This document shows positions 1 to 64,000 of a stretch of 64,000 nucleotides of DNA, piece by piece. The notes below the pieces were generated by a model. It did not search any database. It saw only the letters and a program-made list of their open reading frames with translations, and was not told the DNA's origin. The stretch lies in NCBI GenBank assembly GCA_905221435.1, contig CAJNDD010000009.1:6965-70964 (forward strand). The letters run 5' to 3'. The position numbers were made by a program, and so were the translations under genes. Every line of letters begins with the position of its first letter. The stretch's first letter is position 1. The DNA comes from a bacterium. GTDB taxonomy: Bacteria; Bacillota; Bacilli; Lactobacillales; Streptococcaceae.

Positions 1-2680
1 ATTGATTGAGTGTTTGTTTACTATTTTCTTGATTATAGAATTTAAGTCCTTTGATGATAACTCCATCAACTTCATCCTCGAAAACCAAATCTTCTTGATG
101 GTCATTGATGTATGAAAGAAGTTCCTCCTTCCATCTATCTTTTTCTGCCAATTGTTCACCTTTGGGTTCAATGAAGATTTGAAGATAGTAATCCTTATTT
201 TGAAGAAGTAGGATAAAGTCTGGTTGAAATCCTGAAAAATTGATTTCCCGTGGATTCTCCTCAAATTGGTGCAATTTCAATTGTTCAACTTTATCTGTCC
301 CCTTTAGCATGTTTTCGTCCATCCGAACGAGGAAAACATCACCGTATTGTTCTCTTAGTTCATCAATGTGATTGGCGATAGCATTAACTAGATTTTCTTC
401 ATTTCTATTGATTATAGCAGATTGATAAGCAAAAAAGTCAAATTTTTCAAAACTAATATTAGCTACTTTTTGTTCGATTAAGGAGCTACTCTGTTTAGCC
501 GTATCATAATTAGGTATTCGTTTGCGATAATCAACGAGATATTCTTCAATAGGATATCCAACAAAACGATTCGTACCTCTTGCTTTGCGATAACCTGCCT
601 TTATTTGAGCAGCCAGTAGGTTGACAAAGTTATCAACAATTTTAAGCTTTTCCATAGCTGAAAATTCTTCCACGACAGTTTCTTTTTCTGTTGTAACATA
701 TAATATAAGATTCCGCAAATTTAACCAATTTTCACCCCAAAACTCATCCATAGACTTGAGATTTGGAAGATATCTTTTCAGATTTTCAAAACGGAAAAAA
801 TTAGAGCGACTAATTGATTTTTTAAAGTAACGAATATCAATTCCCCTCAATTGGGACGTTTTTAACTCTATTGCTTCAGCTGAAAGGTAAGCTGTTTCAT
901 AGGTGGATTTAAAATAGGTTACATTGGCTAGCTTAGAAATTTCAATACCATATGCACGTAAATTCACATAGTGACTGTCAGGAATTTCCTTAGTTTCATT
1001 ATAGTAAAGCTTACCTGTTTTAAAGATTTGGGTTTTCTTGAAAGAGGGTTTCAGTTTGATTTCAATTGGAGGATTTTTTTCATCCGTCCCAGTCGCAAGA
1101 TTCATCTTGTCAAGTGATGCCATCAAATTCTTGATGTATTGCGGTTCATTAAGGGTATGGTAGTGTAGTGTTTCCAATAAAAGACTTGCTGTTTCATCTG
1201 ATTCATCAAATCGTCTTTGATAAGAAATCTTTTGATTTAAGGAGAAAGGATTGTATCGCGCCCCACGTCCGATCAACTGAGCCTCGGAATTGGTTGATTT
1301 AGCATCTCTTTTATCATTCATTTTTCCCAAGTTGCTAATACGAACGATATCGTAAAGATTGAGGACATCCCAACCTTCTGTTAATTTTGCTACTGCAAAG
1401 ACTACACGATACAGATTATTGGGCGATTCAAGCGAATTGAGGGCTTGATACTGTCCTGTTTCTAGCAACCCTTTTGAACTACTGTCTGAATCATTTGCAT
1501 TTAGAATTCTAGCTGGTGAAAAACCACGCTTAATTTCTCGAACAACAGTTGAAAGATCATCCTTTTCGAGATAATACTGATAAGCTAGCTGTAGGGTATG
1601 GCTTTGCTCTTCTGATACACTTTTCAATTGTGAAATAAGGAACGCCTTTAAGCTTTCCACGGTCAGATTGTCAATCATCTCATTGAATAGATTGTTTGCT
1701 TCATAGGAAGCATCAATTTTATGTGATTTGAAAAGAATGACTGGTTTTATCTCAATCCCAAATTTTTCTAGAGCAAATTTGCGACGATATTCACTCAGAA
1801 GAACGGTGCTAAGCATATTATCTTCATTGGAATTCCCCGTCTGAATGCGTCTTACATTTTTTGAATATCGCTCTTTGATGTATGAATCCAAGGTATAACG
1901 GTAAATAATCTTATCTCGATATTTTTGATAAATGGTCTCATCGTCAAAATCAAGTGTTGCGGTAAATTCTAGCAAGAGATTATCAGCATGTGCGTGAAGA
2001 AGAGAAAGTAGGCATTTTTCCCATGAGACTTTTTCCAATTCTGCTTTATTTTTCTTTTTCGTAGAAGCAGAATAGTGATGGGCTTCATCCGCCAGAATAA
2101 CCATTTTTGTCTTCTGGTAATCTGTTAATGACATGATATTTTCTGCCTGTGTGAGGAGGTCATTTGTTAATGTTTGAATTGAAACAAACTTAATATTAAT
2201 TACATTTTTATTAGGAAAATCTGGAAATCTTCCTGAAATCTGGTTGATAAAGATATGTTCCCCATCAATTTCTAAGTTGGAATTGAAAAGAAACTTCGTA
2301 GATTGAGCATTCGTTAGATTATCAATGGTCTTACTCAGAACACCATTTGTATTCACTGTAAACAGAAAATTTTGATACCCTTTTTCTTTATAGAGATAGA
2401 GGATTAAACCAGCCATCAAATCAGTCTTTCCCGAACCAGTTGCCATATTGAACATCAGCTGTCTTGGCTTTCGAAACTTGAAAGTATCTGATGCTTGAGT
2501 GTAGTGAAAATAGCGAATAGCTTCACTTTGATAAGAACGTGGTTCATGCTTGAGATTTTCTACAATATACTGTGGTAATTCCCAACCATGCTGTTCGTTC
2601 AAAATATCCATATCCAGCTGTTTCAATTCATCGAAGAGTTCAAAGAACAGTTCTTTTTTCTTTGCTTTTCTAACCATCAT
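1..2680 (-). CDS. res: Type III restriction endonuclease subunit Res (partial, C-terminus beyond window)
   Basis: Reading the minus strand gives one uninterrupted frame from 2680 to the window edge. It holds an SF2 helicase Walker A (MATGSGKT, about residues 79-86), a DEAH box (about residue 198) and, near residue 820-840, a PD...ExK-like nuclease motif (QPDF then IEPKG). This order is that of type III Res subunits, which hydrolyse ATP and cut DNA with Mod after meeting unmethylated asymmetric sites. The first ATG at 2680 overlaps the mod stop codon as ATGA. A second ATG at 2677 is better spaced from the GGGAG Shine-Dalgarno (SD), so either may be used. Translational coupling to mod is expected. 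The stop codon lies outside the window. Family assignment is firm; specificity is unknown. Confidence 0.92.
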   Translation of the reverse strand, partial: MMVRKAKKKELFFELFDELKQLDMDILNEQHGWELPQYIVENLKHEPRSYQSEAIRYFHYTQASDTFKFRKPRQLMFNMATGSGKTDLMAGLILYLYKEKGYQNFLFTVNTNGVLSKTIDNLTNAQSTKFLFNSNLEIDGEHIFINQISGRFPDFPNKNVINIKFVSIQTLTNDLLTQAENIMSLTDYQKTKMVILADEAHHYSASTKKKNKAELEKVSWEKCLLSLLHAHADNLLLEFTATLDFDDETIYQKYRDKIIYRYTLDSYIKERYSKNVRRIQTGNSNEDNMLSTVLLSEYRRKFALEKFGIEIKPVILFKSHKIDASYEANNLFNEMIDNLTVESLKAFLISQLKSVSEEQSHTLQLAYQYYLEKDDLSTVVREIKRGFSPARILNANDSDSSSKGLLETGQYQALNSLESPNNLYRVVFAVAKLTEGWDVLNLYDIVRISNLGKMNDKRDAKSTNSEAQLIGRGARYNPFSLNQKISYQRRFDESDETASLLLETLHYHTLNEPQYIKNLMASLDKMNLATGTDEKNPPIEIKLKPSFKKTQIFKTGKLYYNETKEIPDSHYVNLRAYGIEISKLANVTYFKSTYETAYLSAEAIELKTSQLRGIDIRYFKKSISRSNFFRFENLKRYLPNLKSMDEFWGENWLNLRNLILYVTTEKETVVEEFSAMEKLKIVDNFVNLLAAQIKAGYRKARGTNRFVGYPIEEYLVDYRKRIPNYDTAKQSSSLIEQKVANISFEKFDFFAYQSAIINRNEENLVNAIANHIDELREQYGDVFLVRMDENMLKGTDKVEQLKLHQFEENPREINFSGFQPDFILLLQNKDYYLQIFIEPKGEQLAEKDRWKEELLSYINDHQEDLVFEDEVDGVIIKGLKFYNQENSKQTLNQ

Positions 2681-4542
2681 TTCTCCCTATAAAAACTCTT
2701 ATTAAAATCATAATCTGATTGAGATAATTGCGATTTGATGGTTTCATCACCAATTTCAGAATAGTTGTGATAGAGCTGGTTTTTGTCAATAATTTTTACA
2801 AGAATTTTTTTCTGCATTTCAAAATCTTCATCCCAGATAGATTGGTCAACTTCTTGTAAATCCACTCTGAAATCAAAATCAAGTGTGGCTTTCATGTCAT
2901 CAAAGATAGCCTTTAATTCATCAGGATGTTTAGAGTTAAGAACAGCATCAATAAAGGTCGCATTTTTGTCCATTAACTCAGCATAAATGAATGAACCACC
3001 GCCAGACCAAGCAACATCTTGAGAAATGCCACCTTGTTCTCCATCAATAACTTTCTTTAATCTTTCTATAGAAACTGTTTCAATATAATCCATTTGTTCA
3101 ATACCGATGTACTGACGATTCATTTTATGAGCTACTGCTTGTGTTGTCCCACTACCCATGAAGAAATCAAGAACAATATCTCCTTCTTCACTACTAATTT
3201 TCATCAAATTATAAATAAGTCTTTCAGGTTTTGGAAAATCAAATAACCTATCACCACTAAATAACTCTCTAATCTCCTCAGCTCCACGTTGATTCGTACC
3301 AAATGAGTTATCCCAAAAATCATTTGGTATTTGACCCTCCGAATCTTGTAAATATAGTTTACCATATGGTTGTTCTTGCCCACCTCGTGTCCAATATATC
3401 TTTCCTAAATTATCTAACCGTTCTATTTCTTCTTTCTCTTTCATCCAGGGGCCATAAAGTTTTTTTCCTGTAGGGGTTGTTAGTTCATAATTATATTTAC
3501 CCCTAGTCTTATCCAATAAAATTTGTCGTCTGAAATAACCGTTCTCATCTGAATAACGATATTCTTTTCTAGCTTTGTCGGTTAGTGGTAACTTATTTAA
3601 TTTCCCACTCGATTTCTTATAAATAAGTATATAATCTGTTACTTTTGCAAATTCTCCAATATTTGCTTGATTATCAGATTTTCTCCACGAAATCGTACCA
3701 ATATATTTATCCCCTCCAAATATATTATCTGCTAATAATTTTAATTGAGCATATCCCTCTTCTCCAACTATAATTATGCATAATCCTTCATCAGATAGCA
3801 GCTCCTTGGCAACATCTAATCTATTTTTCATAAAAACTAACCAAGTAGATAATTTAAAATTTGAATTATAATTAAATGCATCACTAGTCTTAGTTTTTTT
3901 AAAATAGTAAGGTGGATCAATAATTATACTTTTAATTTTTCCAGCAAATCGTTTTTTCAAACTGTGGAGTGCTAACAGGTTGTTTCCCTTGATAATCAGG
4001 TTATCCGTATCCTTGATTTCTGATACAGGAGAAGAGCCATTTTTGTCATATTTCTTAGCATTTTTTAAAATCTTTTCATCAAGGAGGACATCAATCTCTT
4101 CTCTAGCAACTATCTCATTTAAAAAGGATTCTTCAGCATCTTCCCTCGATACATCATCTTTAGTCATACCAGCTTTTAAGATACCATCTTTGTAGGGGAA
4201 ATTTAGGACAACATCTGTTGTTTCATCTAGATAGCGATTATTTGTCGCTAATCCGATTTTGTTGGTGTAACGCGTGTAAGAGTTTGACCAATATTCATCA
4301 ACTTCAAGCATTTGAATGATATCATTGATTTTCAAAATTGTCGCACCAGCAATATCCTCGGTAAATGCTTCATTTAGAATTGCATTTGTCAAAATCTTTT
4401 CAACCAACTCAGGTTTATAATTATCTAAATCTACTATAATAGCGTCTTTTTTTAATAGTCCCTCAGCTACATACTGTTCATCAAAGCTTTCTACCACCTC
4501 TCGCAGGGCTTGTTGAATCGCTGTTTCGAATATCTGGCTCAT
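2677..4542 (-). CDS. mod: Type III restriction-modification DNA methyltransferase Mod
   Basis: A 621-residue adenine-N6 DNA methyltransferase of the beta class: the catalytic DPPY motif (residues 209-212) precedes the SAM-binding FMGSGT motif (461-466), with the target-recognition region between them (about 240-440). Mod recognises the site and modifies DNA alone; with Res it forms the nuclease. The start at 4542 has a GAGGG SD six bases upstream, and an in-frame TGA lies just upstream of it, so the protein cannot extend further 5'. Its stop overlaps the res start. The 220 bases upstream hold a leader ORF with a heptanucleotide tract and a terminator-like hairpin, making expression probably phase-variable. 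If so, this is a phasevarion-type regulator. The recognition site cannot be read from the sequence. Confidence 0.95.
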   Translation of the reverse strand: MSQIFETAIQQALREVVESFDEQYVAEGLLKKDAIIVDLDNYKPELVEKILTNAILNEAFTEDIAGATILKINDIIQMLEVDEYWSNSYTRYTNKIGLATNNRYLDETTDVVLNFPYKDGILKAGMTKDDVSREDAEESFLNEIVAREEIDVLLDEKILKNAKKYDKNGSSPVSEIKDTDNLIIKGNNLLALHSLKKRFAGKIKSIIIDPPYYFKKTKTSDAFNYNSNFKLSTWLVFMKNRLDVAKELLSDEGLCIIIVGEEGYAQLKLLADNIFGGDKYIGTISWRKSDNQANIGEFAKVTDYILIYKKSSGKLNKLPLTDKARKEYRYSDENGYFRRQILLDKTRGKYNYELTTPTGKKLYGPWMKEKEEIERLDNLGKIYWTRGGQEQPYGKLYLQDSEGQIPNDFWDNSFGTNQRGAEEIRELFSGDRLFDFPKPERLIYNLMKISSEEGDIVLDFFMGSGTTQAVAHKMNRQYIGIEQMDYIETVSIERLKKVIDGEQGGISQDVAWSGGGSFIYAELMDKNATFIDAVLNSKHPDELKAIFDDMKATLDFDFRVDLQEVDQSIWDEDFEMQKKILVKIIDKNQLYHNYSEIGDETIKSQLSQSDYDFNKSFYREK

Positions 4543-4570
4543 ACAAGTCCCTCACTTTCATACACAACAG

Positions 4571-4608
4571 AAAAGACCTTCTCACAAAAATGTGAAAAAG
4601 TCTGTTTT
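4571..4608 (-). terminator. Intrinsic-terminator-like hairpin between leader ORF and mod (candidate attenuator)
   Basis: On the minus strand, the arms at 4603-4591 and 4586-4574 pair over 13 bp (two G-U wobbles) around a TTTT loop. AAAAC precedes and TTTTCTGTT follows, the form of an intrinsic terminator. It lies inside the mod transcript, after the leader stop used in the present repeat register and before the mod start. Ribosomes reading the long leader frame would cover it; ribosomes stopping at 4634 or 4642 would not. The hairpin is seen; attenuation is inferred. It could also work in the opposite direction. Confidence 0.65.
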
Positions 4609-4633
4609 AGGGCTTGACAAAAAATACGCTTGA

Positions 4634-4765
4634 TTACATAATCAGCGTGAGCTGTGAGCTGTGAGCTGTGAGCTGTGAGCTGTGAGCTGTGAGCTGTGAG
4701 CTGTGAGCTGTGAGCTGTGAGCTGTGAGCTGTGAGCTGTGAGCTGTGAGCTGTGATTGCTTTCAT
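4634..4765 (-). CDS. Repeat-containing leader peptide upstream of mod (short register)
   Basis: The ATG at 4765 lies nine bases after an AAAGGA SD, and an extended -10 box lies upstream. An in-frame ATG at 4774 overlaps the SD and is less likely. The peptide starts MKAI and runs through the heptamer tract as a seven-residue period (TAHSSQL). With 15 heptamers it ends at TAA 4636-4634, giving 43 residues. With 14 copies it would end at TGA 4644-4642. With 13 or 16 copies it would read on through 36 further codons with no stop and end at TGA 4541-4539, overlapping the mod ATG as ATGA (77 residues for 16 copies). Its role is probably to carry ribosomes to mod rather than as a protein. No family is recognised. 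Confidence 0.6.
   Translation of the reverse strand: MKAITAHSSQLTAHSSQLTAHSSQLTAHSSQLTAHSSQLTLIM
4651..4755 (-). repeat. Perfect tandem heptanucleotide tract, 15 copies
   Basis: Fifteen identical, uninterrupted copies of GCTGTGA on the plus strand (TCACAGC on the minus, coding strand of mod), 105 bases in all, flanked at 4645-4650 by a copy lacking one base. Perfect tracts of this length are typical slipped-strand mispairing sites. Because 7 is not a multiple of 3, each gain or loss of a copy shifts the leader frame. TCACAGC has no stop in any frame on the minus strand, whereas the plus strand reads TGA in every frame, which fits selection for readability towards mod. The true copy number may be mixed in the population. 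Confidence 0.97.
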
Positions 4766-4796
4766 ACCAATCATTCCTTTACTTTTTGATAGTTCT

Positions 4797-4805
4797 ATTA
4801 TATCA
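4797..4805 (-). promoter_or_regulatory. Extended -10 promoter for leader-mod-res
   Basis: The minus strand reads TGATATAAT (TGn-TATAAT extended -10), with the hexamer at 4802-4797. No convincing -35 lies 17 bases further upstream, which extended -10 promoters can do without. A start of transcription near 4790 would leave a short leader carrying the AAAGGA SD and the ATG at 4765. Confidence 0.6.
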
Positions 4806-4933
4806 AAATTTCTAAATTTTGCATATTTGCTTTCCCTGACGGACAGTCATGTATAAACCACTTAGAAAATATGATTTATGGCTACACATATACTAAATGA
4901 AGTACATTTTGAATTGGAGAAGTCTGTCCTATT

Positions 4934-4965
4934 AAAAGACGATCTCCGCTTGGAAATCGTCTTTT
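4934..4965 (-). terminator. Intrinsic terminator downstream of the acid phosphatase gene
   Basis: Inverted arms of ten bases (AAAAGACGAT and ATCGTCTTTT) around a 12-base loop. T-runs on both strands make it potentially bidirectional. It lies after the phosphatase stop (5029) and upstream of the mod leader promoter, insulating the two minus-strand units. Confidence 0.75.
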
Positions 4966-5028
4966 TTCGCTATTCTCGCAAATACGATATCTTGTAGTTG
5001 GTGTAAACTGGTAGATAGCTCTCTTATT

Positions 5029-5886
5029 TTATTTATCAAAACCTTGTAAGTTTTTTTGGCGCTCTTCAGTTTGACCCTTAGCATCCAATTTATTACCATT
5101 GTAAACAGTGCTTTCCCATGATCCGTACATTGGGTTAGGGAAAATGATGAATTTCTCACCAAACTCTTTTTGTAATTCCTCTAATTTTTGGTCGCGCTCA
5201 GTTTCAGAGGTCTTTGAAAACTCTGCAAAGTCCACAAGATTGTCTCCTAGTAGCATGACTAAGTTGGTTTTTTCTTGGACTGCTTGTCTACGACCTTCTT
5301 TAGATTTGACGCCTTTTTCTAAGAACATGAGATGATCGCGGCTTTGTACAGGAATTCCTTCATTTTCTAGGTTTTTGATCGTATCATCTACCTGTTCTAT
5401 CGTGCGGTCAGATACATAGTAAATTTGGACACCGTTTTGGTCTGCAAATTGGAGAAAGTCTTTAGCACCTGGTACAGCCTTGGCTGCGGCTTTTTTTACC
5501 CAGACATCCCAGTTTTCTGGGGTAAATGCTGTTCCATCTTTGACATTTTGCGCTTGATAAGGGCTATTGTCTAATACGGTTTCGTCCAAGTCCAAAACGA
5601 TAGAGTAGGGTTTATCTGTCTGTGTTTTTAGTAGTTCTTTCAAACGATCAGTAGCGACATTGTAACCTTGTAGATAGAGTGCCTTGGTCTCAGCTGCTTT
5701 TTGATACCAAAGAGTTGACATAGTATTTTCTCTTGAACGCAACTGATCATAGGTCATGGTAACCTGATTATCAGATGTATTACTTTGTGTTGTCTGTGAA
5801 TTTGCCGAATTTGTGCCACAGCCAGTCAGTAAAATGACGGAAGTAAGTGTAGAAGCAATTGTAATAGTAACTTTGGATATTTTCAT
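5029..5886 (-). CDS. HAD-family acid phosphatase lipoprotein (LppC / e(P4)-like 5'-nucleotidase)
   Basis: A 285-residue exported lipoprotein. The signal peptide ends in a lipobox (LLTGCG, Cys about residue 23). The class B/C HAD acid-phosphatase core follows, with DLDETVLD as the nucleophile motif (near residue 100), an SDR segment and a later LLGDN acidic motif. Such enzymes hydrolyse nucleotide monophosphates and other phosphate esters at the cell surface, releasing nucleosides for uptake. The start at 5886 follows a perfect AGGAGG. The gene is monocistronic, with a terminator at 4934-4965. The promoter carries a cre-like sequence between -35 and -10, suggesting carbon-catabolite control. 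The closest named relatives are streptococcal LppC and Haemophilus e(P4); the precise substrate is not readable. Confidence 0.9.
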   Translation of the reverse strand: MKISKVTITIASTLTSVILLTGCGTNSANSQTTQSNTSDNQVTMTYDQLRSRENTMSTLWYQKAAETKALYLQGYNVATDRLKELLKTQTDKPYSIVLDLDETVLDNSPYQAQNVKDGTAFTPENWDVWVKKAAAKAVPGAKDFLQFADQNGVQIYYVSDRTIEQVDDTIKNLENEGIPVQSRDHLMFLEKGVKSKEGRRQAVQEKTNLVMLLGDNLVDFAEFSKTSETERDQKLEELQKEFGEKFIIFPNPMYGSWESTVYNGNKLDAKGQTEERQKNLQGFDK

Positions 5887-5917
5887 AATCCCATCCTCCT
5901 AATAATAGTCTATTAAT

Positions 5918-5946
5918 ATTGTAGCGTTTTCATGGGATTTGTGCAA
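5918..5946 (-). promoter_or_regulatory. Phosphatase promoter with overlapping cre-like site
   Basis: The minus strand gives -35 TTGCAC (5946-5941), a 17-base spacer and -10 TACAAT (5923-5918). The spacer and -10 contain TGAAAACGCTACAA (5932-5919), which follows the CcpA cre consensus except near its 3' end. Promoter geometry is directly visible; CcpA binding is inferred. Confidence 0.6.
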
Positions 5947-6103
5947 GGAAATATCGAGAGAAAAGAAATTTTTCAGTAGTAATTTGGTATTAGGATAAAA
6001 TTATGTACTTAATTTGAGAATGAAGATGGATATAAAAAAATTCAATCGGCTTGATAGAAAATCTATATCAGTTCCTTTTTGAAAAATAGATGAAAATAAA
6101 GTG

Positions 6104-6148
6104 AATCTTTGAAAGGCTAGTAACATCAAGCTTTTCAGGGATTTTTTT
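6104..6148 (+). terminator. Terminator-like hairpin in the leader of the URO-D/ABC operon
   Basis: The arms 6104-6118 and 6129-6143 pair over 15 bp with three G-U wobbles, around a 10-base loop, and run into a T-tract. No plus-strand gene lies upstream, since the neighbouring phosphatase is divergent. The hairpin can therefore act only on a transcript that starts between about 5930 and 6100 and enters this operon, which suggests premature-termination control. The effector is unknown. Confidence 0.6.
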
Positions 6149-6222
6149 CTTTATAGATATAAAAATTTCTAATCGAGTTGATAGTCAATATATATTGGGA
6201 AAAGGGGAAAAGGAGTGGTAAG

Positions 6223-6264
6223 ATGGTTTCAATCCAAATGGAAGGAGAAAGGTATGGCAAGTAA
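6223..6264 (+). CDS. Possible 13-codon upstream ORF overlapping the first URO-D gene
   Basis: An ATG at 6223 follows a good SD (AAAAGGAG, about seven bases away). It encodes MVSIQMEGERYGK and ends at TAA 6262-6264, eleven bases inside the next coding region, whose own SD (AAGGAG) lies within it. This arrangement permits translational coupling or leader-peptide control. The peptide has no run of one amino acid that would suggest classical attenuation. It could be chance. Confidence 0.35.
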   Translation: MVSIQMEGERYGK

Positions 6265-7258
6265 AAGAGATTTAGTCTTTAGAGCGATTCGAGGAGATGA
6301 AGTGGAAAGAGTTCCTGTGGGATTTTGGTTTCATTTTGTAACACTCGAAGAAAAGGGGCAGGGATTAAATAATCCACGTATCTTTCAAAAGAGTGTTGAT
6401 GGGCATCGCAACTATGTGGAAAGGATTCGCCCTGATTTTGTCAAAATTATGAGCGACGGTTTTTTCCTTTATCCAAGTAATGTCTATAGTCCTAAGATCG
6501 CAAGCATTCAGGAGCTGACTTCTATTGAGTCGATTGGTGAGGAACACCCATGGATTCAGCAACAGGTGGAAGTGGTACAAGCGATTCGAGAGACCTTTAC
6601 CGAAGAGATTGCTTCTTTCTACAATATCTTTTCACCTATCTCCTACCTCAAGCGCTGGTTCCGTACAGAAGCTTCTCGAGGGGATAGGGAAGTGGCTGAT
6701 CTATTGCTTGAAAATCCTGAGCAATTCAGAGCTATTCTAGATGTGATTGCAGGAGATATTGCTATCCTAACTCAGAAAATCATCCAGCAAGGTGGAGTTG
6801 ACGGGATTTACCTCAGCACCCAGGAAATTCAAGATGAGCGCATCACACCAGCACTCTACCAAACCTATATCGAACCGAGCAATATAGCGATTTTGGAGGC
6901 AGCCAATCAGGTTGGTGGGACCAATATCCTTCATATCTGTGGTTTTGAAGGTGCGAGCAATGATGTGACGCTATTTAAGGACTATCCAGCTCAAGTGGTC
7001 AACTGGGCGACCCACCATGAGGATGTTAGTTTGACACAGGGGCAAGAGTTGTTTCCAGGCAAGGCCGTTTTAGGTGGATTCGAAAATGGCAAGAAAAGCT
7101 TGCTTTATCAAGGTTCCAAGGCGGAATTGCAAAATGAAACAAGGCGGTTGTTGGCTGAAGCTGGTAGTAAAGGCGTTCTTCTGGGAGCTGACTGTACTGT
7201 TCCAGATGACTTTGACTTAGAGAGGTTGGACTGGATTCGGCAGGCAGCGGTTCTCTAA
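6254..7258 (+). CDS. URO-D/MtaA-family zinc methyltransferase-like protein, paralogue 1
   Basis: A 334-residue member of the uroporphyrinogen-decarboxylase fold superfamily. I chose the ATG at 6254, with AAGGAG seven bases upstream, because it aligns with the start of the paralogue at 7476; an upstream GTG at 6215 is in frame but poorly placed. His227, Cys229 (LHICG) and Cys314 (GADC) match the H-x-C...C zinc site of MtaA/CmuA-type methyltransferases, which activate a thiol methyl acceptor. No haem-pathway gene lies nearby, so decarboxylation of uroporphyrinogen is unlikely. It heads an operon with a paralogue and an amino-acid ABC importer, which suggests work on an imported methylated or thiol compound. 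Substrate and acceptor are unknown. Confidence 0.8.
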   Translation: MASKRDLVFRAIRGDEVERVPVGFWFHFVTLEEKGQGLNNPRIFQKSVDGHRNYVERIRPDFVKIMSDGFFLYPSNVYSPKIASIQELTSIESIGEEHPWIQQQVEVVQAIRETFTEEIASFYNIFSPISYLKRWFRTEASRGDREVADLLLENPEQFRAILDVIAGDIAILTQKIIQQGGVDGIYLSTQEIQDERITPALYQTYIEPSNIAILEAANQVGGTNILHICGFEGASNDVTLFKDYPAQVVNWATHHEDVSLTQGQELFPGKAVLGGFENGKKSLLYQGSKAELQNETRRLLAEAGSKGVLLGADCTVPDDFDLERLDWIRQAAVL

Positions 7259-7269
7259 AAGGAGGAGCT

Positions 7270-7473
7270 ATGAAAAGTAAAAGATGGGGCATCTTCATTG
7301 CAGTTGTCGGTTGGCTGGCCTTGGTCACCATAAGTGTCGTAAAAAATGGGCACTGCAAAAATGGAGAGAGATGTCGTGGAGTTCAGGATTTTTCTAAGTC
7401 CAGTCTCCCCTTTCTACGCTCGAATGATATCGCAAACAGTTTATTAGTTGAAAAAGTAAGGAATGGAGAATAA
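7270..7473 (+). CDS. Small protein with one N-terminal membrane segment, possible gene remnant
   Basis: A 67-residue ORF with a strong SD (AGGAGG) eleven bases after the preceding stop and two bases before the next start. Residues 6-24 are hydrophobic and resemble the N-terminal anchor of the substrate-binding protein at 8486 (basic start, then a long hydrophobic run). The rest is polar, cysteine-containing and matches nothing I recognise. Position and length suggest the stump of a second substrate-binding protein left after duplication of a methyltransferase-binding-protein pair, but a genuine small membrane protein is possible. Expression in the operon is likely from its SD. Confidence 0.5.
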   Translation: MKSKRWGIFIAVVGWLALVTISVVKNGHCKNGERCRGVQDFSKSSLPFLRSNDIANSLLVEKVRNGE

Positions 7474-7475
7474 GA

Positions 7476-8474
7476 ATGTCAGAAAAAAGAGAATGGGTTT
7501 TAAAAGCATTTAGAGGTGAAAAGGTTGATCGTGTGCCAGTTGGCTTTTGGCACCATTTTACATCCGAAGACGAATGGCTACACGGTTTCTCAAATCCAAC
7601 CATTATCGAGAAGAATATAGAGGGCCATAAGCGCTTTATCCGAGAAGTTCAGCCGGACTTTATCAAACTCATGAGTGATGGCTACTTTGCTTATCCAAAT
7701 CCAGCGATTGCCAAAGGAAAATCACTTCAAGAATTGGCGGCCATTCAACCACTCGGACCAGATCACGCTTGGATAAAAGAGCAGGTTGACTTGGTTAAGA
7801 AAATCAAGCAAGAGTTTACGGAAGATATCGTTGCGATTTACAATATTTTTGCTCCTGTGACCTATCTCAAGTGGTTGCTGGGGGAAGTATCTGGTGGGGA
7901 TGACCTCATTGCGGACTTTCTGGTGGAAGACCCTGAAGCCCTCAAGAAGGTGTTGGATGTGATTGCAGAGGATATTGCGAGTCTCAGCCAAGCCGTCATC
8001 GAAGAGGCTGGTGCAGATGGAATCTATCTCAGCGTGCAAAGTATTCAAGATCAACGAGTGTCGGCAATAGATTATCAAGCTGTCATTGCACCTAGCGAGA
8101 TAACGGTTCTGGAAGCAGCTAGTGCTGTTGATGGTGTTACTGTTCTTCATATCTGTGGCTACGAGGGGGCGCGAAATGACATTCATCTTTTTGCAGACTA
8201 TCCAGCCCAAGTCTTTAACTGGGCTGTAGGACCAGAGGGAGTCACTCTCAAGGAAGGTCGTGAGATTTTCAAGGGACGTACGGTTCTTGGAGGATTCGAA
8301 AATGGCAAGACAGGCTTGCTGTATACTGGTAGCAAGGATGCCATTCAGACTGAGGCAAAGAAACTAGTTGCAGAAGCTGGGGAACAGGGCTTGGTACTTG
8401 GGGCAGATTGTACCATTCCAAGTGATATCGCAGTTGAACGTATCCAGTGGGTGAGAGAAGCGCTTGAAAACTAA
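7476..8474 (+). CDS. URO-D/MtaA-family zinc methyltransferase-like protein, paralogue 2
   Basis: A 332-residue protein clearly paralogous to the product at 6254 along its whole length. Shared blocks include RVPVGFW near the N-terminus, MSDGYF/MSDGFF, an HICG block and GGFENGK, and the zinc-type ligands are kept at His225, Cys227 and Cys312. The start at 7476 follows a GGAG SD. Retention of the metal site in both copies argues that both are enzymes, probably with different substrates or as a heteromer. It lies directly upstream of the ABC importer genes. Family knowledge: relatives move methyl groups between corrinoid or sulfonium donors and thiols. Which reaction is done here, without an obvious corrinoid partner in the operon, is not known. 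Confidence 0.82.
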   Translation: MSEKREWVLKAFRGEKVDRVPVGFWHHFTSEDEWLHGFSNPTIIEKNIEGHKRFIREVQPDFIKLMSDGYFAYPNPAIAKGKSLQELAAIQPLGPDHAWIKEQVDLVKKIKQEFTEDIVAIYNIFAPVTYLKWLLGEVSGGDDLIADFLVEDPEALKKVLDVIAEDIASLSQAVIEEAGADGIYLSVQSIQDQRVSAIDYQAVIAPSEITVLEAASAVDGVTVLHICGYEGARNDIHLFADYPAQVFNWAVGPEGVTLKEGREIFKGRTVLGGFENGKTGLLYTGSKDAIQTEAKKLVAEAGEQGLVLGADCTIPSDIAVERIQWVREALEN

Positions 8475-8485
8475 AGGAGAAAAAG

Positions 8486-9364
8486 ATGAGTAAAAAAGCA
8501 TGGATTATCGGTGGTGTAGCAATTGTTGCAGTAATTGGGGCAACGATTATCGGGAGAAGTTTAGCTGGTGCTCCAGCCAAGGAGGGAGAAACGGCTTCGT
8601 CTGCTGAAGTTATAACCTTGAAGGTTGCCCATACACAAAACTATGTACCTTATGACTTTGTCAATGAAAAAGGGGAATCAGATGGTTATGAAGTAGCTGT
8701 TTTGAAGGCTGTTGATGAGAAGTTGGCAAACTATCAATTCGAATATACGGGTACCAGTGATGACGACCTCTTGATTGGTCTGGAATCAGGCAAGTATGAC
8801 ATCGGAACCAAGGGAGCTTGGTACACAGATGAACGAGCTAAAAAGTTCGTCATTCCATCTGAACCAGTCGGAGCGAGCATCATCGGATTTACTGTCAGAA
8901 AAGAAGATGAACAGAGATACAAAACCATTGATGACTTTGCTAAGAATAAAGGGAAATTGGTTCCCATCTCTCCACAGAATGCTCAATGGAATGTTATCAC
9001 CAGCTACAATGAAAAACATCAGGATGCACCGATTGAGCTAACAGCAGCTGAATCTTTTAAAGTAGCAGATGCCTATGCTTGGGTCTTAGAAGGACGTTAT
9101 GACGCCTTCTTTGATATCAAACTGTCCTTTGAAAAAGCAGTTACCGCAGAAGATGGCCCTTACCACCAATATGCGGATAAACTCAGCTGGTTCCCATATA
9201 AAGGCATTCCAACTTATCCCTTGATTCACCGTGATGAAAAGGGTGAGCAATTCGCTAAAGAATACGAAAAAGCAATCAAAGAGTTGAAAGAAGATGGCAC
9301 GCTTGCTAAGCTATCTCAGCAATACTTTAAAGAAGATGTCTTTAGTTACGTAGACAAAGACTAG
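8486..9364 (+). CDS. Amino-acid ABC transporter substrate-binding protein (family 3, N-terminally anchored)
   Basis: A 292-residue periplasmic-binding-protein type 2 domain (from about residue 45; LKVAHTQNYVPYDFVNEKGESDGYEV is shortened here to its first block, LKVAHTQNYVPYDF) typical of polar amino-acid receptors. It captures the substrate for the two permeases and ATPase encoded next. The N-terminus has a basic start and a 20-residue hydrophobic segment but no lipobox cysteine, unlike most Gram-positive binding proteins. It is therefore either held by an uncleaved membrane anchor or released after signal peptidase I cleavage near SLAGA. SD AAAGGAG, start 8486. The ligand cannot be deduced; the adjacent methyltransferase-like genes suggest a methylated or sulphur-containing amino acid. 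Confidence 0.88.
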   Translation: MSKKAWIIGGVAIVAVIGATIIGRSLAGAPAKEGETASSAEVITLKVAHTQNYVPYDFVNEKGESDGYEVAVLKAVDEKLANYQFEYTGTSDDDLLIGLESGKYDIGTKGAWYTDERAKKFVIPSEPVGASIIGFTVRKEDEQRYKTIDDFAKNKGKLVPISPQNAQWNVITSYNEKHQDAPIELTAAESFKVADAYAWVLEGRYDAFFDIKLSFEKAVTAEDGPYHQYADKLSWFPYKGIPTYPLIHRDEKGEQFAKEYEKAIKELKEDGTLAKLSQQYFKEDVFSYVDKD

Positions 9365-9396
9365 ACCAGAAATTCCGAAACTAGAAAGGGTTTTGC

Positions 9397-10089
9397 ATGG
9401 TTTCTTATGATTTTTCCAAGGTCTTTCAGTTTTTGCCAACCTTATGGCAGGCACTTCCTATGACCTTGTCCATTCTCTTTTTTACCACTCTTCTTGGTTC
9501 CCTTTTTGGAGGTCTCTTGGCCTGGGCACAAGTAGGAGAAGGCAAGAGTTTTGCAGCGATTTCCAAAGGCTATATCTTTACCCTTCGTTGTACACCGCCG
9601 ATTGTCTTGCTTTTTCTAGTCTTTTATGGCTTGCCAGAATTTCTGAAATGGTGGCTTGGTTTGGATATCAATAACTGGTCTAAAACTATTTTTGTTCTCC
9701 TGACGATGATTCTCTTGTTTGTCGCTATTGTTGCAGAGGTTTTCAAGGCGAGCTATCAAGCTATTCCAAAGGGGCAGACAGAGGCCGGGCTTAGTATTGG
9801 TTTGACTCCAAGTCAGACTTTTTGGAGAATCATTTTTCCCCAAGCTTTTCAAGTTGCTCTTCCCAATATAACGACCGCTATTCTCAATCTCATGCGGGAT
9901 GCTGCTTTGGCTTATACGATTGGTTTCGTTGATGTTATGGGGGCAGGCAATCTCTTGATTAGTCGCAATTTAGGGAACTACTCTCTGGAAACTTATACGG
10001 CAGTTGCGCTTCTTTACTGGGGGATTGCCTTGGTTATTTCTAGCTTGAGTCGTTTGCTTGAGAAGTCTTTGGAAACAAAAGGGAGGTAA
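9397..10089 (+). CDS. Polar amino-acid ABC transporter permease (HisM/GlnP family)
   Basis: A 230-residue inner-membrane permease with about five hydrophobic segments and the EAA loop (EAGLSIGLTPSQTFWRIIFP, about residues 129-148) that contacts the ATPase. The short N-terminal block before TM1 is as usual for the HEQRo family. The start ATG at 9397 has AAAGGG upstream. It pairs with the permease encoded three bases downstream to form the heterodimeric channel of the importer. The two permeases are related but clearly different in sequence. Confidence 0.92.
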   Translation: MVSYDFSKVFQFLPTLWQALPMTLSILFFTTLLGSLFGGLLAWAQVGEGKSFAAISKGYIFTLRCTPPIVLLFLVFYGLPEFLKWWLGLDINNWSKTIFVLLTMILLFVAIVAEVFKASYQAIPKGQTEAGLSIGLTPSQTFWRIIFPQAFQVALPNITTAILNLMRDAALAYTIGFVDVMGAGNLLISRNLGNYSLETYTAVALLYWGIALVISSLSRLLEKSLETKGR

Positions 10090-10092
10090 GAA

Positions 10093-10815
10093 ATGGATAT
10101 AGACTATATTGTAAAGACCTTTCTGGAGACCTTGAAGGGTGTGCCAATCACCTTGATTATCATGATTGTGGCTATGGTCTTAAGCTTTTTACCGGCTCTA
10201 TTTTTAGCCTTGGGGCAGATTTACAAGGTTCGAGGGGTGAGGAGTTTTTCTCTAGTCTATCTGGCTTTTATCCGAGCGACTCCTCCGATTTTATTGATTC
10301 TCTTCTTTTATAGTTTGTTTCCAAGCCTGCTGAATCAATTTTTCAAAAGCATAGGAAGCGACTTTGATATTTTCAAGCTTGATCCTCTCTATTATGCTTT
10401 TATCATTTATAGTTTGATGACAGTCGGGAGTTTATCGGAGATTTTGCGTTCAGCTATCTTGACGGTGGACAAGGGACAACTAGAGGCAGCGCATGCGATT
10501 GGGCTGACTACGACCCAGGCCTATCTAAGGATTGTTTTTCCTCAAGCCTTGCGCTCAGCCTTGCCTAACTTGGCCAATCTGGTGATCAATATCGTCAAAG
10601 GGACCTCCCTGGTCTTTGTTATGACTATCAAGGATATCACCGCTATTGCCCGTGTGGAAGCGTCCTACGGTTACCAGTATTTTGAGTCTTATTTTGTGAT
10701 CTTTTTGCAGTATATTTTGATCTGTGGTTTGATTCAGTGGGGCTTCTCCCTACTGGAGAAAGGCTATGTGAAAAAAGAAAAGAGAGCAAAAGCATCTAGC
10801 GCGCGTTTTGTATAG
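10093..10815 (+). CDS. Polar amino-acid ABC transporter permease, second subunit
   Basis: A 240-residue permease of the same family, with the EAA loop (EAAHAIGLTTTQAYLRIVFP, about residues 131-150) followed by the conserved QALRSALPNL region. About five membrane segments and a basic C-terminus are visible. It starts three bases after the preceding gene's stop (SD GGGAGG) and is followed after ten bases by the ATPase, so all three are cotranscribed. Together with its partner it forms the transmembrane pathway. Confidence 0.92.
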   Translation: MDIDYIVKTFLETLKGVPITLIIMIVAMVLSFLPALFLALGQIYKVRGVRSFSLVYLAFIRATPPILLILFFYSLFPSLLNQFFKSIGSDFDIFKLDPLYYAFIIYSLMTVGSLSEILRSAILTVDKGQLEAAHAIGLTTTQAYLRIVFPQALRSALPNLANLVINIVKGTSLVFVMTIKDITAIARVEASYGYQYFESYFVIFLQYILICGLIQWGFSLLEKGYVKKEKRAKASSARFV

Positions 10816-10824
10816 GAGGACAGA

Positions 10825-11589
10825 ATGTTACAAGTAGAACATATCGCAAAAACATTTGGTGAGAGGCAAGTACTGGAGGATGTCAATCTTCAGGTCAATC
10901 AAGGGGATGTCGTTGTTATTTTAGGGCCATCAGGTTCGGGGAAAACAACCTTTCTCCGTTGTCTTAACCACTTAGAAAAAGCTGACAGTGGCCGTTTGAC
11001 CTTGGCAGGAAAGACCTATGACTTAGCCAAATTAAGCAAGAAAGACATTCTAGAAATTCGCCAAAAAACAGCCTTTGTTTTCCAACACTACAATCTCTTT
11101 GCAAATAAAACTGCTCTGGAAAATATTCTAGAAGGTCTAATCGTAGCTCGTAAAGTTCCCAAGGAAGAAGCACTCAAACGTGCAGAATCCGCCTTGGAAA
11201 AAGTTGGTTTACTGGCCTACAAAGACTACTACCCTTCCCAGCTTTCTGGTGGGCAACAACAACGAATAGGAATTGCGCGTGCTATTGCCGTCAAGCCCGA
11301 GGTCATTTTGCTGGATGAACCAACATCAGCACTAGACCCTGAGTTGGTTGGAGATGTTTTGGATGTTCTGAAACAGTTGGCGGGAGAAGGTGTGACCATG
11401 GTGGTCGTCACGCATGAGATGGGATTTGCTAGAGATGTCGCAAACCACGTTATTTTCATGGATGGAGGCCGTATCGTAGAGGAGAACAATCCCCACGATT
11501 TCTTTAGTCGTCCACAAGAAGAACGAACCAAGCAGTTCCTGGCTCGTATCTTATCAGACGCTAGCTATAGTGTAGAATATATGATTTGA
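10825..11589 (+). CDS. Polar amino-acid ABC transporter ATP-binding protein (HisP/GlnQ family)
   Basis: A 254-residue ATPase with Walker [10 protein letters not shown] (about residues 35-43), signature LSGGQQQR (near 140), Walker [13 protein letters not shown] (near 160) and switch histidine in VVTHEMGFA. This is the complete set for an active HisP/GlnQ-type subunit. It drives import through the two permeases encoded upstream. It is the last gene of the operon; a strong terminator follows 22 bases after the stop. SD AGGAGG. Confidence 0.94.
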
Positions 11590-11611
11590 TAGATAAGTGT
11601 ATCATAAAAAC

Positions 11612-11655
11612 AACACCCCATGACTAGAAGATTCTTCTGACCATGGGGTGTTTTC
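11612..11655 (+). terminator. Strong terminator closing the ABC operon
   Basis: Perfect eleven-base arms (AACACCCCATG and CATGGGGTGTT) with an inner AGAAG/CTTCT stem, followed by a T-tract. A complementary A-run on the left makes it possibly bidirectional, and it would also stop pulA transcripts coming from the right. Confidence 0.9.
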
Positions 11656-11674
11656 TCTATAGGAGGGCTTGGTT

Positions 11675-11794
11675 ATACTCTTCGAAAATCTCTTTAAACC
11701 TCGTCAGCTTCGCCTTCTCTACAACCTCAAAGCTGTGCTTTGAGTAGCCTGCAGCTAGCTTTCTAGTTTACTCTTTGATTTTCATTGAGTATTA
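11675..11794 (+). repeat. BOX element (boxA, partial boxB, boxC)
   Basis: The left end ATACTCTTCGAAAATCTCTT and the right end TTTGATTTTCATTGAGTATT are the boxA and boxC termini known from pneumococcus and relatives. In between are a boxA core, a shortened boxB with the CTCAAAGCTGTGCTTTGAG hairpin, and a boxC CTAGCT region. The element ends exactly on the pulA stop codon (11792-11794). BOX elements are non-autonomous repeats of unknown mobility mechanism that can alter expression of neighbours. Confidence 0.9.
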
Positions 11795-14700
11795 GTTCTT
11801 TTTCTTGTTTTTCATCAACCATCCAAGTCCGAGAAGGGCAAGGATGCTGAATCCAGCAAGGGCAAGGAGGGATTTGCTCTCGGTTCCTGTGTTTGGAAGG
11901 ACTTTCTGAGAAAGAGCCTCTGCAGCGGTTTCTTGAGTTTCAGGATTGGCTGCTAGGTTTTGAGCTTGACCTTGTTCTTGTTCGACTTCCAAGCTAGAAA
12001 GATCAAATTCTGGTTTTTCTTCCACAGCTGGAGCGACGATGGCACCGCCTTGAGACAAGCGGAGAACGACAGCAGTGAGAGCGTTCAATTTCAAGCCTTT
12101 TTCAGTCCATTCGAGACCTTGAGGGTTAGCAATTCCTACTGGTCCTGCTTGGTTTTCATCTGCGAGAACTTCGGCCTTTCTCAAGTGAGCAAATGCAGTC
12201 CCTAGAGTAAATTCGCGAGCCTTATCATCTGCATTGACAAAGACTGCGTAGACATCGCCGTTTGGAGCTGTGATTTGGTAGCCGATGACTACGTCTTCTT
12301 TTTCAACACCATTTTGGCCTGGGACAGTGATGAGTCGGACGCGCTCTTTGATATCTTGTAGACTCTTGAGTCGGAAGGCGTCCGTAGACTGACGAAGAGC
12401 GATCAATCCTTTCATGTAGTCACGGCTCTTGACATTTTCTGGATATGCTTTGCTATCTGTAGCCTTGGTCCAATCAAACTTGTTGACAGCATCACTAGAG
12501 TCGTAAGAGTCATGGATAAAGTAAGGATAGACAAATGGCTTGCCGTCTTTGTCACGCAACAAGTGAGACTTGTTTGGAACCTTATCTTCAGGAACAGGAG
12601 TCTTATAGGCTGGATCAAGGAATTGTTTGGTACGTCCGTATTCTTGACCAGAGTGGATAAACGGAGTCCCTTGAGCAGTCAAGACCATGAGGTTTCCAAG
12701 TCGCAAACGGCGATGGATTTCAGCATAGTTCTCAGCCTTGCTTGGGTCTTTTTTGATAGACTGGGCAATGATGTCAAAGAGGGTCAAGTTATCATGGGCT
12801 GCGATATACTGGATAACATCTCCAGGGCTGTCTGCTTCAAAGTTGGTTGGTTGGGCAATGAGATTTTTAAAGATAGTATTGATATCGCGTTTGCCACCTG
12901 TGATAAAGGCAGGTTGGCCTTCGTTTGGATAGCCAGACTTGAGGTTGTTGCGGATGTCGTCTGAAAAGACAGCGACAGTATCTGTTTTCTTCATCCAATC
13001 TTGGTCAGCAGGTTGTACAGGCGTATTTTCATCACCAGTATAGGTTCTCCAGCCTTCACCTAGCATGATAAGATTTGGATTGAGGGCGCGTGCAGCCTTG
13101 TACGCTTCTTCGATTGAAGCCGCATCGTGGTCACCCATCATATCGAAGCGGAAACCATCTACTTTGTAAGTTTCCACCAGATACTTGATAGAGTCTACCA
13201 AGACACGTTTAGACATGTAGTGGGTAGTTCCCAAACGGCCGCCTCCAAAGCTAGTACGTGGAGTTCCGTCTGCGTTCATAAAGTGATAGTAGTTTGGCTC
13301 AATATCTTCAAAAATGTCAACATTGGCAGTATGGTTGTAGACCACGTCCAAGATAGCCCCCATGCCACGTTTGTGGATTTCGTTGATGAGGTTTTTGAAT
13401 TCGGCAATTCGTTTTTCTGGATCCTTAGGATCGCTTGAGTACATACCAGTCAAGGAGAAGTAGTTTTGAGGGTCATATCCCCAGTTGTAGTTGCTGTTGC
13501 TTGAAGCGTAGGCAGACAAACGTTCATGGTTTTTCAATTCATTAACAAAGTAGTAAGACAAGACTGGAAGGAGTTGGATATGAGTCACACCCAAGTCTTT
13601 GAGATAGTCTAGTTTTTCGATAAAGGCTTCAAAGGTACCAAATGGTTTGGTCAAGTCTTTTGCGATGGCAGGATCCGAAGTGAAGTCACGCACATGAGCC
13701 TCATAGATAACGGCATCTTCACGTGATTTGAAGTTACGAATCTTTCCATAGGTCAAGTCTTGCGGACCTAACTTCGCTGGATCGACAAAGGCAGCTTTAG
13801 CAACTTTATGGGCAGCATCTGTTTTTGCTAGGTCGCTGTTCCAGGCTGCTAGTGACTTAGCATAAGGGTCAAGAACGAGGATAGTTTTACCTTGGCGCTC
13901 GATTTGGTAGTGGTAGTAGTAGCCAGTGTAGTTGCTGATACCGAGACCAGAGTTTGCATCCAGAGTTTGTTTCCAGGTTCCTTTTTCTCCTTTTTCAAGG
14001 GCGACAGTTCCAACTACTTTTTCAGGATTTTTCTTGTCGTAGACAACGACAGAGACCTTATCAGCACTTGGAGACCAGAGAGTGAGGTCAACGCGCTTGC
14101 CATCTTCTTTGAGGGTTGCGCCGAGAGGGCCATCGTAACTGTAGGATTCATCCTTGAGGCGCCAGCTTGACCGTGTGGTAAAGCGGTCTGAATTGTAGCT
14201 GACAGTGTAAGGGTGCTGGGTGTCAGAGAAGTCGCCGATATAGGTCACTTTTTTACCTGCCTCATCCACTTCCATGTCTGTGATAGCTACTTTATTCCCT
14301 TGGTAATCAGTGATGCTAGAGTGTTTGAGGATATCGTCTTTCTTAGCTCCAACGAGGGTAGAAAAACTGCTTTCGATACGAGATTTAGCCACGTGTTGGG
14401 CTCCAGTCATGCGGATATCGTGCACATAGTAGGGGTTAGTGTAGATGGTTTCGTCATCATCTTTGAGGAAAATCTGACTGTGATTTTTTAGATCTGTGAA
14501 TTTATAATCTTCTTTTCTGATTTTCACATCATCGCCTTTCTTGCTTTCGTCTAGTAATAAAAATCCAAATTCTCTTGCAGCTTCATTGAGTGGGATATCA
14601 ATGTAACGGCCATATTTTCCAGTTGCGGTAAAGTCAGTACCGTCAGGCCATTCTCCACTGCTTGGGTTCTTGACATCGCCCCAATACCAAAGAGATTTCT

Positions 14701-15508
14701 TGTCATAGTTGCCATCGGTGCGGTAGTAGTTGACACGAATAGTTCCTGCTGGTTGAGGGCGATAGTTGTATACCTTGTAGTTTTCATCTAGCCAGACCTC
14801 GTTCATTTTTGGAGAGAGGCGCTCTACCGAACGGTCCCCTGTCAGGTTATCCCCCTTGGTATTGTTGATAAGGAAGCTGACTTTCTTGGCTTGCTCATTT
14901 TTGAGTTTGACATCTAGATAATAGCCGTAGTCATCTTGCTTGGCATCCTTGAAGGACTTGGCTCCATTGGGCCAGTTTTCAGACGGTTTTTCAACATCGT
15001 CCCAAGTCCAAAGACCTTGAGAATCTTTGTTTTCTTCAGGGAGTTTTTTTACATGGATGCGGAAGTGGTTGTCTGCGATGGGTTCTTCAGAGGATGTATC
15101 AGTTTGTGGTTTTTTATCTGAGGTTGGCGCCGAAGTGCTGGCATCTACTTTCTCTTCCTTGCTGTTAGCCTGGCTTGTAGTAGCATCTTCTGTTTTAGGT
15201 GTTTCTGGTGCTGTAGTAGTTTCCGCAGCTGTAGCTTCTTTTTTAGCGTCAAGGGAAGCGTTTGCATTCTTTTGTTCAGAAATAGGCGTTTCCTTTTGAG
15301 TTTGACTAGTTTCAGTCTCAGTAGGAGCCTTGGTCACTACGCTAGTATTCTCCTGAGTTTGAGGAAGGTTTTCGTTGGCCGAAATAGTTGGCATTGCAGC
15401 AGAAAGTAGGACAATACTGGCACCAATAAGGACAGAACCAGTTCCGTTCTTCAAGGAACGAATACCGTAAATCATTTTTTTCTCAGTTTGAGATGGGATC
15501 TTTTTCAT
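11792..15508 (-). CDS. pulA: Cell-wall-anchored pullulanase (SpuA/PulA type)
   Basis: A 1238-residue surface enzyme cleaving alpha-1,6 bonds of pullulan and glycogen. Domains in order: YSIRK-type signal peptide (YGIRSLKNGTGSVLIGA, about 14-31), a Thr/Glu-rich linker, two CBM41 glycogen-binding modules (about 145-250 and 255-370), an N-terminal beta domain, then the GH13 barrel. Visible barrel motifs are YNWGYDP (near 673), DVVYNHT, GFRFDMMGDHD (near 786), LGEGW and AAHDN. A C-terminal domain, LPNTG sorting signal, hydrophobic stretch and KNKKKN tail complete it. I chose ATG 15508 because AAGGAG lies seven bases upstream; a GTG one codon earlier is possible. In pneumococcus the homologue binds host glycogen. 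The promoter is overlapped by a cre site. Confidence 0.96.
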   Translation of the reverse strand: MKKIPSQTEKKMIYGIRSLKNGTGSVLIGASIVLLSAAMPTISANENLPQTQENTSVVTKAPTETETSQTQKETPISEQKNANASLDAKKEATAAETTTAPETPKTEDATTSQANSKEEKVDASTSAPTSDKKPQTDTSSEEPIADNHFRIHVKKLPEENKDSQGLWTWDDVEKPSENWPNGAKSFKDAKQDDYGYYLDVKLKNEQAKKVSFLINNTKGDNLTGDRSVERLSPKMNEVWLDENYKVYNYRPQPAGTIRVNYYRTDGNYDKKSLWYWGDVKNPSSGEWPDGTDFTATGKYGRYIDIPLNEAAREFGFLLLDESKKGDDVKIRKEDYKFTDLKNHSQIFLKDDDETIYTNPYYVHDIRMTGAQHVAKSRIESSFSTLVGAKKDDILKHSSITDYQGNKVAITDMEVDEAGKKVTYIGDFSDTQHPYTVSYNSDRFTTRSSWRLKDESYSYDGPLGATLKEDGKRVDLTLWSPSADKVSVVVYDKKNPEKVVGTVALEKGEKGTWKQTLDANSGLGISNYTGYYYHYQIERQGKTILVLDPYAKSLAAWNSDLAKTDAAHKVAKAAFVDPAKLGPQDLTYGKIRNFKSREDAVIYEAHVRDFTSDPAIAKDLTKPFGTFEAFIEKLDYLKDLGVTHIQLLPVLSYYFVNELKNHERLSAYASSNSNYNWGYDPQNYFSLTGMYSSDPKDPEKRIAEFKNLINEIHKRGMGAILDVVYNHTANVDIFEDIEPNYYHFMNADGTPRTSFGGGRLGTTHYMSKRVLVDSIKYLVETYKVDGFRFDMMGDHDAASIEEAYKAARALNPNLIMLGEGWRTYTGDENTPVQPADQDWMKKTDTVAVFSDDIRNNLKSGYPNEGQPAFITGGKRDINTIFKNLIAQPTNFEADSPGDVIQYIAAHDNLTLFDIIAQSIKKDPSKAENYAEIHRRLRLGNLMVLTAQGTPFIHSGQEYGRTKQFLDPAYKTPVPEDKVPNKSHLLRDKDGKPFVYPYFIHDSYDSSDAVNKFDWTKATDSKAYPENVKSRDYMKGLIALRQSTDAFRLKSLQDIKERVRLITVPGQNGVEKEDVVIGYQITAPNGDVYAVFVNADDKAREFTLGTAFAHLRKAEVLADENQAGPVGIANPQGLEWTEKGLKLNALTAVVLRLSQGGAIVAPAVEEKPEFDLSSLEVEQEQGQAQNLAANPETQETAAEALSQKVLPNTGTESKSLLALAGFSILALLGLGWLMKNKKKN

Positions 15509-15539
15509 CACAATTCTCCTTGTATAGTTGTTCCTTATC

Positions 15540-15577
15540 AGTATAGCACGAGGTAAACATTAGTGCAAGCGTTTTCC
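15540..15577 (-). promoter_or_regulatory. pulA promoter with cre site over the -35 box
   Basis: Minus strand: -35 TTGCAC (15568-15563), 17-base spacer, -10 TATACT (15545-15540). GGAAAACGCTTGCA (15577-15564) matches the CcpA cre consensus at all but its first base and overlaps the -35, the usual position for catabolite repression. Binding is inferred from the motif. Confidence 0.75.
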
Positions 15578-15666
15578 TAATTTTTGAGAGAAAATTTTAT
15601 GCTCAATTCTTTTGAAAATTTAAACTATTTTATAGGAAAAGATTGTTTAAAAATAGTAAAAAAACC

Positions 15667-15695
15667 TTGAAAAATCTAGCTAAATAAGGTACAAT
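15667..15695 (+). promoter_or_regulatory. rpoBC promoter
   Basis: -35 TTGAAA (15667-15672), 17-base spacer, -10 TACAAT (15690-15695). Transcription would start near 15702, giving an untranslated leader of about 250 bases before rpoB. Confidence 0.75.
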
Positions 15696-15719
15696 ATGAG
15701 TAATCATTTGTCGTAGGTT

Positions 15720-15795
15720 TTGTCTGAAATATTGTCCAGACAAGGCTCACAGCAGTTAAATCTCCTGAAAAAGTCGGATTTAGCTGCTCTTTTTG
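15720..15795 (+). terminator. Hairpin pair in the rpoB leader, the second terminator-like (candidate attenuator)
   Basis: A perfect seven-base hairpin (TTGTCTG 15720-15726, CAGACAA 15737-15743) is followed by a 12-bp stem (15751-15762 with 15777-15788, one G-U pair) ending in CTTTTTG. Both lie downstream of the rpoBC promoter. No plus-strand gene precedes them because pulA is divergent, so the second stem can only affect rpoBC transcription. The structure is seen; regulation is inferred. Confidence 0.6.
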
Positions 15796-15949
15796 TGCTT
15801 TTTTTCAGGTTTTTGAGTGCTTGTAACAAAGATTTAAAGATTCTGAAAATTCATCAAAGGGACACGGTGATAGGGGTTTTAAAAACCATATGACGATTAG
15901 AAAAGCCTGATTGACAAGGCTTGGAATTTATTTACAAAGGAGAATCATC

Positions 15950-19561
<3,612 letters not shown>

Positions 19562-19593
19562 GCAGTTCACTTAGAATAGAAAGGGAAGAAATA

Positions 19594-22500
19594 GTGGTTG
19601 ATGTAAATCGTTTTAAAAGTATGCAAATCACCCTAGCTTCTCCAAGCAAAGTCCGTTCATGGTCTTATGGAGAAGTCAAAAAACCTGAAACAATCAATTA
19701 CCGTACGTTGAAACCAGAACGTGAAGGACTCTTTGACGAAGTGATTTTTGGTCCTACAAAAGACTGGGAATGTGCTTGTGGGAAGTACAAACGCATTCGC
19801 TACAGAGGGATTGTTTGTGACCGCTGTGGGGTTGAAGTAACGCGTACGAAAGTTCGTCGTGAGCGTATGGGGCACATCGAGTTGAAAGCTCCTGTATCTC
19901 ACATCTGGTACTTCAAGGGGATTCCAAGCCGTATGGGCTTGACCCTTGATATGAGTCCTCGTGCCCTCGAGGAGGTTATCTACTTTGCGGCTTATGTGGT
20001 GATTGATCCTAAGGATACACCACTTGAGCACAAGTCTATCATGACAGAGCGCGAATACCGTGAGCGCTTGCGTGAGTATGGTTATGGATCATTCGTTGCC
20101 AAAATGGGTGCCGAAGCCATCCAAGACCTTTTGAAACAAGTAGATCTTGAAAAAGAAATTGCTGAACTCAAAGAAGAGTTGAAAACAGCTACTGGACAAA
20201 AACGTGTCAAAGCCATCCGCCGTTTGGATGTTTTGGATGCCTTTTACAAGTCTGGAAACAAACCTGAATGGATGATTCTCAACATCCTTCCGGTTATTCC
20301 ACCAGACCTTCGTCCAATGTTGCAGTTGGATGGTGGCCGTTTTGCCTCATCTGACTTGAATGACCTTTATCGCCGTGTTATCAACCGTAACAACCGTTTG
20401 GCTCGTTTGCTTGAGTTGAATGCACCAGGTATCATCGTTCAAAATGAGAAGCGTATGCTTCAAGAAGCGGTTGACGCTTTGATTGATAATGGTCGTCGTG
20501 GTCGTCCGATCACAGGACCAGGTAGCCGTCCACTGAAATCATTGAGCCACATGCTCAAAGGTAAACAAGGACGCTTCCGTCAAAACTTGCTCGGTAAACG
20601 TGTTGACTTCTCAGGACGTTCCGTTATCGCCGTTGGTCCAACTCTTAAGATGTACCAATGTGGTGTGCCACGTGAAATGGCGATCGAGCTCTTTAAACCA
20701 TTCGTCATGCGTGAAATCGTTGCCCGTGACATCGTGCAAAACGTCAAGGCAGCTAAACGCTTGGTAGAACGCGGAGATGAGCGTATCTGGGATATCCTTG
20801 AAGAAGTAATCAAAGAACACCCAGTACTTTTGAACCGCGCACCGACCCTTCACCGTTTGGGTATCCAAGCCTTCGAGCCAGTCTTGATTGATGGTAAGGC
20901 CCTTCGCTTGCACCCACTTGTCTGTGAAGCCTACAATGCCGACTTTGACGGGGACCAAATGGCCATCCACGTACCGCTTTCAGAAGAAGCCCAAGCAGAA
21001 GCTCGTATCTTGATGTTGGCTGCTGAGCATATCTTGAACCCTAAAGATGGTAAACCAGTTGTTACTCCGTCTCAGGACATGGTTTTGGGTAACTACTACT
21101 TGACCATGGAAGAAGCTGGTCGTGAAGGTGAAGGAATGGTCTTCAAAGACCGTGACGAAGCTGTTATGGCTTACCGTAATGGTTATGTTCACCTCCACTC
21201 ACGTGTTGGTATCGCGACAGATAGCCTCAACAAACCTTGGACTGAAGAGCAAAAACATAAGGTCTTGCTGACAACAGTTGGTAAAATCCTCTTCAACGAC
21301 ATTATGCCAGAGGGTCTACCTTACTTGCAAGAACCAACAAATGCTAACTTAACAGAAGGTGTTCCAGCTAAATACTTCTTGCCGCTTGGTGGAGATATCA
21401 AGGAAGCAATCAGCAATCTTGAACTCAACCCTCCATTCAAGAAGAAAAATCTTGGGAATATCATCGCTGAAATCTTCAAACGTTTCCGTACGACAGAAAC
21501 TTCTGCCCTACTTGACCGCATGAAGAACCTCGGTTACCACCACTCAACTCTTGCAGGTTTGACAGTGGGTATTGCCGATATCCCAGTTGTTGAAGACAAG
21601 GCTGAAATCATCGAAGAATCACACAAACGTGTAGAACAAATCACCAAACAATTCCGTCGTGGTATGATCACAGACGACGAGCGCTACAACGCTGTTACAG
21701 CTGAATGGCGTGCAGCCCGTGAAAAATTGGAGAAACGTTTGGTTGCCAACCAAGATCCTAAGAACCCAATCGTTATGATGATGGACTCTGGAGCCCGTGG
21801 TAACATCTCAAACTTCTCACAGCTTGCCGGTATGCGTGGTCTGATGGCCGCTCCGAATGGACGTATCATGGAATTGCCAATCCTTTCAAACTTCCGCGAA
21901 GGTTTGTCAGTACTCGAAATGTTCTTCTCAACTCACGGTGCCCGTAAAGGTATGACCGATACGGCCCTTAAGACAGCCGACTCAGGTTACTTGACTCGTC
22001 GTTTGGTTGACGTTGCCCAAGACGTTATCATCCGTGAGGACGACTGTGGAACAGACCGTGGTCTCTTGATCCGTTCTATCGCAGAAGGAAAAGAGATGAT
22101 CGAGTCTCTCGAAGAGCGTCTCAATGGTCGTTACACTAAGAAAACTGTTAAACATCCAGAAACTGGTGCAGTGATCATCGGTCCAAATGAGTTGATTACA
22201 GAAGACAAGGCGCGTGAAATTGTTAATGCTGGTGTGGAAGAAGTTACTATCCGTTCTGTATTTACATGTAACACTCGTCACGGTGTTTGCCGTCACTGTT
22301 ACGGTATCAACTTGGCGACTGGTGATGCGGTTGAAGTTGGTGAAGCAGTTGGTACAATCGCTGCCCAATCTATCGGGGAACCTGGTACACAGCTTACAAT
22401 GCGTACCTTCCACACGGGTGGGGTTGCCTCAAATACCGATATCACTCAGGGTCTTCCTCGTGTCCAAGAAATCTTTGAAGCCCGCAATCCTAAAGGGGAA

Positions 22501-23259
22501 GCAATCATCACAGAGGTCAAAGGACAAGTTACTGCTATCGAAGAAGACGCGTCAACTCGTACCAAGAAAGTCTTTGTTAAGGGTGAAACTGGCGAAGGCG
22601 AATACGTGGTTCCATTTACAGCACGTATGCGTGTCGAAGTTGGAGACCAAGTCTCTCGTGGAGCAGCCTTGACAGAAGGTTCTATCCAACCAAAACGTCT
22701 CCTTGCTGTTCGTGATGTCTTGTCAGTTGAAACCTACCTTCTTGGTGAAGTACAAAAAGTTTACCGTAGCCAAGGGGTAGAAATCGGTGACAAACACATT
22801 GAGGTAATGGTTCGTCAAATGATCCGTAAAGTTCGTGTCATGGATCCAGGTGACACAGATCTTCTCATGGGTACCCTCATGGATATCAACGACTTTACAG
22901 ATGCCAACAAGGATGTTCTTATTGCAGGCGGAGTTCCAGCGACAGGTCGTCCAGTCCTTATGGGAATCACCAAAGCCTCACTTGAAACCAACAGTTTCTT
23001 GTCAGCGGCTTCCTTCCAGGAAACAACTCGTGTCCTTACAGATGCGGCGATTCGTGGTAAGAAAGACCATCTCCTTGGACTCAAGGAAAATGTTATCATC
23101 GGTAAGATCATCCCAGCAGGTACTGGTATGGCTCGCTACCGTAACCTTGAACCACAAGCCATCAATGAAGCAGAATATCTGGCTCCAGAACAAGAAGAGA
23201 CAGAAAATGCTCCAGTAGAGGATGCTGTGGAAATCCAAGTTGAAGAAACAGTAGAATAA
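19594..23259 (+). CDS. rpoC: DNA-directed RNA polymerase subunit beta'
   Basis: A 1221-residue beta' subunit carrying the N-terminal zinc site ([20 protein letters not shown]), the catalytic [10 protein letters not shown] loop that binds the active-site magnesium, the bridge helix and trigger loop region, and the second zinc cluster ([13 protein letters not shown]). Start codon GTG at 19594 with SD AAAGGGAAG. Cotranscribed with rpoB. The C-terminus ends in an acidic tail. An intrinsic terminator follows the stop codon by about 44 bases. Confidence 0.98.
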
Positions 23260-23302
23260 AGAGTTTTTGTCAGCAGTAGTAGATTGAAAAAAGTCACATT
23301 TT

Positions 23303-23332
23303 GGAGAGGACCAGTTAGGTCTTCTCCTTTTT
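23303..23332 (+). terminator. rpoBC terminator
   Basis: GGAGAGGACC (23303-23312) pairs with GGTCTTCTCC (23318-23327, one G-U) and is followed by TTTTT. A weaker hairpin with a T-run lies at about 23346-23365. Confidence 0.85.
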
Positions 23333-23516
23333 GCTGTCAAAAGGATGGAGAGCAGTCTCTCTTTTTCTGTAACAATCCAAAATTCTGAATTGGAGCTCTT
23401 TTACTTTATAAGGATTCTCAGTTTAGAGTAGTTATAAACATTATGGAATTGACGGACTCGCTAGCCAATCTTCTTGTTAGGGAGTCATAATACTATCGAT
23501 AAAATTGTCTTAATTA

Positions 23517-23525
23517 TGGTAAAAT
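23517..23525 (+). promoter_or_regulatory. polC extended -10 promoter
   Basis: TGGTAAAAT (TGn plus hexamer 23520-23525) lies 28 bases before the polC ATG. No strong -35 is visible at 17-18 bases. The SD is GAGG. Confidence 0.5.
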
Positions 23526-23552
23526 AGTAAGAGAATAATGTGAGGAAATTGA

Positions 23553-26500
23553 ATGTCAAGTAAGTTTGAAATCTTAATGAATCAAATAGGAGTCTCTGAT
23601 CAATTGAGACAGGATCCTGCTCTTGTTGATGCAAGAATTGAGCGTGTCGTGGTTCATAAAATTAGTAAGATTTGGGAATTTCATTTTGTATTTTCTAATA
23701 TTTTGCCGATTGAAATCTTTTTAGAGTTAAAGAAAGGGCTGAGTGAAGAATTTTCTAAGACAGGGAATAAAGCTGTTTTCGAAATCAAGGCTCTCTCTCA
23801 AGAATTTTCAAATGAAGTCTTGCAGGCCTATTATAAGGAGGCTTTTTCTGAAGGTCCATGTGCTAGCCAAGGGTTTAAGTCTCTTTATCAGAATCTGCAA
23901 GTTCGTGCGGAGGGAAATCAGCTCTTTATTGAAGGTTCAGAGGCGATTGATAAGGAACACTTTAAGAAGAATCATCTTCCTAATCTAGCAAAGCAGCTTG
24001 AAAAGTTTGGTTTCCCAGCCTTTATATGCCAGATAGAAAAGAATGATGCCCTTACACAAGAGCAGGAGGAAGCCTTCCATACGGAGAATGAGCAGATCGT
24101 CCAAGCTGCCAATGAAGAAGCTTTGCGGGCTATGGAGCAACTGGAACAAATGGCTCCTCCTCCAGTAGAAGAGAAACCGACCTTTGACTTTCAGGCTAAA
24201 AAGGCTGCGGCTAAGCCAAAACTAGATAAGGCAGAAGTTACCCAGATGATTGATGTGACGACTGAGGAAAATCGTTTGGTCTTTGAAGGGGTAGTCTTTG
24301 ACGTCGAGCATAAAGTGACCAGAACAGGTCGTGTTTTGATCAACTTTAAAATGACGGACTATAGTTCAAGCTTCTCTATGCAAAAATGGGTTAAGAATGA
24401 AGAAGAAGCTCAGAAGTTTGACATCATTAAGAAGAATTCTTGGCTCCGTGTTCGTGGAAATGTGGAGATGAATAACTTTACACGCGATTTGACAATGAAC
24501 GTGCAGGATGTGCAGGAAGTTGTTCACTATGAGCGGAAGGATTTGATGCCGGAAGGTGAGCGTCGGGTTGAGTTTCATGCTCATACCAATATGTCGACCA
24601 TGGATGCACTACCAGAGGTTGAAGAAATCGTTGCGACAGCTGCTAAGTGGGGACACAAGGCGGTTGCCATTACGGACCATGGGAATGTCCAGTCCTTCCC
24701 ACACGGCTATAAGGCGGCTAAGAAAGCTGGAATCCAGCTGATCTATGGAATGGAAGCCAATATTGTAGAGGACCGTGTCCCTATCGTCTATAACGAAGTG
24801 GAGATGGATTTGTCAGAAGCTACCTATGTGGTCTTTGACGTGGAAACGACGGGACTTTCAGCTATCTATAATGACTTGATTCAGGTTGCAGCCTCTAAGA
24901 TGTATAAGGGAAATGTTATTGCCGAATTTGATGAATTTATCAATCCTGGGCATCCCTTGTCAGCCTTTACCACTGAGTTGACAGGTATTACAGACGACCA
25001 TGTCAAAAATGCCAAACCACTGGAACAAGTTTTGCAAGAATTCCAAGAATTTTGCAAGGATACAGTTTTAGTTGCCCACAATGCCACCTTTGACGTTGGC
25101 TTTATGAATGCCAACTATGAGCGCCATGGTCTGCCTAAGATTAGCCAGCCAGTTATCGATACGCTGGAGTTTGCTAGAAACCTCTATCCTGAGTATAAAC
25201 GTCATGGTTTGGGGCCTTTGACCAAGCGTTTTGGTGTGGCACTTGAACACCACCACATGGCTAATTACGATGCGGAAGCTACAGGTCGTCTGCTTTTCAT
25301 CTTTATCAAAGAGGTAGCAGAAAAACATGGTGTGACCGATCTGGCTAGGTTAAATATTGATCTAATCAGTCCAGACTCTTATAAAAAAGCTCGAATCAAG
25401 CATGCGACCATTTATGTCAAGAATCAGGTAGGTCTAAAAAATATCTTTAAACTGGTTTCTTTGTCCAATACCAAGTACTTTGAAGGGGTGCCACGAATTC
25501 CGAGAACGGTTCTAGATGCCCATCGGGAAGGTTTGATTTTGGGGTCGGCTTGTTCGGAGGGTGAAGTTTTCGATGCGGTCGTTTCCCAAGGTGTGGATGC
25601 GGCGGTTGAAGTGGCCAAGTATTATGACTTTATTGAGGTCATGCCACCAGCTATCTATGCTCCCTTGATTGCTAAGGAGCAGGTCAAGGATATGGAGGAG
25701 CTCCAGACAATTATCAAGAGTTTGATAGAGGTCGGAGACCGTCTTGGCAAGCCTGTTCTGGCTACGGGAAATGTCCACTATATCGAACCAGAAGAAGAAA
25801 TTTACCGTGAAATTATCGTCCGTAGTTTGGGCCAGGGAGCTATGATTAACCGAACCATCGGTCATGGTGAACATGCCCAACCAGCTCCTCTGCCAAAGGC
25901 TCATTTTCGAACGACTAATGAGATGTTGGATGAATTTGCTTTCTTAGGTGAGGAACTGGCTCGTAAACTGGTTATTGAAAATACCAATGCCTTGGCAGAT
26001 ATCTTTGAACCCGTTGAGGTTGTAAAAGGTGACTTGTACACACCTTTCATCGATAAGGCTGAAGAAACGGTCGCTGAGCTGACCTACAAGAAAGCTTTTG
26101 AGATTTATGGAAATCCGTTGCCAGATATCGTTGATTTGCGGATTGAAAAAGAATTAACTTCCATTCTAGGGAATGGATTTGCCGTGATTTATCTGGCTTC
26201 CCAGATGTTGGTGCAACGTTCCAATGAACGGGGCTACTTGGTTGGTTCTCGTGGATCTGTTGGGTCCAGTTTCGTTGCGACCATGATTGGGATTACGGAA
26301 GTTAATCCTCTCTCTCCTCATTATGTTTGTGGTCAGTGTCAGTATAGTGAGTTTATCACCGATGGTTCTTATGGTTCAGGGTTTGATATGCCTAATAAGG
26401 ATTGTCCAAAGTGTGGTCACAAACTCAGCAAAAACGGGCAGGATATTCCGTTCGAGACCTTCCTTGGTTTTGATGGGGACAAGGTTCCAGATATTGACTT

Positions 26501-27944
26501 GAACTTCTCGGGGGAAGATCAGCCTAGCGCTCACTTGGATGTACGTGATATCTTTGGTGAGGAATATGCCTTCCGTGCAGGTACGGTTGGTACGGTAGCT
26601 GCCAAGACTGCCTATGGATTTGTAAAGGGCTACGAGAGAGACTATGGGAAGTTTTATCGCGATGCAGAGGTGGAACGCCTTGCTCAAGGTGCTGCTGGTG
26701 TCAAGCGGACAACGGGACAACACCCGGGGGGAATCGTTGTTATTCCTAACTACATGGATGTCTACGATTTTACGCCTGTCCAGTATCCAGCGGATGATGT
26801 GACGGCTGAATGGCAGACCACTCACTTTAACTTCCACGATATCGATGAGAACGTCCTCAAACTCGATGTGCTTGGACATGATGATCCGACTATGATTCGG
26901 AAGCTTCAGGATTTGTCTGGGATTGATCCCAATGAAATTCCTATGGATGATGAAGGCGTAATGGCCCTCTTTTCAGGGACTGATGTGCTAGGGGTGACTC
27001 CTGAACAAATCGGAACACCGACAGGGATGCTGGGGATTCCAGAGTTTGGAACCAACTTTGTACGTGGGATGGTAGATGAGACGCATCCGACGACTTTTGC
27101 GGAGTTGCTTCAGCTGTCTGGTCTGTCCCACGGTACCGATGTGTGGTTAGGAAATGCCCAGGATTTGATCAAGCAAGGAATTGCGGACCTATCAACTGTT
27201 ATCGGTTGTCGGGACGACATCATGGTTCACCTTATGCATGCTGGTCTCGAACCTAAGATGGCCTTTACTATCATGGAACGGGTGCGTAAAGGTTTGTGGC
27301 TGAAGATTTCCGAAGAGGAGCGAAATGGCTACATCGAAGCCATGAAGGCCAATAAGGTGCCAGAGTGGTATATCGAGTCCTGTGGGAAAATTAAGTACAT
27401 GTTTCCTAAAGCCCATGCGGCAGCCTACGTTATGATGGCCTTGCGTGTGGCCTACTTCAAGGTTCACCATCCCATTTATTATTACTGTGCTTACTTCTCA
27501 ATCCGTGCTAAGGCTTTTGATATCAAGACCATGGGAGCAGGCTTGGATGCTATCAAGCGCAGAATGGAAGAAATTGCTGAAAAACGGAAGAATAATGAAG
27601 CCTCTAATGTGGAAATTGACCTCTATACAACTCTTGAGATTGTCAATGAAATGTGGGAACGTGGTTTTAAGTTTGGGAAGTTAGACCTCTATCGTAGTGA
27701 TGCAACTGAATTCCTTATCGACGGAGATACTCTCATCCCGCCATTTGTAGCAATGGATGGTCTGGGAGAGAACGTAGCCAAGCAACTGGTACGCGCTCGT
27801 CAGGAGGGAGAATTCCTCTCTAAAACAGAACTACGCAAGCGCGGTGGACTCTCATCTACCTTGGTTGAAAAGATGGATGAAATGGGGATTCTCGGCAATA
27901 TGCCAGAGGATAACCAGTTGAGTTTGTTTGATGATTTGTTTTAA
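23553..27944 (+). CDS. polC: DNA polymerase III alpha subunit, Gram-positive PolC type
   Basis: A 1463-residue replicative polymerase with built-in proofreading. Visible in order: N-terminal domain, OB fold (about 235-320), PHP domain starting [12 protein letters not shown] (near 341), inserted DEDD exonuclease beginning VFDVETTG (near 428), the rest of PHP, the PolC-specific zinc cluster (CGQCQYS near 926 and CPKCGHK near 950), and the palm motif [10 protein letters not shown] (near 979). Length and order match PolC rather than DnaE. In a streptococcus it is essential for chromosomal replication. A terminator follows immediately, separating it from the DnaA-like gene downstream. Confidence 0.97.
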
Positions 27945-27953
27945 AAAAAATTA

Positions 27954-27983
27954 ACAGACGGACAAAAATTGTCCATCTGTTTT
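27954..27983 (+). terminator. polC terminator
   Basis: ACAGACGGACA (27954-27964) pairs with TGTCCATCTGT (27970-27980, one mismatch) and is followed by TTTG. It overlaps the promoter-operator region of the next cassette. Confidence 0.75.
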
Positions 27984-28005
27984 GTTATACTTATAGCATA
28001 ACAAA
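27981..28005 (+). promoter_or_regulatory. Inverted-repeat operator at the promoter of the AAA+/WYL/DUF262 cassette
   Basis: TTTGTTAT (27981-27988) and ATAACAAA (27998-28005) form a perfect eight-base inverted repeat with a nine-base centre, fourteen bases before the first start codon. A -35-like TTGTCC at 27969-27974 and TATAGC at 27992-27997, 17 bases apart, would place the repeat across the -10. This fits autorepression by the WYL-domain protein encoded two genes on. The repeat is seen; the binder is inferred. Confidence 0.5.
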
Positions 28006-28018
28006 GAAAGAGGTTTAA

Positions 28019-28522
28019 ATGATGAACAATACAGGATTAGATAACAAATATCAATTTGAAAATTTTATAGAAAAAGACGGTAATGCTTTAGCAAAGAAAG
28101 AAGCTTTAGAAGTAGTAAAGAACTTAGGATTAAAATACAATCCCCTTTATATTTATGGGCAATCAGGTTCAGGAAAAACACATCTCCTGCAAGCAATTGG
28201 AAATAAGGTTCTTGAGAACAATCCAGAAAAGCGAGTAAAATATATTTCTGCTAAAGATTTGTTAGAAAATGAGCTAGAAATACAAAAAGTTAGAAGTGAG
28301 AAGTTTGATCTCCTAATAGTAGATGATATTCAGATATTGGGAGAAAAGGATGATATGATTCAAGAAAAATTTTTTAATCTTTTTAATTCTCAACATGATA
28401 TGAATAAACAAATGGTTTTCTCTGGTGACTCTGAACCAGATCAATTGGAAAATCTACATTTTTCTTTGATTGTGCGTTTTAAGTGGGGAATGACAGCTTG
28501 TCTAACATCGCTTGAAGATTAA
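28019..28522 (+). CDS. Stand-alone DnaA-like AAA+ ATPase core (no lid, no DNA-binding domain)
   Basis: A 167-residue protein matching only the AAA+ base of DnaA/Hda: N-terminal YQFENFIEKDGNALA block, Walker A GQSGSGKT (47-54), Walker B LLIVDDIQ (98-105), sensor 1 region FSGDSEP (134-140) and box VII RFKWG (153-157). DnaA continues with a lid and a helix-turn-helix domain; here the protein ends ten residues after box VII. It might bind ATP, partner with or interfere with host DnaA, or assist the nuclease-like neighbours. Start ATG at 28019 (or the ATG one codon later), with AAAGAGG upstream. It heads an apparent operon with the WYL and DUF262 genes, 15 bases between stop and next start. Truncated homologue or specialised protein is unresolved; the clean operon context favours the latter. 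Confidence 0.75.
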   Translation: MMNNTGLDNKYQFENFIEKDGNALAKKEALEVVKNLGLKYNPLYIYGQSGSGKTHLLQAIGNKVLENNPEKRVKYISAKDLLENELEIQKVRSEKFDLLIVDDIQILGEKDDMIQEKFFNLFNSQHDMNKQMVFSGDSEPDQLENLHFSLIVRFKWGMTACLTSLED

Positions 28523-28537
28523 CAAAAAGGACATTAG

Positions 28538-29488
28538 ATGAATGATCAAGAGAGATTACTAACAATCTTTTTACGCTTACAGTTTGGGACTCCGTTAGGA
28601 AAAAAGCAATTAGCTCAGAAATTTGAGGTTAGTGAAAAGACGATACAGAGAGATTTTTCGCTCCTTCGTGATATTTTATCCAGTCATCCCGATTTTAATG
28701 GAGACCTGCTTTATAGTCGTAAAACGAATAAGTATAGCCTATCAAGTAAGTCAGTTTTTAATAAAAAGGATATACTTGTTATTTCAAAGATTTTATTGGA
28801 AAATCGAGCACTGAATAGGCCAGAAATTGATAGCTTACTAAAAAATTTACTGATTTTAGTTCCTCGTGATGACCAGAAAGAAATTGAGCAGATCATTGGC
28901 AGTGAAAAGCTTAACTATGCTCCCTTAACGGATCAACAAAATAGAATAGAGAAAATTTGGAATTTATCAGAAGCTATTTTGCATGAACAGGTTCTAGATA
29001 TTGTCTATCAAAAACCTTATTCTGAGTCTTCTAAGAAGCAGACGGTTTTACCTGTATCTCTTTACTATGATAGTCATTATTTTTATCTGGTTGTTTATCA
29101 GTTAAAACACGCTACTTATATTACTTTAAGAGTAGACCGTATCCAATCATGGTCTCTTAGTGGTATAGAGAAACCCTCTATTTCTTATAGAGATAAATTT
29201 AGAGATGGTGATATTCGTAACGAGAGAGTTGATGCTTTTATCGGGAAGAAAATCAGTATTGAGATTGGGTATTTGTATGATCCTACTATTGTGATGGATC
29301 AATTTCCAAATGCAAAAATAGTTGGGAAAAATGGAGACTGGACTCATTTTAAGTTTAAAAGTCAGTATACACCGGGTCTTAAACGCTGGTTGCTGGGACA
29401 AGGGGAAGCAGTTACTGTTTTGTCTCCTCGGATTTTAGTAGAGGATATGAAGCAAACAGTTCAAGAAATGATAGATAAATATAAATGA
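28538..29488 (+). CDS. WYL-domain transcriptional regulator with N-terminal HTH
   Basis: A 316-residue DeoR/HTH_11-type regulator. The helix-turn-helix is at about residues 18-45 (GKKQLAQKFEVSEKTIQRD), the WYL sensor domain at about 145-215 (bent-strand LPVSLYYDSHYFYLV, then TLRVDRI) and a WCX-like C-terminal extension follows. WYL proteins sense nucleic acids or nucleotides and commonly control phage-defence operons (BrxR and CapW are known cases). It lies between the AAA+ gene and the two DUF262 genes; spacing to the next start is seven bases. It is the likely binder of the inverted repeat at 27981-28005. Confidence 0.88.
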   Translation: MNDQERLLTIFLRLQFGTPLGKKQLAQKFEVSEKTIQRDFSLLRDILSSHPDFNGDLLYSRKTNKYSLSSKSVFNKKDILVISKILLENRALNRPEIDSLLKNLLILVPRDDQKEIEQIIGSEKLNYAPLTDQQNRIEKIWNLSEAILHEQVLDIVYQKPYSESSKKQTVLPVSLYYDSHYFYLVVYQLKHATYITLRVDRIQSWSLSGIEKPSISYRDKFRDGDIRNERVDAFIGKKISIEIGYLYDPTIVMDQFPNAKIVGKNGDWTHFKFKSQYTPGLKRWLLGQGEAVTVLSPRILVEDMKQTVQEMIDKYK

Positions 29489-29495
29489 GGATAAA

Positions 29496-30818
29496 ATGAG
29501 TATTCAATTTACTTCTAAAAAGGTTGGAGAACTACTGAAAGAAGGGAAATTGCGGATTCCTTCTTATCAAAGACCTTATAAATGGAACAGAAAACATATC
29601 CGTAATCTTTTTTATGATTTACGAGATGCTATGGGTAAAAAGGAATATCAGATAGGATCCGTTATCCTGCATGAAAATGAACATGAAAATGAAGGACACT
29701 TAGATATTGTCGATGGACAGCAACGTCTAATTTCAATTTCCTTGTTTCTTCATTTATTAGATGATTTAGGGAATTATAAGGGTGCGAATCAACTGCTGAG
29801 TGCTGAATTTGGAGAGATGTCTTGCTATCATGCGAGTGAAAATTATAATGAGTGGGTAAATTTGACTCAATTGGTTGGCGAAAATCAGGCAAAAGATATT
29901 TGCAACTTTCTATTGAAAAATTGTTCTGTCTCCGTGATTACTATGCCACAGGAACGATTATCAGAGGCCTTTCAGTTATTTGATTCTCAGAATAATCGTG
30001 GAAAATCTTTAGAACCTCATGATTTGCTCAAAGCCTATCATCTTCGCAAGCAAGATTCAGAAGATGAAAAGATTGTTGAAAAGTGGGAGCAATTTGTAGA
30101 AGATAAAGATTTAAGTCTCAAAGAGTTATTTGATAAACATCTTTTCCGTATGAGACGGTGGTCTAGGGGAGAAACAGGATTAACAAACAAGCGTTATGGC
30201 TCTTATCTACGATTTACAGAGGATTTTATTGACGACTTTAAAGGCGTTGATTTGAATCAGAACTTTCCATACTTAGAGTTGTATCGTCATATTGAAAACC
30301 TCCCTATGTCAATTACTATGCCAATCATTGATGGAAGTAAATTTTTTGAGTATATTGAATCTTCTCATGAAACTATTAAAAATCATAAAGATTTTTTAAA
30401 TGAACGGTTAGGAATCTCTAATGAGTTAGAGGAAGAAGAACAAAATTTAGCTTACCCAGAAGGTATGTTAAACATTTACAATAGTTCAAAGGGGCGCTAC
30501 CTCAAGTGTCACAATCTATTTCTAAATATTTGCTCGCTTTTCGCAGATAGATTTGGAAAAGAGGAGCTATCAAAGGAGATAGTAGAGACCTTGTTTATTT
30601 GGTCTTACTACCCTCGAGTTAAGTCTAAAGCCATATATGATGCAACTGTTGGGAACTATGCCGCTGGTGGAAGGTTTAGACAAAAAGAGGTTCAAAAGCT
30701 ATTTCAACTTTTATCTCATGCTGTCACTCCAAATGATTTCATGATCAAGATAGATAGAGAATTATTTGAAAATTATACTGTGGACAAGATTATAGAGGAG
30801 GAAAAAGATAGATGGTAG
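29496..30818 (+). CDS. DUF262 (ParB/GmrS-like) protein without nuclease domain
   Basis: A 440-residue protein with the DUF262 signatures IPSYQRPYKW (21-30), DIVDGQQRL (70-78) and FDSQNNRGKSLEPHDLLKAY (about 162-181). DUF262 is a ParB/Srx-fold NTPase module found in type IV restriction enzymes such as GmrSD and in other defence proteins. No DUF1524 HNH motif is present in the C-terminal half, unlike its neighbour. It starts seven bases after the WYL gene and overlaps the next gene by seven bases, so the two DUF262 proteins are probably made together and may form a complex in which this one recognises or regulates. Confidence 0.85.
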   Translation: MSIQFTSKKVGELLKEGKLRIPSYQRPYKWNRKHIRNLFYDLRDAMGKKEYQIGSVILHENEHENEGHLDIVDGQQRLISISLFLHLLDDLGNYKGANQLLSAEFGEMSCYHASENYNEWVNLTQLVGENQAKDICNFLLKNCSVSVITMPQERLSEAFQLFDSQNNRGKSLEPHDLLKAYHLRKQDSEDEKIVEKWEQFVEDKDLSLKELFDKHLFRMRRWSRGETGLTNKRYGSYLRFTEDFIDDFKGVDLNQNFPYLELYRHIENLPMSITMPIIDGSKFFEYIESSHETIKNHKDFLNERLGISNELEEEEQNLAYPEGMLNIYNSSKGRYLKCHNLFLNICSLFADRFGKEELSKEIVETLFIWSYYPRVKSKAIYDATVGNYAAGGRFRQKEVQKLFQLLSHAVTPNDFMIKIDRELFENYTVDKIIEEEKDRW

Positions 30819-32683
30819 AAACGCATATAAGTTTATCAGTTAATCGTTTGTTAAATGAAGATACCTATGCTATTCCTCTTTATCAGAGAAATTTTGCCTG
30901 GACCTATGATGAAATTGAGCAGTTATTGAACGACGTAGCAGATGCTTTTCAAGAAAATAGGGATAATTATTATATTGGAACATTAGTCGTTAATAAAGAG
31001 AATAACAATTTCAAAATCATAGATGGGCAACAACGGACAACAGCCCTTAATTTGATTGCCTTAGCTTTGAAGCGTGAGTTTGGTTTTGATAGATTGAAAG
31101 CTGTCAATCTTACCTTCCCAGCTCGAAAGAAATCAAATGAGAATATTCAAAAGCTATTTACCAAGCAAGAAATTTCAGAGGGTGATGAAAATGAGCTGAC
31201 TAGAGGTTACGGACATGCTAAAGACGCATTGAAAAAAGTGCTAGAGGAGCGCGAACTTAATCTTCAGTCTTTCATTGATTATTTTTTTGAGAATGTCATC
31301 ATTTTTCGGAGTATACTTCCTGAAGACTTAGATTTGAATCTTTATTTCGAACGTTTCAACTCTCGAGGCGAACAACTAGAAGCTCATGAAATCCTTAAGG
31401 CACAAATGATGTCTAAATTTGGTGAAGATCAAGAAATGGCTCAAAAGTTTGCAAGGATTTGGGATGCCTGTGCAGAGTTTGATAAGCCGGTATCAAGTCA
31501 ATTTAAGATGCGACGGAAGAGAGCAGATGATTTTCAAGAACGCGAACGTATTTTTGGATGGCATTTCACAAATTACTCATTTCATAATATTTATGATGAT
31601 ATTGATTTTTATCAAAATGAAAGAAGAAAGTTATCAGATATATTAGGAAAAAAGATAAATGAAAAAAATATAGAAGTAGAAAAAGATTTTGGTGATTATA
31701 CCCAAGTTATCGATTTTCCAACCTTCCTACTCCATGTATTGGCAATTTGGGAAGGTAAGGATACCAATGAGGTTCAGTTAGACGACAAGAAACTTTTAGC
31801 CCTATTTGATATAAAAAATAAAAATAAGACTTGGATTATTGAATTCAGTGAATTTCTTCTTAAAATAAAACATATTTTTGATAATTACATCGTTAGAAAT
31901 TCAAATATGGATTCTTCAAGCAGAAATAAGGATGAATGGTTTTTGCAGAAGGGAACTTATTATGAATATCAACCTAATGGAAAAGCGAAAGAGCATTACA
32001 TAGTTGAAGAACGCTTTACTAAGAATACATTTTCAGATTCGGAAATTAACAAAAATATTATTCTTCTTCAATCTATGTTTGCTGTGACCTTTACTGCTAA
32101 TCGTGATAGTCGTTGGTTATATGAGATTTTTCAATTTCTCTTCAGACATATTGAAGAACTAAATGATCAAGAATTTGGTGCTCATTTTAAAGAATTTCTT
32201 GAAAAAATGGCAGTGACGTATGCAGAAGAAAGACTGTTTACTGAGGATAGAAGAATTAAGAAATATGGTGCAATTCCTGTTTATGCTTTTAACTTTGTAG
32301 ATTATGTTTTATGGAAAAATCGTGAAGAATTAAAGAAAGCATACGATGTTAAGTTTGAAGATTTCAAATTTACATATCGTCGCTCTATAGAACATTGGTT
32401 TCCACAACATCCAAATAGTGATGAAAGGGTTGAAAAGCTTGATGATAAATTTTTGCACTCTTTTGGGAATCTTTGTATCATTACAGATAGCCAAAATTCG
32501 AAGTTTGGGAATTTGGTTCCAAGTGCAAAGTATAAACAGTGGGAAGGAATTTTCAATCGCCAGAGTTTAAAATTACAGATGATGGCAGACGTAACGGTAA
32601 AGAATGATAAATGGGGTATTCGTGAGATTCAATCTATGGAAAAAGAAGTGGAAAGATATGTACACGACTTTTGTGATAGTTAA
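30812..32683 (+). CDS. DUF262-DUF1524 protein, GmrSD-like putative type IV nuclease
   Basis: A 623-residue fusion. The N-terminal DUF262 module has IPLYQRNFAW (21-30), IIDGQQRTTA (68-77) and FERFNSRGEQLEAHEILKA. The C-terminal DUF1524 HNH-type nuclease shows EHWFPQHP (His about 527) and SFGNLCIITDSQNSKFGN (near 550-567). GmrSD-type proteins use NTP binding plus the HNH domain to cut modified phage DNA. The start overlaps the preceding gene by seven bases, with SD GAGGA. It is the last gene of the cassette; a terminator follows. The A+T-rich composition and non-optimised codons differ from polC and pepS on either side, consistent with horizontal acquisition. Confidence 0.88.
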   Translation: MVETHISLSVNRLLNEDTYAIPLYQRNFAWTYDEIEQLLNDVADAFQENRDNYYIGTLVVNKENNNFKIIDGQQRTTALNLIALALKREFGFDRLKAVNLTFPARKKSNENIQKLFTKQEISEGDENELTRGYGHAKDALKKVLEERELNLQSFIDYFFENVIIFRSILPEDLDLNLYFERFNSRGEQLEAHEILKAQMMSKFGEDQEMAQKFARIWDACAEFDKPVSSQFKMRRKRADDFQERERIFGWHFTNYSFHNIYDDIDFYQNERRKLSDILGKKINEKNIEVEKDFGDYTQVIDFPTFLLHVLAIWEGKDTNEVQLDDKKLLALFDIKNKNKTWIIEFSEFLLKIKHIFDNYIVRNSNMDSSSRNKDEWFLQKGTYYEYQPNGKAKEHYIVEERFTKNTFSDSEINKNIILLQSMFAVTFTANRDSRWLYEIFQFLFRHIEELNDQEFGAHFKEFLEKMAVTYAEERLFTEDRRIKKYGAIPVYAFNFVDYVLWKNREELKKAYDVKFEDFKFTYRRSIEHWFPQHPNSDERVEKLDDKFLHSFGNLCIITDSQNSKFGNLVPSAKYKQWEGIFNRQSLKLQMMADVTVKNDKWGIREIQSMEKEVERYVHDFCDS

Positions 32684-32685
32684 AT

Positions 32686-32714
32686 AAAAACAAGCTTTAA
32701 TGAGCTTGTTTTTT
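32686..32714 (+). terminator. Terminator closing the DUF262 cassette
   Basis: AACAAGCT (32689-32696) and AGCTTGTT (32703-32710) form a perfect stem followed by TTTT, with an A-run before it. Confidence 0.85.
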
Positions 32715-32757
32715 AAAATGCTAATATATGTGATATACTAGTAATGGGGCACATTTG

Positions 32758-32910
32758 ATGAAACTAAGAATTTTTGCGGAAGATAAACCTGCTGAAAAGA
32801 TTTTTGACTATCAGCTAGAGCTAGCAGATGAAACAATTATACTATCAACAGCGCTCTTGTCTGGTGCCATTGCTTTAGCAGGATTATTTTCTGCTTTGAA
32901 GGAAAAATAA
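32758..32910 (+). CDS. Small hypothetical protein (50 aa) with hydrophobic C-terminus
   Basis: ATG at 32758 opens a 50-codon frame. The first half is charged (MKLRIFAEDKPAEKIFDYQ), followed by a hydrophobic stretch (ILSTALLSGAIALAGLFSAL) and KEK. The SD is weak (GGGG), and a TATACT -10-like box lies at about 32734. It is not a family I recognise. It could be a small single-span membrane protein. pepS begins 21 bases after its stop, so the two may be cotranscribed. Confidence 0.55.
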   Translation: MKLRIFAEDKPAEKIFDYQLELADETIILSTALLSGAIALAGLFSALKEK

Positions 32911-32931
32911 CAAAAGAAAAGGAAGAATAGA

Positions 32932-34173
32932 ATGGTTTTACCAAATTTTAAAGAAAATCTAGAAAAATATGCGAAATTATTGGTTGCGAACGGAATTAAC
33001 GTGCAACCTGGTCACACCTTGGCTCTCTCTATCGATGTGGAGCAACGCGAGTTGGCGCATTTGATCGTCAAAGAAGCTTATGCTTTAGGTGCACATGAGG
33101 TTATCGTTCAGTGGACAGATGATGTGATTAACCGTGAGAAATTCCTCCACGCGCCGATAGAGCGTCTGAACAATGTGCCAGAATACAAGATTGCTGAGAT
33201 GAACTACCTCTTGGAAAACAAGGCTAGCCGTCTCGGTGTCCGTTCATCTGATCCAGGTGCCTTGAACGGAGTGGATGCGGACAAGCTTTCAGCTTCTGCC
33301 AAAGCGATGGGACTTGCGATGAAGCCAATGCGTATCGCAACGCAATCCAACAAGGTTAGCTGGACAGTGGCGGCCGCTGCTGGACTTGAATGGGCTAAGA
33401 AAGTCTTTCCAAATGCTGCGAGCGATGAAGAAGCAGTTGATCTTCTTTGGGACCAAATCTTCAAAACTTGCCGTGTCTACGAAGAAGATCCCGTTAAGGC
33501 TTGGGAAGAACATGCAGCAATCCTTAAGTGCAAGGCGGAAATGCTTAATAAAGAGCAATTTTCAGCCCTTCATTACACAGCGCCAGGAACTGATTTGACA
33601 CTTGGTTTGCCAAAGAACCACGTTTGGGAATCAGCTGGTGCTATCAATGCACAGGGAGAAGGATTCTTGCCAAATATGCCGACAGAAGAAGTCTTTACGG
33701 CTCCTGACTTCCGTCGTGCAGATGGCTATGTAACCTCTACAAAACCACTTAGCTATAACGGAAATATCATCGAAGGGATTAAAGTAACCTTCAAGGATGG
33801 TCAAATCATTGACATTACTGCTGAAAAGGGTGATCAGGTCATGAAGGACCTTGTTTTTGAAAATGCGGGTGCGCGTGCCTTGGGGGAATGTGCCTTGGTA
33901 CCAGATCCAAGCCCAATTTCTCAGTCAGGCATTACCTTCTTTAACACGCTTTTCGATGAGAATGCTTCAAACCACTTGGCTATCGGTGCAGCCTATGCGA
34001 CCAGCGTTGTTGGTGGGGCAGAGATGAGCGAAGAAGAGCTTGAAGCTGCGGGGCTTAACCGTTCAGATGTTCACGTAGACTTTATGATTGGTTCGAATCA
34101 AATGGATATCGATGGTATCCGTGAGGATGGAACACGCGTACCACTCTTCCGCAATGGAGACTGGGCAATTTAA
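32932..34173 (+). CDS. pepS: Aminopeptidase PepS (M29 family)
   Basis: A 413-residue cytosolic metallo-aminopeptidase of clan M29, full length for PepS. The C-terminal half carries the family blocks GECALVPDPSPISQSG, FDENASNHLAIG and the final DFMIGSNQMDIDG followed by a basic/hydrophobic end. M29 enzymes use two divalent metals bound by Glu, His and Asp in this region to remove N-terminal (often aromatic or basic) residues in peptide recycling. SD AAAGGAAG. It is followed after nine bases by a small membrane-protein gene. Confidence 0.93.
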   Translation: MVLPNFKENLEKYAKLLVANGINVQPGHTLALSIDVEQRELAHLIVKEAYALGAHEVIVQWTDDVINREKFLHAPIERLNNVPEYKIAEMNYLLENKASRLGVRSSDPGALNGVDADKLSASAKAMGLAMKPMRIATQSNKVSWTVAAAAGLEWAKKVFPNAASDEEAVDLLWDQIFKTCRVYEEDPVKAWEEHAAILKCKAEMLNKEQFSALHYTAPGTDLTLGLPKNHVWESAGAINAQGEGFLPNMPTEEVFTAPDFRRADGYVTSTKPLSYNGNIIEGIKVTFKDGQIIDITAEKGDQVMKDLVFENAGARALGECALVPDPSPISQSGITFFNTLFDENASNHLAIGAAYATSVVGGAEMSEEELEAAGLNRSDVHVDFMIGSNQMDIDGIREDGTRVPLFRNGDWAI

Positions 34174-34182
34174 GGAGAAGCT

Positions 34183-34413
34183 ATGCTTGGAAGTATGTTT
34201 GTTGGTCTCCTAGTGGGACTCTTGGCAGGTGCTTTGACCAATCGCGGAGAAAGCATGGGATGCTTTGGAAAAATGTTTCTCGGCTGGATTGGTGCTTCTT
34301 TGGGTCACTTGCTCTTTGGAACTTGGGGACCAATCCTAGCGGGGATAGCTATTGTTCCAGCTGTTTTAGGTGCTATGGTTGTCTTAGCTATTTTCTGGAG
34401 ACGAGGAAGTTAA
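34183..34413 (+). CDS. GlsB/YeaQ/YmgE-family small membrane protein
   Basis: A 76-residue protein consisting of three hydrophobic segments separated by glycine-rich turns (FVGLLVGLLAGALT, then CFGKMFLGWIGASLG, then WGPILAGIAIVPAV), which fits the GlsB/transglycosylase-associated family linked to envelope stress. SD AAGGAG; nine bases after pepS, presumably cotranscribed. A BOX element and terminator follow. Its biochemical role is unknown for the family. Confidence 0.8.
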   Translation: MLGSMFVGLLVGLLAGALTNRGESMGCFGKMFLGWIGASLGHLLFGTWGPILAGIAIVPAVLGAMVVLAIFWRRGS

Positions 34414-34426
34414 TTTCTTAAATCTG

Positions 34427-34531
34427 ATACTCAATGAAAATCAAAGAGCAAACTAGGAAACTAGTCGCAGGCTGTACTTGAGTACGGCAAGGCGACGTTG
34501 ACGCGGTTTGAATTTGATTTTTGAAGAGTAT
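34427..34531 (-). repeat. BOX element (boxA-boxC type, inverted relative to the first)
   Basis: It starts ATACTCAATGAAAATCAAAG (complement of boxC end), contains GTACGGCAAGGCGACGTTGAC, close to the classic BOX-A1R primer sequence (split here: GTACGGCAAG, then GCGACGTTGAC), and ends GAAGAGTAT (complement of boxA start). boxB is absent, giving about 105 bases. It is intergenic between the pepS unit and its terminator. Confidence 0.9.
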
Positions 34532-34538
34532 GAAACGA

Positions 34539-34571
34539 AAAGGAGGTTGGTCATTGTACCAGCCTCCTTTT
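34539..34571 (+). terminator. Terminator between pepS unit and rsuA
   Basis: A 14-bp stem (AAAAGGAGGTTGGT with ACCAGCCTCCTTTT, one G-U) and a six-base loop. The A and T runs make it potentially bidirectional. It ends just before the rsuA promoter. Confidence 0.85.
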
Positions 34572-34576
34572 GAGTA

Positions 34577-34585
34577 TGATATAAT
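34577..34585 (+). promoter_or_regulatory. rsuA extended -10, positioned for a leaderless mRNA
   Basis: TGATATAAT ends at 34585 and the rsuA ATG begins at 34592, exactly six bases later. Transcription starting seven bases after the -10 would begin on the A of ATG. No SD is present upstream of the start. Confidence 0.7.
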
Positions 34586-34591
34586 AGTTCT

Positions 34592-35314
34592 ATGAGATTA
34601 GATAAATTTTTAGTTGCCTGCGCTGTAGGGAGTCGAACTGAGGTCAAAAACTTGCTTAAAGCTGGGCGCGTGACAGTAAATGGTAAAAAAGAAAAATCAG
34701 CAAAATTGCAAATAAATGAAGAAAAAGACGAAATTCGCTTTGATGGTCAAGTGCTAGAGTACGAAGAGTTTGTCTACTACATGATGAACAAGCCCCAAGG
34801 AGTTATTTCAGCGACTGAGGATCCTAAGCACAGAACGGTTCTGGACTTGCTGGATGATATTGCTCGGACCAAGGAAGTTTTCCCAGTAGGGCGCTTGGAT
34901 ATCGATACGCATGGTCTTCTGCTCTTGACCAATGATGGTCAGCTTGCCCATGCTCTTCTTTCGCCAAAGTGTCATGTGGACAAGACTTATCAGGCACAAG
35001 TCAAGGGAATCATGACCCAAGAAGATGTGGAGACATTTACTAAGGGTATTCCGCTCAAAGACTTTACCTGTCAGCCTGCTAGACTGGAGCTTGTGTCTAT
35101 TGATGCAGAAAAGAATCAAAGTCTGGTTCGTGTGACCATTGCAGAAGGGAAGTTCCATCAGGTCAAACGAATGGTGGCCTACTGTGGCAAGGAAGTGGTG
35201 GACCTACAACGTTTGACGATGGGAACTTTAGCCTTGGATGAGAACTTAGAACAAGGAGAATGGCGTCGCCTGACCCAAGAGGAGCTAGAGAATCTCCTTG
35301 CTAGTATTGCTTAG
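34592..35314 (+). CDS. rsuA: 16S rRNA pseudouridine(516) synthase RsuA
   Basis: A 240-residue pseudouridine synthase: N-terminal S4 RNA-binding domain (about 1-60), then the RsuA/RluB catalytic domain with the GRLDIDTHGLLLLTNDG motif (catalytic Asp about residue 102) and a C-terminal FHQVKRM block. It isomerises a uridine in small-subunit rRNA. The start has no SD and lies directly after the -10 box, implying a leaderless message. The position between pepS and pepC matches the order known in pneumococcus. Confidence 0.92.
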   Translation: MRLDKFLVACAVGSRTEVKNLLKAGRVTVNGKKEKSAKLQINEEKDEIRFDGQVLEYEEFVYYMMNKPQGVISATEDPKHRTVLDLLDDIARTKEVFPVGRLDIDTHGLLLLTNDGQLAHALLSPKCHVDKTYQAQVKGIMTQEDVETFTKGIPLKDFTCQPARLELVSIDAEKNQSLVRVTIAEGKFHQVKRMVAYCGKEVVDLQRLTMGTLALDENLEQGEWRRLTQEELENLLASIA

Positions 35315-35425
35315 TTTGGATTATGTTAGAAAAGGTGATGGAGGATGTCCTTGCCTTTTTAAGTTTTTCGGTTGCTTCCTTTGTGAAAAGAGTTATAATA
35401 GACAGTAGAATAAAAGGAGGAATCT

Positions 35426-36760
35426 ATGAACGCGATTCAAGAATCATTTACAGATAAATTATTTGCCAACTATGAAGCAAATGTCAAATACCAAGCGATT
35501 GAAAATGCTGCCAGCCACAACGGAATTTTTGCGGCCCTAGAGCGTCGCCAAAGCCATGTAGACAACACACCTGTTTTCTCATTGGATTTGACCAAGGACA
35601 AGGTTACTAACCAGAAAGCGTCTGGTCGTTGCTGGATGTTTGCAGCTCTCAACACCTTCCGCCATAAACTCATCTCTCAATACAAACTGGAAAACTTTGA
35701 GTTGTCACAAGCCCACACCTTCTTCTGGGACAAGTATGAGAAATCAAACTGGTTCCTGGAACAAGTGATTGCGACTGCAGACCAAGAATTGACGAGCCGT
35801 AAGGTTAGTTTCCTACTTCAAACTCCACAACAAGACGGTGGTCAATGGGATATGGTGGTGTCTCTCTTTGAGAAGTACGGTGTCGTTCCTAAGTCTGTTT
35901 ATCCTGAGTCTGTTTCATCTAGCAATAGCCGTGAGCTCAATGTCATCCTTAACAAATTGCTTCGTCAAGATGCTCAAATCTTGCGTGACTTGCTTGCTTC
36001 TGGTGCAGACCAAGCGACTGTTCAAGCTAAGAAAGAAGACCTCTTGCAAGAAATCTTTAACTTCCTTGCTATGTCACTAGGTCTTCCACCACGTAAATTT
36101 GACTTTGCTTATCGCGATAAGGATGATAACTACCAAAGCGAAAAGGGTATCACACCACAGGAATTTTACAAGAAATATGTCAATCTTCCTCTAGAAGACT
36201 ACGTTTCTGTTATCAATGCTCCAACTGCTGATAAGCCTTACGGCAAATCTTACACAGTTGAGATGTTGGGGAATGTGGTTGGTAGCCGTGCAGTTCGCTA
36301 CATCAACGTTCCTATGGAGCGCTTGAAAGAATTGGCGATTGCCCAAATGCAGACAGGAGAAACTGTTTGGTTTGGTTCAGATGTCGGCCAACTTAGCAAC
36401 CGCAAAGCCGGAATTCTTGCAACAGATGTTTATGACTTCGAATCAAGCATGGATATCCAACTGACTCAAGACAAGGCTGGACGCTTGGACTACAGCGAAA
36501 GCTTGATGACCCACGCTATGGTCTTGACGGGTGTGGATTTGGACGAAAATGGTGAATCAATCAAGTGGAAGGTTGAAAACTCATGGGGAGACAAGGTCGG
36601 TACAGATGGCTACTTTGTTGCCTCAGACGCTTGGATGGATGAATACACCTATCAAATAGTTGTCCGTAAGGAATTGCTGACAGCAGAAGAACAAGCTGCC
36701 TATGAAGCAGAACCAATCGTACTCGCACCATGGGATCCAATGGGTGCCTTGGCAGAATAA
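35426..36760 (+). CDS. pepC: Aminopeptidase C (bleomycin-hydrolase type, C1B family)
   Basis: A 444-residue cytosolic cysteine aminopeptidase of the papain superfamily. The active-site triad is visible as SGRCWMFAAL (Cys about 69), THAMVLTGVD (His about 361) and VENSWG (Asn about 382). C1B enzymes form hexamers whose C-terminal arm enters the active site. Here the protein ends in APWDPMGALAE, the usual extended end. A TATAAT promoter lies at about 35394-35399 and a perfect AAAGGAGG SD precedes the ATG. Monocistronic, with a terminator 13 bases after the stop. Function: general peptide turnover. Confidence 0.95.
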   Translation: MNAIQESFTDKLFANYEANVKYQAIENAASHNGIFAALERRQSHVDNTPVFSLDLTKDKVTNQKASGRCWMFAALNTFRHKLISQYKLENFELSQAHTFFWDKYEKSNWFLEQVIATADQELTSRKVSFLLQTPQQDGGQWDMVVSLFEKYGVVPKSVYPESVSSSNSRELNVILNKLLRQDAQILRDLLASGADQATVQAKKEDLLQEIFNFLAMSLGLPPRKFDFAYRDKDDNYQSEKGITPQEFYKKYVNLPLEDYVSVINAPTADKPYGKSYTVEMLGNVVGSRAVRYINVPMERLKELAIAQMQTGETVWFGSDVGQLSNRKAGILATDVYDFESSMDIQLTQDKAGRLDYSESLMTHAMVLTGVDLDENGESIKWKVENSWGDKVGTDGYFVASDAWMDEYTYQIVVRKELLTAEEQAAYEAEPIVLAPWDPMGALAE

Positions 36761-36772
36761 GCATAGAGAAAA

Positions 36773-36803
36773 GAGGTTAGGGGAATCCTATCCTCCTTTT
36801 TTT
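36773..36803 (+). terminator. pepC terminator
   Basis: GAGGTTAGG pairs with CCTATCCTC (small internal mismatch) and is followed by a run of seven T. Confidence 0.8.
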
Positions 36804-36928
36804 CAAGTAGCTTCTTGAAGTGGCGATAGATGCTGCTTGCCAAGTGAGTTCTTCTTATTTTGAGTCTTTAAGTGACAGAGAAAAAGATATGTGTTACTAT
36901 AGTAGTACAAAAGGATATTGGAGTAGAA

Positions 36929-39157
36929 ATGAAGTATTTAAGTAGCCAAGACATCAAGGATCGTCAACGAAACATCAGTGACATTAAACCCTATAAAACA
37001 ACAAAGGAAATCGTCGTTTCAAATATCTTTACCTTCTTTAATGCCATGAACTTGGCTCTGGCAGTTCTGGTAGCCACAACCTTGCGATTTGAAAATATGC
37101 TCTTTTTAGGTGTGATTGCTATCAATACAGCCATTGGGATTTTCCAAGAAGTGCGTTCAAAAAATGCCTTAGAAAAGCTGAGTTTGCTTGGTAAAAGTAA
37201 GTACAGGGTCAATCGAGATGGTCAAACAATCGAGATTGACCCAGAGGACATCGTTCTGGGTGAGTACCTGCATCTCAATCTGGGGGATCAGGTGCCTGTA
37301 GATGCAGAAGTCCTTGAAGGGAATATTGAAGTTGATGAGTCCTTGCTGACTGGTGAGAGTGATTCGGTCTTTAAAACAGTTGGTGACAAGCTGATGAGCG
37401 GAAGCAATGTCGTCAGCGGTACTTGTCTGGTTATGGCAACGGCTGTGGGTCCAGATAGCTATATTAACAAACTCGCAAAATCCAGCAAGGAATTCAAAAA
37501 ATACCCTTCTCAACTACGCGATTACATGGATAAGATTCTAAAAATCGTTTCTATCTTGCTGGTGCCAGTTGCCATTCTGCTCTATGTCAGAGGTTTTAGT
37601 CTAGGACGGTCTTATGTTGAGATCGTCTTAGGAAGTTCTGGTGCCTTGGTCGGTATGATTCCGGAGGGGTTGATTCTCCTGGTCAGCGTATCCTTAGCAG
37701 TGGCTGCCATGAAGCTGGCCAAAAAGAAGGTTCTGGTGCAGGAGCTATACTGTGTGGAGACCTTGGCACGTGTAGATGTTCTTTGTTTCGATAAGACAGG
37801 TACCATCACAACGGGGAATATGAAGGTTCAAGAAATGGATGCGAAACTGGCAGAGAAACTGTCTTCTTATCTGGCCTATTTTGAGGATGAAAATGCAACT
37901 TCGCGCGCTCTGAAGACTTACTTAACCTGTGAGAAAAAGTGGGAAGTTCAAGAAGTCGGTGCCTTTTCAAGCAAAAATAAGTATTCATTTGTCCAAGTAA
38001 AAGATGGTGGGACCTATTTCTTCGGAGCCTATGAGTTTCTAGGCTTTACCCAGCCAATGGATTCCTACTATGAACATCTGAAGCAGCAAGGTTTTCGAAT
38101 CTTGACACTTGCCCATAGTAAGGACCACATCATGAGTCCAGCCAATATGGAACTACTAGGGCACGTCGTTTTGTCGGATGAGATTAAGGACAATACCAAG
38201 GAAACCTTTGACTATTTCGAATCTCAAGGTGTTGAAGTGAAGATTATCAGCGGTGATAATCATGTGGCTGTATATGGGGTGGCTCGTAAGGCAGGTTTTA
38301 AGGAAGAAGCCCGTGCGATTGATATGACCAAGGTGAGCGATGATGCCTTTGAGAGAGTGGTCTTGGAACACGATATCTTTGGACGTGTGACACCTGAACA
38401 GAAGCAAAAGATGGTATCTATTTTGCAAAATGCTGGTAAAACAGTTGCCATGAGTGGTGACGGGGTCAATGATGTTCTGGCTCTCAAGAAAGCAGATATC
38501 AGCTTTGCGATGAATGGTGCTACCAGCGCAGCCAAAAGTGTATCCAATATTGTTTTTCTGACAGATGACTTTGCAGTATTTTATGATATTTTGATGGAAG
38601 GGCGCCGGGTCATCAATAACATTCAAAAGGTAGCCTCTCTCTTTCTAACAAAGACTTTCTTCTCCATCGTGTTTGCGATTTTGAGTGTGATATTTGGTTT
38701 GGAATTTGCCTTTATCCCCATTCAGTTTACAATCATTTCAGCTATTACGATTGGGATTCCATCCTTCTTCCTAACTTTTGAGTCCAATAAAGAAAAGGTC
38801 AGCACACATTTTATGCGAGATATTTTGACCAATGCTGCGATTGGCGGTGGCATTCTGGTTGCTAGTGTTTTCCTGACGAACTTTTTTATCACTGTCCCAG
38901 GTCAAGTCAAATTTATTTGCTTCCTCCTTGCTTTGGTCAATGGTCTGTGCCTGGTTGCTAAGGTCAGCCTGCCCTTTAATCGATACAAACTAATCTTGCT
39001 CGCGTTTCTGAGCCTTGCAGCCCTTGTTGGAGCGCTTGCCAACACCTTTATCCTGCAGGAAGCTTTTGTGCCTCTAGAAACCACTCAAGTTGTCTATGTA
39101 GTCGTTCTAGCAGTGGTAATTGGAGCTTTTCATTATCTGACTAGGAGAAAAAATTGA
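36929..39157 (+). CDS. P-type (E1-E2) cation-transporting ATPase
   Basis: A 742-residue P-type ATPase. I start it at ATG 36929, six bases or so after GGAG; an in-frame ATG 19 codons upstream has no SD. Motifs: LTGESD in the actuator domain, DKTGTIT with the phosphorylated Asp (near residue 290), GDGVNDVLALKKAD in the hinge. About eight to ten membrane spans are grouped at the N-terminus, before the P domain (PEGLILL in M4) and at the C-terminus. The PEGL M4 motif places it among P2/P3-like pumps rather than heavy-metal CPC pumps. The ion (Ca, Mg or other) cannot be told. Probably monocistronic; no clear terminator follows. Confidence 0.9.
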   Translation: MKYLSSQDIKDRQRNISDIKPYKTTKEIVVSNIFTFFNAMNLALAVLVATTLRFENMLFLGVIAINTAIGIFQEVRSKNALEKLSLLGKSKYRVNRDGQTIEIDPEDIVLGEYLHLNLGDQVPVDAEVLEGNIEVDESLLTGESDSVFKTVGDKLMSGSNVVSGTCLVMATAVGPDSYINKLAKSSKEFKKYPSQLRDYMDKILKIVSILLVPVAILLYVRGFSLGRSYVEIVLGSSGALVGMIPEGLILLVSVSLAVAAMKLAKKKVLVQELYCVETLARVDVLCFDKTGTITTGNMKVQEMDAKLAEKLSSYLAYFEDENATSRALKTYLTCEKKWEVQEVGAFSSKNKYSFVQVKDGGTYFFGAYEFLGFTQPMDSYYEHLKQQGFRILTLAHSKDHIMSPANMELLGHVVLSDEIKDNTKETFDYFESQGVEVKIISGDNHVAVYGVARKAGFKEEARAIDMTKVSDDAFERVVLEHDIFGRVTPEQKQKMVSILQNAGKTVAMSGDGVNDVLALKKADISFAMNGATSAAKSVSNIVFLTDDFAVFYDILMEGRRVINNIQKVASLFLTKTFFSIVFAILSVIFGLEFAFIPIQFTIISAITIGIPSFFLTFESNKEKVSTHFMRDILTNAAIGGGILVASVFLTNFFITVPGQVKFICFLLALVNGLCLVAKVSLPFNRYKLILLAFLSLAALVGALANTFILQEAFVPLETTQVVYVVVLAVVIGAFHYLTRRKN

Positions 39158-39230
39158 GGTACAAAAAGAGTTGGAACAAATCTCTCTTATTCTACACTTT
39201 TGGATAGACATTTTCGAGTTTTGGGAGTAC

Positions 39231-39268
39231 TTAGAATTTAGAGTAAGCATTAGAATTTAGAGTAAGCA
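39231..39268 (+). repeat. Perfect tandem duplication of 19 bases
   Basis: TTAGAATTTAGAGTAAGCA occurs twice in direct, adjacent copies (39231-39249 and 39250-39268), about 70 bases upstream of the serine-rich gene's -35 box. It may be a simple slippage duplication or a pair of binding sites. Confidence 0.9.
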
Positions 39269-39339
39269 CTTGATTTTAAAGCGAGAAACTAGTCAATCTA
39301 AAGAATTTGTTTTAAAAATACTATTTTGATGAAATTGTT

Positions 39340-39368
39340 TTGACAGATAGTCTACAAGCCTTTATAAT
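39340..39368 (+). promoter_or_regulatory. Consensus promoter of the serine-rich repeat gene
   Basis: A perfect -35 TTGACA (39340-39345), 17-base spacer and perfect -10 TATAAT (39363-39368). This is the strongest sigma-70-type promoter by sequence in the window, with an AGGGAG SD before the ATG at 39402. Confidence 0.9.
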
Positions 39369-39401
39369 AGTATTATCATTAAATTTAGGGAGAAAATATT
39401 T

Positions 39402-41486
39402 ATGTCAAACAATGAAAACGCTAAAGGTACGTTTCGTAAATTTTTAGATGGTTTTAAGCGTCTCATAAAAAGAGGAAATCAAGAGGAAGAGTTGTCCGCT
39501 ACAAGAGAAAATGAGGGCGAGGATACAGAAGTAGTAGGAGAAAGCATATCTCCTGAAGAAAGTGAAACCTTTCTTATTGATAAGGCTTTAGAGTCTATTC
39601 AGTACTACGATCGTTTGGATGTGATGAATATAGGTGAGGAAAGCAGTTCCGAAGAATCTCTATTGCCAGAAAGTGACTCTAGTCTTTCTCAAGAAAAAGA
39701 ACCAGCTAAGAGTCAAACGGTTAGTGCATCACATTCTTTGGAAACTAGCCTCTCTAAAACTACAGATTCTCGAAAAACAAGAGGCTTGAAGAGTACAGCA
39801 GACTCCATTTCACTATCATTAAGCCTCGAAAACAAAAAAACATCAAGTAGTTTATCTGTTCTTGAGTCAGCCTCAGCCAGCCGTTCAACGGAGCAATCAC
39901 TGAGCGCTAAGACTGCAACATCGCTAAGTGTTTCTATCTCAGAATCCGACTCGGCTAGTCTTTCTCGAGTAGAGTCACAGACTTTATCCCGCGAGTCAGC
40001 CTCAGCCAGCCGTTTAGCAGAGCAATCACTGAGCGCTAAGACTGCAGCATCGTTAAGTGTTTCTATCTCAGAATCCGACTCAGCTAGTCTTTCTCAAGTA
40101 GAGTCGCAGACTTTATCTCGCGAAACATCTCTTAGTTTTTCAGAGTCAGCCTCAGCTAGCCGTTCAGCGGGACAATCACTGAGCGCCGAGGCTGCAACCT
40201 CTCTAAGTGCATCCGTTTCAGAAACCGAATTAATCAGCCTTTCTCAAGTGGAACCACAGACTTCATCAGTTGAAGAATCTCTTAGTTTTGCTATTTCAGA
40301 GTTCGAATCACAAAGTGCCTTTCTTGAACAATCTCTAAGTCAGTATGGTTCTCACTTGTTTAGCCTTTCTGTTTCAGCCTCAGCCTCAGCTTCGCACAGT
40401 GTTTATGTAGAGGAGTCTCTAAGTCAAGCAGCTTCAGAGTCTCACAGTCTGTCCGTTTCGGAATCAGCCTCCTATAGTACATCTGTTTCAGCCTCTACTT
40501 CATACAGTATTTATGTAGAAGAGTCTCTGAGTCAAGCAGCTTCAGAGTCTCACAGTCTGTCCGTTTCGGAATCAGCCTCCTATAGTGCATCTGTTTCAGC
40601 CTCTACATCGTACAGTGTTTATGTAGAAGAGTCTCTGAGCCAAGCAGCTTCAGAGTCTCACAGTCTGTCCGTTTCAGCCTCAGCTTCGCACAGTGTTTAT
40701 GTAGAGGAATCTCTAAGTCAAGCAGCTTCAGAGTCTCATAGTCTGTCCGTTTCGGAATCAGAATCCTATAGAGCATCCGTTTCAGCCTCAGCTTCTCATA
40801 GTGTCTATGTAGAGGAATCTCTAAGTCAAGAGGCTTCAGAGTCTCACAGTCTGTCCGTTTCGGCCTCAGCTTCGCACAGTGTTTATGTAGAGGAATCTCT
40901 AAGCCAAGAGGCTTCAGAGTCTCACAGTCTGTCCGTTTCGGAATCAGAATCCTATAGTGCATCTGTTTCAGCCTCAGCTTCGCACAGTATTTATGTAGAA
41001 GAGTCTCTGAGCCAAGCAGCTTCAGAGTCTCACAGTCTGTCCGTTTCGGAATCAGCCTCCTATAGAGCATTCGTTTCAGCCTCAGCTTCGTACAGTGTTT
41101 ATGTAGAGGAATCTCTAAGCCAAGAGGCTTCAGAGTCTCACAGTCTGTCCGTTTCGGAATCAGAATCCTATAGAGCATCTGTTTCAGCCTCTACATCGTA
41201 CAGTGTTTATTTAGAGGAATCTCTAAGTCAAGAGGCATCCTTATCGCATAGTTTCTCTGTATTGGAGTCGGTGTCCCAAAGTTTGTCGCTTGAGCACTCC
41301 CTTAGTCTATCTGCTTCTGAATCGTCTTCTCAAAGTTTGGTGATAGCAGAATCTCTCAGCGTTAGCCAAGAAGTCTCAACTGATTTAGTGGCTTCAGAGT
41401 CAGCAACTGATAAAACGACTTTTGACTTTAGTAGCACTACACAAGACTTATCAAAATTGACATTGATAAGCAAAAGAAACAAGTAG
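39402..41486 (+). CDS. Serine-rich repeat protein lacking signal peptide and wall anchor
   Basis: A 694-residue protein. Residues 1-30 are basic and possibly amphipathic (FRKFLDGFKRLIKRG), 31-110 acidic, and 110-660 almost entirely Ser-rich repeats of SxSxS type. The C-terminus is LTLISKRNK. Two repeat families are visible: three copies of 43-50 residues (about 155-295) and eight copies of a 36- or 26-residue unit starting VYVEESLSQ (334-601). There is neither the long signal peptide of SecA2-exported serine-rich adhesins nor an LPXTG motif, and the next 400 bases show no frameshifted anchor. It has an ideal promoter and an intact frame, so it is unlikely to be a dead fragment. Function unknown; cytoplasmic scaffold, non-classical export or peripheral membrane binding are possibilities. 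Confidence 0.8.
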   Translation: MSNNENAKGTFRKFLDGFKRLIKRGNQEEELSATRENEGEDTEVVGESISPEESETFLIDKALESIQYYDRLDVMNIGEESSSEESLLPESDSSLSQEKEPAKSQTVSASHSLETSLSKTTDSRKTRGLKSTADSISLSLSLENKKTSSSLSVLESASASRSTEQSLSAKTATSLSVSISESDSASLSRVESQTLSRESASASRLAEQSLSAKTAASLSVSISESDSASLSQVESQTLSRETSLSFSESASASRSAGQSLSAEAATSLSASVSETELISLSQVEPQTSSVEESLSFAISEFESQSAFLEQSLSQYGSHLFSLSVSASASASHSVYVEESLSQAASESHSLSVSESASYSTSVSASTSYSIYVEESLSQAASESHSLSVSESASYSASVSASTSYSVYVEESLSQAASESHSLSVSASASHSVYVEESLSQAASESHSLSVSESESYRASVSASASHSVYVEESLSQEASESHSLSVSASASHSVYVEESLSQEASESHSLSVSESESYSASVSASASHSIYVEESLSQAASESHSLSVSESASYRAFVSASASYSVYVEESLSQEASESHSLSVSESESYRASVSASTSYSVYLEESLSQEASLSHSFSVLESVSQSLSLEHSLSLSASESSSQSLVIAESLSVSQEVSTDLVASESATDKTTFDFSSTTQDLSKLTLISKRNK
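40401..41204 (+). repeat. In-gene tandem repeats, 108- and 78-base units
   Basis: Eight in-frame units, six of 108 bases (36 codons) and two of 78 bases (26 codons), total 804 bases. They encode VYVEESLSQ(A/E)ASESHS-type segments, and a ninth degenerate copy follows at 41205. The short unit equals the long one minus ten codons, so unequal exchange within serine blocks is evident. Copy number is expected to vary between strains, and assembly from short reads may miscount it. Confidence 0.9.
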
Positions 41487-41602
41487 GCGCTGAAGAGATA
41501 GATTTCGGTCCGTATCTGAATGAGGAGATTGTATATAATTCCTTGTCATTTATCCTTTCGTTTTATTTGAAAGGGAATGTTCTTGTTTTCTATTGAAACC
41601 TT

Positions 41603-41630
41603 GGGGAAGACCAGTCGGGTCTTCCCCTTT
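41603..41630 (+). terminator. Terminator downstream of the serine-rich gene
   Basis: GGGGAAGACC (41603-41612) and GGTCTTCCCC (41618-41627) form a perfect ten-base stem followed by TTT. It lies about 115 bases after the stop codon. Confidence 0.85.
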
Positions 41631-41902
41631 TGATGGTTTAGGAAAAGTAGATTTACGAATCATAAACTTGTTAAAGTTACGAAAATGAGAGCGAATTTTA
41701 GAAAAATGAGAACATATAGCCTCTGAAAAGAGTTGATTGAACGGTTGCATCTTTATCGTAATTATTAACTAGAAAACCTAGCTTAATGACTTGCTTTTTC
41801 ATATTTTTGTCAGTTGAGCGCCAAAATTGGACATTTGAGAAGAGAGGGGAATTTTTATCTTTCTCGCAGAGTATAATCATGTATACGAAGGGAGAACTGA
41901 AA
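41631..41902. other. A+T-rich intergenic region without recognised gene
   Basis: With the stretch from 41487 this makes a gap of 416 bases between the serine-rich gene and the membrane protein gene at 41903. Apart from the terminator and the SD (AAGGGAG) of the next gene I see no conserved coding frame. An in-frame upward extension of the next gene to 41786 exists but lacks an SD. An ATAATC/TATAC-containing stretch near 41873-41885 may hold a promoter. Confidence 0.5.
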
Positions 41903-42526
41903 ATGATAAAATCAATTCGCATCTTATTGTTACTAGCTTTGATCCAGATTAGTTTGAGTAGCTGCTTGCTGTGGAAGGGAGCCATCTTAACCTTAAAGCA
42001 GTCAAGCGCCTATTTTCTAGTGTTTATCGTATTGGCATCAGGTCTGTGCGTGGGGATGAATTTCTTTTATACCCAAGATCAGGATGTCCATAGCATCTTA
42101 AACAGTCAGAAAAAAGTGAAACTATTTTATAGTATCTTGTTGGTCTTAAACCTAGCTGGTGTCTGTCTGGTATTGTCGGAGACTATTTTTACAAAGACAG
42201 CTTTTCAGCAAGAGTTAGTAGATCTTTTCTTGCCCTCCTTCTTTTTCTTGTTTGGGATTGATTTACTTGTCTTTTTACCATTTAAAAAGTACAGCCGAGA
42301 TTTGGGAACTTCTCTCGATAAGAAAAAAACAGTTATCCTGACAGTTCTGGCAACCTTGCTATTCTTGAGAAATCCAATAACAGTATTATCCATTGTTTTT
42401 TATGTCGGTTTGGGATTCATTTTTGCTCGTTTTCTGTTTCCAAAATCTATGAGAAGGGAATTTTCTTTTTACGGGCACGTAATCCGAGATATTTTACTTG
42501 TTAGCGCCATGTGTATATTCTTCTAA
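41903..42526 (+). CDS. Multi-span membrane protein of unknown function
   Basis: A 207-residue integral membrane protein, starting at ATG 41903 behind AAGGGAG. About five to six hydrophobic segments are visible (RILLLLALIQISLSSC, SAYFLVFIVLASGLCVG, LFYSILLVLNLAGVCLVL, LFLPSFFFLFGIDLLVFL, ILTVLATLLFL, VLSIVFYVGLGFIFARF), with basic loops between them. No catalytic motif or named family is recognised. It lies upstream of tsaE-GNAT-LCP but is separated from tsaE by 103 bases containing a separate promoter. Confidence 0.65.
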   Translation: MIKSIRILLLLALIQISLSSCLLWKGAILTLKQSSAYFLVFIVLASGLCVGMNFFYTQDQDVHSILNSQKKVKLFYSILLVLNLAGVCLVLSETIFTKTAFQQELVDLFLPSFFFLFGIDLLVFLPFKKYSRDLGTSLDKKKTVILTVLATLLFLRNPITVLSIVFYVGLGFIFARFLFPKSMRREFSFYGHVIRDILLVSAMCIFF

Positions 42527-42614
42527 AAACGCTTTTCTATCAATAAAAATTCCCTATTTTCCCAAATTTATTATAGTAAGTTTGTAAAGAAAATTCACAC
42601 AAAAGAAAACTTTT

Positions 42615-42623
42615 TGGTATAAT
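42615..42623 (+). promoter_or_regulatory. tsaE extended -10, positioned for a leaderless mRNA
   Basis: TGGTATAAT ends at 42623 and the tsaE ATG begins at 42630, six bases later, as for rsuA and the MATE gene. No SD lies upstream of the ATG. Confidence 0.7.
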
Positions 42624-42629
42624 AGTAGC

Positions 42630-43073
42630 ATGTACACAAAAAATGAAGAAGAGCTGATCAATCTGGGAGAACGCCTAGGGACCTTACTCCAAAAAAACGA
42701 TGTTTTGATCTTGTCTGGAGAACTGGGTGCTGGTAAAACAACCTTTACTAAGGGTCTTGCCAAGGGCTTGGGTATTCATCAGATGATCAAAAGTCCAACT
42801 TACACCATCGTGAGAGAGTATGAAGGTCGTTTGCCACTTTACCACTTGGATGTCTATCGGATTGAAGGGGATGCTGATTCTATTGACTTGGATGAGTTCC
42901 TCTTCGGTGGTGGTGTGACCGTTATTGAGTGGGGTCATCTTTTAGGTAAGGATTTACCAGATTCCTATTTGGAGTTGGAACTCTTGAAAGAAGCTGAAGG
43001 TCGTCGCCTCTATTTTACCGCTCAGGGTTCTCGTGCTGAACAACTGATTAAGGAGCTTCAAGATGGAGTATGA
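42630..43073 (+). CDS. tsaE: tRNA threonylcarbamoyladenosine biosynthesis ATPase TsaE
   Basis: A 147-residue P-loop protein: Walker A GELGAGKTT (about 32-40), the LDVYR segment and a Walker B-like FLFGGGVTVIEWG region, all typical of TsaE. With TsaB, TsaC and TsaD it makes the universal t6A37 modification of ANN-decoding tRNAs. The ATG at 42630 appears leaderless. Its stop overlaps the start of the acetyltransferase gene by eleven bases, so the downstream gene is translationally coupled. Confidence 0.92.
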   Translation: MYTKNEEELINLGERLGTLLQKNDVLILSGELGAGKTTFTKGLAKGLGIHQMIKSPTYTIVREYEGRLPLYHLDVYRIEGDADSIDLDEFLFGGGVTVIEWGHLLGKDLPDSYLELELLKEAEGRRLYFTAQGSRAEQLIKELQDGV

Positions 43074-43584
43074 ACTTTGTATTCGTGAGGCTGAATCTCA
43101 TGATGCCGCTGCTTTGGTTGCATTCTTGGATCTAGTTGGTCAGGAGACAGATTTCACCAGTTTGGATGAAAATGGTATCCTGATGACAGAATCTGAAATG
43201 GCGCTTTTTATTGAAAAGCAAGCGACTTCAGATAACCAAATCACTCTCCTAGCCTTCCTGAATGATGAAATTGCAGGTGTTTTGAACATCACGGCAGAGC
43301 AGCGTATACGGATTCGCCACATCGGGGATATCTTTTTGGTCATCCAAAGGAAGTTTTGGAATCATGGCTTAGGAAGCATGCTCCTTGAAGAAGGTATTGA
43401 GTGGGCTAAAACTAGTGGAGTTTTGCATCGTTTGCAGCTCAGTGTACAAAAGCGCAACGAGGCAGCTATCCACCTCTATTCAAAATTTGGATTTGTTACA
43501 GAAGGCTTACAAGAAAGAGGAGCCTATTTAGAAGAAGGGATATTTTTAAACGTTTACCTGATGGGTAGACTGATAGATAAGTGA
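43063..43584 (+). CDS. GNAT-family N-acetyltransferase
   Basis: A 173-residue acetyltransferase with the GNAT acetyl-CoA site (QRKFWNHGLGSMLLEEGIEWA, shortened motif Q-x-x-G-x-G replaced by RKFWNHGLG near 95-103) and the following LQLSVQKRNEAAIHLYSKFGF block (near 125-145) that is typical of RimJ/RimL-like members. Substrate unknown. The first eleven bases overlap tsaE and the LCP gene begins four bases after its stop, so it is the middle gene of a three-gene unit. The same gene order occurs near cinA in pneumococcus. Confidence 0.85.
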   Translation: MEYELCIREAESHDAAALVAFLDLVGQETDFTSLDENGILMTESEMALFIEKQATSDNQITLLAFLNDEIAGVLNITAEQRIRIRHIGDIFLVIQRKFWNHGLGSMLLEEGIEWAKTSGVLHRLQLSVQKRNEAAIHLYSKFGFVTEGLQERGAYLEEGIFLNVYLMGRLIDK

Positions 43585-43588
43585 TAAG

Positions 43589-44623
43589 ATGGTAAAAAAA
43601 ATAATCGGAATGCTATTAGCTTTTCTAGCAGTAACAGCTTTAGGTGTGGGTGCTTATGCCTATACTATTTATTATCAAGGAACAGAAACCTTAAGTAAAA
43701 AAACTTATAAGAAAATTGGTGAAGAAACCAACGTTATTGAAGCGACAGAACCTCTAACTATTCTCTTGATGGGGGTGGACACGGGAAATGAGGAACGTCT
43801 TGATCCTTGGGTAGGGAACAGCGATTCCATGATTCTCTTGACAGTCAATCCCAAAACCAAGAAAACCACTATGATGAGTTTGGAACGGGATATTTTGACT
43901 AAGATTGATCTTGGGAAAGGACAAGTTCAGGAAGCAAAACTCAATGCTGCCTATGCCAATGGTGGTGCAGAGTTGGCTATTTCAACTATTCAAAAAATGA
44001 TGAATATCCATATCGATCGTTATATCATGGTTAACATGAAGGGATTGCAACAGCTAGTTGATGCAGTTGGGGGAATCACAGTAAATAACACACTTGGTTT
44101 CCCAATTTCCATTACTGACCAAGAAGAGTTTAATAAGATTTCTATTGGTGTTGGAGAACAAACCTTGAATGGTGAGGAAGCTTTGGTATACTCACGGATG
44201 CGTTATCAGGATCCTGAAGGGGATTATGGTCGTCAAAAACGTCAACGTGAAGTCATTCAAAAAATTGTGGAAAAAGTCTTGAGTTTGAATAGCATTAGTC
44301 ATTATCAGGCAATCCTAAAAGCGCTCAGTGAAAATATGCAGACCAACATAGACCTTTCAGCGAAAAGCGTACCTCAATTACTTGGTTATCAAGATTCTTT
44401 TAAAAATATTGAGACACTTCAACTTCGTGGTGAGGGCGAAGAATTACAGGGAATCTCTTACCAAATCGTGACGAGAGAGCATATGCTAGAAATGCAAAAT
44501 CTCTTGCGCCGTTCCCTAGGGAGAGAGGATGTGACGGAGTTGGAGACCAACGCTGTTCTGTATGAAAATCTTTATGGTCGAACAGCACCTTCCACAAATG
44601 CTTCAAACGAAGAGATAGAATAA
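43589..44623 (+). CDS. LytR-CpsA-Psr (LCP) family cell-wall ligase
   Basis: A 344-residue membrane-anchored LCP protein. A short cytoplasmic end and one transmembrane segment (about 7-27) are followed by the extracytoplasmic LCP domain with MGVDTGNE (near 57), DSMILLTVNPKTKKTTMMSLERDI (shortened: DSMILLTV and SLERDI, near 75-100) and YSRMRYQDPEGDYGRQKRQREV-type Arg-rich block (near 205-225) that binds polyprenyl pyrophosphate. LCP enzymes attach teichoic acid or capsule to peptidoglycan. The homologue upstream of cinA in pneumococcus is called LytR. It ends the tsaE unit, with a terminator following. Confidence 0.92.
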   Translation: MVKKIIGMLLAFLAVTALGVGAYAYTIYYQGTETLSKKTYKKIGEETNVIEATEPLTILLMGVDTGNEERLDPWVGNSDSMILLTVNPKTKKTTMMSLERDILTKIDLGKGQVQEAKLNAAYANGGAELAISTIQKMMNIHIDRYIMVNMKGLQQLVDAVGGITVNNTLGFPISITDQEEFNKISIGVGEQTLNGEEALVYSRMRYQDPEGDYGRQKRQREVIQKIVEKVLSLNSISHYQAILKALSENMQTNIDLSAKSVPQLLGYQDSFKNIETLQLRGEGEELQGISYQIVTREHMLEMQNLLRRSLGREDVTELETNAVLYENLYGRTAPSTNASNEEIE

Positions 44624-44634
44624 AACTAAGAATC

Positions 44635-44663
44635 AAATCGTGGGAAATTTCCTGCGATTTTTT
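44635..44663 (+). terminator. Terminator after the LCP gene
   Basis: AAATCG (44635-44640) and CGATTT (44655-44660) flank the palindromic GGAAATTTCC and are followed by a T-run. It lies immediately before the competence-type promoter of cinA. Confidence 0.8.
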
Positions 44664-44671
44664 CAAAAAAA

Positions 44672-44679
44672 TTCGAATA
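44672..44679 (+). promoter_or_regulatory. ComX (SigX) box-like site upstream of cinA
   Basis: TTCGAATA differs from the late-competence consensus TACGAATA in one base and follows a T-rich stretch (44658-44663), as such boxes do. It lies 17 bases before the cinA ATG, with AGGAGG between. cinA-recA are late competence genes in pneumococcus, which supports the call. Confidence 0.65.
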
Positions 44680-44696
44680 GATAGGTAGGAGGAAAT

Positions 44697-45953
44697 ATGA
44701 AAGCAGAAATCATTGCTGTAGGAACGGAAATTTTGACAGGGCAGATTGTCAATACCAATGCCCAGTTTTTATCAGAAAAATTAGCAGAAATTGGAGTAGA
44801 TGTTTACTTCCAAACGGCAGTGGGAGATAATGAAGCTCGTCTTTTGTCCTTGCTTGAGATTGCGAGTCAACGTAGTAATCTTGTGATTTTGACAGGGGGC
44901 TTGGGACCAACTGAGGATGATTTGACCAAACAAACTCTGGCAAAATTTTTAGGAAAAAACTTAGTGTTTGATCCTCAAGCGCAAGAAAAACTGGATATCT
45001 TTTTTGCTCATAGACCTGACTATGCTCGGACACCAAATAATGAGCGCCAAGCCCAAATTTTAGAAGGGGCAACTCCATTGCCAAATGAGACAGGTTTAGC
45101 AGTAGGAGGGGTGTTGGAAGTAGATGGCGTGACCTATGTGGTTCTCCCGGGACCGCCAAGCGAGTTGAAACCCATGGTCTTAAATCAACTCTTGCCCAAG
45201 TTGATGACTAGCAGCAAGTTGTATTCACGAGTGCTCCGTTTCTTTGGGATTGGTGAAAGTCAGTTGGTGACCATTTTGGCGGATTTGATTGATAATCAAA
45301 CAGATCCGACCTTGGCTCCTTATGCTAAAACGGGAGAAGTGACCTTGCGTTTGTCTACAAAAGCAGTCAGTCAAGAAAAGGCTGATCAAGCACTGGATAT
45401 CCTAGAAAATCAACTCTTGAATCGTCAGACTTTCGAGGGAATTTCTCTACGAGACATCTGTTATGGATATGGGGAAGAAACCAGCCTAGCAAGTGTCGTT
45501 GTAGAAGAACTAAAGAAGAGACAGAAAAGCATTACTGCGGCAGAAAGCTTGACAGCAGGCCTTTTTCAAGCGACATTAGCAGACTTTTCGGGCGTCTCTG
45601 CCATCTTTAATGGCGGTTTTGTCACTTACAGTTTAGAAGAAAAGTCTAAGATGCTGGAAATTTCTGAGCAAGAGCTTAAAAAACATGGTGTCGTTTCAGA
45701 GTTTACGGCTCGAAAAATGGCAGAGCAGGCACGGCTCAAGACTCAGTCTGATTATGGAGTCAGTTTGACGGGGGTTGCTGGACCAGATAGCCTAGAGGGT
45801 CATCCAGCTGGTACAGTTTTTATTGGACTGGCACATGCAAAAGGGATAGAGGTTATCAAGGTTAATATCGCAGGACGAAGTCGAGCAGATGTTCGACATA
45901 TCGCGGTCATGCATGCCTTTAACCTAGTTCGCAAGGCTTTATTAAGTGACTAA
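44697..45953 (+). CDS. cinA: Competence/damage-inducible protein CinA
   Basis: A 418-residue protein of full CinA length: N-terminal molybdopterin-binding-like domain ([16 protein letters not shown] near 6-21, GGLGPTEDD near 67-75) and the C-terminal CinA domain with [20 protein letters not shown] and GVAGPD motifs, which in some relatives deamidates NMN. In streptococci it associates with RecA at the membrane during transformation. The start has AGGAGG, with a ComX-box-like promoter just upstream. recA follows after 54 bases and also has its own extended -10. Confidence 0.94.
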
Positions 45954-45957
45954 CTTT

Positions 45958-45966
45958 TGATATAAT
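45958..45966 (+). promoter_or_regulatory. recA extended -10 promoter
   Basis: TGATATAAT (hexamer 45961-45966) in the cinA-recA gap gives recA basal expression independent of competence. No strong -35 is visible. Confidence 0.6.
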
Positions 45967-46007
45967 AGTAGATAGGTCTTAGGACTATTAGAATACAGGA
46001 GAATAGA

Positions 46008-47159
46008 ATGGCGAAAAAACCAACAAAAAAATTAGATGAAATTGGGAAAAAATTTGGGGCTGACCGTGAAAAAGCATTGAACGATGCCCTGAAATTGATT
46101 GAGAAAGACTTTGGTAAAGGATCAATCATGCGCTTGGGTGAGCGCGCGGAGCAAAAAGTTCAAGTGATGAGTTCAGGATCATTGGCTCTGGACATTGCCC
46201 TTGGTTCAGGTGGTTATCCTAAAGGACGTATCATCGAAATCTATGGACCAGAGTCTTCTGGTAAGACAACGGTTGCCCTTCACGCTGTTGCGCAAGCACA
46301 GAAGGAAGGCGGTATTGCAGCCTTTATCGATGCAGAACATGCGCTTGATCCGGCCTATGCTGCAGCCCTTGGTGTGAATATTGATGAACTGCTCTTGTCA
46401 CAACCAGACTCAGGGGAACAAGGTCTTGAAATTGCAGGAAAATTGATTGACTCAGGTGCAGTTGACCTCGTCGTAATCGACTCGGTTGCGGCCCTTGTAC
46501 CTCGTGCAGAAATTGATGGAGACATTGGAGATAGCCACGTTGGTTTGCAAGCTCGTATGATGAGCCAGGCTATGCGTAAACTCGGAGCTTCTATCAATAA
46601 AACCAAAACAATTGCCATCTTTATCAACCAATTACGTGAAAAAGTTGGGGTTATGTTTGGAAACCCAGAAACAACTCCTGGTGGACGTGCTCTGAAATTC
46701 TATGCTTCAGTCCGTTTGGATGTTCGTGGAAGCACACAAATCAAGGGAACTGGTGACCAAAAAGATACCAATGTTGGTAAGGAAACCAAGATCAAGGTCG
46801 TGAAAAACAAGGTAGCTCCACCATTTAAGGAAGCCTTTGTTGAAATCATGTACGGAGAAGGGATTTCTAAGACCGGTGAACTCTTGAAGATCGCAAGTGA
46901 TCTCGATATCATCCAAAAAGCAGGAGCATGGTACTCTTACAAGGGTGAAAAAATCGGGCAAGGATCTGAAAATGCTAAGAAATACTTGGCGGATCACCCA
47001 GAGATTTTTGATGAGATTGACCATCAGGTTCGTGTTCAATACGGTTTGATTGAAGATGAAGAAGGGACAACTCCTACTTCTGTAGTTGAAGATTTAGCAC
47101 CTAACCAAGAAGTAACGCTTGATCTAGGCGATGGACTTGAAATCGAAATCGAAGAATAA
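46008..47159 (+). CDS. recA: Recombinase RecA
   Basis: A 383-residue RecA with Walker [10 protein letters not shown] (about 76-84), Walker [11 protein letters not shown], loop L1/L2 region with [16 protein letters not shown] and the GNPETTPGG block, and an acidic C-terminal tail ([13 protein letters not shown]) longer than the core. It drives strand exchange in repair and transformation. SD AGGAGAA before the ATG. A 14-bp terminator follows directly, so the operon ends here. The dinF-lytA genes that follow recA in pneumococcus are not joined to it. Confidence 0.98.
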
Positions 47160-47160
47160 C

Positions 47161-47196
47161 ATAAAAAGTAGCAGATAATGAACTGCTACTTTTTAT
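47161..47196 (+). terminator. recA terminator, bidirectional
   Basis: A perfect 14-base inverted repeat (ATAAAAAGTAGCAG and CTGCTACTTTTTAT) with an eight-base loop and T-runs on both strands. It also serves the convergent acetyltransferase gene. Confidence 0.92.
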
Positions 47197-47216
47197 GTTT
47201 GTTTCAGATGAAAGAA

Positions 47217-47771
47217 CTAATGGTCACTAAAACGACGATACTCGATATGAAAGTCAAAATAATGCTCATCCTGTAGCTTTTGGAAGATGTCGCGATAGGC
47301 TTTCTCGTCAAAATGGTCGCCACGGTAGAGGATTTCAAAACTCAAACCTTCGTACTCTAGAAAAGCATTGGCTGTTTTGAAGCCATTTTGTCGATAGAAA
47401 TCCATGCGGGCCTTTCTCTGCTCCAAGTTATCGCATTCTTCATCCAAGCGCTCGACTTCCAGTAACATGGTTCGCTGGTAAAAATCAGTCAGCTTTTCGA
47501 TGATTTCTTTTCCATATCCGTGGCTTCTCAAGTGGGGCATGATGGCAAAAAAACTGACATAGAAGGCCTTTGGATTGGAGATAGCAAAAGCAAAGCCGAC
47601 AAACTCTTCTTGGTTATAAAAAGCAAAAAAGTGGGCGTCCTCTCGGTCCTGATAGCGCAAGAACTCTGATAGAGGAACTCGTTCTTCCTCGGGGAATGCT
47701 TCCTTGTTTAGCTTTTCAACCTTATCCAGATCAGGAAATACATCGGTAATTAATTGACTGGTCAAACTCAT
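47217..47771 (-). CDS. GNAT-family N-acetyltransferase
   Basis: A 184-residue acetyltransferase. The start ATG at 47771 has a perfect AGGAGG seven bases upstream; an in-frame start 16 codons earlier lacks one. The core shows FVGFAFAISNPKAFYVSFFAIMPHLRSHGYGKEIIEKL, shortened here to the acetyl-CoA loop RSHGYGKEI (near 100). The substrate is unknown. It is convergent with recA and divergent from the MATE gene, and probably monocistronic. Confidence 0.85.
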   Translation of the reverse strand: MSLTSQLITDVFPDLDKVEKLNKEAFPEEERVPLSEFLRYQDREDAHFFAFYNQEEFVGFAFAISNPKAFYVSFFAIMPHLRSHGYGKEIIEKLTDFYQRTMLLEVERLDEECDNLEQRKARMDFYRQNGFKTANAFLEYEGLSFEILYRGDHFDEKAYRDIFQKLQDEHYFDFHIEYRRFSDH

Positions 47772-47865
47772 AAATGACCTCCTTTTCTTGATTATAGCAA
47801 ATTGTTTCTCTGTAAGCAATTGATTTCAAACTTAGTGATAGAGTCTTGTCGCTCCTTTAGAAAGC

Positions 47866-47874
47866 TGATATAAT
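47866..47874 (+). promoter_or_regulatory. MATE-gene extended -10, positioned for a leaderless mRNA
   Basis: TGATATAAT ends at 47874 and the ATG begins at 47881, again six bases later, with no SD. This is the third instance of this layout in the window. Confidence 0.7.
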
Positions 47875-47880
47875 AGCTTT

Positions 47881-49251
47881 ATGAATAAGAAACGATCCGT
47901 GGACTTGATACATGGTCCTATTCTTCCTGCGCTGTTAAGCTTTGCCTTTCCAATCTTGCTGTCCAATATTTTTCAACAGCTCTATAACACTGCGGACGTC
48001 TTGATTGTTGGGCGTTTTCTTGGTCAAGATTCCTTGGCTGCAGTAGGGGCAACAACGGCCATTTTTGACTTGATTATAGGTTTTACGCTTGGTGTTGGAA
48101 ATGGCATGGGGATTGTCATTGCCCGCTATTATGGGGCTCGTAATTTCACCAAAATCAAGGAAGCAGTAGCAGCCACTTGGATTTTAGGTGCTCTTTTGAG
48201 CATTGTGGTTATGCTGATGGGCTTTGTCGGTCTGTATCCACTCTTGCAATATTTAGATACCCCTGCAGAAATCCTTCCTCAATCCTATCAATATATTTCT
48301 ATGATTGTGACCTGTGTAGGCGTCAGCTTCGCTTATAATCTTTTTGCAGGTTTGCTGCGGTCCATTGGAGACAGTCTAGCGGCTCTTGGCTTTCTGATTT
48401 TCTCTGCCTTGGTCAATGTGGTTTTGGATTTGTATTTCATTACGCAACTGCATCTGGGTGTTCAGTCTGCTGGTCTTGCGACCATTATCTCGCAAGGCTT
48501 ATCAGCGGTTCTCTGCTTTTATTATATCCGTAAGAGTGTTCCAGAACTCCTCCCTCAACTCAAGCATTTTAAATGGGACAAGGCCTTGTATGCGGATCTC
48601 TTGGAGCAAGGTTTGGCCATGGGTCTGATGAGTTCAATTGTGTCCATTGGTAGTGTGATTTTACAGTCTTCAGTCAATACCTTTGGGGCCGTGATTATAA
48701 GTGCGCAAACAGCGGCCCGACGCATTATGGCTTTTGCTCTCCTTCCGATGACGGCTATTTCTTCTGCTATGACGACCTTTGCCTCTCAGAATCTCGGGGC
48801 TAAGCGACCAGACCGCATAGTTCAAGGTCTTGGTATTGGGAGTCGTTTGAGCATGTCCTGGGCAGGCTTTGTTTGTATTTTCCTCTTTTTTGCCAGTCCT
48901 AGCTTGGTTTCTTTCTTGGCCAGTTCGACAGATACTTACTTGGTAGAAAACGGTAGTCTCTACCTGCAAATCAGTTCAGTATTTTATCCGATTTTGAGCC
49001 TTTTGCTGATTTATCGCAATTGCTTGCAGGGATTGGGGCAGAAAGTCCTTCCTCTAGTTTCCAGCTTTATAGAACTAATCGGGAAAATCGTTTTTGTGGT
49101 TTTAATTATCCCTTGGGCAGGCTATAGGGGAGTCATCCTTTGTGAACCCCTTATCTGGGTTGCGATGACTACCCAACTGTACTTTTCACTTTTCCGTCAT
49201 CCTTTGATAAAAGAAGGCAAGGCTATCTTGGCAACAAAAGTGTCATCATAG
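47881..49251 (+). CDS. MATE-family multidrug/cation antiporter
   Basis: A 456-residue polytopic protein with twelve predicted spans in two MatE halves. It has the N-terminal PILLSNIFQQLYNTADVLIVGR segment (shortened: IFQQLYNTADVLIVGRF, near 30-46), an LAAVGATT block and a second-half FASQNLGAKRPDR block. These exporters use Na+ or H+ gradients to expel cationic drugs. It follows recA across a convergent acetyltransferase, unlike pneumococcal dinF which directly continues the recA operon, so I do not call it dinF. The start appears leaderless (-10 box six bases upstream, no SD). Confidence 0.9.
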   Translation: MNKKRSVDLIHGPILPALLSFAFPILLSNIFQQLYNTADVLIVGRFLGQDSLAAVGATTAIFDLIIGFTLGVGNGMGIVIARYYGARNFTKIKEAVAATWILGALLSIVVMLMGFVGLYPLLQYLDTPAEILPQSYQYISMIVTCVGVSFAYNLFAGLLRSIGDSLAALGFLIFSALVNVVLDLYFITQLHLGVQSAGLATIISQGLSAVLCFYYIRKSVPELLPQLKHFKWDKALYADLLEQGLAMGLMSSIVSIGSVILQSSVNTFGAVIISAQTAARRIMAFALLPMTAISSAMTTFASQNLGAKRPDRIVQGLGIGSRLSMSWAGFVCIFLFFASPSLVSFLASSTDTYLVENGSLYLQISSVFYPILSLLLIYRNCLQGLGQKVLPLVSSFIELIGKIVFVVLIIPWAGYRGVILCEPLIWVAMTTQLYFSLFRHPLIKEGKAILATKVSS

Positions 49252-49347
49252 CTCGATTTGCTGAACAAAATCCATTTCCTCTAGTGAAAATCAGCTAGAC
49301 TTGTGTTATAATAAGAAAGATTAAAATGTGAAAAAAGGAGATTCCTA

Positions 49348-50064
49348 ATGGGACGTAAATGGGCCAATATCGTAGCCAAGAAAACGGCTAAAGATGGAGC
49401 TAACTCTAAAGTATATGCAAAATTTGGTGTAGAGATCTATGTAGCAGCTAAAAAAGGAGAGCCAGATCCAGAATTAAACACTGCTTTGAAATTCGTTATC
49501 GATCGTGCTAAACAAGCGCAAGTGCCAAAACACGTTATCGATAAAGCAATTGATAAAGCAAAAGGAAATACAGACGAAACCTTTACAGAAGGACGTTACG
49601 AAGGATTTGGACCAAATGGTTCTATGCTGATCGTTGATACCTTGACTTCAAACGTCAACCGTACAGCAGCCAATGTTCGTGCAGCTTTTGGTAAAAACGG
49701 CGGGAACATGGGTGCTTCAGGTTCTGTTTCTTACCTCTTTGACAACAAGGGTGTTATCGTATTTGCAGGTGAAGATGCGGATGCCATCTTTGAACTTTTG
49801 CTTGAAGCAGATGTGGATGTGGATGATGTAGAAGCAGAAGATGGAACAATCACTGTTTACACAGCTCCAACAGACCTTCACAAGGCTATCGTTGCCCTTC
49901 GTGAGTCAGGTATCCAAGAATTCCAAGTGACAGAATTGGAAATGATTCCTCAGTCAGAAGTAGAATTGTCAGGTGACGACCTTGAAACCTTTGAAAAACT
50001 TTACAGCGTTCTTGAGGACGACGAAGACGTACAAAAGATCTACACAAACGTGGATGGATTCTAA
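49348..50064 (+). CDS. YebC/PmpR-family regulator
   Basis: A 238-residue member of the YebC/TACO1 family, complete from [12 protein letters not shown] to the acidic C-terminal domain. Typical blocks are [23 protein letters not shown] (shortened [12 protein letters not shown]) and [23 protein letters not shown] (shortened YEGFGPNG). Family members act as DNA-binding repressors or, as shown for some, as translation factors easing polyproline stalls. SD AAAGGAG; a TATAAT box lies about 49306-49311. Monocistronic with its own terminator. Confidence 0.93.
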
Positions 50065-50066
50065 TA

Positions 50067-50101
50067 GAAAAACGAACAGTTTTACTAGCTGTTCGTTTTT
50101 T
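50067..50101 (+). terminator. YebC-gene terminator
   Basis: AAAACGAACAG and CTGTTCGTTTT form a stem of about eleven pairs around a nine-base loop, followed by a T-run. Confidence 0.9.
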
Positions 50102-50160
50102 TGATATTTGAACTTAGAATATGGTTTCAGAATCGTTTTGTTGCTTGCTTTTTTCTAGAC

Positions 50161-50760
50161 CTAGACCGACTGATGTTTTTGGACGAGCAAGAGCTGTCCA
50201 TTGTCATCTTTTGCAAAAGTTAAGGTAACAGTCTTAATCTTGTCTCCAATAGAGAAATAGGTGATTTTTTTCGTATTGTAACCCTCAAGAGTGAAGTCAA
50301 ACTCGGAATCTGGCTGTCCGTGTTTGTTGATAATATCCTTGTAGTTGGTACCACCTTTTCCTTTGTTGTCAAGGTCACCTTCGATTAAGGCGTCGAACTG
50401 TTCTTGGGTCCAGGTAAAGGTATCGTCTGTCGAGCCGCTTTTTTCTTCGCGTTCCATTGAGGCACTCGTATCCATGTAGGAACGGTTAAACTCCCTGGCA
50501 TACTCTTTGTAGACATCAGCGTATAGTACCTGAGTCGTAAAGAAAAGTACAACAGAGGCAACTGCCAGGGATGTTCCGATAATAGCCATTGTTTTTCGTT
50601 TTTTGAGGTTGACGATAAGGCCGATTATCCCTAGGATTAAAGCGACGCTGGCGATGAAAAATGACAGATAGTTAATAAATGGGATCCAGGATCCTAAAAG
50701 TGCGATGGCTCCAAAAATGGTTGCCAAGATTCCTAAAACTCTTTGTTCTTCTGGTTTCAT
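50161..50760 (-). CDS. Membrane protein with DUF4190-like N-terminus and extracellular C-terminal domain
   Basis: A 199-residue protein. The start ATG at 50760 is placed after GGGAG; an in-frame ATG eight codons upstream lacks an SD. Residues about 5-75 form three hydrophobic segments with glycine turns (VLGILATIFGAIALLG, FIASVALILGIIGLIV, MAIIGTSLAVASVVLFF), as in DUF4190-type proteins. The rest is a soluble, charged domain ending in a small beta-rich module (TFTWTQEQFDALIEG through TVTLTFAKDDNG). A DUF4190/DUF308-type call is tentative and function is unknown. Divergent from the marR unit. Confidence 0.65.
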   Translation of the reverse strand: MKPEEQRVLGILATIFGAIALLGSWIPFINYLSFFIASVALILGIIGLIVNLKKRKTMAIIGTSLAVASVVLFFTTQVLYADVYKEYAREFNRSYMDTSASMEREEKSGSTDDTFTWTQEQFDALIEGDLDNKGKGGTNYKDIINKHGQPDSEFDFTLEGYNTKKITYFSIGDKIKTVTLTFAKDDNGQLLLVQKHQSV

Positions 50761-50858
50761 TTGAACGTTTTCTCCCTTCATCAAGTGAATGGATTCCTAT
50801 CCACAGTAGTTAGTGCTTATTATAGAAAAAATATTGCCTAATGTCAATTTAAACTAAA

Positions 50859-50949
50859 ATAGTTCTCTTGGAAACTTTTTTCTTGACATCTTTTCTGAAA
50901 ATGATAAAATAGTTCTCATGGAAACTAAAATAGTTCTTGTGAGAACTAT
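50859..50949 (+). promoter_or_regulatory. MarR-operon promoter with three operator-like sites
   Basis: -35 TTGACA (50883-50888), 16-base spacer, -10 TAAAAT (50905-50910). Three related imperfect palindromes surround it: ATAGTTCTCTTGGAAACT (50859-50876), ATAGTTCTCATGGAAACT (50909-50926) and ATAGTTCTTGTGAGAACTAT (50930-50949). Two lie just downstream of the -10, where repressor binding blocks initiation. The likely ligand is the MarR protein encoded next. Confidence 0.8.
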
Positions 50950-50973
50950 ATTTATCGTAAGAAAGGAGCAATC

Positions 50974-51435
50974 ATGGACAAGCCGATGTTAATGTTTAAA
51001 CGTTTTGGACACCAGGTTCATCTGATGGTACAGAAAGAAGCTAAGCGATGTGGCATTGAATTTATGGGTGGACCGCAAGGGCAGGTTTTGCGTTTTTTAG
51101 ATCATTGTGAACAAAAAGAGGAACTGGTCTTGATTAAGGATATCGAGCAGGAACTCAATATTACTAAATCTGTGGCGAGTAATCTAGTCAAGCGTATGGT
51201 GCAAAATGGTTTGGTTGAGTTAGAGGCGAGCCCGAGCGATAAGCGGGCAAAATTTGTTCGCCTGACGGAGAAATCGCGTTCGCAGATGCAAAAAGTTAAG
51301 GCTTTTTTTGATCGGATCGATCAGAGTCTGCTAGAGGGGGTTTCAAAGTCAGACTTGGCAATCTTTGAAAAGGTACTCGGGCAATTGCAAGAAAATGTTG
51401 AGAAGATAGGAGGAGAGAATGAAGAAACTCGCTAA
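50974..51435 (+). CDS. MarR-family transcriptional regulator
   Basis: A 153-residue winged-helix regulator. The HTH lies at about 62-85 (IEQELNITKSVASNLVKRM) and the wing at LEASPSDKRAKFVRLTEKS (about 91-109), which is the MarR DxR signature region. Members dimerise on palindromes and release DNA when a drug-like ligand binds. SD AAAGGAG. The last 17 bases overlap the first ABC exporter gene, so it is cotranscribed with the pump it probably represses, and three operator-like palindromes lie in its own promoter. Confidence 0.92.
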   Translation: MDKPMLMFKRFGHQVHLMVQKEAKRCGIEFMGGPQGQVLRFLDHCEQKEELVLIKDIEQELNITKSVASNLVKRMVQNGLVELEASPSDKRAKFVRLTEKSRSQMQKVKAFFDRIDQSLLEGVSKSDLAIFEKVLGQLQENVEKIGGENEETR

Positions 51436-53188
51436 ACGTATTACAGGAAAAGAGTGGGGAATGATCGTCCTTACGATTCTGTTCACTTGTTTCTCGGTCT
51501 ATCTCGAGTTAGAGGTGCCGACTTATATTTCGCAAATTACAGAATTACTGGGAACGTCTGGAACGCAGTTGGGTGAACTCTGGTCACCAGCTGCGAAGAT
51601 GATTGGTTTGTCTTTATTGGCTTTCTTTTCATCTGTTATGGTTGGTTTCTTTGCCGCTCGCGTTGCAGCTTCCTATACAACCCATCTACGTAGAGACGTA
51701 TTTCATCGTGTTTTAGATTTTTCGCAGACAGAGATCAAGCGCTTTTCAATCCCAAGTCTTTTGACTCGGACGACCAATGATATCACACAGGTACAGATGC
51801 TCTTTACCATGGGATTACAGGTAGTGACTCGTGGGCCGATTATGGCTATCTGGGCCATTGGAAAAATCCTTGGGAAATCGGAATACTGGCTCTGGGCAGT
51901 CGTTGTGGCTGTTATTGTCAACGTCTTGATGACCACCGTTCTCATGACTCTGGCCTTTCCAAAACAATCGGTCATCCAAAAATTGACAGATAAACTCAAT
52001 AGCATCACTCGTGAAAGTTTGACGGGGATTCGAGTTGTTCGTGCATACAATGCCGAGGATTACCAAGATAAGAAATTTGGAGCAGCCAACGATGAGGTAA
52101 CACGTCTCAATCTCTTTGTCAATCGATTGATGGCGATTATGAACCCGATTATGATGGCGATTTCCAGTGGACTAAGTTTAGCTATTTACTGGATTGGTGC
52201 CTATATCATCAACGATGCAAGTTTGACAGAACGTCTGCCACTCTTTAGTGATATGGTAGTCTTCATGTCCTATGCTATGCAGGTCGTGATGGGATTCCTT
52301 CTCATGGGAGCACTCTTTATCGTTCTTCCTCGTACCTTGGTTTCGGCAGGACGTATCAATCAAGTATTGGATCTGCATTCTTCTATTGAAAATCCTAGTC
52401 ATACACAGACAGCGGATCCTTCAGTTCAAGGACAAGTGGAATTCCGTGATGTGACTTTCCGCTACTCTAAAAACTCAGAAGCAGTCGTGGAACATGTCAC
52501 TTTCAAAGCAGAAGCGGGTCAAACCGTAGCCTTCATCGGATCGACTGGATCAGGTAAGTCTACGCTTGTCAACCTCTTGCCACGTTTTTACGACGTTTCA
52601 GATGGACAAATCCTAGTGGACGGTGTCAATGTGCAAGATTACGACTTGGAAGATTTGCGCAATAAGGTCGGCTATATTCCACAAAAAGCTGTACTCTTTT
52701 CTGGAGATGTCAAGGGGAACTTGGACTTTGGTAAGAGCAAAGAAACTCCTCTAAGCGAAGCTGCTATGTGGCAAGCCTTGGAATTGGCCCAGTCTAAAAG
52801 CTTCATCGAAGACAAGGAAGCAGGTCTTGCATCAGAAGTGGCCCAAGGCGGAACCAACTTCTCAGGAGGTCAAAGACAGCGTTTGGCCATTGCGCATGCC
52901 TTGGCTCGTAAACCAGAGATTCTCATCTTTGATGATTCCTTCTCAGCCTTGGACTACAAGACGGATCGTGTCCTACGCCAAGAGCTAGCCGAGAAAACAA
53001 AATCCATGACCAAGCTCATCGTAGCGCAGCGTATTTCTACCATTATGGATGCAGACTTGATCTTAGTATTGGATCAAGGAAAAGTCGTGGGACAAGGCAC
53101 CCACAAGGAACTTCTAGCTACCAACGAAGTCTACCAAGAAATTGCCTACTCACAACTATCGAAGGAGGAATTGGAACATGGAAAATAA
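51419..53188 (+). CDS. ABC exporter half-transporter with degenerate ATP site (heterodimer subunit 1)
   Basis: A 589-residue type IV ABC exporter half: six-span membrane domain (about 15-320) and an NBD with Walker A GSTGSGKST (near 374-382) and signature FSGGQRQR. The residue after Walker B is Asp rather than catalytic Glu (ILIFDDSFSALD) and the switch His is replaced by Gln (VAQRIST). These changes mark the degenerate partner in LmrCD/PatAB-type heterodimeric drug exporters. The start overlaps the marR end by 17 bases, with SD AGGAGG. The next gene's start lies eleven bases inside this one. Substrates unknown; control by the MarR protein is likely. Confidence 0.92.
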   Translation: MKKLAKRITGKEWGMIVLTILFTCFSVYLELEVPTYISQITELLGTSGTQLGELWSPAAKMIGLSLLAFFSSVMVGFFAARVAASYTTHLRRDVFHRVLDFSQTEIKRFSIPSLLTRTTNDITQVQMLFTMGLQVVTRGPIMAIWAIGKILGKSEYWLWAVVVAVIVNVLMTTVLMTLAFPKQSVIQKLTDKLNSITRESLTGIRVVRAYNAEDYQDKKFGAANDEVTRLNLFVNRLMAIMNPIMMAISSGLSLAIYWIGAYIINDASLTERLPLFSDMVVFMSYAMQVVMGFLLMGALFIVLPRTLVSAGRINQVLDLHSSIENPSHTQTADPSVQGQVEFRDVTFRYSKNSEAVVEHVTFKAEAGQTVAFIGSTGSGKSTLVNLLPRFYDVSDGQILVDGVNVQDYDLEDLRNKVGYIPQKAVLFSGDVKGNLDFGKSKETPLSEAAMWQALELAQSKSFIEDKEAGLASEVAQGGTNFSGGQRQRLAIAHALARKPEILIFDDSFSALDYKTDRVLRQELAEKTKSMTKLIVAQRISTIMDADLILVLDQGKVVGQGTHKELLATNEVYQEIAYSQLSKEELEHGK

Positions 53189-54938
53189 AAAAGTGTCGGT
53201 CTGGAAACAGTGCAAACCTTATATGGCAGGCCTCCAACTCCCTCTCCTAATAGCAGTTGTGGCTGCAGTCATTTCAAGTATCATCACCGTTTATGGGCCA
53301 ACTAAGATTAAAGAAATTACTAACTTGATTTCAGATGGTTTGACTACAGAAATCGACTTGGTAGCTGTGTCAAACATTGCTAGCTTTTTAGTGATTCTCT
53401 ATGTATTTGGCGCCATCCTTAACTATACACAGGCCTATATCTTTTCAACGAGCATTCAGCATTTTTCAAAACGCTTGCGGACAGCAATCGCTGAAAAAAT
53501 CAATCGTTTGCCACTTGGCTATTTTGACCGTCATTCACAAGGAGATACCCTTTCGCGCGTGACCAATGATGTGGATACAGCAGCGCAATCTCTCAACCAA
53601 AGTCTAGGGACAGTTCTTTCAGCTAGTTTCTTGTTGATTGCTGTCTTGGTGACCATGTTTGGGATGAACTGGATTTTGGCATTGGTAACCGTTGTATCAA
53701 CCCTTGTTGGTTTTGCGGCGGTTTCCGTAATCATGGCCAAGTCACAAGGGTACTTTAGAGCTCAGCAAAACAACTTGGCGGCTGTCAATGGTTATGTAGA
53801 AGAAATGTATTCGGGACACAATGTGGTGACCAGCTATAATGGTGTGGATACCACTAAAGAAAAATTCGCAGGCTTGAACCAGAATCTACATGACAGCATC
53901 TGGAAATCTCAGTTTATCTCTGGTATCATGATGCCAGCCATGTTCTTTGTTGGGAACTTTAGTTATGTCTTAGTCATCATCGTTGGGGCCGCGCTGGCGT
54001 TGGAAGGGCACATCACTATAGGGATTATTGTAGCCTTTATGGTTTACGTACGGACCTTCTCCCAACCTCTGTCACAGATTGCCCAAGGGATTACAAGCTT
54101 GCAACAAGCGAGTGCAGCCATGACTCGTGTATTAGAATTTCTAGCTGAAGCTGAGATGCAGGATGAATCTCATAAGGACAGACAATTGAGCGACATGAAA
54201 GGGGAAGTAGTCTTTGATCACGTGTCCTTTGGCTATACACCAGAGCGCACTATCATCCATGATTTTTCTGCGACAGCTCATGCAGGTCAGAAGGTCGCTA
54301 TCGTTGGACCGACTGGGGCTGGTAAGACAACCATTGTCAATCTTTTGATGAAGTTTTATGAGATTGATAAGGGAAGTATCCGCATCGACGGTGTGGATAC
54401 CAAGGACATGAAGCGTTCGGAAGTACACGATGCATTTTCAATGGTCTTGCAGGACACTTGGCTCTTTGAAGGAACGATTCGAGAGAACTTGATCTATAAT
54501 CAGACAGACATCAGTGATGAACGTATGATTGAAGCGTCCAAAGCAGTAGGAATCCACCACTTTATCATGACTTTGCCAGACGGCTACGACACTGTTTTGG
54601 ATGACACCGTAACCTTGTCTGTTGGACAAAAACAACTTTTGACCATTGCTCGTGCCCTTCTCAAAGATGCACCGCTCTTGATTTTGGATGAAGCGACATC
54701 CTCAGTCGACACACGTACAGAGGAGTTGATTCAAAAAGCCATGGACCGTTTGATGGAGGGTAGAACTTCCTTTGTCATTGCCCACCGCTTGTCAACTATT
54801 CGTAATGCCGACTTGATTCTTGTCATGAAAGATGGCAATATCATCGAACAAGGCAACCATGAGGAGCTGATGGCGCAAGGTGGCTTCTACGCTGACTTGT
54901 ACAATAGTCAATTTACAGAAGACGAAGCAGAAGAATAA
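53178..54938 (+). CDS. ABC exporter half-transporter with canonical Walker B/switch (heterodimer subunit 2)
   Basis: A 586-residue partner half-transporter. I start at ATG 53178 after AAGGAGG; an in-frame ATG twelve codons earlier lacks an SD. Six-span membrane domain, then an NBD with GPTGAGKTT, Walker B LLILDEATSSVD with the catalytic Glu, and switch His in IAHRLSTI. Its signature is LSVGQ rather than LSGGQ, so the site formed by this signature and the partner's Walker A is the inactive one and the other composite site is functional. This complementarity strongly supports a heterodimer. It ends the operon, with a terminator following. Confidence 0.93.
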   Translation: MENKKVSVWKQCKPYMAGLQLPLLIAVVAAVISSIITVYGPTKIKEITNLISDGLTTEIDLVAVSNIASFLVILYVFGAILNYTQAYIFSTSIQHFSKRLRTAIAEKINRLPLGYFDRHSQGDTLSRVTNDVDTAAQSLNQSLGTVLSASFLLIAVLVTMFGMNWILALVTVVSTLVGFAAVSVIMAKSQGYFRAQQNNLAAVNGYVEEMYSGHNVVTSYNGVDTTKEKFAGLNQNLHDSIWKSQFISGIMMPAMFFVGNFSYVLVIIVGAALALEGHITIGIIVAFMVYVRTFSQPLSQIAQGITSLQQASAAMTRVLEFLAEAEMQDESHKDRQLSDMKGEVVFDHVSFGYTPERTIIHDFSATAHAGQKVAIVGPTGAGKTTIVNLLMKFYEIDKGSIRIDGVDTKDMKRSEVHDAFSMVLQDTWLFEGTIRENLIYNQTDISDERMIEASKAVGIHHFIMTLPDGYDTVLDDTVTLSVGQKQLLTIARALLKDAPLLILDEATSSVDTRTEELIQKAMDRLMEGRTSFVIAHRLSTIRNADLILVMKDGNIIEQGNHEELMAQGGFYADLYNSQFTEDEAEE

Positions 54939-54941
54939 ATC

Positions 54942-54968
54942 AAAAGAAGGCTTGACGGCCTTCTTTTT
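54942..54968 (+). terminator. Terminator of the MarR-ABC operon
   Basis: AGAAGGC and GCCTTCT form a stem with a six-base loop, followed by TTTTT. Confidence 0.85.
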
Positions 54969-55022
54969 CTGCACTATACTAGAAGACAAACGTCTCACCT
55001 GTAGACGAAAACAAGGTAATGA

Positions 55023-55538
55023 ATGAGAAATTTAATGAAAAATTATCAAGAATGGTATCAAAACATCAGCTCCAGATTCACCAGCTATCCCATCCTTTTA
55101 TTTCTGTTACGCAGTTTCAATCGCTTGATGACAGTCGCCATGCCCCTAGTCTATTTGACCTTGCTAGTCACCACTTACCTGCAACTAGGACTTGGGAAGC
55201 AAGTTGGGGTTTATGTGCTTATTCCTGCAACAGGTTTTATAATTTTGTCTCTTTTCCGTAAGAAAATCAATCATCCGCGCCCCTACGAAACTTGGGACAT
55301 CCGTCCCTTGCTTGACAAGGATAGTTCGGGACAGTCTATGCCCAGTCGCCATGTCTTTTCGGCAACTATCATCTCCATGGCTTGCTTACATACTAGTCTA
55401 CCTGTTGGCTTAGCATGCTTGCTCTTTTCAGCTTTGCTGGGCTTGGTGAGGGTTTTAGGGGGTGTTCATTATCCCAAGGATGTCTTGGTTGGCTATGCTT
55501 GTGGTCTGGTGTGGGGATTCCTTTTCTTCCTATTCTGA
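55023..55538 (+). CDS. PAP2-family phosphatase (undecaprenyl-pyrophosphate/phosphatidate phosphatase-like)
   Basis: A 171-residue membrane phosphatase. The three PAP2 signatures are present: KKINHPRP (near 80-87), SMPSRHVFS (near 107-115) and RVLGGVHYPKDV (near 146-157), with the catalytic His residues in the last two. About five spans are visible. Such proteins dephosphorylate undecaprenyl pyrophosphate or lipid phosphates at the membrane. Start ATG at 55023 with AAGG nine bases away; an ATG four codons on is possible. A TATACT box lies near 54976. Monocistronic. Confidence 0.9.
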   Translation: MRNLMKNYQEWYQNISSRFTSYPILLFLLRSFNRLMTVAMPLVYLTLLVTTYLQLGLGKQVGVYVLIPATGFIILSLFRKKINHPRPYETWDIRPLLDKDSSGQSMPSRHVFSATIISMACLHTSLPVGLACLLFSALLGLVRVLGGVHYPKDVLVGYACGLVWGFLFFLF

Positions 55539-55562
55539 CATGTAAGTTAAGCTAGTCCTACA

Positions 55563-55631
55563 ACCACTTACTGCTTCAAATTGACCACTTGCTTTTTTGT
55601 CCTTGTATTCCTAACTTAGCTTTGATATAGT
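55563..55631 (+). promoter_or_regulatory. LytTR-type direct repeats and promoter of the LytTR/LiaF-like unit
   Basis: ACCACTTAC (55563-55571) and ACCACTTGC (55584-55592) are direct repeats exactly 21 bases apart, the two-turn spacing of LytTR binding sites. They lie upstream of -35 TTGTAT (55603-55608), a 17-base spacer and an extended TGATATAGT -10 (hexamer 55626-55631). The position fits activation, probably by the product of the next gene. Confidence 0.7.
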
Positions 55632-55651
55632 AGAGTCAGAAAGGAGATGTG

Positions 55652-56098
55652 ATGAAGTTACGAATTGAGATTGACGGCAATTTAGAGGAGACTGAAATTG
55701 TCATCAAGACCCCCACTTTGACAGATGAAATTGCAGACTTGCAACGACTTTTGCAAGAGTCAAAGGCTCCGAGATTGACTTTTTACAAGGGGACAGGTGA
55801 ATATTATCTAGACCTGTCAGAAATTCTCTTCTTTGAAACTGAAGGGAGCAAGATTTATGCTCATACCCAGAAGGAAGCCTATGAAGTTCGTCTCAAGCTC
55901 TATGAGTTGGAGTCCATCTTGCCTCGCTATTTTAGTCGAGTGTCCAAGTCAACTATCGCAAACATCCGTCAGATTTACTCAGTGGACAAGTCCTTTTCAG
56001 GAACGGGCACCATTTCCTTTTATCAGACGCACAAGGAGGTTCATGTCTCACGGCATTACCAATCCCTCCTAAAAGAAAATCTAAGAAACATGAGGTAA
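55652..56098 (+). CDS. LytTR-domain DNA-binding regulator (no receiver domain)
   Basis: A 148-residue regulator. The N-terminal 45 residues have no recognised domain; the C-terminal LytTR domain (about 50-148) shows DLSEILFFETEGSKIYAHT, FSRVSKSTIANI and a final VSRHYQSLLKE block. There is no CheY-like receiver and no histidine kinase nearby. It is paired, five bases downstream, with a membrane protein, as in streptococcal LytTR regulatory systems (HdrRM, BrsRM) in which the membrane partner inhibits the regulator. ATG 55652 is chosen for its AAGGAG; a GTG one codon before is possible. Likely autoregulated through the direct repeats upstream. Confidence 0.88.
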   Translation: MKLRIEIDGNLEETEIVIKTPTLTDEIADLQRLLQESKAPRLTFYKGTGEYYLDLSEILFFETEGSKIYAHTQKEAYEVRLKLYELESILPRYFSRVSKSTIANIRQIYSVDKSFSGTGTISFYQTHKEVHVSRHYQSLLKENLRNMR

Positions 56099-56103
56099 AA
56101 AAG

Positions 56104-56778
56104 ATGAAAAAGAAAGCATTTGGTATAGTTTTATTGGTTTTAGCAGCTTGGATCTTGCTGCAAGGGAATTTTGGCATTCCTTCTTTGGATGGAAAAATAT
56201 GGCCTTTGCTTGGTATCGTATTTTTTGCCTACCAATCAGTTGAGGCTTTGCTTAGTCGTCACCTGACTTCGGCAGTTTTTACCGCTCTAGTAGCCTTAAT
56301 GATTGCGAATCATTTTTATAATATTTTGCCAATCCCAAACCAGTCTTTGTTTTGGGCTAGTATCCTAGCAGTGCTAGGTGTTGGCTATCTCACTCACTCA
56401 AGTAAGTTTTGGTATGGCAAAAAATGGTGGTACAACGGTGAGCGAACAGTTATCACGGATAAGGAAGTCGCTTTTGGTAGTGGAACCTTCTATAAGCAGG
56501 ATCAAGATCTTGTAGTCGATCAGGTGGAAGTCGCTTTTGGGGATGCTAAAATCTACTATGATAATGCAGAGATGCTAGGTGATTTTGCAACTTTAAATAT
56601 TGAAGTGGCCTTCGGGAATGCAACTGTCTATGTTCCACAACACTGGCGTGTCGATTTGAAAGTAGAAACCTCCTTTGGTGCAGCTAAGGCAGATGCTCCT
56701 GTAGCGCCAACAAACAAAACCTTGATTATCCGTGGGGAAGTCGCTTTTGGTAAACTTGGAGTTGTTTACGTTAAATAA
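56104..56778 (+). CDS. LiaF-like membrane protein, probable partner of the LytTR regulator
   Basis: A 224-residue protein. Four hydrophobic segments occupy about residues 5-100 (FGIVLLVLAAWILLQ, IWPLLGIVFFAYQSV, AVFTALVALMIANHF, LFWASILAVLGVGYL). The C-terminal soluble domain is a beta-helix-like repeat in which a (V/E)VAFG(D/N/S)A segment recurs five times, as in the DUF2154/LiaF 'toast-rack' family linked to cell-wall stress sensing. It starts five bases after the LytTR gene. I infer that it senses membrane or wall state and restrains the regulator. Confidence 0.82.
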   Translation: MKKKAFGIVLLVLAAWILLQGNFGIPSLDGKIWPLLGIVFFAYQSVEALLSRHLTSAVFTALVALMIANHFYNILPIPNQSLFWASILAVLGVGYLTHSSKFWYGKKWWYNGERTVITDKEVAFGSGTFYKQDQDLVVDQVEVAFGDAKIYYDNAEMLGDFATLNIEVAFGNATVYVPQHWRVDLKVETSFGAAKADAPVAPTNKTLIIRGEVAFGKLGVVYVK

Positions 56779-56795
56779 AAAAATAGTTTAGGCCC

Positions 56796-56824
56796 TTGAT
56801 AAATTCGAGAAAGTGTGATAACAT
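56796..56824 (+). promoter_or_regulatory. rpmB promoter
   Basis: -35 TTGATA (56796-56801), 17-base spacer, -10 TAACAT (56819-56824). The short leader contains the palindrome GTGCTAGCAC before an AGGAGG SD. Confidence 0.7.
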
Positions 56825-56882
56825 AGTACGGTATGTGGTGCTAGCACATCCGCTATATTAGATCTAATAGGAGGAAAACACA

Positions 56883-57071
56883 ATGGCTAAAGTATGTTAC
56901 TTTACAGGTCGTAAGACTGTATCAGGAAACAACCGTTCACACGCGATGAACCAAACAAAACGTGCCGTAAAACCAAACCTTCAAAAAGTTACTGTTCTTA
57001 TCGATGGTAAACCTAAAAAAGTTTGGGCTTCAGCTCGTGCTTTGAAATCAGGTAAAGTTGAACGCGTTTAA
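56883..57071 (+). CDS. rpmB: 50S ribosomal protein L28
   Basis: A 62-residue L28, full length for streptococci: [12 protein letters not shown] start, [14 protein letters not shown], and [14 protein letters not shown] near the end. No zinc-ligand cysteine quartet is seen, only Cys5, so it is the C-minus form. Strong SD AGGAGG and biased codons. Monocistronic with promoter and terminator. Confidence 0.97.
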
Positions 57072-57079
57072 TAAAAACG

Positions 57080-57103
57080 AAAAGACCGCTTAGGTCTTTT
57101 TCT
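57080..57103 (+). terminator. rpmB terminator
   Basis: AAAGACC and GGTCTTT form a stem with a five-base loop, followed by TTTC. Confidence 0.85.
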
Positions 57104-57223
57104 TTTGCTCTAAGGATAAAATCATTTGAAAAATAGAGTAAATATCCGCCGATACAGCATTCTGCTTTTACACTTGGGCTGAAATATGATAAAATAGAGT
57201 ATCAACTAGTTGAGGTAAAAAAA

Positions 57224-57589
57224 ATGACTGTAAAAATTAATACAAAAGATGGTCAAATCGAACTGACAGATGAAGTGATTGCAACCGTTGTAGGTGGTGC
57301 AGCAACTGAGATTTTTGGTGTGGTCGGTATGGCTAGCAAAAATACCCTCAAAGATAATTTCCAAGCCCTTCTTGGTAAGGAAAATTATGCAAAAGGTGTT
57401 GTCGTAAAGGCAGCCGAAGATGGCAGCATTGCAGTTGATGTTTATACCGTCTTGAGCTACGGAACAAAAATTAGTGAAGTCTCAAAAAACATCCAAGAGC
57501 GTGTTCGTTTTAGTTTGGAAAACCAACTAGGAATCACTGCTCAGACTGTGAATGTCTACATTCAAAATATCAAAGTTGTAGGAGAATAA
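57224..57589 (+). CDS. Asp23/Gls24-family protein (YloU-like)
   Basis: A 121-residue Asp23-family protein beginning MTVKINTKDGQIELTDEVIA, shortened here to its first twenty residues, and containing GGAATEIFGVVGMA and the VNVYIQNIKVV end. The family includes membrane-associated envelope-stress proteins, and this short version (YloU) is always next to the DAK2-domain fatty-acid kinase gene. The stop is two bases before that gene's GTG, so the two are cotranscribed. SD GAGG; extended -10-like TAAAAT near 57192. Confidence 0.9.
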   Translation: MTVKINTKDGQIELTDEVIATVVGGAATEIFGVVGMASKNTLKDNFQALLGKENYAKGVVVKAAEDGSIAVDVYTVLSYGTKISEVSKNIQERVRFSLENQLGITAQTVNVYIQNIKVVGE

Positions 57590-57591
57590 TC

Positions 57592-59259
57592 GTGTCAAAA
57601 ATTACTACCAGCTTATTTCAAGAAATGGTGCAGGCTGCATCAACTCGTTTGAATAAGCAAGCTGAATATGTCAATTCATTAAACGTCTTTCCAGTTCCAG
57701 ATGGAGATACTGGGACAAACATGGGAATGACCATCGAAAATGGTGCGAAAGAAGTAGCAGACAAACCAGCTTCTACAGTTGGAGAAGTGGCGAGCATTCT
57801 TGCTAAGGGGCTCTTGATGGGTGCGCGTGGAAACTCAGGGGTTATCACTTCTCAGCTCTTCCGTGGCTTCTCTCAGGCTATCAAGGAAAAAGACGAATTA
57901 ACAGGTCAAGACTTGGCTCTTGCTTTCCAATCTGGTGTCGAAGTAGCCTACAAGGCGGTTATGAAACCAGTTGAGGGAACTATTTTGACAGTTTCTCGTG
58001 GTGCGGCCATTGGGGCTAAGAAAAAAGCTGAGGAGACAGATGATGCTGTTGAGGTCATGCGTGCGGCCTTGGAAGGTGCTAAGAGAGCTCTAGCTAAGAC
58101 ACCAGAAATGCTCCCAGTCTTGAAAGAGGTTGGTGTCGTGGACTCTGGTGGCCAAGGTTTGGTATTCATCTATGAAGGTTTCCTTTCAGCACTCACTGGT
58201 GAATACAGCGCTTCTGAGGACTTTGTAGCAACGCCTGCCAATATGAGTGAAATGATTAATGCAGAGCACCACAAGTCAGTTGCTGGACATGTAGCGACTG
58301 AGGATATCACCTTCGGTTACTGTACGGAGATCATGGTAGCTCTCAAACAAGGCCCAACTTATGCTAAGGACTTTGACTATGATGAATTCCGCAACTACTT
58401 GAATGACCTTGGGGATTCTCTACTTGTTGTCAACGATGATGAGATTGTCAAAGTCCACGTCCATACAGAAGATCCAGGTCTTGTCATGCAAGAAGGGCTT
58501 AAATATGGTAGCTTGGTCAAGGTTAAAGTGGACAACATGCGTAACCAACACGAAGCACAAGTTGAAAAAGAAGCAGCACAAGTTAGCAAGCCAGCTGAAG
58601 AGAAGGAATATGCCCTTATCGCAGTAGTAGCTGGTCAAGGTTTAGCAGATATCTTCCGTGCCCAAGGTGTGGATTATGTCATCGAAGGTGGGCAGACGAT
58701 GAACCCTTCAACAGAAGACTTTATCAAGGCTGTTGAACAGGTCAATGCTCGCAACATCATCTTCTTGCCAAACAACAAAAATATCTTTATGGCAGCTCAG
58801 TCTGCGGCTGAAGTGCTTGAACAACCTGCTGTTGTGGTAGAAGCACGTACAATTCCTCAAGGTTTGACGAGCCTCCTTGCCTTTGACCCAAGCAAGTCTA
58901 TCAAAGAAAACCAAGAACGCATGACTGCAGCCCTCAGTGATGTTATCAGCGGTAGTGTAACAACAGCCGTTCGTGATACAACTATCGATGGCTTGGAAAT
59001 TCATGAAAATGACAATCTTGGTATGGTGGATGGGAAAATCCTTGTGTCGAATCCTGACATGCACCAAACCTTGACTGAAACTTTGAAACATATGTTGGAC
59101 GAAGACAGTGAAATCGTGACTTTCTATGTCGGTGAAGACGGAAGCGAAGAACTTGCCAATGAAATTGCCCAAGAAATCGCAGAAGAATTTGAAGATGTTG
59201 AAGTAGAGATTCACCAAGGTCAACAACCCGTATATCCATATCTTTTCAGTGTGGAATAG
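57592..59259 (+). CDS. fakA: Fatty acid kinase catalytic subunit FakA-like (DAK2 domain, YloV)
   Basis: A 555-residue protein starting with GTG (SD AGGAG). The N-terminal DAK2 nucleotide-binding domain (about 1-200) has VFPVPDGDTGTNMGMT with the magnesium-binding aspartates and GARGNSGVI. The middle domain and a C-terminal DegV-like domain (from about 335) follow, as in FakA. With a FakB fatty-acid-binding protein it phosphorylates exogenous fatty acids for phospholipid synthesis. Cotranscribed with the Asp23-family gene before it and a lipoprotein gene seven bases after it. Confidence 0.93.
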   Translation: MSKITTSLFQEMVQAASTRLNKQAEYVNSLNVFPVPDGDTGTNMGMTIENGAKEVADKPASTVGEVASILAKGLLMGARGNSGVITSQLFRGFSQAIKEKDELTGQDLALAFQSGVEVAYKAVMKPVEGTILTVSRGAAIGAKKKAEETDDAVEVMRAALEGAKRALAKTPEMLPVLKEVGVVDSGGQGLVFIYEGFLSALTGEYSASEDFVATPANMSEMINAEHHKSVAGHVATEDITFGYCTEIMVALKQGPTYAKDFDYDEFRNYLNDLGDSLLVVNDDEIVKVHVHTEDPGLVMQEGLKYGSLVKVKVDNMRNQHEAQVEKEAAQVSKPAEEKEYALIAVVAGQGLADIFRAQGVDYVIEGGQTMNPSTEDFIKAVEQVNARNIIFLPNNKNIFMAAQSAAEVLEQPAVVVEARTIPQGLTSLLAFDPSKSIKENQERMTAALSDVISGSVTTAVRDTTIDGLEIHENDNLGMVDGKILVSNPDMHQTLTETLKHMLDEDSEIVTFYVGEDGSEELANEIAQEIAEEFEDVEVEIHQGQQPVYPYLFSVE

Positions 59260-59266
59260 GAGATTT

Positions 59267-59818
59267 ATGAAAAAAGTTTTAGGATTGATTTTTGCAGCGT
59301 TACTTGCTCTTGCTGGCTGTGGTCAAACCAACACCGCAACAACAGAGTCAAGTAGTACAGCAAGTTCGGTTGATTCATCTAGTCAGGCAAGTCAGGTAAA
59401 AGAAGAAATCAAGGAAACGACCAAAGTCCTTAAAGGGAAGATGAACGAATTTGATGTAACCATGACTTTTGTTTATACGGATGTTGTAAAACGATACAAG
59501 ATGGATATGTTGGGAGAAATGGGAGAGGAGATTCCTGCAGAAATTACTCCGGAAGAATTTCAAGCAGTCTTTCGTGAAGCTGTGGAAAGCTCTCCAGAGT
59601 ATATTGAAATCAAGGACGAACCTGGTGTTAAGGTTGAATATTTTATCGCCGATAATAAGAAGGTGAGAATAGTTATCGATCTTGATCTTGAAAAAGCAGA
59701 TATGGATAGAGTTAAAAAGACTTATTTCTTTGAACCACTTGAGGAGAGTATAGAAGACTTTAAGAAGCCAAACGCTCTGATTGCTGCTTTAAAATTACAA
59801 GGATTCAAAGAAGAATAA
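59267..59818 (+). CDS. DUF1307-type lipoprotein
   Basis: A 183-residue lipoprotein with signal peptide MKKVLGLIFAALLALAGCG (lipobox LALAGC, Cys18), a Ser/Thr-rich linker and a soluble domain. The domain (TKVLKGKMNEFDVTMTFVYT region to the PLEESIEDFKKP end) resembles the YehR/DUF1307 family. ATG 59267 is supported by AGGAG; an in-frame ATG six codons earlier overlaps fakA and lacks one. It ends the yloU-fakA unit. Function unknown for the family. Confidence 0.82.
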   Translation: MKKVLGLIFAALLALAGCGQTNTATTESSSTASSVDSSSQASQVKEEIKETTKVLKGKMNEFDVTMTFVYTDVVKRYKMDMLGEMGEEIPAEITPEEFQAVFREAVESSPEYIEIKDEPGVKVEYFIADNKKVRIVIDLDLEKADMDRVKKTYFFEPLEESIEDFKKPNALIAALKLQGFKEE

Positions 59819-59823
59819 ACGAG

Positions 59824-59856
59824 AGAGGCTAGGACGAAAAATCCTGCCCTCTTTTT
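59824..59856 (+). terminator. Terminator after the lipoprotein gene
   Basis: AGAGG...AGGA pairs with TCCT...CCTCT across a small internal loop and runs into TTTTT. Confidence 0.8.
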
Positions 59857-59997
59857 ATTTGTAAGAATCCTTTGTATGAGCAACGAACGAAGATCAGGCC
59901 TTTTTTAGACTTCAAACGGTTTCTAATCTTATTCACGGGACCTAGGGACTAGGAAATTGATACTTGGTATAGAGGTTTCTATCTTATTGTCTCTGTT

Positions 59998-60063
59998 TAT
60001 GACATTTGTCATATTTCCTAGTGACAGAAGCATCTAGCTCCGCCAACTTCAAAAGACTATAAT
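59998..60063 (+). promoter_or_regulatory. Response-regulator-type palindrome and activator-dependent promoter of the ABC/TCS operon
   Basis: TATGACATTTGTCATA (59998-60013) has perfect seven-base arms, with a half-site AGTGACAG at 60020-60027. The -10 TATAAT is at 60058-60063 and no -35 is present (TAGCTC at the expected place). The layout fits a promoter that needs an activator, most simply the NarL/DesR-type regulator encoded at 63182. Confidence 0.65.
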
Positions 60064-60089
60064 TGAAGTGTGAAATGGAGGAAGAAGAA

Positions 60090-60281
60090 ATGAAAAATAA
60101 AATGATTGTCGCAGTGAGTTTAGTAGCAGCAGGAGTTATGACCTATCTCATGTTTTCAGGATTGGACGAGGGTTTCTATCATTTTCCTTGGGAGCTCTTT
60201 GCTGGCTTTGGAATGATGTCTTGGCTTGTCAGAGAAGGTTTGAAATTGGTCAGAGATGTGAAAAAGGAGTTTGAGGAATGA
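60090..60281 (+). CDS. Small membrane protein (63 aa) heading the ABC/TCS operon
   Basis: ATG 60090 follows GGAGG by about ten bases; an in-frame upstream ATG at 60063 overlaps the -10 box and is rejected. The 63-residue product has two hydrophobic segments (IVAVSLVAAGVMTYLMF and WELFAGFGMMSWLV) and a charged tail (KLVRDVKKEFEE). No family is recognised. Its stop overlaps the next start as ATGA. It is likely an accessory or sensing component of the downstream transporter and kinase. Confidence 0.7.
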   Translation: MKNKMIVAVSLVAAGVMTYLMFSGLDEGFYHFPWELFAGFGMMSWLVREGLKLVRDVKKEFEE

Positions 60282-60472
60282 AAAAAGCAATCATCTATTT
60301 CTTTATCGGCCTATCACTCTTGGTATGGTTAGTGGAAATGTGTACTGGTTGGTTTGACCAAACCTTGCTTCGCCAATTCATTCGTGGTGCTTGGGGTTTT
60401 GGGTTTATGATTTTTGTCGTTTTCCCTATGGGAATGAAGTGGTTGAAAGGAGAATCTCATGACTGTGATTAA
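60278..60472 (+). CDS. Small membrane protein (64 aa)
   Basis: The 64-residue product has hydrophobic segments AIIYFFIGLSLLVWLVEM and GAWGFGFMIFVVFPMGM and a short polar tail ending ESHDCD. The start overlaps the preceding stop by four bases (ATGA), with SD GGAG in the preceding gene, and its end overlaps the ATPase gene by 14 bases. Such tight overlap means coordinated translation. The family is unknown to me. It may modulate the ABC-2 exporter or the kinase. Confidence 0.7.
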   Translation: MKKAIIYFFIGLSLLVWLVEMCTGWFDQTLLRQFIRGAWGFGFMIFVVFPMGMKWLKGESHDCD

Positions 60473-61334
60473 AGTTGAGAAATTGAGTAAGAAAATAAAA
60501 GACAAGGAGATCTTGCGGAACATCTCTTTTGAAATCAATGACGGAGAATGTGTCGCCTTGATCGGGCCTAACGGAGCAGGAAAAACAACCTTGATTGATT
60601 GTCTCTTGGGCGACAAGTTCATGAGCTCAGGTCAGGTCGCCATTCAAGGCTTTGCGCCAACAGATTCTCGATTAAAGCAGCTTATTTCTGTCTTGCCGCA
60701 AGAAAATGCAGTTGTTCAAAGCTTGAAAGTGAAAGAACTTCTATCATTTTTCAAGTCACTTTATCCCGACAGCCTTTCAGACAAAGAAATTGATGACTTG
60801 CTTAGATTCTCAGACAAGCAGAAAAATCAGCTAGCGGGCAAGTTGTCTGGTGGGCAAAAACGTTTGTTCTCTTTCGTGTTGACTTTAATCGGTCGTCCGA
60901 AAATTCTATTTTTAGACGAGCCAACTGCTGCCATGGATACCTCGACACGTCAGCATTTTTGGGAAATTGTTAATCGATTAAAGAAAAATGGTGTCACCAT
61001 TGTTTATTCTTCTCACTATATCGAAGAGGTGGAACATACGGCTGACCGCATTTTGGTTCTCCACAAGGGAGAATTGATTCGCGATACGACGCCTTATGCC
61101 ATGCGTGGTGAAGAACAAGAAAAACACTTTACGGTACCTCTAACTTATCAGGAAGTTATCAGCACTTTGGATCAGGTTCAAGAGCTTGAAATCAAGCAAA
61201 ATGCTCTTTCCTTCACAACCAAAGAAGCCAGTCAGGTGTGGAAAGTTTTGCAAGAACAGGGCTGCACGATCGAAGAAATTGAAGTTCGCAATCGAACTCT
61301 CTTAGATAGTATCTTTGAAACGACTCAAGACTAA
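60459..61334 (+). CDS. ABC transporter ATP-binding protein (ABC-2 exporter type)
   Basis: A 291-residue ATPase: Walker A GPNGAGKTT (near 36-44), signature LSGGQKR (near 131), Walker B ILFLDEPTAAMD and switch His in YSSHYIEE. The C-terminal extension of about 80 residues is usual for NatA/BcrA-type drug or bacteriocin exporters. It starts 14 bases inside the preceding gene. It partners with the permease at 61347. Genes of this layout with a DesK/DesR-type system correspond to the pneumococcal TCS11 locus; that equivalence is from memory of gene order. Confidence 0.92.
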   Translation: MTVIKVEKLSKKIKDKEILRNISFEINDGECVALIGPNGAGKTTLIDCLLGDKFMSSGQVAIQGFAPTDSRLKQLISVLPQENAVVQSLKVKELLSFFKSLYPDSLSDKEIDDLLRFSDKQKNQLAGKLSGGQKRLFSFVLTLIGRPKILFLDEPTAAMDTSTRQHFWEIVNRLKKNGVTIVYSSHYIEEVEHTADRILVLHKGELIRDTTPYAMRGEEQEKHFTVPLTYQEVISTLDQVQELEIKQNALSFTTKEASQVWKVLQEQGCTIEEIEVRNRTLLDSIFETTQD

Positions 61335-61346
61335 AGGAGATTGACG

Positions 61347-62081
61347 ATGAAAAATATGACAAGTCTCATGAAAGTGGAAATCATCCAGATGAAACGGCAA
61401 GCAGTCTACTACTTGCTATCCATCGGACTCCCAAGTGTGTTTTACCTTATCTTTTCTGGTATGATGTCAGGGTCAGATATTCCAGAAATTGTTCTTCAAG
61501 CCTATCTTTTTGCCATGACGCTCTTTAGTATCATGTCAAGCGCCTTTTTCAGTATCCCTAGCACACTCGAGTCTGACAAGACAAACAACTGGCAAAAATT
61601 GATTCAACATTCTCCTGTATCTATGGTAGAATATTATGTATCAAAGCTGTTCAGTACTCTGCTGACTTTCTTGTTATCAATTATAGTTGTCTTTTCGGTT
61701 GGTCATTTTGTCCGTGGAGTTACGCTACCTTGGCTTGACTGGTTGGTAATTGGTGCTATTTTGCTGGTCGGAAGTGTGGTCTTTATCAGTATGGGTGTCT
61801 TGGTGAGTTTGCTTCCCAGTGCTCAACTGATGACGGTTATTGGAAATATTGCCTATATTGCTTTGGCTGTCCTAGGTGGACTGTGGTTTCCTTTGAATTC
61901 CTTCCCAGAATGGCTCCAATCTATTGGAAAACTGACTCCAACCTATCAACTGATGCAGGTTGTCTCTTCCTATTTGGAGCACCATGAATTTAATATTCTT
62001 TCTGCCTTGGTTGTGCTAGTATATACAGTTTTCTTTGGTGTCTTGGTAATCCAGCTCAAAAAACGGATTGAGGTAAAATAA
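61347..62081 (+). CDS. ABC-2 type transporter permease
   Basis: A 244-residue permease with about six spans, including the paired long hydrophobic segments and the LGGLWFPLNSFPEWLQSIGK loop typical of ABC-2 exporters (DrrB/NatB type). ATG 61347 is chosen for AAGGAG seven bases upstream; a TTG two codons earlier is in frame. It is encoded directly after its ATPase and one base before the kinase gene. Substrate unknown; peptide antibiotics or lipids are usual for such pairs. Confidence 0.9.
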   Translation: MKNMTSLMKVEIIQMKRQAVYYLLSIGLPSVFYLIFSGMMSGSDIPEIVLQAYLFAMTLFSIMSSAFFSIPSTLESDKTNNWQKLIQHSPVSMVEYYVSKLFSTLLTFLLSIIVVFSVGHFVRGVTLPWLDWLVIGAILLVGSVVFISMGVLVSLLPSAQLMTVIGNIAYIALAVLGGLWFPLNSFPEWLQSIGKLTPTYQLMQVVSSYLEHHEFNILSALVVLVYTVFFGVLVIQLKKRIEVK

Positions 62082-62082
62082 A

Positions 62083-63781
<1,699 letters not shown>

Positions 63782-63843
63782 TAAGAAAGATAAAAAACAA
63801 CTCAAATGATTGCTAAATTGAAGGAAATCCATACTAGAATGTA

Positions 63844-63866
63844 GGAGGCAGATTGCCTCCTTTTTT
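63844..63866 (+). terminator. Terminator of the ABC/TCS operon
   Basis: AGGAGGCA and TGCCTCCT form a stem with a three-base loop, followed by TTTTT. Confidence 0.88.
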
Positions 63867-63879
63867 GTTATGTGACTAT

Positions 63880-64000
63880 TAGTCCGTCTCGCTCCGTAAG
63901 GTGCGAGACAAATAAACCACCCGCTATGCGGGTGCGCATCGAAGGTTATACCAAAAAAACTCCAAACGCGATACAATAAAGGTGTTCAAGCCAATTGTAA
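63880..64000 (+). mobile_element. Probable left end of an IS200/IS605-type element (partial)
   Basis: Two perfect hairpins lie close together, GTCTCGC/GCGAGAC (63894-63917 region) and CACCCGC-TAT-GCGGGTG (63918-63934 region), in sequence more G+C-rich than its surroundings. They are followed by an untranslated stretch running off the window. Subterminal hairpins with no terminal inverted repeat are the mark of IS200/IS605 elements. No transposase is visible in the window, so this is a tentative call; an alternative is a structured intergenic repeat. Confidence 0.45.

Follow-up and report, generated by a model that had tools for sequence, protein, structure and literature searches.

A repeat-bearing leader as a candidate phase switch for DNA methyltransferase genes in streptococci

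A short leader ORF built on perfect heptamers precedes a type III modification gene (mod) in the window analysed here, a 64,000-nucleotide stretch of a Streptococcaceae contig (CAJNDD010000009.1, assembly GCA_905221435.1). We consider it probable that this leader is a cassette acting as a phase switch, in which the register set by the array decides whether ribosomes cross a hairpin and are delivered to the methyltransferase start. The sequence shows a promoter-like −10, a Shine-Dalgarno (SD) sequence and start codon, a repeat unit whose length is not a multiple of three, immediate stops in two frames and a third frame that crosses both hairpins to finish on the gene start, with all three registers found among genomes. 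Gain or loss of repeats, presumably through copy-number slippage within a strain, would set whether ribosomes cross the leader hairpins; these hairpins would terminate transcription when free of ribosome cover, and ribosomes lying over them would prevent the premature stop. An OFF ribosome would leave 30 or 38 nucleotides before the main hairpin, and an ON ribosome would cross it and end on the overlapping gene start, where coupling would raise mod translation. Our best reading, which is also the simplest account and lies close to that of the Pil1 pilus locus of Streptococcus gallolyticus, is thus that leader translation would both suppress termination and couple into the methyltransferase. 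An earlier note on this DNA had proposed that slippage governs hairpin crossing and coupling into mod, with one register in three ON and the present assembly OFF, and this logic is supported and fits 47 related cassettes.

Leader layout and register arithmetic

On the minus strand the array is followed by TGATTATGTAA, by two hairpins each with T residues after it and then by mod (Table 1), confirming in the window the order given earlier (promoter, SD, leader ORF, 15 perfect heptamers, hairpin, mod). Tandem Repeats Finder called the array at 4647-4755 with 100% matches; its unit length is not a multiple of three, and it is embedded in a leader ORF that has an SD and a start of its own. The −35 element of the leader promoter is poor in the window. 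Our script located both SD and ATG of the leader in 32 cassettes, and 30 of these have a TATAAT no more than 60 nucleotides 5' of that SD. A promoter between the repeat and mod, which the earlier note had named as evidence against its own reading, did not appear: no promoter-like site of at least 9/12 was found on the minus strand of that interval.

Table 1. Features of the leader, mod and res in the window
Feature	Position	Strand	Basis or remark
Leader promoter, extended −10 TGATATAAT	4797..4805	-	read from sequence
Leader SD AAAGGA	4775..4780	-	read from sequence
Leader ORF, present register (15 units, 43 codons)	4634..4765	-	ATG 4765; second in-frame ATG 4774
15 perfect CAGCTCA heptamers	4648..4752	-	15.0 units; stop-free in all three minus-strand frames
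TGA, leader stop at 2 mod 3 copies	4642..4644	-	same place in 46/48 cassettes; at most 6 codons further in the other 2
TAA, leader stop at 0 mod 3 copies (present)	4634..4636	-	stop at same place in 48/48 cassettes
Conserved leader tail frame DYVIKRIFCQALKQTFSHFCEKVFSVVYESEGLV	4539..4643	-	ON register only; its TGA end lies inside the ATGA at the mod start
First terminator-like hairpin (4649-4625) and six T	4619..4649	-	contains both OFF stops; −7.8 kcal/mol (window tail = L157 row)
Promoter-like TTGACA-17-CATAAT	4614..4642	+	inside leader; points back into array
Main terminator-like hairpin, 13 bp (4603-4574), then T	4571..4603	-	fold, terminator search and alignment
SD of mod, GAGGG	4549..4553	-	read from sequence
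mod, type III modification subunit, 621 aa	2677..4542	-	PF12564, PF01555; PADLOC MTase_III
res, type III restriction subunit	1..2680	-	PF04851; PADLOC REase_III; runs off window end

Recalculation of the register arithmetic in the earlier note gave exactly the same result. With copy numbers of 1 mod 3 (10, 13, 16 or 19 units) the leader ends as ATGA on the mod ATG (4542). With 0 mod 3, as in the 15 copies present here, it stops at the TAA (4636-4634), 30 nucleotides before the main hairpin, and with 2 mod 3, for example 14 copies, at the TGA (4644-4642), 38 nucleotides before it. The mod frame itself is closed by stops between the array and ATG 4542. The present assembly, with its 15 copies, is therefore predicted to be OFF or low, and the SD of mod together with leakage through the terminator may give a basal level in the OFF state. 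Both subunits of a type III restriction-modification system are present, res being cut by the window end. Given that mod and res also overlap as ATGA, each ORF overlaps the next from leader through mod to res in the ON register.

The closest mod detected belongs to S. oralis subsp. tigurinus AZ_3a (96%), and the contigs of this strain and of Streptococcus sp. Marseille-Q5986 start within the same array. The window probably derives from an oral streptococcus of this group. A related type III mod without the cassette was seen at six loci (L035, L036, L040, L041, L042 and L043), which have another upstream element in common; this is an inverted repeat (CCTTCCTTTAT...ATAAAGGAA and the like) at most about 160 nucleotides 5' of the mod match, and is possibly another attenuator. 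Elsewhere in the window, positions 39864-41236 hold long serine-rich tandem repeat arrays with units of 78 to 294 bp, which in our own reading resemble part of a large surface protein.

A cassette recurring before different known or predicted methyltransferases

A blastn search of 284 Streptococcus genomes with 112 nucleotides of the leader, most of the array being excluded from the query, found the leader at 47 places in 41 genomes (40 of the 276 more complete genomes). All 47 places were fetched with up to about 5 kb downstream and, together with the window, gave 48 cassettes for comparison, which are related sequences and hence not independent. The arrangement is thus not peculiar to this operon, with 47 further cassettes across the genus. 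Their tails, commonly DYVIGRVFCQALKQAFSHFCEEVF and the like, follow arrays of CAGCTCA or CAGTTCA (7 bp), AGCAC or AAATC (5 bp) and CAGCTCAC or CACAAGCT (8 bp), none of these unit lengths being a multiple of three. Six cassettes are without a detected array (L147, L152, L156, L165, L174 and L186), some of them retaining one or two units. In L142, L151, L156 and L226, which are AGCAC-type or array-poor, the upstream parts differ and the tail is alike, as if array and tail had been exchanged separately.

Representatives of the genes behind the cassette were scanned against family libraries (Pfam, NCBIfam and PADLOC). A type III mod was found in the window, L145 and L150, an EcoRI-type methyltransferase in L141 and L144, and an N6 methyltransferase with type IIG as best PADLOC match in L142, L146, L153, L160, L180, L181 and L185. 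The genes of L143 and L166 matched nothing in Pfam, NCBIfam or PADLOC; both carry NPPY, which we take to be a motif of amino-methyltransferases. They represent two large families of about 770 aa that adjoin the cassette in 16 of the 48 cases. The L143 gene has at least 1666 relatives, the names among those listed being only hypothetical or uncharacterized protein, and neither NPPY family had a sequence match to a solved structure in the PDB. With the remaining targets, truncated genes included, placed by hand via similarity or N-terminus, the 48 comprise 6 type III, 6 EcoRI-type, 17 type IIG and 16 NPPY-family genes and 3 fragments.

The frame of the leader is kept up to these different genes. 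A stop of the leader frame lies within 12 nucleotides of the gene start in 46/48 cassettes and 34/36 distinct junctions; the start choice favours near starts, and the other two frames serve as the control, with such a stop in 0/48 each. Gene starts were picked by ORF length and SD from −25 to +60 nucleotides of the leader stop, those of L147, L148, L152, L185 and L186 being set by hand or homology. The two misses are L147, whose tail is cut inside the main hairpin, and L152, which is degenerate. Junctions take the forms ATGA, TAATG, TAGTG, ATGNNTAA and the like, and the distance from stop motif to gene start ranges from 77 to 133 nucleotides across cassettes, indicating that the stop-start overlap is not one frozen sequence. 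Both non-leader frames stop within 20 nucleotides after the array in 48/48 cassettes. When the leader tail was aligned among relatives, pN/pS was 0.48 for the leader frame and 0.82 and 0.88 for the other two, as the earlier note had predicted; the difference points to a modest reading-frame constraint, in a stretch that is also held by structure.

Registers could be read in 35 cassettes, with 10 ON, 14 OFF at TGA, 9 OFF at TAA (including the window) and 2 stopping elsewhere. In the other 13 of 48 the register was unreadable: ten contigs have an end in or near the array, the leader start is gone from L161 and L162, and L163 contains Ns. Like loci differ in state, as for L182 (6 units, ON) and L183 (20, OFF), for L171 (7, ON) and L170 (15, OFF), and for L176, L177 and L178 (OFF, ON and OFF), this copy-number variation being between genomes of different species. 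Several cassettes are natural variants. L161 and L162 have lost the promoter along with the leader start, and the gene is cut to 55 aa. L152, L165 and L186 have two units or fewer, an OFF register and broken genes. In L147, which has no array, the leader frame reads into a broken main hairpin (−5.3 kcal/mol) that precedes a 782-aa open frame. Against this pattern, L174 has a single unit and a fixed OFF register, yet an intact 773-aa gene.

Used as a protein query, the open frame of the window itself had 237 relatives; the 120 of them listed include P0001, an ON-register leader that has the window's tail and comprises 30 member sequences. The cassette was absent from 50,697 phage and 72,556 plasmid records. 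A covariance model run on 395 genomes of the order, Streptococcus genomes among them, matched 75 at E up to 0.01. Its top matches were nine places in eight genomes, all Streptococcus, at 79.9-105.8 bits; all others scored at most 41 bits, and no score above 41 bits came from outside Streptococcus among the 395. Seven weaker loci were inspected, and one of them (L226, Streptococcus) is a decayed cassette; the other six (L225, L227, L228, L231, L234 and L235) resemble common terminators or chance matches and were rejected.

Further GAGCA arrays were observed in other streptococcal genomes (L187, L189, L190 and L192), before or inside genes unlike methyltransferases; in L190 the frame of the array continues, by our own reading, into an acyltransferase-like frame. 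In L191 (1500-1640) another leader comes after eight GAGCA units; its frame (AEVISNLFSVYPKTLSILEIGGVF) runs to a TAATG junction with a further type III mod-like gene, so that this may be a second leader working by the same logic but unrelated in origin.

We lean towards the view that streptococci carry an interchangeable phase-switch module, placed before unrelated methyltransferases of types III, II and IIG and made up of promoter, array, two-frame stop, tandem terminators, coupling tail and an opposite-strand promoter. If so, leader-switched phasevarions would be a genus-wide class missed by surveys of repeats inside methyltransferase genes. Counts of intragenic repeats would then understate phase-variable methylation in streptococci, since the repeat sits in one ORF and the enzyme in another, and any annotation given to the leader is that of a hypothetical protein. 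Leader attenuation would extend from pili to restriction and epigenetic systems, with one register of three ON, and copy number alone would suffice to predict the state of many restriction-modification genes.

Hairpins and alternative explanations

The first hairpin is formed by the array end and the stop motif, and its strength ranges from −4.0 to −9.6 kcal/mol among the cassettes; all but one of the 32 distinct rows have TTTTTT or CTTTTT directly after it. The main hairpin folds at −16.7 kcal/mol in the window, and 2 of 200 shuffles were as stable (8 of 200 with a different cut); it is the sole terminator-like site detected in 4300-5200 (0.5 expected), and the T run after its stem is short, with three or four T, which weighs against our reading. 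The leader frame crosses this stem and the OFF stops lie well upstream, as in a leader-peptide attenuator. The hairpin was aligned over 30 distinct tails from the 48 cassettes (alignment A1), L147, L150 and L152 being omitted for their differing tails and the rest as duplicates. Over these 30 tails, 97.7% of the 390 cells of the 13-bp stem are paired; all but two of the 13 pairs vary, three of them with changes on both sides, and the covariation score exceeds 500 of 500 shuffles and every slid version of the stem. Two of the five stem measures were unremarkable, 25 of the 500 shuffles having at least as many double-change pairs and 145 at least as many pair types. RNAalifold recovered 12 of the 13 pairs unaided, and none of the 4227 models of Rfam 15 matched 4300-5100 at E up to 1.

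This conservation of the hairpin and the following T run across cassettes argues against translational coupling alone, in which the transcript would always run through, the hairpins would be non-terminating and ribosomes would simply re-initiate at the overlap. We regard that explanation as unlikely, though it can call on leader stops that overlap or nearly overlap the gene start in 46 of the 48 cassettes, on an outer stem in the window that pairs CAAGCCCU with AGGGACUUG at the mod SD, and on L150, whose tail is without the usual stem and folds the SD stretch shut. Such SD pairing is not general, however. Sequestration of the SD was considered as a general coupling device and discarded: 19 of 34 distinct junctions lay below their shuffles with a median z of −0.18, and the window junction (the same as that of L157) is more open than shuffles, with z of 1.6. 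Hairpin attenuators with a leader or a short U tract have moreover been tested in Pil1 and tvrR. In the phase switch that we favour, coupling would consequently rest on ribosome delivery and re-initiation, SD sequestration not being general.

The promoter-like site on the opposite strand suggests another kind of control, in which TTGACA-17-CATAAT would drive an antisense RNA through the array and the leader start, with array length tuning collision or pairing. The site reaches at least 10/12 with a spacing of 17 in 30 of 30 distinct tails, and it is one of just six sites of at least 11/12 in the whole window, both strands counted. Its conservation is partly forced: the two-frame stop motif, the T run and conserved codons share the same letters and can account for much of it, and L151 and L156 keep the OFF stops but have a weaker opposite-strand −10. 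Antisense control would also leave the open leader frame and the stop-start overlap unexplained, and we think it very improbable. Slightly less credible still is the absence of any regulatory role, in which case the array would be a neutral 5' expansion, the hairpin would simply end transcription arriving from upstream, and mod would be expressed regardless. The intact gene of L174 in its fixed OFF register would suit this view, but the layout recurs before unrelated genes with an open frame, OFF stops and reading-frame bias, and the interval between array and mod is free of sense promoter-like sites. The phase switch thus remains our preferred reading.

Comparison with known systems

In translation-coupled attenuators of the kind known from E. 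coli pyrBI the leader frame crosses the terminator and a close ribosome blocks it, with nucleotide supply setting the distance between ribosome and polymerase. Here a heritable repeat count would set the state instead of nucleotide supply.

S. suis ModS, a phase-variable type III methyltransferase with a short repeat, is ON in one of three copy numbers, as seen by Western blot and methylome (PMC6265453, PMC8125046). The present system resembles it as a streptococcal type III methyltransferase with a short-repeat switch and one of three copy numbers ON. By contrast, the ModS repeat is described as lying inside the mod ORF (the ModS and ModA arrangement), and in the window the repeat is outside the mod reading frame, that frame being closed between array and start. 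In the ModS-like loci L015 and L019 the frame of the AGCAC or AGAAC repeat continues straight into mod. L193, which has both published ModS primer sequences, carries 36 GAGCA units whose frame enters the ModS N-terminus and soon meets a stop, a layout that matches S. suis strains described as being without a 119-bp linker. That linker was considered as a counterpart of this leader and rejected: L015 has about 40 mod-frame codons absent from L193, as would be expected if the linker belonged to the coding sequence of mod, an identification of our own from comparing the two loci.

Rapidly varying restriction-modification in streptococci is likewise described for the pneumococcal type I systems ivr and tvr, whose specificity changes by recombination and not by frame slippage (PMC6265443, PMC4263131, PMC6771155). 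The tvr system includes a tested weak hairpin attenuator with five U, which acts on the recombinase gene tvrR, unlike the methyltransferase targets here.

The closest precedent is found in S. gallolyticus Pil1 and Pil3, where a leader ORF preceded by an SD contains short GCAGA repeats and repeat number shifts the leader stop relative to a stem-loop terminator (PMC3894217, Danne et al. 2014). Pil1 mutants altered in leader start, terminator or repeat register differed in transcription, which showed that leader translation across the stem raises it. The earlier note had regarded the placing of the repeat in a leader of its own, over a terminator, as a different logic from that of known phase-variable mod genes; the repeat does lie outside the mod ORF, but the logic has this precedent. 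The OFF stop falls well before the stem in both systems, at least 28 nucleotides in Pil1 (PMC3894217) and 30 or 38 here. In the published description, however, the Pil1 and Pil3 targets are pili and not DNA methyltransferases, two of three Pil1 registers are high whereas a single register crosses the stem in 48/48 cassettes, and the long Pil1 leader ends within or downstream of the stem rather than on the start codon of the target. A shared cassette before unrelated genes is not described in the passages of PMC3894217 consulted. In the wider literature searched by title, abstract and passage, with subscription papers and preprints outside it, this leader was not described before restriction-modification genes, and the words of the leader peptide gave no match. 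Given that only one register crosses the stem, we class the cassette as a variant working like Pil1 and not as a Pil1-type member. With respect to the pilus precedent, the novelty lies in the targets, in having one register of three ON, in the overlap of leader stop and gene start, and in the spread.
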